Assembly: GCA_018714695.1 (NCBI GenBank)
Contig: DVNB01000072.1
Span: 1-33,205, forward strand
Direction: 5' to 3'
From: Candidatus Ornithomonoglobus merdipullorum
GTDB taxonomy: Bacteria > Bacillota > Clostridia > UBA1381
Length of the DNA stretch: 33,205 nt
Made by a program: the position numbers and the translations under genes. Below, piece after piece: positions 1 to 33,205 of this stretch; position 1 is the first letter of the stretch; the number at the start of each line of letters is the position of its first letter. The notes below the pieces were generated by a model, which saw only the letters and a program-made list of their open reading frames with translations, was not told the origin of the DNA and made no database searches.

Positions 1-2
1 GT

Positions 3-8
3 TATAAT
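3..8 (+). promoter_or_regulatory. -10 box of a promoter cut by the window edge
   Basis: TATAAT lies at 3-8, so the -35 box would be outside the window. A transcript from here would begin near 15 and give a leader of about 105 nt before the macrodomain gene. The leader holds a 16-bp palindrome at 57-72. This is a sequence match only. Confidence 0.35.
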
Positions 9-56
9 TGACAATAAAGAATGTGCGGATGCTTTGTGTCCGTGCATTCGTGCGTT

Positions 57-72
57 TACGGCGCGCGCCGTA
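57..72. repeat. 16-bp perfect palindrome in the macrodomain leader
   Basis: TACGGCGCGCGCCGTA reads the same on both strands. It lies 48 bp before the ATG of the macrodomain gene and could be an operator or a short RNA hairpin. It is GC-rich and may be fortuitous. Confidence 0.4.
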
Positions 73-119
73 TCTATTATCTTAGGACGCGAGACGTCCG
101 CTTTAAGGGGTGTGATAGT

Positions 120-920
120 ATGACACAGAACGAAAAACTTGAATATCTGATCAGGTATCTTTTGAGTGAGTCGGAGCGATACTCCGATATAAAGCTGCCG
201 GAGACTGATGCGGAGCGGAAGCAGCTTTTGCGCTCGCTCATGAATGTGCGTCCGCCGCAGGCGGTATCGAAGAAATTTTTAAAGGTGCAGGATGAATACC
301 TGCGCTGTGAGACCTCGGCAAAGGGGATAACAGACGCGGAAAAACTCGCACCTGTCCGCGGAAGAATGTGCCTGTGGAAGGGGGATATAACAACGCTCAG
401 GTGCGGCGCGATAGTGAATGCGGCAAACAGCGGCATGACGGGGTGCTATTATCCGTGCCATGGCTGTATAGACAACGCCATCCACACATATGCCGGAGTG
501 CAGCTCAGGCTTCGCTGTGCGGAGATGATGGAGGAGCAGGGCTATCCAGAGCCTACAGGAAGCGCTAAGGTGACGGACGCGTATAACCTGCCGTGTGAAT
601 ATATCATACATACCGTGGGACCCATAGTCCGCGGCAGGCTCCGTGAAGCGGACTGCGATATGCTGCGCTCATGCTATCTTGAATGTCTGAAAGCGGCGGA
701 GGAGAACGGCATAGCATCGGTCGCGTTCTGCTGTATATCCACCGGCGAGTTCCGGTTCCCGAACGAAAGGGCGGCGGAGATCGCGGTAGATACGGTAGAG
801 GAATATCTGAAAAATTCAAAAATTGAAAGGGTGATATTCAATGTTTTCAAGGGCACTGACTTATCGATATACAAAAGGATACTCACAGAGCGCGGCGGAG
901 CTGAAATCAAGGCTCAATAA
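120..920 (+). CDS. Zinc-dependent macrodomain protein-ADP-ribose hydrolase
   Basis: A 266-residue cytoplasmic protein. The start at 120 is chosen because AAGGGG lies about 10 nt upstream and an earlier in-frame start at 21 has no ribosome site. Residues 1-80 are a helical N-terminal extension. The macrodomain follows: the ADP-ribose-binding run IVNAANSGMTGCYYPCHGC (residues 98-116) carries C109, H114 and C116, the C/H/C zinc set of the Zn-macro class, then CIDNAIHTYAG and a CCISTGEFRFPNERAA loop. Known members in staphylococci and streptococci remove mono-ADP-ribose placed by a co-encoded SirTM sirtuin. The SirTM gene overlaps this one by 80 bp, so the same reversible pair is inferred. The usual acceptor genes (GcvH-like protein and LplA2-like ligase) are not seen downstream and could lie before position 1. 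Confidence 0.93.
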   Translation: MTQNEKLEYLIRYLLSESERYSDIKLPETDAERKQLLRSLMNVRPPQAVSKKFLKVQDEYLRCETSAKGITDAEKLAPVRGRMCLWKGDITTLRCGAIVNAANSGMTGCYYPCHGCIDNAIHTYAGVQLRLRCAEMMEEQGYPEPTGSAKVTDAYNLPCEYIIHTVGPIVRGRLREADCDMLRSCYLECLKAAEENGIASVAFCCISTGEFRFPNERAAEIAVDTVEEYLKNSKIERVIFNVFKGTDLSIYKRILTERGGAEIKAQ

Positions 921-1716
921 AGCCGATGCTGTTCTGATAGGCGCGGGCGCGGGGCTGTCGACAGCGGCGGGGTACACTTATTCGGGCGAGAGGTTCGAAA
1001 GGTATTTCAAGGATTTTTCGGACAGGTACGGATTTACCGACATGTACTCCGGCGGATTTTATCCTTACAAGACGCTTGAGGAATTCTGGGCGTTCTGGAG
1101 CAGGAATATAGAGGCGAACAGGTATACCGACACGGGTAGTACGGTGTATAAGGAGCTTCTTGAGATCGTGAGAAACAAGGAATATTTCGTGCTCACCACA
1201 AATGTGGATCACTGCTTTCAGAAAGCGGGATTTGACAAAAAGCGGCTGTTTTACACTCAGGGCGACTACGGGCTTTTCCAGTGCTCGAAGGCGTGCCATA
1301 ACAAGACATACGATAATGAGGCTGTTGTAAGGGAAATGGTCGCGCGGCAGACGGATATGAAGATACCGTCGGAGCTGATACCGAAATGCCCGGTCTGCGG
1401 CGCTCCAATGACCACGAATCTGCGTGTCGACGAGACCTTTGTGCAGGATGAAGGCTGGTATCGGGCATGCAGCAGCTATGAGGATTTTATAAGGAGATAC
1501 GCGGACGGGAACATTTTGCTCCTCGAGCTGGGCGTCGGGATGAATACGCCGGTCATAATAAAGTACCCGTTCTGGAAAATGACGGGGCAGAACAGGAGCG
1601 CGGTCTATGCTTGCCTGAATTACGGCGAGGCATTCTGCCCGGATGCGATAAAGAGACAGTCAATATGCATTGACGGCGATATAGCGGATGTATTGAGAGA
1701 ACTGAAAAACGGATGA
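841..1716 (+). CDS. SirTM-type (class M) sirtuin, protein ADP-ribosyltransferase
   Basis: A 291-residue Sir2-fold protein. The NAD-binding loop GAGAGLSTAAGY is at residues 34-45, TTNVD at 119-123, and YTQGDYGLFQC at 138-148. A Gln (Q140) stands where deacylase sirtuins have the catalytic His, which is typical of the SirTM branch that transfers ADP-ribose rather than deacylating. The zinc module is C148/C152 with C183/C186. The first ATG (841) makes an 80-bp overlap with the macrodomain gene; a shorter non-ATG start is possible, but residues before 28 are not conserved Sir2 core. Tight overlap with the hydrolase implies coupled translation and a writer/eraser pair. The gene ends without an SLH, membrane or export signal, so it should act in the cytoplasm. 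Confidence 0.92.
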   Translation: MFSRALTYRYTKGYSQSAAELKSRLNKADAVLIGAGAGLSTAAGYTYSGERFERYFKDFSDRYGFTDMYSGGFYPYKTLEEFWAFWSRNIEANRYTDTGSTVYKELLEIVRNKEYFVLTTNVDHCFQKAGFDKKRLFYTQGDYGLFQCSKACHNKTYDNEAVVREMVARQTDMKIPSELIPKCPVCGAPMTTNLRVDETFVQDEGWYRACSSYEDFIRRYADGNILLLELGVGMNTPVIIKYPFWKMTGQNRSAVYACLNYGEAFCPDAIKRQSICIDGDIADVLRELKNG

Positions 1717-1734
1717 GGACTCGCGTGATACAGC

Positions 1735-1765
1735 GCAGCAGTACCGTTTTATACGGTGCCGCTGC
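1735..1765 (+). terminator. Stem-loop after the SirTM gene, possible terminator
   Basis: The arms at 1735-1746 and 1754-1765 form a 12-bp stem with one mismatch and one G-U pair around TTTTATA. No tight T-run follows (the next T-rich stretch is about 10 nt on), so termination is possible but not certain. Confidence 0.45.
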
Positions 1766-1849
1766 CACACATGTTGTATTTTCAGGAAATTCAATGGCTT
1801 TGAGATCTTCCGATAGTTAAAAAAGAGAGTAAATAGTTAAATATCTCAC

Positions 1850-1878
1850 TGTACAGAATGCACAAAGAGTGCTAAAAT
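1850..1878 (+). promoter_or_regulatory. Candidate promoter of the secreted 1337-residue protein
   Basis: An extended -10, TGCTAAAAT, is at 1870-1878. A weak -35, TGTACA, is at 1850-1855, 17 bp upstream of the -10 hexamer. The gene start is about 40 bp downstream. Confidence 0.4.
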
Positions 1879-1916
1879 ATAAACAATGAGACAAACATTT
1901 GCAAGGAGGCATTGAA

Positions 1917-4900
1917 GTGAAAGGAAAGGGAAGAATGACGGCGCTGCTGCTCACGGCGGCGGTTGCCGCGACGGCTGTTTACATACCGGCGGCAGCCGAG
2001 GGAGAGAACAGCATAACTGTGAGTAATGGTATATCGGCATCCGCGCCGAGTGCCGAGGCTGGCGCGACGGTAACGCTGACGCTGCCGGAGGATTACGTTG
2101 ATGGATCATTGGTGATAAGCTATGTAAACTCGGATGGGCAGACTGAAATACCGTCCGACATCACAATGGTATCGGAGACGGAGTACAGCTTTACCATGCC
2201 GGACTATGAAGTTTCGGTATCGTGTCTTGAAAACGATGATCCGTCGAAGATGATAGTTGTCGGAACGACGAGCACGTATTATGTGAGAAGCGACAATGAG
2301 CTGACGGTCACGTTCGATGTGCCCGATGCGCCGGAGGGCTATATCTATACGGGGACCGAGGTGAATGTGCCGGTGCGCGACCATGCATATAATGCGTTGG
2401 ATATGACGGCGACAATGAACGGCGAGCCGTATACGATAGAAGGCGGAGTGGTTTCCGGAACGGGAACAGCCGTAAGTATGGGAGAGAACATTCTCGCGAT
2501 AACGAACGAGCACCAGAACGGTGTCGATTATTACCACTCAAGCAAAGGTCATTATCCGGTTGATGCCGGGGATCTTGCCACGCTCACGCTTACGCTTGCG
2601 GACGAGAATTCAAGGCGTGTCTGGGATACATACCGTGAGAATACATTCACGGGAGAAAATCCCGATTACAGCATCGCATGGAAGATAACCAACAATGCGA
2701 ATGACCGCAAGGGCGCCAGCCATACGGTCGATACTGAGAACAGGGTAATTACGATAACGAGCAGCGAAGGCGCCGAGACTGCGCTTGACGGAGATAATAA
2801 TGCGGTACTTTACGGAGTTACGGCTGCGATCAAGAATGTACAGCCTAATACGAAATACACGCTGACTTTTAAGGAAAAAACAAATATGACAAAGCATGTC
2901 AGCAACGGAGTGTACATAAATGCCATAACTCTTGCGACTATGGCGAACAGCACAGATCCTGACGCGACAAAGGACACGGATGTGTTAAACAGCGGCAAGC
3001 TTGCCGATCTGCATACATCGCTCACGGATGATGAGGATTGGTGCGAGAGGACAGTAGAATACGTTTCCGGTTCCGGTCTGCCCGACGGATACGATTCGTA
3101 TGAGGTTAAGTTCACATTCATGCTCCGTGGCTGTACCGGAGCTGTGCAGATAAAGGATCTTACGATAACCGGCGCGGCTGCGCCGGAGCCGACACCGACT
3201 CCGTCACCTGTGCCCGCTCCGACAAAGGATCCGGAAAAGGACTACACGCCGCCGGTGCACACAGGCGATGTGATAGACCCGCTTGACACTGACGACACGT
3301 TCCAGTACCATTTTGCGGGCGGGACCGACGATTATATGAACGGTGTGACAGAGACCGGAAAGACGTATGACGTGTATATGTGGGTGCCGCAGACGGCGAC
3401 TCCCGAAACACTGCGCGGACTTGTGGCGATAAAGATGAATCTTATCGAGGTGCCGTTCGCAAATTCTGCAAAGCTCAGGGAAGCGCTTGCAAAGGAGAAT
3501 TTCGGTATACTCTTTATAGTGGATCAGAATGACGCTGTGCCTGAGGGTAAAAGCGGGTATAACTATAAGAACATCCTGCAGGGAATGTACACAGCGGAGG
3601 ACTACAAGGGAGACGATCTCTTCGGCGAGAAGTGGCGCACATGGGACGGCAAGGATGCCGCGCAGATCATGGATGATATAATGAAAGGCATTGCGGACGC
3701 GTCGGGTTATGAGTGTGTTGCGGAAAACACACCGGTAATAACGATCGGTCACAGCGCCGCATCACCGTTCGGCTACAGAAGCGGAAACTGGGCATATGAC
3801 AGAGTCATAGCGCAGATAGACATGAAAAACGGGATGTGGGGCGACGCAACTGACGGATCAACGGCTGAGGGTGATGAGCACGGCTACGGCATGGTGCCGG
3901 GTATCCCTTCACTGCAGCTTGCGGCGCAGTATACGGAGCATGCGACAGGCGCGGGACGCGACAGAACGGTATGCGACGCTCGGTATCATATAGACCATCA
4001 GAGGGCGGTAGATCCCGATTATCTCGTATCGCACATAATCGAGTGGGGCTCGGGTCATTACGACTGGTCGAACAATGCTACGGATATTATGATCGCATAC
4101 ATCGAAAAGGCGATAGAGTACAGGATCAACAAGAACGAGGACGGCAGCGATAAGGGCTTTACGGGCGGAAATGATGAATACACGCTCACCGACCTTACAG
4201 ATACGGGCTATCTTATGAAGCCGTTTGAGAAGGATGGGGACGGAGCGGAGCGCCCGGCGGGCTATTACCGTGATGAACTTCATGGCTGGCTCTCATCCGG
4301 GCAGGAGAACAGCACCGCAAGCGAAGAAGATAAGAAGGCATCCTTCTGGTTCTTTGACGAGGAGCTTGCGAATGAGATAAACGCGTTTACGAATTATGCG
4401 ATACCGGAATCGCCCGGCAGGAATGATACAGGCGTTGAGGGAAAAACGCATTCGGACTATGAGCCGTATATGCTTATAAAGAACCCGGCGAATTCGGTAT
4501 ATGCTGATACGGTATATGATTTCAACAGCTATATCTCACCGTTTACAAACTTTAACGGCAGCATGTCACGATACGGTGACAACAGGTTCATAAACTATGA
4601 GAAGATGGAAAGCCCGTCAGCCGGCAACGGCGATGATAATCCGTGGCTGGGGGCTACAAATACCGGTAATTTAAGAGGGTATGACACTGTCACGGTCGAT
4701 ACTTATTATATGAGCGAGGTACCGTCGATAACGACGACGAACGGCGAGGCATATGACGGCGTCGGCGATAAGGCTGCGGTGCCGGAGGGCGTAAAGGCGG
4801 AGGTAGTGCCGCTTATAGCGCCGTATGAGCTGATAGAGTCGGAGCTTATAGATGCTGACGGTATGACGCGTGACGGCTCGGAGCTTGCCGGTCAGGTCGC

Positions 4901-5930
4901 ATCGGTAACGAGAAGCACACTTCGTTTCCATAACAACAGGGTATATTATAATTCCGGCTGCAAGTACACTAATGAGGCGGGAACAAAGCAGGGCGCTTTC
5001 TCAATGATCTATTCGCCCGAAGCATGGAACGGCGGAGAGCTGGTTTCAACGTTCAAATCGACAGGCATAGGCATGAATGTGCCGTATGTCGATACGGGCA
5101 AGGGAACGGATCAGATACTGACACTGGAAGAGATAGAAGATATTGATGTAAAGGGACTTACGGAAAACCCGCGTATCGCGGTCGAATACACATCCTCGGA
5201 CAGTGATCTTCAGAAATACACGGACGTATTCGTAAACTATGGCCCGGCAAAGGCTGTAAGGACAGTTGATCCGGAGGACGGATCGTACTCATGGGAGATC
5301 GAGATACTGCTTGACGAGATACCCGAGGGTGCGGAATATCCCATCGAGGTCAATATAGTGGCATCGAACCTCGGAAAGTGGGAAAAGGTATCGGGAGCGA
5401 CCGATGAGATCTCGTTCGATATAGTAAAGACGGCGGAGCCTACAGCGACGGCAACAGCAGAGCCGACACCTACGGCGACGGCAACAGCAGAGCCGACACC
5501 GACAGCGACTGCGACAACAGAGCCGACACCTACGGCGACTGCGACAGAAGAGCCGACAGCAGAACCGACGCCTACAGCGACGGCAACGGCAGAGCCTGCA
5601 CCCACCGAGCCTGCCGCTAAGGCGGATGGCATAACGATAGGCGGCGAGACCTACACCGACAAGCTGCCCGAGAGCGGAGAGTTGACCGCAGTGACGATCA
5701 CGAAAGATGCCGATGCTGACCTTGACGGCTGCACGGCATATGCGGCAATATACAGCGAAGGCAGACTCATAGGCATACGGCTTGTGCGTATAGAGAACTC
5801 AGCAGGGGAGGAGCAGCTGACACTCGCGATAGACGATCCCATGGATATATCGGAATGTGACGAACTGAAGATACTCGTATGGAACGACAATATGAAGTCT
5901 GAAGCATCAATGCTGACGGCTGAGAAGTAA
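1917..5930 (+). CDS. Large secreted modular protein with alpha/beta-hydrolase-like core
   Basis: 1337 residues from GTG 1917. AAGGAGGC at 1903-1910 fits this start; an upstream in-frame TTG at 1899 would place the ribosome site inside the gene. Residues 1-27 are a signal peptide (KGKGR, hydrophobic core, AAA). About 30-105 is a small beta repeat ending in SFTMPDYEVSV. About 110-415 is beta-rich and probably carbohydrate-binding. A Pro/Thr linker is near 421-442. The part at about 455-775 resembles an alpha/beta hydrolase: GHSAAS at 611-616 gives candidate nucleophile S613, and GHYDW at 713-717 gives candidate His H714. A beta-rich region of about 390 residues follows, then a TATAEPTP linker (about 1172-1232) and a roughly 105-residue C-terminal domain with LDGCTAYAAIY and LKILVWNDN. 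There is no sortase, SLH or membrane anchor, so release to the medium is expected. An esterase on plant polysaccharide is a guess; I cannot name the family. Confidence 0.75.
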   Translation: MKGKGRMTALLLTAAVAATAVYIPAAAEGENSITVSNGISASAPSAEAGATVTLTLPEDYVDGSLVISYVNSDGQTEIPSDITMVSETEYSFTMPDYEVSVSCLENDDPSKMIVVGTTSTYYVRSDNELTVTFDVPDAPEGYIYTGTEVNVPVRDHAYNALDMTATMNGEPYTIEGGVVSGTGTAVSMGENILAITNEHQNGVDYYHSSKGHYPVDAGDLATLTLTLADENSRRVWDTYRENTFTGENPDYSIAWKITNNANDRKGASHTVDTENRVITITSSEGAETALDGDNNAVLYGVTAAIKNVQPNTKYTLTFKEKTNMTKHVSNGVYINAITLATMANSTDPDATKDTDVLNSGKLADLHTSLTDDEDWCERTVEYVSGSGLPDGYDSYEVKFTFMLRGCTGAVQIKDLTITGAAAPEPTPTPSPVPAPTKDPEKDYTPPVHTGDVIDPLDTDDTFQYHFAGGTDDYMNGVTETGKTYDVYMWVPQTATPETLRGLVAIKMNLIEVPFANSAKLREALAKENFGILFIVDQNDAVPEGKSGYNYKNILQGMYTAEDYKGDDLFGEKWRTWDGKDAAQIMDDIMKGIADASGYECVAENTPVITIGHSAASPFGYRSGNWAYDRVIAQIDMKNGMWGDATDGSTAEGDEHGYGMVPGIPSLQLAAQYTEHATGAGRDRTVCDARYHIDHQRAVDPDYLVSHIIEWGSGHYDWSNNATDIMIAYIEKAIEYRINKNEDGSDKGFTGGNDEYTLTDLTDTGYLMKPFEKDGDGAERPAGYYRDELHGWLSSGQENSTASEEDKKASFWFFDEELANEINAFTNYAIPESPGRNDTGVEGKTHSDYEPYMLIKNPANSVYADTVYDFNSYISPFTNFNGSMSRYGDNRFINYEKMESPSAGNGDDNPWLGATNTGNLRGYDTVTVDTYYMSEVPSITTTNGEAYDGVGDKAAVPEGVKAEVVPLIAPYELIESELIDADGMTRDGSELAGQVASVTRSTLRFHNNRVYYNSGCKYTNEAGTKQGAFSMIYSPEAWNGGELVSTFKSTGIGMNVPYVDTGKGTDQILTLEEIEDIDVKGLTENPRIAVEYTSSDSDLQKYTDVFVNYGPAKAVRTVDPEDGSYSWEIEILLDEIPEGAEYPIEVNIVASNLGKWEKVSGATDEISFDIVKTAEPTATATAEPTPTATATAEPTPTATATTEPTPTATATEEPTAEPTPTATATAEPAPTEPAAKADGITIGGETYTDKLPESGELTAVTITKDADADLDGCTAYAAIYSEGRLIGIRLVRIENSAGEEQLTLAIDDPMDISECDELKILVWNDNMKSEASMLTAEK
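5434..5610 (+). repeat. Tandem repeats encoding the TATAEPTP linker
   Basis: Imperfect copies of a roughly 30-bp unit (gagccgacacctacggcgac and variants) encode a Thr/Ala/Glu/Pro-rich linker between the main body and the C-terminal domain. Copy number may vary between strains. The antisense frame is also open here, which is a by-product of the repeat. Confidence 0.85.
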
Positions 5931-5937
5931 AACTAAC

Positions 5938-5967
5938 AATACCGCGTCCGTGATCGGGCGCGGTATT
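5938..5967. terminator. Hairpin between convergent genes
   Basis: AATACCGCGTCCG and CGGGCGCGGTATT pair over 13 bp (one G-T position) around TGAT. It lies between the ends of the secreted protein gene (+) and the GH3 gene (-) and probably serves both. On the minus strand TTAGTTTT follows; the plus-strand tail is less T-rich. Confidence 0.75.
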
Positions 5968-5979
5968 GCTATGTTCATA

Positions 5980-8274
5980 TTAAAGTTTCATTATCATCTC
6001 AAGAAGCCGCTTTGCGCAGACCTCAAGGTCGGCGCGGGTGAGCCTGCCTTCATTGAGCGATTCCCGGACGGAATCGTGAAAGCCGAATGGCATCTTGATA
6101 TCGTTTCCTGCAAGTATCTCTTTTGTCTCGTCGGCATGGTTTACCCAGTCGGTGGTGACCATACCTTTAAAGTCCCATTCGTCTCTTAGAATACCTGTTA
6201 TGATATCATAGTTTTCCGATGCCCTTGTGCCGTTTATGAGATTGTATGAGGACATTACCGTCCAAGGCTGAGATTCCTTTACACATATCTCAAAGCCCTT
6301 GAGATAGATCTCTCTGAGTGCGCGTTCGGACACTATCGAATCGGATTCGTACCTGTCCACTTCCTTGTTGTTGGCGCAGAGATGCTTTGCAGACGCGGCT
6401 ATGTGCTGTGACTGTATGCCTCTAACCTTTGCGGCAGCCATTTTGCCGGTTATAAGAGGATCCTCTGAGAAGTATTCGAAGTTTCTGCCGCAGAGAGGGT
6501 TGCGGTGGATGTTCATCGCCGGTGTGAGCCATATGCCTATATTGTTCTCCTTCGCCTCTTTTGCTCCTGCCACACCGATGCGGTAAATGAGCTCCGGATC
6601 CCAGCTGCATGCCAGAAGCGTCGCGCACGGGAACGCGGTAGTTGTAACACCGCGGTCGGGAACTATGCGCAGTCCGGCGGGACCGTCAGCGGTCATGACG
6701 TTGGGTATGCCGTATTTTTCAAGGTTGCCCATGCCGCTTGTGTCGGCAACACCGGTGTTGGGCTGACCGTACAAAAGACCTATCACTTCATCATCGGTGA
6801 GCTGTTTCATGAATTCGTCAAGCGTGAGCTTTCCCTCAAACACGTCTATGAGCATCGCTTTTTCGGCGGGCGCTGATGCATCGGATGCCATTGGCGCTGT
6901 GCGCTCCGTGCAGCTTTCAAATGACGGCATGGACTCAAAGCTGCCGTCGGAAAGCATGCGCTTTTCAAGCTTCGAAGGCGCTGCCCGGCGCGTGAGCTGC
7001 TCCGTTATCACGTCTTCAGGCACGATATATTCAAAGTCTGCTTTTACGGTGTTCCGAACGGAGTTGCCGATATAGAATCTATAGCTGCCCTTTTCAAGCA
7101 TGTATGCCGAATGCTGTATCTTTCCGAGGTCGTCATAGCTTGCCATGAACTCAACCGGCATCTCCATAAATACGCGTCTCGTTTCGCCCGGTGCCAAAAG
7201 ATCCGTCTTTTTGAAGGCGCCAAGCTCCAGAGCGGGCTTCCCAAGCCTGCCCTGCGGCGCGCTGTAGTAGACCTGCACTACCTCTTTGCCGCTCATAGCT
7301 CCGGTGTTCGTGACAGCCGCGCTTATCTTGATACTTCCGCTGTCCTCATGCACGCGTATATCAGAAATATCAAAGCTTGTGTACGAGAGCCCGAAACCGA
7401 AGGGGTAGTTCACCCTGTCATATGCATCGCTGACCGTTTCAAAATACCTGTAGCCGACATAGATATCCTCATAGTATTTTACGTAATTGTCGGACTCGTT
7501 GAAGCTTTCCGAGGAAGGGTAGTCCGAAAAGCGCTTTGCAAATGTGTCAGCGAGTTTGCCGGACGGATTTACATCGCCGCATAGTATATCGGCTATCGCA
7601 AGCCCGCCCTCCATGCCGCCCTGCCATGCGTAGAGAACGGATGAGATGCGGTCATTTGAATGATACCATTCCGAGTCGGTCTGCGCGCCCGCATTTATTA
7701 CGACTATTATATTTTTAAAGCGGCTGAGGACATCATTCACCATCCGCTCCTCTGCAGCGCTGAGGTAAAAATCGCCGTCTCCCGGCTCGCCTTTTCTGTC
7801 CCAGCCCTCGCCGGAGAAGCGGCAGATCGTTATCACGGCTGTGTCAGTATAAGCCGCAGCTCTGTCAAGAAGCTCCGACGGGAGCTCCGGCTCGGATGTA
7901 AGACCTTTGTATTTTCCATCTGCGTACTGCTTTTCGATCTCCGTCCGGTAGAAGTCTATGAGTCCGGCATATACCTCTATCTTGCCCTCCGCTTCTTTTA
8001 TCTTCAGCCCGTCATAGATGTTTCTCACGTAACTTACCGTGACGTCACCGCTGCCGCCTCCGCCTTTTACGTAGTCATACTGCGCCTTGCCGAACACTGC
8101 TATGCGCTGTCCGCCCTTGAGCGGCAGAAGGCCGTTCTCGTTTTTCAGCAGTACCATGCCTTCTGCGGCAGCCTCGCGCGACAGTGCTATATGCTCAGCC
8201 GATCCGGTAATGCGCTTTCCGTCCGCGCCCATCGGAAGGCACGGCGTGAATCTGAATCTTGCCCATTTTTCCAT
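5980..8274 (-). CDS. GH3 beta-glucosidase-type glycosidase with swapped domain order
   Basis: 764 residues, no signal peptide, so cytoplasmic. GGAGGT lies just before ATG 8274. The domain order is reversed from ordinary GH3 enzymes. The C-terminal-type alpha/beta sandwich comes first (residues about 20-300: GMVLLKNENGLLPL, SGEGWDRKG with candidate acid/base E156, WQGGMEGG, NPSGKLADTF). A fibronectin-III-like domain follows (about 320-410). The catalytic barrel comes last (about 475-764: TADGPAGLR, NIHRNPLCGRNFEYFSEDP, KHLCANN, and nucleophile D709 in MVTTDW). Such permuted GH3 enzymes are known from Ruminococcus albus and Butyrivibrio fibrisolvens. It should cleave short beta-glucosides or related oligosaccharides taken into the cell. 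The divergent AraC gene is the likely regulator. The exact sugar cannot be read from sequence. Confidence 0.93.
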   Translation of the reverse strand: MEKWARFRFTPCLPMGADGKRITGSAEHIALSREAAAEGMVLLKNENGLLPLKGGQRIAVFGKAQYDYVKGGGGSGDVTVSYVRNIYDGLKIKEAEGKIEVYAGLIDFYRTEIEKQYADGKYKGLTSEPELPSELLDRAAAYTDTAVITICRFSGEGWDRKGEPGDGDFYLSAAEERMVNDVLSRFKNIIVVINAGAQTDSEWYHSNDRISSVLYAWQGGMEGGLAIADILCGDVNPSGKLADTFAKRFSDYPSSESFNESDNYVKYYEDIYVGYRYFETVSDAYDRVNYPFGFGLSYTSFDISDIRVHEDSGSIKISAAVTNTGAMSGKEVVQVYYSAPQGRLGKPALELGAFKKTDLLAPGETRRVFMEMPVEFMASYDDLGKIQHSAYMLEKGSYRFYIGNSVRNTVKADFEYIVPEDVITEQLTRRAAPSKLEKRMLSDGSFESMPSFESCTERTAPMASDASAPAEKAMLIDVFEGKLTLDEFMKQLTDDEVIGLLYGQPNTGVADTSGMGNLEKYGIPNVMTADGPAGLRIVPDRGVTTTAFPCATLLACSWDPELIYRIGVAGAKEAKENNIGIWLTPAMNIHRNPLCGRNFEYFSEDPLITGKMAAAKVRGIQSQHIAASAKHLCANNKEVDRYESDSIVSERALREIYLKGFEICVKESQPWTVMSSYNLINGTRASENYDIITGILRDEWDFKGMVTTDWVNHADETKEILAGNDIKMPFGFHDSVRESLNEGRLTRADLEVCAKRLLEMIMKL

Positions 8275-8394
8275 AATGAAATACCTCCGTTTTTATATTT
8301 GATTTGAGTTTTTCAATGCTTGTTTTAAGATATTATTTCCGCACGGCTTTTGAATGAGTGAATTCTTTATGAACATGAAGCGCCCATTCGCGGC

Positions 8395-8548
8395 AAGGCT
8401 CCCCTGAAAGGGGATCGGACTCGATCGTTCACCGGGCGAGGTCCCGGCAGCGAAGCTGACTGAGGGGTTCCGCTTTTTTAACTACAGTTCATACCGCCGA
8501 ACCCCTCCACCGGCTCCGCCGGTCCCCATCCCCTTCCAGTGGAGACGC
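8395..8548. repeat. MITE-like GC-rich palindromic intergenic element
   Basis: The outer ends are imperfect inverted repeats: GGCTCCCCTGAAAGGGGAT at 8397-8415 against ATCCCCTTCCAGTGGAGAC at 8528-8546. Inner GAGGGGTTCCG and CGAACCCCTC also pair. Small hairpins CCGGG...CCCGG, CAGCGAAGCTG and CCGGCTCCGCCGG sit inside. The whole could fold into one long branched stem. The motif set (AGCGAAGCTGACTGAGGGGTTC with a matching GAACCCCTCC) is familiar from repeated intergenic elements in gut Clostridia genomes. It has no coding capacity. Its position between divergent genes means it may affect GH3 expression. Confidence 0.65.
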
Positions 8549-8636
8549 GCACAAATCGTCACCAATATGAAATATTCACACATTGTTCATATAATGTTAA
8601 CTCATTCAAAAGCAGTGATTATTTCTGTAGATATAC

Positions 8637-8665
8637 TTGTATTTTAAATTCTATTGTGATATAAT
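8637..8665 (+). promoter_or_regulatory. Candidate promoter of the AraC gene
   Basis: The extended -10 TGATATAAT (hexamer 8660-8665) is preferred. A weak -35, TTGTAT, is at 8637-8642 with a 17-bp spacer. The AraC start codon is 63 bp downstream of the -10. Confidence 0.6.
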
Positions 8666-8727
8666 GCAAGACAGAACGGAATAAAAACAAGACAGATCGT
8701 GCACAGTTTGAGGCGGGTGACAGTTTT

Positions 8728-9510
8728 ATGAAATATTTTTTTGAGGAGCGCAGTGTGGCAATAACCGAATATATAAGCGGCGACCTTGATTTCGGCGCTC
8801 ATCTTCACGGAGAAGTCGAGATCGGCTTTGCCGCTGAGGGATCATCAAGGCTGTGCATAGAGGACAGATCGTATGAGATCAAAGCGGGAGATATGTTTAT
8901 GGTATTTCCGAATATGATACATCGTTATGAGCATTCGGAAGCGATCAAGGCGTATGTAGTCATATTTTCCGCCGCGCTGCTTCCGGAGTATGCAGGAGCC
9001 TTCCGAGAGATGCGGCCGGTATCGCCGGTCATACACTGCGGTGATACTCACATACCGGCTTTGTTTGAAATGTTTTTTTCGAATGGAAATATGACGTATG
9101 AAACAAAACAAGGACTTATATTGGCGATCATGGGTACTGCTGTGAGTCTGACGGATCTCGAGAGACAGGCGGGATACGGGCCGGGTGCGCTAAAGGATAT
9201 CCTTATGTACTGTGAACGCTGCTATACGGATAATATAACTATTGAAACAGCCGCTTCGGCGCTGCATATGAGCCGATCGCATATATCACATATCATGAGG
9301 GACAAGCTGAATACCACATTTTGTGAGTATATCAATATGAAGCGCACGGATATGGCGTGCGAACTGCTCGGGAAAACATCGCTGTCTGTAACCGATACGG
9401 CATTTGCCGCGGGATTCGGGTCGGTGCGCAGTTTTAACCGCATATTTTTAAAGCATACGGGATGCACGCCGCGTGAATACAGGCGCGGAAAGAAATGTGT
9501 GCAGATTTGA
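8728..9510 (+). CDS. AraC-family transcription regulator, cupin type
   Basis: 260 residues. The N-terminal half (about 20-110) is a small cupin sensor: HLHGEVEIGFAAEG, then a YEIKAGDMFMVFPNMIHRYEH strand pair. Residues about 155-258 form the double helix-turn-helix: ITIETAASALHMSRSHISHI for the first and SVTDTAFAAGFGSVRSFNRIF for the second, followed by HTGCTPREYR. Regulators of this layout usually bind a sugar and activate a neighbouring glycoside hydrolase operon. Divergence from the GH3 gene suggests that gene as the target (inference). GAGGCGGGTG lies about 10 nt before ATG 8728. Confidence 0.92.
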   Translation: MKYFFEERSVAITEYISGDLDFGAHLHGEVEIGFAAEGSSRLCIEDRSYEIKAGDMFMVFPNMIHRYEHSEAIKAYVVIFSAALLPEYAGAFREMRPVSPVIHCGDTHIPALFEMFFSNGNMTYETKQGLILAIMGTAVSLTDLERQAGYGPGALKDILMYCERCYTDNITIETAASALHMSRSHISHIMRDKLNTTFCEYINMKRTDMACELLGKTSLSVTDTAFAAGFGSVRSFNRIFLKHTGCTPREYRRGKKCVQI

Positions 9511-9540
9511 AGCGGCGTGCAATTTTGTTTTTAAAAAACC

Positions 9541-9569
9541 TTTACATTTTGCAGAGTATTTAGTATAAT
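9541..9569 (+). promoter_or_regulatory. Promoter of the murD-M42 operon
   Basis: TTTACA at 9541-9546, a 17-bp spacer, and TATAAT at 9564-9569. The -10 lies 78 bp before the murD start. This is probably the promoter for murD and the three M42 genes, because no clear terminator was seen between them. Confidence 0.75.
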
Positions 9570-9647
9570 ACTATATATGATACATTTATTAACTCAACGG
9601 GAAACGAATGTTTGCCGGAATACATTTGTAAGGAGATGTCTCTAAGG

Positions 9648-11009
9648 ATGACAAAGGCTGATCTGTTCAGAGAAAGCATGAAGGGCAGGAACGTAACCGT
9701 CATAGGTATAGGAATATCGAACATGCCGCTTATAGAATACCTTTGCGGCGCGGGCGCGAATGTCACGGCGTGCGATAAGCACGATAAAGAATGGCTCGGT
9801 GAGAATTACAGAAGATGCGTGGAGCTCGGCGTAAAACTGAAGCTGGGTGACGGTTATCTTGACGATCTTACCGACGATATAATATACAAGACGCCTGGGA
9901 TGCGTATCGATGTGCCGGAGCTGGCGGCTGCGGCTGGGCGCGGAGCACATATAACCTCGGAAATGGAGACTTTTTTCGAGCTTTGCCCGTCACACATAAT
10001 AGCCGTTACAGGCTCTGACGGAAAAACGACCACTACGACTCTCATAAATGAGATGATGAAGCACGCGGGATATAAGACATGGCTCGGCGGAAATATCGGC
10101 AGACCGCTGCTTTCCGAGGTGGGGAATATGACGGAGGACGATTATGCGGTATTGGAGCTTTCATCGTTTCAGCTGCATACGATGAAGTATTCGCCGGAAA
10201 TAGGCGTCATAACGAATCTCAGTCCTAACCATCTTGACTGGCACAAGGATTATAACGAATATATCGAGGCAAAAACGCACATATTCAAGTATATGACCCG
10301 TGAAAACAAGCTCGTGCTGAATGCTGATAACAGCGACTGCGCGGCGCTTCTTCCGCTCGCGCATGTGAACGTAAAGATGTTCTCGAGGAAGATGAACGCG
10401 TCGATATGCTTAGACGGCGGCATGATAGTATGCGAAGGTGAGCCGGTGCTTGACATAAAGGATATAAAGATACCAGGTATGCACAATGTCGAGAACTACA
10501 TGGCCGCTATAGGCGCGGTATGGGGGCTTGTCGGGAAGGACGACATAAATTATGTGGCAAAGAACTTCGGCGGTGTACCGCACCGCATAGAGTTGGTGCG
10601 TGAACTTGACGGAGTGAAGTATTATAACAGCTCTATCGATTCAAGCCCGAACAGGACCATAAACACGCTAAATGTGTTCCCGGATAAGGTCATCATGATC
10701 GCGGGCGGAAAGGATAAGGGCATCCCGTATGATGAGCTCGGCGAGCCGTTGGCGGAGCATGTAAAGACGCTTATCCTAATAGGAGCGACGAGCGGGAAGA
10801 TCGAGGACGCCTTAAAGGCTACGGGACGCGCGGGGGAAGTGGAGGTCATAAAGGCTTCAACGTACCCTGAGGCTGTAGAGGCAGCGCGGCGGAAGGCTGT
10901 GCCGGGAGATACGGTGCTTTTGTCACCGGCGTCAACGAGTTTTGATATGTTCAGGAATTTTGAGGAGCGCGGCGAGCTGTTCAAGAAGCTCGTAAACGAG
11001 CTTTCGTAA
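9648..11009 (+). CDS. murD: UDP-N-acetylmuramoyl-L-alanine--D-glutamate ligase (MurD)
   Basis: 453 residues from ATG 9648; AAGGAG at 9630-9635 supports this start over in-frame TTG 9612 and ATG 9636. It adds D-glutamate to UDP-MurNAc-L-Ala in peptidoglycan precursor synthesis in the cytoplasm. The N-terminal Rossmann-like domain has VIGIGISNMPL; the ATP loop TGSDGKTTTT is at 121-130 with K126; ELSSFQLHTM and SPNHLDWH are typical of MurD; the C-terminal domain has VPHRIE, SSIDSSPNRT and AGGKDKG. Usual Mur features are complete. It is not in a division-and-cell-wall gene cluster: AraC lies upstream and M42 peptidases downstream (56-bp gap). It could be the only murD of the genome or a second copy. 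Confidence 0.93.
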   Translation: MTKADLFRESMKGRNVTVIGIGISNMPLIEYLCGAGANVTACDKHDKEWLGENYRRCVELGVKLKLGDGYLDDLTDDIIYKTPGMRIDVPELAAAAGRGAHITSEMETFFELCPSHIIAVTGSDGKTTTTTLINEMMKHAGYKTWLGGNIGRPLLSEVGNMTEDDYAVLELSSFQLHTMKYSPEIGVITNLSPNHLDWHKDYNEYIEAKTHIFKYMTRENKLVLNADNSDCAALLPLAHVNVKMFSRKMNASICLDGGMIVCEGEPVLDIKDIKIPGMHNVENYMAAIGAVWGLVGKDDINYVAKNFGGVPHRIELVRELDGVKYYNSSIDSSPNRTINTLNVFPDKVIMIAGGKDKGIPYDELGEPLAEHVKTLILIGATSGKIEDALKATGRAGEVEVIKASTYPEAVEAARRKAVPGDTVLLSPASTSFDMFRNFEERGELFKKLVNELS

Positions 11010-11065
11010 AATAACGAAATTGAGAGACTGCGGAAAAAGATCTGCGTGCTCTCGGGAGGAATAAG

Positions 11066-12094
11066 ATGCGTAAACTTATAGAGGAGCTCAGCAGCCTGCG
11101 AGGGATCTCCGGCAGGGAGAGGGCAACGGCTCTGGCTGTGGCGGAGCTCCTGCGGAAATATTGTGACAGTGTGAGGATCGACCGGCTCGGCAGTGTCATA
11201 GCCAAAAGAAGCTGCGGCAGGGATGGGGCGCCGTCAGTGCTCATCGAGGCGCACATTGACGAGATAGGGTTGATGGTATCAGAGATAACAGATAAAGGCG
11301 CGCTTAAGTTTGTAAACGTTGGCGGCGTGGACGAGAGGATACTGCCGGCTCTGGAGGTGACGGTGCACGGCAGGTGCGACATTGACGGAGTGATAGGAGT
11401 TATGCCGCATGAGCGCACCGATACAGAAAAAAGCTACAAGCCCGAGGAAATGGTGATAGACACCGGGCTTGACGCGGAGCGTGTAAAGGAGCTTATAGCC
11501 GTGGGCGACGCGGTAACTTTGCCGCAGTCCGTCGGCAGGCTTGGCAAACACCGCATGAGTGCGAAAACGATGGATGACCGCGCAAGCGTTGCGGCGCTCA
11601 TATCGGTAATGAAGAGACTTAAGGACGAAAAGCTGCGCTGCGACGTATATGTTGCGGCTGCTGTGCAGGAGGAGGTGGGCTGCCGCGGAGGCAAGACATC
11701 CGCTTATGGGATAATGCCCGACCTTGCGATAGCGGTGGACGTTACGCACGGGATAACTCCGGATAACGAAAGGAATGCGTTTGAGCTCGGACACGGCACC
11801 GTTATAACGCTGGGACCGAATCTTCATCCGAGACTTACGGACAGGCTTTTAGAAACGGCGCGAGCGAAGGGGATAAAGCATTCGATAGATGTTGACGGCG
11901 GCTGTACCGGCACCGATGCATGGGAGATCCAGGTCGCCGGAGGCGGAGTGCCTACGGCGCTGCTTTCTATACCGCTTCGGTACATGCATACATCGGTCGA
12001 AACGCTCGATCTGCGGGACGTCAAGGCTACTGTCTCGCTCATGTCGGAGTTTATAAAAGGATTGGAGAGTGATCTTGAATGGATGTCTCTTTAA
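11066..12094 (+). CDS. M42-family metalloaminopeptidase, first of three
   Basis: 342 residues, cytoplasmic. M42 enzymes are two-metal aminopeptidases that build 12-subunit tetrahedral shells and trim peptides. All expected residues are present: H63 and D65 in AHIDEIG, bridging D170 in DDRAS, base E202 and ligand E203 in QEEVG, D225 in VDVTHG, H308 in RYMHTS. The insert between them (about 70-160) is the usual dimerisation/PDZ-like domain. GGGAGGA lies 6 nt before ATG 11066. The stop overlaps the next gene by 16 bp, so the set is translated together. Substrate preference (acidic, basic or neutral N-terminus) cannot be told from sequence. Confidence 0.93.
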   Translation: MRKLIEELSSLRGISGRERATALAVAELLRKYCDSVRIDRLGSVIAKRSCGRDGAPSVLIEAHIDEIGLMVSEITDKGALKFVNVGGVDERILPALEVTVHGRCDIDGVIGVMPHERTDTEKSYKPEEMVIDTGLDAERVKELIAVGDAVTLPQSVGRLGKHRMSAKTMDDRASVAALISVMKRLKDEKLRCDVYVAAAVQEEVGCRGGKTSAYGIMPDLAIAVDVTHGITPDNERNAFELGHGTVITLGPNLHPRLTDRLLETARAKGIKHSIDVDGGCTGTDAWEIQVAGGGVPTALLSIPLRYMHTSVETLDLRDVKATVSLMSEFIKGLESDLEWMSL

Positions 12095-13119
12095 AAAAGT
12101 TAAGCGAGCTTTTCGGAGTTTCGGGGCATGAGGATGAGGTCAGAAAGTATCTAAGATCAATAGCAGCGGACAGATGCGACAAGCTGATGACCGATGCAAT
12201 GGGAAACCTCATAGCGTTCCGGCGCGGCAGATCGGATAAAAGGCGTGTGCTTATCGGCTCCAATATGGATGAGCCAGGTTTTATCGTGAGCGGAATAACG
12301 GATGCGGGTTATCTTAAATTCAAGACGGTAGGCTCGCCGGATCCGAGGACCGCCGTATCAAAGAGAGTGGTCACAAACGGCAGCGTAAAGGGTGTTATAG
12401 GGATGAAGGCGATACATCTTCAGACCAAAAAGGAGAGAGAGGCGGCTGTTGAGGCTTCGTCTCTTTATATAGATATCGGCTGTTCAAAGCGGTCGTCTGC
12501 TGAAAAGCGTGTTTCGCTCGGAGACTATATAGCCTTTGACACCGGATTTAAAGAGCTTGGACGAATGATTAGAGGAAAGGCTCTGGGCAGGTTCGGAACC
12601 CTTTGCGTTCTGCGTGCGATGGAGACGGAGCCGGCATATGATACGTATTACGTCTTCTCGGCGCAGCGTGAGATACCGTGCCGCATCCCTGGACGAGGGA
12701 TGGCGTGTGCGGCGCATGAGCTCAGACCGGATGCGGCGTTTATAGTGAACGTGATCCCCGCATCGGGACTCGGAGACGAATGCGGCGAGGATGCGCAGCT
12801 CGGCTCGGGAGCGGTAATAGTGCACAGTGACAGATCGAGTATAGGCAATTCCTTACTTACCGCGGCGGTCCGCGGCGCTGCGGACGCAAAAAACATAAAG
12901 TATCAGGAGCGTGTCTGCGGGCTTTATTCGACCGAGGCCGGAGCGGTGCAGACGGCGGCAAAGGGATGCATTACGGCATGTGTGGGCATACCGTGCCGGT
13001 ATCTTGATACTCCGGTGAACATGATGAACAAAAACGACCTGAACGGCGCTGCGGAGCTTATCGCGGCGCTTTCGGGAGAAAGCGATGTGATAATAAATGA
13101 TGTCGAAAAAGAGTTATGA
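12079..13119 (+). CDS. Degenerate M42-family protein, predicted inactive, second of three
   Basis: 346 residues with M42 fold over its full length and no frameshift. The active site is largely gone. Compared with its neighbours, metal His is N62 (SNMDEPG), bridging Asp is G170 (KALGRFG), the catalytic base Glu is R197 (QREIP), metal Asp is N224 (IVNVI) and metal His is D310 (RYLDT). D64 and E198 remain. It should therefore not bind two metals or cleave peptides in the M42 manner. It overlaps M42-1 by 16 bp and M42-3 by 23 bp, and its reading frame is intact, which argues for use rather than decay. Likely role (inference): structural or regulatory subunit mixed with its neighbours in a hetero-oligomeric shell. 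GGAGAG at 12064-12069 serves the start. Confidence 0.88.
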   Translation: MDVSLKKLSELFGVSGHEDEVRKYLRSIAADRCDKLMTDAMGNLIAFRRGRSDKRRVLIGSNMDEPGFIVSGITDAGYLKFKTVGSPDPRTAVSKRVVTNGSVKGVIGMKAIHLQTKKEREAAVEASSLYIDIGCSKRSSAEKRVSLGDYIAFDTGFKELGRMIRGKALGRFGTLCVLRAMETEPAYDTYYVFSAQREIPCRIPGRGMACAAHELRPDAAFIVNVIPASGLGDECGEDAQLGSGAVIVHSDRSSIGNSLLTAAVRGAADAKNIKYQERVCGLYSTEAGAVQTAAKGCITACVGIPCRYLDTPVNMMNKNDLNGAAELIAALSGESDVIINDVEKEL

Positions 13120-14101
13120 GCTCTTAAAAAGGCTCACCGAGGCTGACGCGCCGTCGGGACGTGAGGGCGCGGCGGCAGAGATCGTGCGCGCCGAGGCGGA
13201 ACGGCTGGGATATGAGGTAACGTCCGATGCGCTGGGCAGCGTTATAGCGCACAAACCGGGCAGCGGAGCAAAGCTTATGTTTGACGCTCACCTTGACGAG
13301 ATAGGCGTTATAGCCTCATATGCCGACGACAACGGATTTATAAGATTCGGTGCCGTGGGCGGGCTGAATACGAGCGAGCTGCCGAAAAAGCGCGTGAGAT
13401 TTTTAAACGGTGTGACCGGCGTTATAGGATCCGAGGAGGAGTCATTCAAGGACAAGCCGAAGCTTTCGAAGCTTTATATAGATATAGGCGCAAAGGATAA
13501 GGCAGACGCCGCGGACAAGGTAAAGACGGGTGATATGGCGGTCTTTGACGGACCGTTCGATTCGGACGGATGCAGAGTTGTGTCAAAGGCTCTTGACGAC
13601 CGCGCGGGCTGCTTTATACTGCTCTGCGCAATGGAAAGGATAAAGTCGTCGGAGAATGATCTCTGGTTCGTGTTCAGCGCGCAGGAGGAGGTAGGGCTCC
13701 GCGGCGCAAAAACCGCGGCATTTTCGATAATGCCCGATTATGCCGTGGCGGTGGACGTGACCGATACGGGCGATACTCCGGGCTGTCCGCCAATGGCGGT
13801 GAAGCTGGGGGACGGCGCGGCGATAAAGATAATGGACCGTTCGGTCGTGTGCGATACGGAGGTCATAGAAAGACTGATAGGTACTGCGGAGAAGAACGGC
13901 ATAAAGTACCAGCGTGAGATAATGGCGGACGGCGGCACCGACACAGGCGCCATTGCGCTTACGGGAGCCGGAGTCAAGGCCGGGGCTGTATCGCTGCCTG
14001 TAAGATACGTGCACTCTCCGTCTGAGCTGGCGAGTGTGGTTGATATAGAAGCGTGCGCGGAGCTTATAGCGGCGGTATGCGCGGAAAAATGGGATCGATA
14101 A
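13097..14101 (+). CDS. M42-family metalloaminopeptidase, third of three
   Basis: 334 residues (ATG 13097; ATG 13100 is equally possible). The active site is complete: H65 and D67 in AHLDEIG, D167 in DDRAG, E197 and E198 in QEEVG, D220 in VDVTD, H306 in RYVHSP. It overlaps the degenerate M42 by 23 bp and ends the run of four plus-strand genes that starts with murD. It is shorter than M42-1 in the insert domain and diverges in the metal-site flanks, so the three are old paralogues rather than a recent duplication. It probably assembles into a dodecameric aminopeptidase, alone or with the other two. Confidence 0.92.
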   Translation: MMSKKSYELLKRLTEADAPSGREGAAAEIVRAEAERLGYEVTSDALGSVIAHKPGSGAKLMFDAHLDEIGVIASYADDNGFIRFGAVGGLNTSELPKKRVRFLNGVTGVIGSEEESFKDKPKLSKLYIDIGAKDKADAADKVKTGDMAVFDGPFDSDGCRVVSKALDDRAGCFILLCAMERIKSSENDLWFVFSAQEEVGLRGAKTAAFSIMPDYAVAVDVTDTGDTPGCPPMAVKLGDGAAIKIMDRSVVCDTEVIERLIGTAEKNGIKYQREIMADGGTDTGAIALTGAGVKAGAVSLPVRYVHSPSELASVVDIEACAELIAAVCAEKWDR

Positions 14102-14109
14102 CGATGAAT

Positions 14110-14137
14110 AATGTACAATGGAGAATGTGCAATTGAT
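14110..14137 (+). repeat. Two imperfect 14-bp repeats, AATGTACAATGGAG type
   Basis: AATGTACAATGGAG (14110-14123) is followed directly by AATGTGCAATTGAT (14124-14137). Short runs of this kind recur between genes in some gut Clostridia. It lies in the gap before the M3 peptidase gene. No function is evident. Confidence 0.35.
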
Positions 14138-14178
14138 GATCTGTGAACGGTCCTGTCTGTTGCGGAAAGGCGGTAAGT

Positions 14179-16338
14179 ATGAAACTTAAAAAACTTGCGG
14201 CGCTGGGAGCGGCGTTTATAATGCTTTTTGAGACGGTGCCCGCCGGCGCCGCCTACTATGCTCAGCGCGAGCTTGGAACCATACCCGAATCTGAGCTCGT
14301 TTATGAGGAATTCAGTCCCGAGAGGCTCAATGATGCGGTCATGAGAGTGGAAAGTCTTTTGGACAGCTCCGGGAACGGGATGGAGATCTCGGCTGCGGCG
14401 GACATATGCCTTGATGAGTATCTCAGGGCGCTGGAGGAATACCGTCTTGCGTCGCTCCAAAGCGACATAAACTATAGTGAGGAGAATGTGCAGACGGTAT
14501 CCGATGCTTATGCGGCATCGCTCGATGCGTTTGAACTGCTGTCGGGGATGATGGCGCGGCTCAGTGAGAGCGCGGAATATTCTTATATACTCTCGGATAT
14601 GCTCGGCATGGGCGATACCGGTGAATTTATCTCATCCATTCCGCCCGAGGAATATTACGAGCTCAGTGAGCGCGAAGAGGAGCTGGTTGCGGACTATGCC
14701 GAGGCTGCCGGTGACAGCGACGCGTGCGCAAAGATATTTGCGGAGCTCGTGGACGTCAGGATGCAGATAGCGCGAGTGTTCGGATATGAGAGCTATGCCG
14801 ATTATGCGCATAAGGAGCTCTACGGAAGGGACTATTCCAGAGAGCAGATAGAGACGTTTTCGAATGCTGTTGCAGAGAGCTTTTCCGGGATGTTTGAGGA
14901 CATATTCAACGCCACGATGATAGTTCGCGGCGGCGCGGAGGGCATGAGCGAGGCTGAGACGATAGAGCGTATAGGCGGCGTTATGGGCGGGATAAATGAT
15001 GAGCTTAAAAGCACGTTTGACTACATGGTATCGAACGGTCTTATAAACGCTTCATATTCAGATGCGAAGAACAGGGTAAGCGGAGCTTATACCGTGGTCC
15101 TGCCGAGACTCAAGGTGCCGTACATGTATATAAATCCGGCAAGACGGTATGAGGACGGTCCTGCCGACGCTGCAAGAAATATAATACACGAGTTCGGACA
15201 TTTCAGCTCACTTTTAAACGATCCGGCGCTCGATACAAAGAGCATAGAGCTGATAGGTTCATTTTCGATGGACACCTGCGAGGTGCATTCGCAGGGACTT
15301 GAGTCGCTCGCGGAAAGCTATTACGGCAGGCTTTTCGGTTCGGGCGCGTCTCTTGAAAGATATATGCGGCTCATGAAATGTGTCGGAGCCATGCTTGACG
15401 GGTGTATGTTCAACGAACTGCAGACCCGCGTATATGACGAGGGCATCACCTCGGTAGACGAGATCAATGCGATAATGGTAGAGCTTTTGAAGAAATATTA
15501 TGATCTTGAATATACCGAGAGCGCTGCTCAGGGGCTTTGGACGAGCATGACGCATAATTTTGAGGCGCCGATGTACTATCTGTCCTATGCGGTTTCGGGT
15601 GAGGCTGCTCTGCAGCTTTTGATCGAGTCGGAAACCGATATGGAGGGTGCGGTCGATAAGTATATGAAGATATCGGCTCTCGGAGGATACGTCCCGTTCC
15701 GCGAGGCGCTCTCGGAAGCCGGGTTTGACGATGTGTTCGATGCGCGGATCGTTGCCGATACGGCTGACGGGGTGCGTGAGGCGTACGGACTGGGACGCCC
15801 GGATGTCGAGAGCGGCAGTTGGTATGAGTCGTATGCGCTCTACACGTCGCACATAATGGACGGATCGGTAGACGGCGGCTTTGCGCCGGGCGAGAACATA
15901 ACTCGTTCCGATTTTTTGGAGCTCATAGCCAGAGGGTACGATTACTATACGGGAATAGATGACGGATCTGAGACAGGCCCCGGCAAGTCGGACGGCAGCG
16001 GCGACAGATATATCTCGTGGGCGCTCGGAGAGGGGATCTCAAACGGGTATGCCGAAGGCGATTTCGGCGGATCGGATGAGATAACGCGCGAGCAGCTCGT
16101 TGTGATGATGTATCGTCTCTATGAGTATGAGAACGGCGAACAGCAGGTTGAGGGTGAGGCGCTCGGCAGCTTTTCAGATGCCGACGACGTATCCGAGTGG
16201 GCAGTGGAGGCCATGGAATGGGCGATAGATAGCGAGATAATAAACGGCCGTGACGGCAATATGCTGGAGCCGCAGGGTACCGCTACAAGAGCGGAGGCGG
16301 CAAAGATAGAGGCGTGTTATATAGATCTTGTATATTGA
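14179..16338 (+). CDS. Secreted M3-type oligopeptidase with three SLH repeats
   Basis: 719 residues from ATG 14179 (GGAAAGGCGG just upstream); the in-frame start at 14143 would precede the signal peptide by 12 residues. Residues 1-26 are a signal peptide (KLKK, hydrophobic core, AGA). The peptidase spans about 30-540, with zinc motif H337-E-F-G-H341 in NIIHEFGHFS and third ligand E368 in CEVHSQ, matching the E-x-x-SQ pattern of thimet/PepF relatives. Three SLH repeats follow (about 552-600, 613-660, 668-719), including DGGFAPGENITRSDF and a final ATRAEAAKI. SLH repeats bind secondary cell-wall polymer, so the enzyme should sit on the cell surface. M3 enzymes are usually cytoplasmic, so export with wall anchoring is notable. 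It may make short peptides for uptake. Confidence 0.9.
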   Translation: MKLKKLAALGAAFIMLFETVPAGAAYYAQRELGTIPESELVYEEFSPERLNDAVMRVESLLDSSGNGMEISAAADICLDEYLRALEEYRLASLQSDINYSEENVQTVSDAYAASLDAFELLSGMMARLSESAEYSYILSDMLGMGDTGEFISSIPPEEYYELSEREEELVADYAEAAGDSDACAKIFAELVDVRMQIARVFGYESYADYAHKELYGRDYSREQIETFSNAVAESFSGMFEDIFNATMIVRGGAEGMSEAETIERIGGVMGGINDELKSTFDYMVSNGLINASYSDAKNRVSGAYTVVLPRLKVPYMYINPARRYEDGPADAARNIIHEFGHFSSLLNDPALDTKSIELIGSFSMDTCEVHSQGLESLAESYYGRLFGSGASLERYMRLMKCVGAMLDGCMFNELQTRVYDEGITSVDEINAIMVELLKKYYDLEYTESAAQGLWTSMTHNFEAPMYYLSYAVSGEAALQLLIESETDMEGAVDKYMKISALGGYVPFREALSEAGFDDVFDARIVADTADGVREAYGLGRPDVESGSWYESYALYTSHIMDGSVDGGFAPGENITRSDFLELIARGYDYYTGIDDGSETGPGKSDGSGDRYISWALGEGISNGYAEGDFGGSDEITREQLVVMMYRLYEYENGEQQVEGEALGSFSDADDVSEWAVEAMEWAIDSEIINGRDGNMLEPQGTATRAEAAKIEACYIDLVY

Positions 16339-16386
16339 CGCGCCGGAATTATGAGATACGCAGAAATGTGGGAGAGAGAGGATTTT

Positions 16387-17283
16387 ATGGATAACGCTTA
16401 TCTTTTTGTACACTTCAAGGGAACTGAGAGCAAGCCGGACGACGAGCAGATATATTTTGCCGTTTCGAAGGACGGTCTTAAGTGGGAGAATGTAAACGGC
16501 GGCAGACCGGTGCTGCGTTCGGATATGGGTGAAAGGGGACTGCGCGATCCGCATATACTGCGGCTTGAGGAGGGCGGCTTTGCGCTCATTGCTACGGATC
16601 TGTCCATTTACGGCAGACGCGGGATGAAGAATGTTTGGAAGGATGCTCAGGAGTGTGGTTCAAAGGATATTGCCGTATGGCGGTCGGATGATCTGATCAA
16701 TTGGACGGAGCAGAAAATGGTGCGTGCGGCGGCTGACGATGCCGGCTGCACATGGGCGCCGGAGGCGATATACGACAGGGAAAAAGGCGAGTACATGGTT
16801 TTCTGGGCGTCAAAGACGGCGGATGACGGATATAAAAAGCAGAGGATATGGCGCGCGTACACCAAGGATTTCAACGAGCTGTCAAAGCCTGAGGTATATA
16901 TAGACAGAGAGTATTCGGTCATAGACACGACTATCGCGTACATAGACGGAGTGTATTACAGGTTCACAAAGGACGAGGACGGAAAGACCGTATTTTTAGA
17001 GACAGCGGAGAGCCTTAATGGAGAGTTTTCAGAGTGTGATGCGTTTTCACTGAAAGGAGAGCGCGGATATGAGGGGCCTTCGCTTTGCCGCGTGGGAGAC
17101 GGATATATGCTGTATATGGACAATTTTGCGACTCATGAGGGTTATAAGACGTTTTATACCGACTCGGTTGCGAAAGCTGATTTTCGACCAAAAGACGGCT
17201 TTGAGACGCCGGATATATTCCGTCACGGCACGGTAATGAGGATAACGGCGGAGGAGTACGAGCGGCTTATGAAGCTCGCATGA
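16387..17283 (+). CDS. GH43-like five-bladed propeller glycosidase
   Basis: 298 residues from ATG 16387, with a GAGAGAGAGG ribosome site; the earlier in-frame ATG 16351 lacks one. There is no signal peptide, so it acts in the cytoplasm. Repeated blade motifs are visible: YFAVSKDGLKWE, IAVWRSDDLINWTE, IWRAYTKDFNE. The likely catalytic set of GH43 is D54 in RDPHIL (base), D180 in SVIDTT (pKa modulator) and E229 in YEGPSL (acid); WAPEAIYD (124-130) is also typical. GH43 enzymes release arabinose, xylose or galactose from plant side chains. About 300 residues is the length of a bare catalytic domain. It follows the M3-SLH gene by 48 bp and may share its transcript. A GH32- or GH117-like activity is not excluded. 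Confidence 0.82.
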   Translation: MDNAYLFVHFKGTESKPDDEQIYFAVSKDGLKWENVNGGRPVLRSDMGERGLRDPHILRLEEGGFALIATDLSIYGRRGMKNVWKDAQECGSKDIAVWRSDDLINWTEQKMVRAAADDAGCTWAPEAIYDREKGEYMVFWASKTADDGYKKQRIWRAYTKDFNELSKPEVYIDREYSVIDTTIAYIDGVYYRFTKDEDGKTVFLETAESLNGEFSECDAFSLKGERGYEGPSLCRVGDGYMLYMDNFATHEGYKTFYTDSVAKADFRPKDGFETPDIFRHGTVMRITAEEYERLMKLA

Positions 17284-17890
17284 TCGGAGTAACGGCATAG
17301 GATGAGATAGGTAAAAATAATAGCCGGCAACCTGTTGATGGCTATGGCATACAGCTTTATAACGGTGCCGAACAACATAGTAAACGGCGGAGTGACTAGC
17401 CTTGCGATGATATGTGCCGAGCTGTCGGGACTGGATGTAGCGCTCTGCTCGAATGCGTTTACGGTTATACTGATGATAGTTTGCGCCGTATTTCTTGGCA
17501 AGAGCTATTTTATGGGCACTGTTTTCAGCTGTATAGTATATATGACGCTGTTCACGCTGTTTTCAAGTATGGATATCGCACTGCATATCTTCCTGCCGGC
17601 CGCGGCGTTTATCGCGGCAGTGATGGTCGGGACGGGATATTATCTATGTATAAGCGCAAAGTCGACAGCAATAGGCTTTGATACGGTTGCGCTCATATTA
17701 AACAAAAAGAACGAAAAGATAAATGTGGCGGCGGTCATGTGCGTAATAAATATATGCGTATTGATACCGGGATATTTTACATTCGGATTTGTGAGTGTCC
17801 TTACGGGTATATTTTTTTGCGCTTGCGCAGTCGTTCACGCTGAACACGGCAGAGCGCATAGGAAAAAGGATGCGTTCCTGCTGACATATG

Positions 17891-17926
17891 AAACACCGCT
17901 GCTCTGTGAAAGGGCCGCGGTGTTTT
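17891..17926 (+). terminator. Intrinsic terminator inside the tail of the YitT-like frame
   Basis: AAACACCGC (17891-17899) pairs with GCGGTGTTT (17917-17925) around a 17-nt loop, followed by TTATAT. Its place inside the open frame suggests that the true gene once ended before it. Confidence 0.6.
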
Positions 17927-18024
17927 ATATACGGGAAAAATATTTGTATGGGGCGGTCAATATTAAGGCGATGTTTTATCTGTGTAAAAATATCGGAAAT
18001 TTTCGACAACTTGAAAAATTACTA

Positions 18025-18053
18025 TTGAATTTCGCTAGAGATTCGATTATAAT
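18025..18053 (+). promoter_or_regulatory. Promoter of the beta-CASP nuclease gene
   Basis: TTGAAT at 18025-18030, a 17-bp spacer, and TATAAT at 18048-18053. The coding start is 35 bp downstream. Confidence 0.75.
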
Positions 18054-18087
18054 ATAAGTAAGACATTTTACGAGCGAGGTGAGACGG

Positions 18088-19698
18088 ATGAAGATCACGT
18101 TTATCGGTGCGGCTCATGAGGTCACGGGTTCGTGTACGCTTATTGAGGCGTGCGGCAGACGGATACTTGTTGACTGCGGTATGGAGCAGGGGGTGGACCT
18201 CTATGAGAACACGCCTTTGCCGATACAGCCGTCGGATATAGACTGCGTATTTTTAACACATGCGCATATAGACCACTCCGGCAAGCTGCCGCTGCTTTCG
18301 GCGCGCGGCTTTTGCGGCAAAATTTATGCGACGGAGGCGACACAGCGGCTCTGCGGTATAATGCTGATGGACTCAGCTCATATACAGGAGCAGGAGGCTA
18401 AGTGGCGGACTAAGAAATCCCTGAGGAGCGGCGGCAAGGAGTTCGTGCCGCTTTATACGACACTTGACGCGGAGCGGTCGCTGAAGCTGTTTTACGGCTG
18501 CTCATACGGTCGTGAGTACAAAATATATGACGGTATATCGATAAGATTCATTGATGCCGGACATCTTCTCGGTTCAGCGAGCATAGAAATAAAAATAACC
18601 GAAAACGGACTCACGCGGACGCTCCTGTTCTCGGGAGATATAGGCAATATAGACCGGCCGCTGATACGAGATCCGCAGAAGCCGGAGGGCGCCGATATAG
18701 TCGTGATCGAGTCCACGTACGGTACACGCGTGCATCCCGAGCGGCGTGATTATAAGGGGCAGCTTGCGAGGATCTGTCAGGAGACTCTTGACCGCGGCGG
18801 CAATTTGGTAATTCCCTCCTTTGCGGTCGGACGCACACAGGAGCTTTTGTTCCTGTTCCGCGAGATCAAGGAGGAAGGACTTATAAAGGGACATGACGGG
18901 TTCCCGGTGTGGGTTGACAGCCCGCTCTCCGTTGCGGCAACGAATATATACGACGGCGGTATGGAGGATTATTACGATGATGAAACGCTCGCGCTTCTGG
19001 CGCAGGGCAGGAACGTTTTAAAATTCCCGGATCTTAAGCTTTCAGTATCGACAGACGATTCCAGGGCTATAAATTTTGACACGGAGCCGAAGGTCATAAT
19101 CTCGTCGAGCGGAATGTGTGAGGCGGGAAGAATACGGCATCATTTGAAACATAATCTCTGGAGACCGGAGAATACGATACTTTTCGTAGGCTATCAGGCG
19201 GAGGGAACGCTCGGAAGAAAGCTTATAAACGGAGCCGACGAGGTCAAGCTGTTTGGCGAGATCATACATGTGAACGCTAGGATAGAGCAGATGGACGGGA
19301 TAAGCGGTCATGCCGACAGAAACATGCTTCTGAGCTGGCTCGGGAATATCAAAAAGCCGCCGATGCGTATATTCGTAAATCACGGCGCGGACGAGGTGAC
19401 AGATATTTTCGCGCAGGCGGTAAAGGCTGTGCTGGGATTTGAGGCATCGGCGCCGTACAGCGGGACATCATACGATCTTGCAAGCCTTGAATGTCTTGCG
19501 GAAGGGAACAAGACAAAGCATGCCGCAGCCGAGGTTTCGATTAAAAAGCCCGGGCGCGTATCGCCCGTATTCGAGCGGCTCATGGGCGCGGGCAGAAGGC
19601 TTTTAACGGTTATAGAACACAACAGGGGCGGAGCGAATAAGGATCTGGCGAAGTTTGCGGACCAGATCGACGCATTGGCGTCAAAGTGGGACAGGTAA
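18088..19698 (+). CDS. Metallo-beta-lactamase/beta-CASP RNA-processing nuclease
   Basis: 536 residues from ATG 18088; GAGGTGA at 18075-18081 fits this start better than the in-frame GTG 18079. It belongs to the COG1236 (Ysh1-like) branch. Metal ligands are in THAHIDH (57-63), in DAGHLLGSASI, and in FSGDIGN. The beta-CASP part carries VIESTYG, IPSFAVGRTQELL, SSSGMCEAGRIRHHLKH and ISGHADR. The last about 85 residues are a poorly conserved tail. Family members cleave RNA endo- or exonucleolytically in the cytoplasm; bacterial targets of this branch are little known. It has its own promoter and is followed by the LOG gene after 110 bp. Confidence 0.92.
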   Translation: MKITFIGAAHEVTGSCTLIEACGRRILVDCGMEQGVDLYENTPLPIQPSDIDCVFLTHAHIDHSGKLPLLSARGFCGKIYATEATQRLCGIMLMDSAHIQEQEAKWRTKKSLRSGGKEFVPLYTTLDAERSLKLFYGCSYGREYKIYDGISIRFIDAGHLLGSASIEIKITENGLTRTLLFSGDIGNIDRPLIRDPQKPEGADIVVIESTYGTRVHPERRDYKGQLARICQETLDRGGNLVIPSFAVGRTQELLFLFREIKEEGLIKGHDGFPVWVDSPLSVAATNIYDGGMEDYYDDETLALLAQGRNVLKFPDLKLSVSTDDSRAINFDTEPKVIISSSGMCEAGRIRHHLKHNLWRPENTILFVGYQAEGTLGRKLINGADEVKLFGEIIHVNARIEQMDGISGHADRNMLLSWLGNIKKPPMRIFVNHGADEVTDIFAQAVKAVLGFEASAPYSGTSYDLASLECLAEGNKTKHAAAEVSIKKPGRVSPVFERLMGAGRRLLTVIEHNRGGANKDLAKFADQIDALASKWDR

Positions 19699-19808
19699 GC
19701 GCCGCCGTTGCTTACATATACACGCCGCGGTGAGCGGAAGACGGGACCGGGATCACCGCAAAGGTCCTATAGGTCTCGCAAATATAATAAAGACGGAGGA
19801 GAAAAGAG

Positions 19809-20390
19809 ATGAAAATTTGTGTTTTCGGCGCTGCAAGCAATGAGATCGACAAGCAGTACATAGACCGAGTTGAAGAGGTTTGCAAGGCGCTGGGCGAGCG
19901 TGGGCACGAGCTCGTTTTCGGGGCCGGTGCAAACGGTCTTATGGGCGCCGCAGCCCGCGGAATGAAAGCGGGAGGCGGTAAGATAACGGGCGTTATCCCG
20001 GAGTTTTTCAGAGCTGAGACGATCGAGGAGATATACTCGGAGTGTGACGAGCTTATTTTCACCGAAACGATGCAGGAGCGAAAGAAGACAATGGAGGATC
20101 ATGCCGATGCGTTCATTGTCGTGCCGGGAGGCATAGGAACGTTTGAGGAGATGTTTGAGGTGCTGACATTAAAGCAGCTCGGCAGACACAGCAAGCCGAT
20201 AGTTTTTTATAACATTGCGGGTTACTACAATAACCTTATGGCATTCATGCATCATTGTTCGGACGAGGGATTCATACGCCGCAACTGCCATTTGCTCTAC
20301 AACGTTACGGATAATAACGATGAGCTTATTGATTACATAGAAAACAGCAAGCCGCTCAATTTCAGTGTGAGCGATCTCAAACACAGTTAA
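19809..20390 (+). CDS. LOG-family nucleoside 5'-monophosphate phosphoribohydrolase
   Basis: 193 residues with the TIGR00730 fold. MKICVFGAAS opens the Rossmann-like domain, FGAGANGLMGAAARG (37-51) binds phosphate, and the signature PGGIGTFEE is at 106-114 with the catalytic Glu; R91 lies in the MQERKKTM helix. Relatives (formerly called lysine decarboxylases) split AMP-type nucleotides to base and ribose-5-phosphate and activate cytokinins in plants. In gut bacteria a nucleotide salvage or clean-up role is likelier. GGAGGAG stands 7 nt before ATG 19809. The TAA stop overlaps the ribosome site of uxaC, so the two are translated together. Confidence 0.9.
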   Translation: MKICVFGAASNEIDKQYIDRVEEVCKALGERGHELVFGAGANGLMGAAARGMKAGGGKITGVIPEFFRAETIEEIYSECDELIFTETMQERKKTMEDHADAFIVVPGGIGTFEEMFEVLTLKQLGRHSKPIVFYNIAGYYNNLMAFMHHCSDEGFIRRNCHLLYNVTDNNDELIDYIENSKPLNFSVSDLKHS

Positions 20391-20399
20391 GGAGTTATA

Positions 20400-21803
20400 A
20401 TGATGAAACAATTCATGGACGAGGATTTTATGCTTTTGAACGATACGGCAAAGAAGCTGTATCATGAATATTCGGAAAAGCTTCCGATAATTGACTACCA
20501 CTGCCATCTCAGCCCTCAGGCAATGCTTGAGGATAAGCCGTTTGAAAATATAACGGAGATATTTCTCGGCGGAGACCACTATAAGTGGAGATATATGCGT
20601 TCGTGCGGTGTGGATGAGGAATACATAACCGGTTCGGCTAGTGACGAGGATAAGTTCAAGGCGTTCTGCGGCTGCCTCGGATATGCCATAGGCAACCCGC
20701 TCTATCATTGGACCCATCTTGAGCTGCGCAGGTATTTTGATATTTATGATATCGTTTCCGAGGACACGGCTGAGACCATATGGGAGAAGGCGAATAAGGT
20801 GATAAGTGACACCGGGATGTGTCCGTCATCGCTAATAAACTCCTCGAATGTGGCTGTTGTGTGCACGACAGACGATCCGGCGGACGATCTCGAATATCAC
20901 AGGCAGATCAAGGCGAAGGGACACATAAAGGCACAGGTACGCCCGGCGTTCAGACCTGATTTTGCGCTTAATATCGAAAAGGATACCTTTGCGCCTTATG
21001 TGGAAAAACTCGGCGGCGTTGTAGGAAGAAGGATAGACAGCTATGCCGCGCTCGTTGAGGCGCTGCTTGAAAGGATAGATTTTTTCAATGAGAACGGCTG
21101 CCGCGTAAGCGACCATGCTCTCGACGGCGCGCCGTACGGTGAGATGACAGACACGGAGCTTGAGGCGGTGTTCAAAAAGGCTGTGAACGGTGAAACGATC
21201 ACAGCAGAGGAATCGGACGGCTATAAGGCGAGTCTCTTAAAGGCTATGGCGGAGCGCTATCACAAGTACGGATGGGCTATGCAGCTGCATATGGGCGCGC
21301 TCAGGAACAACAATTCGCGAATGTTTGAAAGGCTTGGCGCCGATGTTGGGTTCGATTCGATAAACGATTACAGCATAGCAGAGGGACTTTCAAAGCTACT
21401 CAATTCCATGGAGAAGAGCGGGACTCTGCCGAAAACGATACTTTACACATTAAATCCTAAGGACAATTATACTCTTGGCACCATGATAGGCAACTTCCAG
21501 GGCAGCGAGGTGCCGGGAAAGCTGCAGTTCGGTTCGGCATGGTGGTTCAACGATCAGCGTGACGGTATGACCGAGCAGATGAAGGCGCTCGCAAACCTCG
21601 GCGCGCTATGCAAATTTGTCGGTATGCTGACCGATTCAAGAAGCTTTCTGTCATACACGCGCCATGAGTATTTCAGACGCATCATGTGCAACCTAATCGG
21701 AACATGGGTGGAAAACGGAGAGTTCCCGCAGGATTATAAGATAATCGGAAAGATAGTGGGAGACATTTCGTATTACAACGCGAAGAATTATTTCGGCTTT
21801 TAA
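20400..21803 (+). CDS. uxaC: Uronate isomerase
   Basis: 467 residues, the normal length. UxaC isomerises D-glucuronate to D-fructuronate and D-galacturonate to D-tagaturonate, the entry to uronate breakdown from pectin and xylan. It is an amidohydrolase-type barrel: HCHLSP (34-39) gives the metal histidines, and KWRYMRSCG, GWAMQLHMGALRNNN and GSAWWFNDQRDG are typical UxaC stretches. AAGGAG at 20389-20394 overlaps the stop of the LOG gene; ATG 20400 or 20403 can start it. The rest of the uronate pathway (uxaB, uxuA, kdgK) is not in the window. Together with GH43, GH3 and the secreted protein it fits a plant cell-wall diet. Confidence 0.96.
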   Translation: MMKQFMDEDFMLLNDTAKKLYHEYSEKLPIIDYHCHLSPQAMLEDKPFENITEIFLGGDHYKWRYMRSCGVDEEYITGSASDEDKFKAFCGCLGYAIGNPLYHWTHLELRRYFDIYDIVSEDTAETIWEKANKVISDTGMCPSSLINSSNVAVVCTTDDPADDLEYHRQIKAKGHIKAQVRPAFRPDFALNIEKDTFAPYVEKLGGVVGRRIDSYAALVEALLERIDFFNENGCRVSDHALDGAPYGEMTDTELEAVFKKAVNGETITAEESDGYKASLLKAMAERYHKYGWAMQLHMGALRNNNSRMFERLGADVGFDSINDYSIAEGLSKLLNSMEKSGTLPKTILYTLNPKDNYTLGTMIGNFQGSEVPGKLQFGSAWWFNDQRDGMTEQMKALANLGALCKFVGMLTDSRSFLSYTRHEYFRRIMCNLIGTWVENGEFPQDYKIIGKIVGDISYYNAKNYFGF

Positions 21804-21827
21804 AGGAAGGCGTGGGGTGAGGTAGAT

Positions 21828-22733
21828 ATGGTTGAATTGGTTTTTTCGGAGTCGGCTTGCGGAGCGCTGAGATTCGCGCAGGGCATTGGCGGGAATTATT
21901 CGGGCGGCGCCTCGGCTGTGTATGCCGTAGGCGGCGGAGAGAGCGGCAAGGAGCTTGACGAAGCGCGAAGGAGACTTAAAGAGGATGAGGAGCGGTGCCG
22001 GAACGCCGAGCCGCTGCCGAAAAATGAAGTGCTGTGGATAAATGCGGCGCTGTCGTTCGGTGATATAGGCGGCAGGCTATGGGATGGGTGCAAAGCCGCG
22101 ATCAAGGAGCTGTGCGCGTCAAGCGACGCCACAGCTGCTGGTGCGGTGATTGACGCCGAGAGCGCAGAGAAGCAGCGCAACGCGGCGCTGGAGCGTGCTG
22201 CGGCGAATGCGGCAAGGCTTGCGGAGCGCGCGAAAGCATCGGAGGATATACGCATCTGGGCAGAGCCTTCTCCGGACGGGATGTGTGCGCTGCTCCTTGC
22301 AGCGGAGATAATAAATGGTACAAATGCTGCCGTTTCTGTCGTGCCTCTCACATGGACGGCAGGGAAATACCGCGGCTGGGGAGAGGTGCCGGTCTATATG
22401 CACTCTGATGCGGCGAGACACGCTTTACCTGTGGAGAAGGACAATATCGTGGCTATGGCGGAAGAGTGGCGCAGGCTCACGGAAGAGAATGCGCCGCTGC
22501 GCGCATATGTGAACGGCCGTGTGATAAGCGTCGGTGAAGATTTTTATGACAGCGTTATCATGCGGCATATTACGGACAAACCCGATACAGCGGGGCGGGT
22601 GATCACACGGGTGCTTGAGAGCCTGAATGTGAGAGCGGAGCTGATTTTGTACCGCATTAAGCGGATGGCAGAGAGCGGACGCATCACTGCCGACGGCGTT
22701 ATCGGATACGGGACTGTTATAAGGAGAGCGTAA
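21828..22733 (+). CDS. DUF1835/DUF3658 domain protein
   Basis: 301 residues, no signal or membrane segment. The start VELVFSESACGALRFAQG matches the DUF1835 opening (usually vhivFGdSaaGsLk). The middle has charged helical runs (LDEARRRLKEDEERC and a long Ala/Glu/Arg helix at about 105-145). The tail (about 225-300: YVNGRVISVGEDFYDSVI, YRIKRMAESGRI) resembles DUF3658. The two domains usually occur together; their job is unknown. It starts 24 bp after uxaC with GGTGAGG upstream and is followed after 1 bp by a small membrane protein, so the run uxaC to 23534 is probably one transcript. Glycine/alanine content is high. Confidence 0.75.
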   Translation: MVELVFSESACGALRFAQGIGGNYSGGASAVYAVGGGESGKELDEARRRLKEDEERCRNAEPLPKNEVLWINAALSFGDIGGRLWDGCKAAIKELCASSDATAAGAVIDAESAEKQRNAALERAAANAARLAERAKASEDIRIWAEPSPDGMCALLLAAEIINGTNAAVSVVPLTWTAGKYRGWGEVPVYMHSDAARHALPVEKDNIVAMAEEWRRLTEENAPLRAYVNGRVISVGEDFYDSVIMRHITDKPDTAGRVITRVLESLNVRAELILYRIKRMAESGRITADGVIGYGTVIRRA

Positions 22734-22734
22734 G

Positions 22735-22983
22735 ATGGAACATAAGACGGGAAAGCTTGAAAAGGCAAGGTCGATAGTATGGGTGATTTTTATAATCACT
22801 TTGGCGCTTGGGCTTTTGTATATGGCTGTCGGGATAATGCGGATAATGAACGGCCCTGCGACAAGCTTTCCGTGGTACAGCGCATGCTTTTATGCGGCGG
22901 TATACTTCGGACCGCTGCTGGGTGCAGAGCTGATCATATATGTTATATTGAGCATCATATGCAGAAAACGGGGAAGAAAATGA
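22735..22983 (+). CDS. Small two-helix membrane protein, unknown
   Basis: 82 residues. Two membrane helices are clear: about 14-36 (VWVIFIITLALGLLYMAVGI) and about 46-74 (CFYAAVYFGPLLGAELIIYV), with a positive tail CRKRGRK that predicts an inside C-terminus. It starts 1 bp after the DUF1835 gene and its TGA overlaps the ATG of the next gene (ATGA), which shows tight coupling. I recognise no family. Work with the following CmpB-like membrane protein is likely from position alone. Confidence 0.7.
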   Translation: MEHKTGKLEKARSIVWVIFIITLALGLLYMAVGIMRIMNGPATSFPWYSACFYAAVYFGPLLGAELIIYVILSIICRKRGRK

Positions 22984-23534
22984 AAAATGAAAAGTTGAAA
23001 AGATCGGCTATGGCGGTGAGCGAGTATTTTCTTTACTTTTTCGCGTATTCCGTCATAGGCTGGTGCTATGAGGTCTTTCTGGAGACTGTAGTTTATAGAT
23101 GGGGATTTTCCAACCGCGGTGTGCTGTTCGGACCGTACTGTCCGGTATACGGTTTCGGTATGCTGCTGTTTATATTTACGGTGTACAGGCTAATAAAGGA
23201 TAAGCCGTTGAAAACGCGGCTTTTTATGATACCCGCGGTGATAGTCGGCTGCGCTCTCGTCGCGACGGCGGTGGAGCTTTTGACTTCGTACATATGCGAA
23301 TTTTTCATGGGCTCATGGCCGTGGCAGACGTACGCGGACTATAAGATAAATTTCCAGGCGAGGATAGCTCTTTCGCCGTCAATAAGGTTTGGACTTGGCG
23401 GCGCACTGTTTCTGTATCTTGTCCAGCCGCTGTTCTCACGAGCCATGGAGCGCTTAGGCAGCCGCAGACTACCGGTATTTGCGGTGCTTGCCGCAGTAAT
23501 GGCGGCGGATCTTGCGGTTACTGTGATATTTTAA
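22980..23534 (+). CDS. Putative ABC-transporter type IV (CmpB-like, PF06541) membrane protein
   Basis: 184 residues from ATG 22980, which overlaps the previous stop; GGGGAAG precedes it. A longer frame from 22779 reads through the previous gene in another frame and is not used. The family signature is clear: FAYSVIGWCYEVFLE, then RWGFSNRGVLFGPYCPVYGFGMLL. About five membrane helices follow. The annotation 'ABC transporter' for this family is weak, since no ATPase is needed or present here; its function is unknown. It ends the uxaC-to-CmpB run at a strong terminator. Confidence 0.85.
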   Translation: MKNEKLKRSAMAVSEYFLYFFAYSVIGWCYEVFLETVVYRWGFSNRGVLFGPYCPVYGFGMLLFIFTVYRLIKDKPLKTRLFMIPAVIVGCALVATAVELLTSYICEFFMGSWPWQTYADYKINFQARIALSPSIRFGLGGALFLYLVQPLFSRAMERLGSRRLPVFAVLAAVMAADLAVTVIF

Positions 23535-23558
23535 GTCATAGATGAATAAATAAAAATG

Positions 23559-23601
23559 GGCTGATGTGAAATGTAAAAGAATATTCCACATCAGCCTGTT
23601 T
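23559..23601. terminator. Bidirectional terminator between convergent genes
   Basis: GGCTGATGTG (23559-23568) and CACATCAGCC (23587-23596) form a perfect 10-bp stem. TGTTTTTG follows on the plus strand, and CATTTTTATTTA follows on the minus strand. It ends both the CmpB-like gene and the MATE gene. Confidence 0.88.
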
Positions 23602-23647
23602 TTGTATGTAATGCCGGGTTACCGTATGCCGGTATTGTGTTGATCGT

Positions 23648-25045
23648 CTACGGCTCCGCGCGGACTGGAGAGGGAAGAGGGGATTTTGAACGACCTACTA
23701 TTGTGCGGCGGTAGCGAATGGTGAAAAATACACCTCGTACTGCCCAGTCTATCGTCATTGCGATCCATACTCCCATGGCGCCGAGCCCCAGCCATCTCGC
23801 TATTACAAAGCTGGCGCCGACTCTGAATATCCACATAGAGAATGCCGAAACGAGCATAGGGAACATCACGTCGTTTGCCGCGCGAAGAGCATTCGGCACA
23901 GCGAAAGAAAATGCCCAGTACGTGCATACACATACAGTATGATACCATATTATTTCATAAGTGAGACGCGATGTCTCCGGAGAGAGGTTGTAGCCTCGTA
24001 TTATGACAGGCATAAGCAGATTTATTATAAGACTGAACACAGCTGCGGCGCCGTAAAGTATTTTAAGCAGTTTTTTCACATAGTAATGCGCCTCTCTGTA
24101 ATCGTTCGCGCCTACACATTGGCTTACTATCGTAAGAATACCCTGACCTATCGCCATGCCGGGGATGATCTGGAACTGCGCGATAACGTTGCATACGGCA
24201 TTTGCTGTTATGTGTGTCGTTCCGAATGTTGTGACTATTGACACCGTAAGTATCTTGCCAAGCTGAAACATTGAGTTTTCGAGCGCGTTCGGGACGCCTA
24301 TGCGAAGTATGCGGCGTATCATCCCGAAGTCGGGTTTCAGCGAAAATGGTTTAGATATGCACAGCTGCAGCTTTTGGTTCGATATCATTTTGAGCATTAT
24401 AACTGCGGCAAGTATGCGCGAGACGAGTGTAGGTATCGCGGCGCCCGCCACGCCCATATCGAAGCCATAAATAAGTATCGCATTGCCGCAGATGTTTACC
24501 GCATTCATGAGGAGCGATATGTACATGGATACTTTTGAGTTGCCTTGAGCACGGAAAAGTGCGGCTGCTGCGTTGTATATTCCGATGAACGGCACAGCTG
24601 CCGAAACTATCAGAAAATATGTATTAGCGAAGCCCTCGACATTTTCATCGATCGAACCGAAAACAGTGCCGAGTATAAATCCGCGAAGAAGATAGAGCAC
24701 TGCCATAACGATTACTGCCAGAAATGTAGTAAACAGCATCAGCTGGTTCGCGCTTTTCTTTGCCTCATGCTCATTTTTCATTCCGAGAAACTGACCGCAT
24801 ACCACAGCTCCGCCTGTGGCAAGCGCGGTGAATATGTTTACAATCAATACATTAACAGTATCAACAAGGGAGACTCCGCTTACCGCTGCCTCGCCGCAGC
24901 TGGATACCATCATTGAATCTACCATCCCGACAAATACCGTAAGTATCTGCTCTATAATGAGCGGAAATATAAGTTTTCGTATGTCCGTGTTCGAAAACAG
25001 ATAACCGGATGGAACAGTATTTGTATTGTGTTTCACTTTTTTCAT
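23648..25045 (-). CDS. MATE-family multidrug/toxin exporter
   Basis: 465 residues with twelve predicted membrane helices in two halves. The first half opens with IRKLIFPLIIEQILTVFVGM then VDSMMVSSCGEAAVSG, the standard MATE opening; the second half begins near FGMIRRILRIGVPNALE. It should use a Na+ or H+ gradient to export cationic organic compounds. An AAAGGT site lies before ATG 25045. It is a single gene bounded by terminators on both sides (23559-23601 and 25081-25102). Substrate cannot be told from sequence. Confidence 0.93.
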   Translation of the reverse strand: MKKVKHNTNTVPSGYLFSNTDIRKLIFPLIIEQILTVFVGMVDSMMVSSCGEAAVSGVSLVDTVNVLIVNIFTALATGGAVVCGQFLGMKNEHEAKKSANQLMLFTTFLAVIVMAVLYLLRGFILGTVFGSIDENVEGFANTYFLIVSAAVPFIGIYNAAAALFRAQGNSKVSMYISLLMNAVNICGNAILIYGFDMGVAGAAIPTLVSRILAAVIMLKMISNQKLQLCISKPFSLKPDFGMIRRILRIGVPNALENSMFQLGKILTVSIVTTFGTTHITANAVCNVIAQFQIIPGMAIGQGILTIVSQCVGANDYREAHYYVKKLLKILYGAAAVFSLIINLLMPVIIRGYNLSPETSRLTYEIIWYHTVCVCTYWAFSFAVPNALRAANDVMFPMLVSAFSMWIFRVGASFVIARWLGLGAMGVWIAMTIDWAVRGVFFTIRYRRTIVGRSKSPLPSPVRAEP

Positions 25046-25074
25046 TTACCTTTCATTGAAAATTTTATAGACAG

Positions 25075-25102
25075 AGAAAACGGCAGCCGTGCGAGACTGC
25101 CG
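25075..25102 (-). terminator. Terminator of the zinc-ribbon/coiled-coil operon
   Basis: On the minus strand, CGGCAG and CTGCCG (25081-25086 with 25097-25102) form the stem and TTTTCTCTG follows. It separates the pair at 25120-26445 from the MATE gene. Confidence 0.75.
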
Positions 25103-25119
25103 TAAACAGCATGTTCTAA

Positions 25120-25923
25120 TCATGAAAGCAGGTTCAAGACCTCGAGCACAATCAGAACGGCGCTGAGGATGCTTATTACCGTTACGCCTGCTGTCATTCT
25201 GCGCTTGAGCCGTGAAAATGATGCGCTGAGCGTATCAATGGAATTTCTTGTGTTCATTTGCGTGTTCTTGAGATCGAATACGCTGTCGTTCAGCTTCGAA
25301 ACGCTGCCGAGCGATGTTACTATGTCCGTTATCCTGTCGTCCTGAGCATTGAGCTTTGCGTTTATGTTCACGATCGACTTTGTCGTGCTGTCGGTGTGCA
25401 TTTCGAGCATATTCCTAAGAGAGGAAAGTCTGCGTGAAATATCGTCAAGCTTTGCAGCCTGTTCGGCAAGCTCGGGACTTTGCGTGTCAGCTGAGACAGT
25501 GCTTTTCAGCTCGTCTATACCGTTCTTTATATCGTTCAGGCACGATGCCACCTCGTCCGGCACGGCTGCCGCCTGCGGCTCTGCGGGCGCGGCTGCCGGA
25601 GAACCGCTCGATGTGCTTTGGCGTTCCGCCTGCTGCATATCGACGGTCTGTACGGGATCAGATGTATTGGGGGACTCGTCATCAAGCGCGTCCCCAATGC
25701 TATCCGCAGCTTTCCGCAGACCAGAGAGAACCTCGCGCAAATTGAAACGGCGGGTACTCGCCATATCCTCCGAGCCGTCGGGACTGCTGTCCATACGGAC
25801 GTCCATGCTGTCGGCGAATTCGTCAAATTCCTTGTCCTGCTTTCCCTTTTCGGGCGTATCCTTAAATATCTTAAATGCCATGGTTTTATCCAAGGCAACC
25901 TTCTTCAGCTTATCAAGATCCAT
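25120..25923 (-). CDS. Tail-anchored coiled-coil protein, unknown
   Basis: 267 residues with no recognisable enzyme domain. Residues 1-90 are charged and acidic with scattered Ser/Asp. About 92-125 is a Gln/Ser/Ala/Pro-rich linker. About 125-240 is a likely coiled coil (LNDIKNGIDELKS, AAKLDDISRRLSSLRNML, and later repeats). A single membrane helix ends the protein (about 243-266, VTVISILSAVLIVLEVLNLL). With no signal peptide, the bulk should face the cytoplasm, held by the tail. It starts 12 bp after the zinc-ribbon gene, so the two are co-transcribed. It could be a membrane scaffold or stress sensor; this is a guess. Confidence 0.75.
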   Translation of the reverse strand: MDLDKLKKVALDKTMAFKIFKDTPEKGKQDKEFDEFADSMDVRMDSSPDGSEDMASTRRFNLREVLSGLRKAADSIGDALDDESPNTSDPVQTVDMQQAERQSTSSGSPAAAPAEPQAAAVPDEVASCLNDIKNGIDELKSTVSADTQSPELAEQAAKLDDISRRLSSLRNMLEMHTDSTTKSIVNINAKLNAQDDRITDIVTSLGSVSKLNDSVFDLKNTQMNTRNSIDTLSASFSRLKRRMTAGVTVISILSAVLIVLEVLNLLS

Positions 25924-25935
25924 TCCGTATCCTCT

Positions 25936-26445
25936 TTATTCGGGTTTTTTTGCGTTGATGATTATAACGTCATCATCGTCATCTTCATCATCGTCGTCGG
26001 CAAGCGATTCGGCTTCCTCGTATGCCGAATCGATATCATCCTCATAGTCGTCATCCGTTTCGTGGCTGAGGTGTGAGCCGCACTTTATGCAGTAATCAGC
26101 CTCTGCCGGGTTGCTTGCTCCGCATTCCGGACATTTGAGCGTGTTTTTGAGCTCGGCTGTCTTTTCGTTCAGCGCCGAGATCTCGTCCATGAGCCTGTCG
26201 ATCTGCTCGAACGATGCAGTGAAGGTATCGTCGTAGCCTTCGCCCTCAAGGTATTTTTCATACATATTCTTGCCTATCTCGGTATATACGTCATTGACCT
26301 TCTTCTGCGCCTCGTTTACCGCGAAGGTCAGCTTTGTGTATGTTATAGCGTTTGAGGTGCGTTTTGCTACCTCCTTTGCGATGCGCTCGGCACCGCCCTT
26401 TGCTTTGTAAGCGCCGTCCTTTAACTTGTCGAAAAATTCATCCAT
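25936..26445 (-). CDS. Zinc-ribbon protein with acidic tail, unknown
   Basis: 169 residues from ATG 26445. The upstream in-frame ATG 26460 is rejected because the GGAGGT ribosome site lies between them. Residues 1-30 form a basic amphipathic helix (KLKDGAYKAKGGAERIAKEVAKR), about 40-103 are helical, and a zinc ribbon follows with C105, C108, C119 and C122 (CPECGASNPAEADYCIKCG). The last about 40 residues are almost all Asp/Glu with a final VIIINAKKPE. Similar zinc-ribbon proteins in Clostridia are unnamed. The tail could mimic nucleic acid or bind metal or a partner. Promoter at 26478-26486; partner gene downstream after 12 bp. Confidence 0.8.
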   Translation of the reverse strand: MDEFFDKLKDGAYKAKGGAERIAKEVAKRTSNAITYTKLTFAVNEAQKKVNDVYTEIGKNMYEKYLEGEGYDDTFTASFEQIDRLMDEISALNEKTAELKNTLKCPECGASNPAEADYCIKCGSHLSHETDDDYEDDIDSAYEEAESLADDDDEDDDDDVIIINAKKPE

Positions 26446-26477
26446 GATAAATACCTCCATAAGTATTAGTTGTTACT

Positions 26478-26486
26478 ATTATACCA
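26478..26486 (-). promoter_or_regulatory. Extended -10 promoter of the zinc-ribbon operon
   Basis: The minus strand reads TGGTATAAT here, an extended -10. No good -35 is present, as is common with extended -10 sites. The start codon is about 33 bp downstream. Confidence 0.6.
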
Positions 26487-26585
26487 CGAATCCGCAAAAC
26501 GCGCTACTGTTTTTAGTGATTTTAATTATGTTGGTGCAATTTATACAAAAATATGCGAAAATTTTGTGCAATAAAGGCGAAATAA

Positions 26586-26617
26586 AACGCAGCCGCATCT
26601 GCCGATGCAGCCGCGTT
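26586..26617 (-). terminator. Intrinsic terminator of the serC-serA operon
   Basis: On the minus strand the arms AACGCGGCTGCATC and GATGCGGCTGCGTT form a 14-bp stem with two G-U pairs, followed by TTATTT. The two positions are A-C mismatches on the plus strand, so it works for minus-strand transcripts only. Confidence 0.82.
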
Positions 26618-26624
26618 CCTATGA

Positions 26625-27779
26625 TTATTTAATTATTCTTACAGCTATTACGGAATCAAGCGCTTCAAGCTGCTTTGCGGTCTCTTCCGTTACCGTGTGG
26701 TCGGTGTTGATTATCGTGTAAGCGTAATCGCCCTTCGATTTGTTTATCATATCCGAGATATTTACTTCCTTTAAAACGTCGGTGAACGTTGCGATAACAT
26801 TCGGCTCATTCTTGTGTATGACTGTGATCCTGCCTACCTTGTCTACGGGCAGTGAGCAGTTCGGGAAGTTTACGGAATTTGTGATGTTTCCGTTCTCGAG
26901 ATAATCCTTTATCTCATCTGCTGCCATCTTTGCGCAGTTGTCCTCGGACTCCTCGGTCGATGCGCCGAGATGAGGGATAGCTATTATCCCGGGCTGATTT
27001 ACTGTCTCAGAATCCGGGAAGTCAACGACGTATTTCTTTACTTTGCCGGAAGCTATCGCTGCCTTTATATCGTCATTGTTGACAAGACCGCCGCGCGCGA
27101 AGTTAAGGATGACCACTCCATCCTTCATTACTGCAAGCGTATCCTTGTTTATAGTATCTCTGGTCGAGTCGAGCAGAGGAACATGGATGGTCACATAGTC
27201 CGCAGCCTTATATACCTCATTCGGATCGTGAACGCAGTGAACGTGTCTGTTGAGCTGGAGCGCGTTTCCAACGCTGAGATACGGATCGTAGCCTATAACG
27301 TCCATGCCGAGTGCTACCGCCGCGTTTGCAACGAGTATGCCTATAGCGCCGAGACCTATAACGCCGAGTGTCTTGCCCTTGATCTCGCAGCCTGCGAAGT
27401 TGGATTTACCCTTTTCGACCTGCTTTGCGGCATCGTCACCGGTGAGCGTGTTTGCCCACTCGCTTCCGCCTATGATATCACGCGAAGCGATGAGCATTCC
27501 TGCGATAACGAGCTCCTTTACGGCATTTGCGTTGGCACCCGGGGTGTTGAATACTACTATACCGTTTTCGCTGCACTTGTCTATCGGGATGTTGTTCGTG
27601 CCGGCACCCGCTCTTGCTACTGCCTTTAACGACTTGGGAAGCTCCATGTCGTGCATCTTGTAGCTTCTGAGGATTATGCCGTCAACATCTGCCGAGACAT
27701 CGTCTGTTATTGTGTAGTTATCGCCGAGACGGTCAAGTCCGCATGCGGCGATCTTATTTAAAGTCAGAATATTGTACAT
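26625..27779 (-). CDS. serA: D-3-phosphoglycerate dehydrogenase
   Basis: 384 residues. SerA oxidises 3-phosphoglycerate to 3-phosphohydroxypyruvate with NAD+, the first step of serine synthesis. The NAD site GVIGLGAIG is at 139-147, with D165 in GYDPYL downstream. Catalytic residues are R229 (NFARGG), probably E258 (PDSETV) and H270 (PHLGAST). The stretch between E and H is shorter than in E. coli SerA. Residues about 312-384 form an ACT-like domain (ITVIHKNEPNVIATFTDVL), the usual site of serine feedback. It follows serC by 44 bp in one operon that ends at the terminator 26586-26617. No serB is present. Confidence 0.94.
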   Translation of the reverse strand: MYNILTLNKIAACGLDRLGDNYTITDDVSADVDGIILRSYKMHDMELPKSLKAVARAGAGTNNIPIDKCSENGIVVFNTPGANANAVKELVIAGMLIASRDIIGGSEWANTLTGDDAAKQVEKGKSNFAGCEIKGKTLGVIGLGAIGILVANAAVALGMDVIGYDPYLSVGNALQLNRHVHCVHDPNEVYKAADYVTIHVPLLDSTRDTINKDTLAVMKDGVVILNFARGGLVNNDDIKAAIASGKVKKYVVDFPDSETVNQPGIIAIPHLGASTEESEDNCAKMAADEIKDYLENGNITNSVNFPNCSLPVDKVGRITVIHKNEPNVIATFTDVLKEVNISDMINKSKGDYAYTIINTDHTVTEETAKQLEALDSVIAVRIIK

Positions 27780-27823
27780 TTAAATTACTCCTTTTTGCAC
27801 CGATCGATCGGCGTCTATATTTT

Positions 27824-28909
27824 TCATGCGTTTTCCTGTTCGAATTTCTTCATGAAGTCAACGAGTGCCTGCACCCCCTCTATCGGCATCGCATTGTAGA
27901 TCGAGGCTCTCATTCCGCCTACCGTTCTGTGTCCCTTAAGGTTTACGAGCCCCGCTTCCTTAGCTTCTTTTACGAATTTCGCGTCAAGCTCATCACTGCC
28001 TGTAACAAACGGTACGTTCATGAGCGAACGGTCCTCTTTTACTACGGTGCCCTTGAAGAGCTTCGACGAATCGAGATAATCGTAGAGGAGCTTTGCCTTT
28101 GCCTCGTTTATTTTCTGGAGCTCAGCTATACCCCCCTTTGACTTTATCCATTCAAGCACGAGCTTGAAGATATAGATGCCGTATGTAGGCGGCGTGTTAT
28201 AGAGCGAGCCTGCATCCGCGTGCGTCTTATAGGTGAGCATTGTGGGTGTGCCCTCCATGGGCTCGCCCAAGAGATCCTCTCTTGCGATAACGAGAACGAC
28301 TCCGGCGGGACCGAGGTTCTTCTGCGCGCCCGCAAAAAGCAGACCGAATTTTGAAACATCTATGACTTCGGACATTGCGCATGACGAGATGTCTGCAACA
28401 AGCGTAGCCTCTGTTTTCGGCAGTTCTGTAAATCTCGTTCCATATATAGTATTGTTGTAGCAGATATAGCAATAGTCGACCTCATCCTTTGATGAATATG
28501 CCTCTGCCGGGGGCTTGGGGATGTATGAGAAGGTCTTGTCTGCCGAGGATGCCACCTTGTTTACCTTTATGAACTTCTCAGCCTCAGCCGCAGCCTTCTT
28601 TGCCCACTGACCGGTTATGAGATAATCGGCAGCCTTGTGGTTTACTCCGAGGTTCATCGGTACCATTGCGAACTGCGTCGAGCCGCCGCCCTGCAAAAAC
28701 ATTACTTTATAGTTGTCCGGTACGTTCATGAGCTCGCGAACGAGGGCCTCCGCGCTTTTTATGATGTCGTCGAAGTCCTTGGAGCGATGGCTCATCTCCA
28801 TAACGGACATGCCGCTTGTACCGTACTCAAGCATTTCCTCCTGAGCTTTTTTTAGTACCTCTTCTGGCAGCATCGAAGGACCTGCCGAAAAATTGTATAC
28901 TCTACTCAT
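27824..28909 (-). CDS. serC: Phosphoserine aminotransferase
   Basis: 361 residues from ATG 28909, preceded by GGAGGTT. A longer frame to 28981 crosses the promoter region and is rejected. SerC transfers an amino group from glutamate to 3-phosphohydroxypyruvate with PLP, the second serine step. The start VYNFSAGPSMLPEEVL is diagnostic, QGGGSTQFAMVPMNL is the phosphate/PLP loop, and the PLP lysine is K197 in AGAQKNLGPAG. The C-terminus has GHRTVGGMRASIYNA, as expected. It is first in the serC-serA operon, with a strong promoter at 28973-29002. Confidence 0.96.
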   Translation of the reverse strand: MSRVYNFSAGPSMLPEEVLKKAQEEMLEYGTSGMSVMEMSHRSKDFDDIIKSAEALVRELMNVPDNYKVMFLQGGGSTQFAMVPMNLGVNHKAADYLITGQWAKKAAAEAEKFIKVNKVASSADKTFSYIPKPPAEAYSSKDEVDYCYICYNNTIYGTRFTELPKTEATLVADISSCAMSEVIDVSKFGLLFAGAQKNLGPAGVVLVIAREDLLGEPMEGTPTMLTYKTHADAGSLYNTPPTYGIYIFKLVLEWIKSKGGIAELQKINEAKAKLLYDYLDSSKLFKGTVVKEDRSLMNVPFVTGSDELDAKFVKEAKEAGLVNLKGHRTVGGMRASIYNAMPIEGVQALVDFMKKFEQENA

Positions 28910-28932
28910 TGTTATGATAACCTCCGTATTCC

Positions 28933-28953
28933 GGGAGGGATAGATCCCCGCCC
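28933..28953. promoter_or_regulatory. Imperfect palindrome in the serC leader
   Basis: GGGAGGGATAGATCCCCGCCC lies between the serC promoter and its ribosome site. It could be an operator or a hairpin with a short loop; nothing more can be said. Confidence 0.3.
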
Positions 28954-28972
28954 TGATTAGTTTATACCTTAT

Positions 28973-29002
28973 ATTATACACCTTTTATGCCCCATAAGTC
29001 AA
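28973..29002 (-). promoter_or_regulatory. Promoter of serC-serA
   Basis: On the minus strand: TTGACT (29002-28997), an 18-bp spacer, and TATAAT (28978-28973). The leader to the serC ATG is about 57 nt. Confidence 0.8.
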
Positions 29003-29041
29003 TAGTTTTTCCGCGTATATGACAGTTTTTTTATAAGAAGA

Positions 29042-29085
29042 CACCGTATGATACAAATACCGCTCAATATTTATATCATACGGTG
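29042..29085. terminator. Perfect 12-bp stem after cwlD
   Basis: CACCGTATGATA (29042-29053) and TATCATACGGTG (29074-29085) pair without mismatch around a 20-nt loop. It lies just past the cwlD end on the minus strand, followed there by TCTTCTTAT, a loose U-rich tail. It may also shield serC transcription from read-through. Confidence 0.65.
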
Positions 29086-29123
29086 AATGGCTATTTATTT
29101 TTTCGTCGGATAATACATAGGTG

Positions 29124-29846
29124 TTATATACCGTGCCCGGAGTCGAGCACGGCATCCGCTATGGCATAAGCTATCTTTGAACGGTATTCGTCATCGTTTA
29201 AAAGACGCTCCTCCTCTGGGTTTGAGATGAAGCCGCATTCGACGAGCACGGAAGGAGGCACGGGGTCTTTCATAAGAAAAAGAGTTTCCGAGGCTGCCTT
29301 TACAGCGTGCGTCTTCGCTCCCGTGATCTCCGAGATTCGTGTTTGTATCGCTTCGGCTACCGCTTCGGCCTCGGGATGATTCCCGGAGTAGAATACATGC
29401 AGCCCGCTTTGCGAGCTGTCGGAAAATGCGTTCATATGTATTGATATAAAGAGATCGGCACCGCTCCCATTTATTATACTTAACCGGTTGTGCATATCCG
29501 ACACTTTCTTTTCACGTATCGTTTCCGCATCCGCATCGTATATGCCGCTGTCGCCTTCGCGGGTAAGAATCACTTTGGCACCCCTGCCCTCAAATACCTC
29601 GCGGAGCTTCATAACTATTGCAAGATTCACGTCCTTCTCCTGTGTACCGCCAGAGCCAACAGCTCCTCCATCCGGACTTCCGTGTCCGGCGTCAAGAACC
29701 ACGCAGAGGCGCGCAGCACCGGGGGCGAACGACGGCACCGAACCGCCATTGCGGCTGTAAAAGAAGCCTGCCGCAGTCAGTGCCGTTGTTATGCCCAACA
29801 ATATAAGTAGGAGGAAAAACAATGAATCGGAAGAATTCTTTTTCAT
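29124..29846 (-). CDS. cwlD: N-acetylmuramoyl-L-alanine amidase, CwlD type
   Basis: 240 residues. An N-terminal membrane helix (about 8-29) exports or anchors it, then comes an Amidase_3 domain. Zinc ligands and catalytic Glu are H55 (DAGHG), E70 (GTQEKDVNL), H137 (SIHMNA) and E203 (VECGF). The length, the TREGDSG...REKKVSDMHNRL stretch and the lack of wall-binding repeats match CwlD, which with PdaA makes muramic-delta-lactam in spore cortex so that germination enzymes can act. A general cell-wall amidase remains possible. AAAGGA lies about 8 nt before ATG 29846. It stands alone between a terminator and the amtB leader region. Confidence 0.85.
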   Translation of the reverse strand: MKKNSSDSLFFLLLILLGITTALTAAGFFYSRNGGSVPSFAPGAARLCVVLDAGHGSPDGGAVGSGGTQEKDVNLAIVMKLREVFEGRGAKVILTREGDSGIYDADAETIREKKVSDMHNRLSIINGSGADLFISIHMNAFSDSSQSGLHVFYSGNHPEAEAVAEAIQTRISEITGAKTHAVKAASETLFLMKDPVPPSVLVECGFISNPEEERLLNDDEYRSKIAYAIADAVLDSGHGI

Positions 29847-30125
29847 GTCAGGATCCTTTCGGTAAATGTTTGTTTTCTATATAATATGCGGAGTGCACGG
29901 AAAAAATATCGGAAGGCAAGGACATTTTTCCGGATCTGCCGATAAACAGCGTAACTGCGGCGGGTCTGCTGATACAGGCATGTCCGGCTCGGTTTAACGC
30001 CGTGATATTTTGTTATGCCGGTATTCTATTTGTTTGCTGACGGTAAAATGGTTTAAAAGTAAAAGTATCTTTATGGGAAAAGATTGTGCTAAATTAACAA
30101 AAAAATATAAATTCCCCAAAAAGGA

Positions 30126-30154
30126 TTGACATATACGATATTCGGTGCTATAAT
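30126..30154 (+). promoter_or_regulatory. Consensus promoter ahead of amtB
   Basis: TTGACA (30126-30131), a 17-bp spacer and TATAAT (30149-30154) match the sigma-70 consensus in all twelve positions; TG one base before the -10 adds an extended element. Transcription should begin near 30161, about 143 nt before amtB. Confidence 0.88.
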
Positions 30155-30172
30155 AGTTTTGTTGATTGAACA

Positions 30173-30216
30173 AAGGAGTTCATGGTGATTATACACCTTG
30201 GACTCCTTATTTTTTT
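30173..30216 (+). terminator. Intrinsic terminator (attenuator) in the amtB leader
   Basis: AAGGAGTTCATGGTG (30173-30187) pairs with CACCTTGGACTCCTT (30194-30208): 15 positions with one U-U mismatch and one G-U pair, 6-nt loop ATTATA, then A and seven T. It stands only about 12 nt after the predicted RNA start, so most transcripts would stop near 30216 unless the stem is blocked. The left arm includes a Shine-Dalgarno sequence and an ATG. Confidence 0.85.
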
Positions 30217-30292
30217 CGCTGAAAACAATTTGTTTTACAGCGTTGATAAGCTTATCGTCGCACAGCGGCTCAACGAAAAATCATGTTTTTAG
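30182..30292 (+). CDS. Possible 36-residue leader peptide of amtB
   Basis: ATG 30182 follows AAGGAG (30173-30178) and opens a 36-codon frame (start MVIIHLGLLIFFAENN, end QRLNEKSCF). Its TAG stop (30290-30292) overlaps the amtB ribosome site AGGAGGAG (30291-30298) and lies 12 nt before the amtB ATG. The ribosome site and start codon are in the left arm of the terminator stem, so ribosome binding would compete with termination. No run of nitrogen-rich codons is seen. An open frame of this length can arise by chance, so confidence is modest. Confidence 0.4.
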   Translation: MVIIHLGLLIFFAENNLFYSVDKLIVAQRLNEKSCF

Positions 30293-30303
30293 GAGGAGTT
30301 TTT

Positions 30304-31551
30304 ATGATTGACTCGGGTAACACAGGCTTTGTGCTTATATGCGCGGCTTTTGTATTCTTTATGACGCCCGGACTGGCGCTGTTTTACGGAGGCTTGGTAA
30401 GAAGGAAGAATGTTATAAATACAATGATGTCGTCAATATTCCTAATCGGAGTATCGATAGTGTTATGGGTTCTGTTCGGATATTCACTTTCGTTCAGCGG
30501 CAACATCGGAGGAATAATAGGAAACCTTGACTGGTTCGGCTTTAACGGGGTAGGCATGGAGCCGGGACCGTATTCGGATTCGATCCCGAATCTCGCATTT
30601 GCCGCATTCCAGATGATGTTTGCTATAATCACTCCGGCGCTTATCACCGGAGCTACGGCGGGAAGAATGAAGTTCAAGGCACAGGTGATCTTCATGATCC
30701 TCTGGTCATTCATCGTTTACTATCCGATGGCTCACATGGTATGGGGAACCGACGGTTTCCTCGGAACAGGCTTCCTGCACTCGGTAGACTTCGCAGGCGG
30801 AAACGTTGTACATATAAGCTCGGGTGTGAGCGCGCTTGTACTCTGTATGTTCCTTGGCAAAAGAGAGGGATATGAGAGACATTCGTACAGAACACATAAC
30901 ATACCTATGGTCGCATTCGGCGCATGTATACTCCTGTTCGGATGGTTCGGATTTAATGCCGGAAGTGCTCTCGCGGCGGACGGTCTTGCGGCTCATGCGT
31001 TCATGACGACCGCAGCATCATGTGCGGCTGCTATAGTAACATGGATGATCATTGAGGTATTCACAGTCGGCAAGCCTTCGCTAATAGGCGCTTCGACAGG
31101 TATGGTCGCAGGTCTTGTGGCTATCACTCCGGGAGCCGGTTTCGTTCCGGTATGGTCGGCAGTTATCATCGGTGTTGTTGTTTCGCCGATATGCTACTTC
31201 ATGATCTCGGTAGGAAAGAAAAAGTTCGGATATGACGATGCTCTCGACGCGTTCGGCTGCCACGGCATAGGCGGTATGTGGGGCGGAATAGCAACAGGTC
31301 TTTTCGGACTTAGCTCGATAAACAGCGTTGCCGAATGGGACGGTCTTTTCTTCGGTGACTGGCATTTGTTCGTTGCACAGCTTCTGAGTATCGTAATAAC
31401 GATCGCAGTTGCGGTAGTGGGAACGCTCATATGTGTTGGTATCACTAGGCTTATAACCCCGCTCAGAGTATCGAAGAGAGAAGAGCTTATCGGTCTTGAT
31501 GCTTCCGAGCATAACGAAACGGCATATCCGTCATTTAACGGTCTTGACTGA
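30304..31551 (+). CDS. amtB: Ammonium transporter
   Basis: 415 residues from ATG 30304, with AGGAGGAG 6 nt before it; an in-frame ATG at 30283 precedes that site and is rejected. Eleven membrane helices are expected. Key residues match AmtB: D162 in SVDFAGGNVVHISSG, twin histidines H170 and H320 (FGCHGIGG), and the FYGGLVRRKNV start. It conducts ammonium/ammonia inward when nitrogen is scarce. The PII gene follows after 22 bp, the usual partner that plugs the channel when nitrogen is plentiful. The leader (promoter, terminator, possible uORF) suggests control by attenuation. Confidence 0.96.
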   Translation: MIDSGNTGFVLICAAFVFFMTPGLALFYGGLVRRKNVINTMMSSIFLIGVSIVLWVLFGYSLSFSGNIGGIIGNLDWFGFNGVGMEPGPYSDSIPNLAFAAFQMMFAIITPALITGATAGRMKFKAQVIFMILWSFIVYYPMAHMVWGTDGFLGTGFLHSVDFAGGNVVHISSGVSALVLCMFLGKREGYERHSYRTHNIPMVAFGACILLFGWFGFNAGSALAADGLAAHAFMTTAASCAAAIVTWMIIEVFTVGKPSLIGASTGMVAGLVAITPGAGFVPVWSAVIIGVVVSPICYFMISVGKKKFGYDDALDAFGCHGIGGMWGGIATGLFGLSSINSVAEWDGLFFGDWHLFVAQLLSIVITIAVAVVGTLICVGITRLITPLRVSKREELIGLDASEHNETAYPSFNGLD

Positions 31552-31573
31552 TTTGTGGGGAGGTTGATTTAAA

Positions 31574-31930
31574 GTGATTAAAATTGAAGCGATCGTCAGA
31601 GAAGATAAATATGAAGACGTAAAGGAAGCCCTTCAGAATATCAATGTACACGGTATCACGGTGTATCAGGTAATGGGCTGCGGCACGCAGAAGGGTTATA
31701 CGGAGTACGTAAGAGGACAGAAGGTAGATATCACGGTTCTGCCGAAGATCAAGTTTGAGATTGTAGTTTCAACTGATTCATGGGCGGAAAAGACGATGGA
31801 TGCCATCCAGAAAGCGGCGTACACCGGAATGCCCGGCGATGGAAAGATATTCTCATACAAGCTCGATAATGCGATGAGAATAAGGACGAGGGAAACAGGT
31901 CCCGAAGCTATCCAGCCGCGTGATGAATAA
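31574..31930 (+). CDS. glnK: PII nitrogen-regulatory protein (GlnB/GlnK)
   Basis: 118 residues from GTG 31574, with GGGGAGG upstream. PII trimers bind ATP/ADP and 2-oxoglutarate and block AmtB through the T-loop. The start IKIEAIVREDKYEDVKEAL, the loop GCGTQKGYTEYVRGQK and LPKIKFEIVV are typical. T-loop position 51, a Tyr that is uridylylated in proteobacteria, is Val here (V51), so control by that modification is unlikely. Position 46 is also Val; Y42 and Y45 are nearby. The C-loop end has RIRTRETG. It is co-transcribed with amtB and ends at the terminator 31949-31984. Confidence 0.93.
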   Translation: MIKIEAIVREDKYEDVKEALQNINVHGITVYQVMGCGTQKGYTEYVRGQKVDITVLPKIKFEIVVSTDSWAEKTMDAIQKAAYTGMPGDGKIFSYKLDNAMRIRTRETGPEAIQPRDE

Positions 31931-31948
31931 TAGAAGGTTTTTATATAG

Positions 31949-31984
31949 ACGAATCGGAACGGCTTGCCGTTCCGATTCGTTTTA
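31949..31984 (+). terminator. Strong terminator of amtB-glnK
   Basis: ACGAATCGGAACGG (31949-31962) and CCGTTCCGATTCGT (31967-31980) form a perfect 14-bp stem with a CTTG loop, then TTTAT. Confidence 0.9.
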
Positions 31985-32018
31985 TGCGCTTTATTTTGAG
32001 TCTGTTCCTGTGTTTTGA

Positions 32019-32291
32019 TCATTCATCGTTATCGCTTTTCAGTACACCGAGACCGCAAAGCGCCGCAGCACAGGCACGGACACCGGCAAAAAACGCGGGA
32101 CGCTCGTTTTCACAAAGTACAGCGTAGAAATCTTCCTCTTTGACCGGTGCATCTTTGCCGCTTATGTAAGTACGATAGAAATCCTTTTCACAAGGCCCCT
32201 TCGGACTTTTACAGTTTTCGAACCATTCTCGGTACAGCAGCATTTTGATGTCGTTTTGTTCGTAATCATATTTGGTATTGTAGTCCATCAT
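32019..32291 (-). CDS. Small protein of about 90 residues, unknown
   Basis: 90 residues from ATG 32291 (ATG 32288 is equally good), with GGAGGT just upstream; a longer frame to 32360 lacks a ribosome site. It starts MMDYNTKYDYEQNDIKMLL and contains REWFENCKSPKGPCEKDFYRTYISGK and an Ala/Cys/Leu-rich segment (ACAAALCGLG) near the end, then an acidic tail SDNDE. There is no signal peptide. I recognise no family. A TGGTATATT extended -10 (about 32325-32333, minus) and an 11-bp inverted repeat at 32355-32387 lie upstream, so it has its own control. It is convergent with amtB-glnK and divergent from the Rpn-type gene. Confidence 0.65.
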   Translation of the reverse strand: MMDYNTKYDYEQNDIKMLLYREWFENCKSPKGPCEKDFYRTYISGKDAPVKEEDFYAVLCENERPAFFAGVRACAAALCGLGVLKSDNDE

Positions 32292-32354
32292 AAAACCTCC
32301 GAAGAATTTGTTGAATCTAAATAAAATATACCATATTTCATTGTATAAGGGAAG

Positions 32355-32387
32355 TAACATATTGCAATTGTATATCGCAATATGTTA
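32355..32387. promoter_or_regulatory. 11-bp perfect inverted repeat, candidate operator
   Basis: TAACATATTGC (32355-32365) and GCAATATGTTA (32377-32387) are perfect inverted copies 11 bp apart. The half-site spacing of two helical turns is usual for a dimeric regulator. It lies upstream of the small gene's promoter and about 105 bp before the Rpn-type promoter. Confidence 0.5.
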
Positions 32388-32490
32388 TAGTTGTTCTGCC
32401 GCATGATATGAGATGTAAGGAATGTTAGACATCGAAGACGGTTATTGCTGAATTATTAGGGCATTGTTTATACAAACGGTCAATAAAGTG

Positions 32491-32519
32491 TTGACATTAA
32501 TGGAGCAGTATAGTATAAT
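32491..32519 (+). promoter_or_regulatory. Consensus promoter of the Rpn-type gene
   Basis: TTGACA (32491-32496), a 17-bp spacer and TATAAT (32514-32519): a twelve-of-twelve match. The start codon is 38 bp downstream of the -10. Confidence 0.85.
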
Positions 32520-32556
32520 TATAATATAAACAACAGAGAAAATGAGGAGGTCAGGT

Positions 32557-33205
32557 ATGAGAAAATATGTTGTGAAAGCTAAGCTTGATATCATCTTTAA
32601 GAAACTGTTTGCCGATCCTAAAAATGAGGATATATTAAAAGCGTTTATTTCGGATATACTTGACATTCCTTTGCAGGATATCAAAAAGATTGAAATAACT
32701 AATCCGGAGCTTGTGCCGGAAACGGTCGATGAAAAGTTTGTACGGATAGATGTTAAGCTGACGGTAAACGATTCTCTTGTAAACATAGAGATCCAGATCA
32801 ATAATGAAGGCTTTTTTGAGGACCGCTCGCTTTACCAATGGTCAAGGCTGTTTGTATCGGATCTCAAGCGCGGGCAGGAATACAGCGAGCTAAAGCAATG
32901 TATATCCATAAACATAATCAACTTTAACCTGTTCGGCTGCAGTGCATACCACTCGTCATTCTCGCTGCGCGAGGACACGCGCTATGACAGACTGACAGAT
33001 AAGTGCGCTATACACTTTTTCGAATTGAAAAAGATAAATAAAAGTAAACCCAACCCGGAGGACAGGAAGGAGCTGTGGATGCAGCTTATAGACGCCGAAA
33101 GTGAGGAGGAATTTGATATGCTGACAAAAACGAATATAGAACCGATCAAGAAAGCGGTAGTGGCTATAAAGGAAATGGATGCCGACGAAGAGATAAGAGA
33201 GAAAG
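32557..33205 (+). CDS. Rpn/PD-(D/E)XK nuclease family protein, cut by the window end
   Basis: At least 216 residues, open at the window edge; GAGGAGG at 32544-32550 precedes ATG 32557. The start KYVVKAKLDIIFKKLFADPKN then DILKAFISDIL is the family opening. The nuclease core is D65 (VRIDVKL), E78 and Q80 (NIEIQI), the D...ExQ form of PD-(D/E)XK. FEDRSLYQWSRLFVSDLKRGQEY and HFFELKKIN follow, as in the TIGR01784/PF12784 group, once called a transposase family. E. coli RpnA relatives cut DNA and promote RecA-independent recombination. Many gut Clostridia carry multiple copies. Whether this copy is intact cannot be told here. Confidence 0.85.
   Translation, partial: MRKYVVKAKLDIIFKKLFADPKNEDILKAFISDILDIPLQDIKKIEITNPELVPETVDEKFVRIDVKLTVNDSLVNIEIQINNEGFFEDRSLYQWSRLFVSDLKRGQEYSELKQCISINIINFNLFGCSAYHSSFSLREDTRYDRLTDKCAIHFFELKKINKSKPNPEDRKELWMQLIDAESEEEFDMLTKTNIEPIKKAVVAIKEMDADEEIREK

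Follow-up and report, generated by a model that had tools for sequence, protein, structure and literature searches.

The stretch of DNA analyzed here, which we call the window, spans 33,205 nucleotides and carries three consecutive genes for M42 peptidase family proteins, A, B and C, all on the plus strand (Table 1). The open reading frames overlap, A with B by 16 bp and B with C by 23 bp, and each of the three proteins presents a full-length match to the M42 profile (positions 1-292), with scores that are all above the PF05343 cut-off of 23.2 bits. The best Thermotoga match is a different protein for each of the three. A and C contain the catalytic Glu and all of the metal ligands, and thus the residue set of the active type as judged by sequence comparison. 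When B is held against the residues of an active M42 aminopeptidase (catalytic Glu, and His, Asp, Glu, Asp/Glu and His as ligands), only D64 and E198 are still present. The initial annotation had described three overlapping genes with overlaps of this size, an A and a C with every metal and catalytic residue, and a B with five substitutions; all of this was confirmed, including the residue numbers. The predicted fold of B is, nonetheless, a confident and complete M42 fold (single-chain model with pLDDT of 93.2 and pTM of 0.91).

Table 1. Features of the M42 triplet and its upstream neighbour, in window coordinates.
Feature	Position	Strand	Basis or remark
murD, conserved upstream neighbour of A	9612..11009	+	Pfam
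Gene A, M42 peptidase, catalytic residues intact	11066..12094	+	Slot of T. maritima 1vho; PF05343 272.6 bits
Shortened loop of A, residues 108-122	11387..11431	+	3 residues shorter than KPPHLQ-type loops
Gene B, catalytically degenerate M42 protein	12079..13119	+	Slot of T. maritima TM1049 (2fvg); PF05343 189.8 bits
N62 of B, replaces metal-ligand His	12262..12264	+	
H113 of B, loop histidine (KAIHLQ)	12415..12417	+	Kept in 157/157 B proteins
G170 of B, in DDR motif, motif one residue short (deletion)	12586..12588	+	
R197 of B, replaces catalytic Glu	12667..12669	+	
N224 of B, replaces metal-ligand Asp/Glu	12748..12750	+	
D310 of B, replaces metal-ligand His	13006..13008	+	
Gene C, M42 peptidase, catalytic residues intact, no loop His	13097..14101	+	Slot of T. 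maritima TM1050 (3isx/4p6y); PF05343 282.7 bits

Sequencing error or chance was excluded as the source of the degenerate B, as B is without the catalytic Glu (here termed dead B) in 16 of 16 genomes of the window's genus. The idea that dead B is confined to this one genus was also dropped, since seven more genera have it. At the threshold used, B was matched in 67 of the 70 genomes of the window's family, and the catalytic Glu is missing from B in 45 of 45 species belonging to eight genera (g1, g4, g6, g10, g20, g22, g24 and g25). B is intact in the remaining genera of the family that were inspected and in 16 outgroups from the order. A single branch of the B tree separates the 45 species with dead B from all others, and the same split is found in an independent tree of A and C that was built without B, with an SH-aLRT support of 100 in both cases (by the quick method). 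Dead B thus has an apparent single origin in this clade. The survey of the triplet and its substitutions that the initial annotation had proposed therefore revealed no local oddity, but a feature shared by a whole clade and, as described below, by parts of two other families.

The same annotation had named neutral drift and stop codons in B as signs against a retained role, and had suggested dN/dS of this gene as a check; neither sign was seen. The reading frame of B is complete in 43 of the 45 species and is cut by contig ends in the other two (G001 and G011). Apparent stops in G024, G044 and G051 were an artefact of matches extending beyond the end of the frame. As dS was saturated in a fit to four g1 species (4.0-6.3 per tree, with an omega of B of 0.091), close pairs from genus g20, with dS of 0.13-0.60, were used for estimating omega. 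In seven such pairs, dead B presents an omega of 0.11-0.22, and an omega of 1 was rejected (2dlnL of 27-97); the same comparison gave 0.02-0.14 for A and 0.05-0.23 for C. Should B be a functionless, decaying gene, faster change would be in line with this: the omega of B is above that of A in all seven pairs, and the tree lengths within the genus (6.11 for B, 4.07 for A and 3.81 for C) indicate that B evolves about 1.5 times faster than either neighbour. However, the low omega values, the preserved frames and a loop histidine that never varies (see below) speak against decay, which we regard as refuted in practice and to which we assign a negligible chance. Judged from its sequence, B is a conserved pseudoenzyme, i.e. 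a protein under purifying selection that lost its catalytic residues.

One may also ask whether B acquired a new catalytic activity, or a metal-free binding activity, of its own. Asn62 and Arg197 are common to 15 of the 16 species of genus g1, and are thus near-uniform there despite a mean identity of 58% among the B proteins of this genus; the shared Asn/Arg may represent a remodelled pocket, for example one where the side chain of Arg stands in for the metals. Nonetheless, the place of the catalytic Glu is taken by Arg, Lys, His, Ser, Gln, Leu, Tyr or Cys across the 45 species, and with eight residue types and no common new catalytic residue, a new activity of B appears quite improbable.

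The triplet itself is widespread. All 41 relatives of the order carry M42 genes. The loci inspected among them have the same A-B-C layout, with few interrupted by contig breaks and with a rearranged order in genus g9 (in L061, L148, L152 and L159, C comes first and is followed, after about 1.3 kb, by A-B). In the sample of the class, 39 of 59 genomes gave an M42 match at 1e-40, and 24 of these carry three neighbouring M42 genes by coordinates, in one case (G023) with a gap. The class loci retrieved for the analyses below were partly chosen for weak scores, such that proportions among them are not prevalences. Except for the rearranged G023, the A, B and C proteins form three separate groups. 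Part of the 'couplets' noted when the class was surveyed were in fact triplets whose third gene is dead. One genome, G021, carries two M42 triplets (L058 and L059), with the A, B and C of one being identical to those of G017, so that contamination or transfer is possible.

Loss of the active site is neither restricted to the window's clade nor to B. Family f16 contains both states of B, with dead copies in genera g37, g81, g83, g84 and g87 and live ones in g82, g85 and g86. In family f37, B is damaged or dead in two of the five loci inspected (G232 and G304). C is dead in 38 of the 132 loci scored, these being from families f11, f16, f18, f27, f37 and f45 and from one genome (G074) of the window's family. 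In the latter (L157, with C at 1679-2644), the dead C presents His to Asn and catalytic Glu to Lys changes beside a live B. In five f16 loci of genera g84 and g87 (L237, L252, L253, L256 and L257), A is the only live copy, with both B and C being dead. The catalytic residues of A, on the other hand, are complete in 147 of 147 loci where both A and B are full, and where A is cut off, its visible parts are intact.

A loop histidine, which is conserved in M42 enzymes and forms part of a PPH motif in TET2, follows a different course in A than in B. It is present in every B protein considered, whether live (89) or dead (68). A keeps it in 78 of the 80 loci whose B is live, but lacks it in 61 of the 67 whose B is dead. 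The window's A has a histidine, H115, one place off the PPH column, which was coded as lost although the shortened loop can be aligned only to within a place or two; counting it as kept, the A histidine is lost in 60 of the 67 loci. As the nearest relatives of the window's A have Arg or Ala at this place, H115 may be a chance return. Exceptions exist in both directions, with the histidine being lost beside a live B in G038 and G252 and kept beside a dead B in G009, G013, G053, G055, G061 and G068. The case of G252 suggests a possible order of events, in which the A histidine may be lost before B dies. When B is live and C is dead, A keeps its histidine in 22 of 23 loci; the loss is thus tied to B and not to C.

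The pattern was first noticed in the window's family and order and was then tested on f16, which represents a separate origin of dead B. There, the A histidine is lost in 16 of 16 loci with a dead B and kept in 13 of 13 with a live one. Altogether, the reciprocal pattern was observed for the window's clade and for two other families. When all columns of A were ranked by their drop from live-B to dead-B loci in both lineages, P and H of PPH came first and second (first and third in the window's lineage alone); D79, F83 and A215 are other A columns that change on the same stems. The corresponding control with C is weak, as it contains a single f16 protein on the dead-B side. On the A tree, the distribution of dead B needs five changes on the best tree, three of which are forced by supported branches. 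None of the independent pairs points in the opposite direction, and on average 0.6 of 3 show no difference (sign test p of 0.25-1); three to five independent origins do not suffice for significance in a sign test on the tree. The loop His motif is absent from all of the C proteins listed, as well as from TmPep1050, and since C otherwise looks active, the histidine is not indispensable in M42.

The three T. maritima proteins offer a comparison for each slot, as the loop His is likewise present, present and absent in the slots of A, B and C, respectively. We take 1vho to be TM1048, and the three T. maritima genes are presumably adjacent. The aligned stretch of 2fvg differs from B in having the catalytic motifs that B lost. 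More generally, B is unlike the TET aminopeptidases of M42, such as P. horikoshii TET2 and T. maritima TmPep1050, in being without the catalytic Glu and metal ligands, and the present locus encodes three paralogues together. For TET2, one report states that H123 of one subunit may adjoin the active site of the adjacent subunit and that its mutation weakens substrate binding, and also that this His lies more than 20 Å from the active site in the cryo-EM structure (PMC8993905). In M18, the sister family of M42, the loop His enters the active site of the partner subunit. In human DNPEP, an M18 enzyme, the ligand is touched by His170, which belongs to the loop of the opposing subunit, and replacement of this His by Phe abolishes activity; the authors describe the loop His as conserved in M42. 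DNPEP thus resembles what is proposed below in that the loop His of an opposing subunit completes the active site, but it forms homodimers in which all sites are alive. Assemblies of different M42 paralogues have also been described. P. horikoshii TET2 and TET3 form mixed shells as heterododecamers (PMC4220976), although these were assembled in vitro, starting with the homodimers of two enzymes that are both active, rather than from heterodimers with one dead subunit. B. subtilis YtoP-YsdC (PDB 9a5r) is a bacterial M42 heteromer supported by in-cell crosslinks, and is not reported to have a dead subunit (PMC10090944). Further papers cited here are PMC3511314 and PMC3472314.

Considering these comparisons and the reciprocal pattern, we find it probable that A pairs with B in a heterodimer whose loops are swapped, and that dead B is kept since its histidine completes the site of A. 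The loop His of each subunit would enter the active site of its partner, the A loop reaching the B site and the B loop the A site. Once the B site dies, the loop His of A would be useless and decay, while that of B would stay constrained because the live site of A still needs it, such that dead B would be retained as the structural and substrate-binding half of the active site of A. A hetero-oligomeric shell of the TET type would be built from such A-B heterodimers, and C would be a third subunit that works without a loop His and may form dimers of its own, in the same or in another shell. We infer the heterodimer, the contact in trans within M42, the shell and the loss of activity in B from the evolutionary data described above. 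A-B loci without a neighbouring C, found in f61 (four loci), f41 (three), f57 (one) and f16 genera g37, g81 and g83, are in keeping with A-B being the core.

A purely structural or gating role of B in a mixed shell, with no part in an active site, would also account for retention of B. Under such a reading, the loop of A would have changed for another reason, such as specificity. Mixed M42 shells do exist (PMC4220976), B is modelled as a complete M42 protein, and six species with a dead B retain the A His column. However, a structural role leaves unexplained why the loop His is found in 68 of 68 dead B proteins and why the A histidine was lost with the death of B, and not with that of C, in three families. 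We therefore consider this explanation unlikely. Returning to the swapped-loop heterodimer, the initial annotation's view of a pseudoenzyme kept between active paralogues, with a role in a hetero-oligomer, is supported by evolutionary evidence, namely the 45-species clade, the other families, the His pattern and the omega values. Its suggestion that the inactive subunit shapes or gates the shell, or binds peptides, is replaced here by B giving its loop His to the site of A. With somewhat less confidence, we also favor the broader view that M42 A-B pairs are obligate heterodimers in which each site would be completed by the loop His of the partner, that one site was repeatedly switched off while the dead subunit was kept as a co-catalytic half, and that C dies independently as well, leaving one live and two dead paralogues in f16 genera g84 and g87.

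Retention of a dead paralogue together with a live one is known from ClpP-ClpR and from the mitochondrial processing peptidase, although these have folds unrelated to that of M42. The M42 family itself is well known. In searches of open-access PMC papers, we found no report of an M42 pseudoenzyme, of dead-subunit retention or of the reciprocal His pattern, and the latter two appear to be new within that scope. If the proposed mechanism is true, nature ran a reciprocal mutant test that reveals which subunit serves which site in a giant peptidase shell, and M42 triplets, which are usually read as redundant paralogues, would be one hetero-oligomeric machine. It would also explain how and why dead peptidase subunits persist, and the disputed role of the TET loop His would become directly testable in bacteria.

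As for the surroundings of the triplet, murD is probably co-transcribed with it. Counting loci of the order where A is complete and the upstream sequence long enough, murD lies upstream of A in 71 of 78, with live or dead B alike. Among class loci with a complete A, it is found upstream in 16 of 39 and is absent beside A in 23. As murD also precedes live-B triplets, it does not explain the dead subunit. The initial annotation had raised a link of murD to wall-peptide turnover; murD is indeed a conserved and old neighbour, but a role in wall turnover was not supported, given its presence before live-B triplets and its absence from those class loci. Downstream of the triplet, at 14143-16338, the window encodes an M3-type peptidase that looks secreted and gave two S-layer homology matches (by Pfam, for the window copy only). 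Of the 15 other genomes of the genus, 12 likewise have a protein with a signal-like start and a similar length (711-739 aa) after the triplet.
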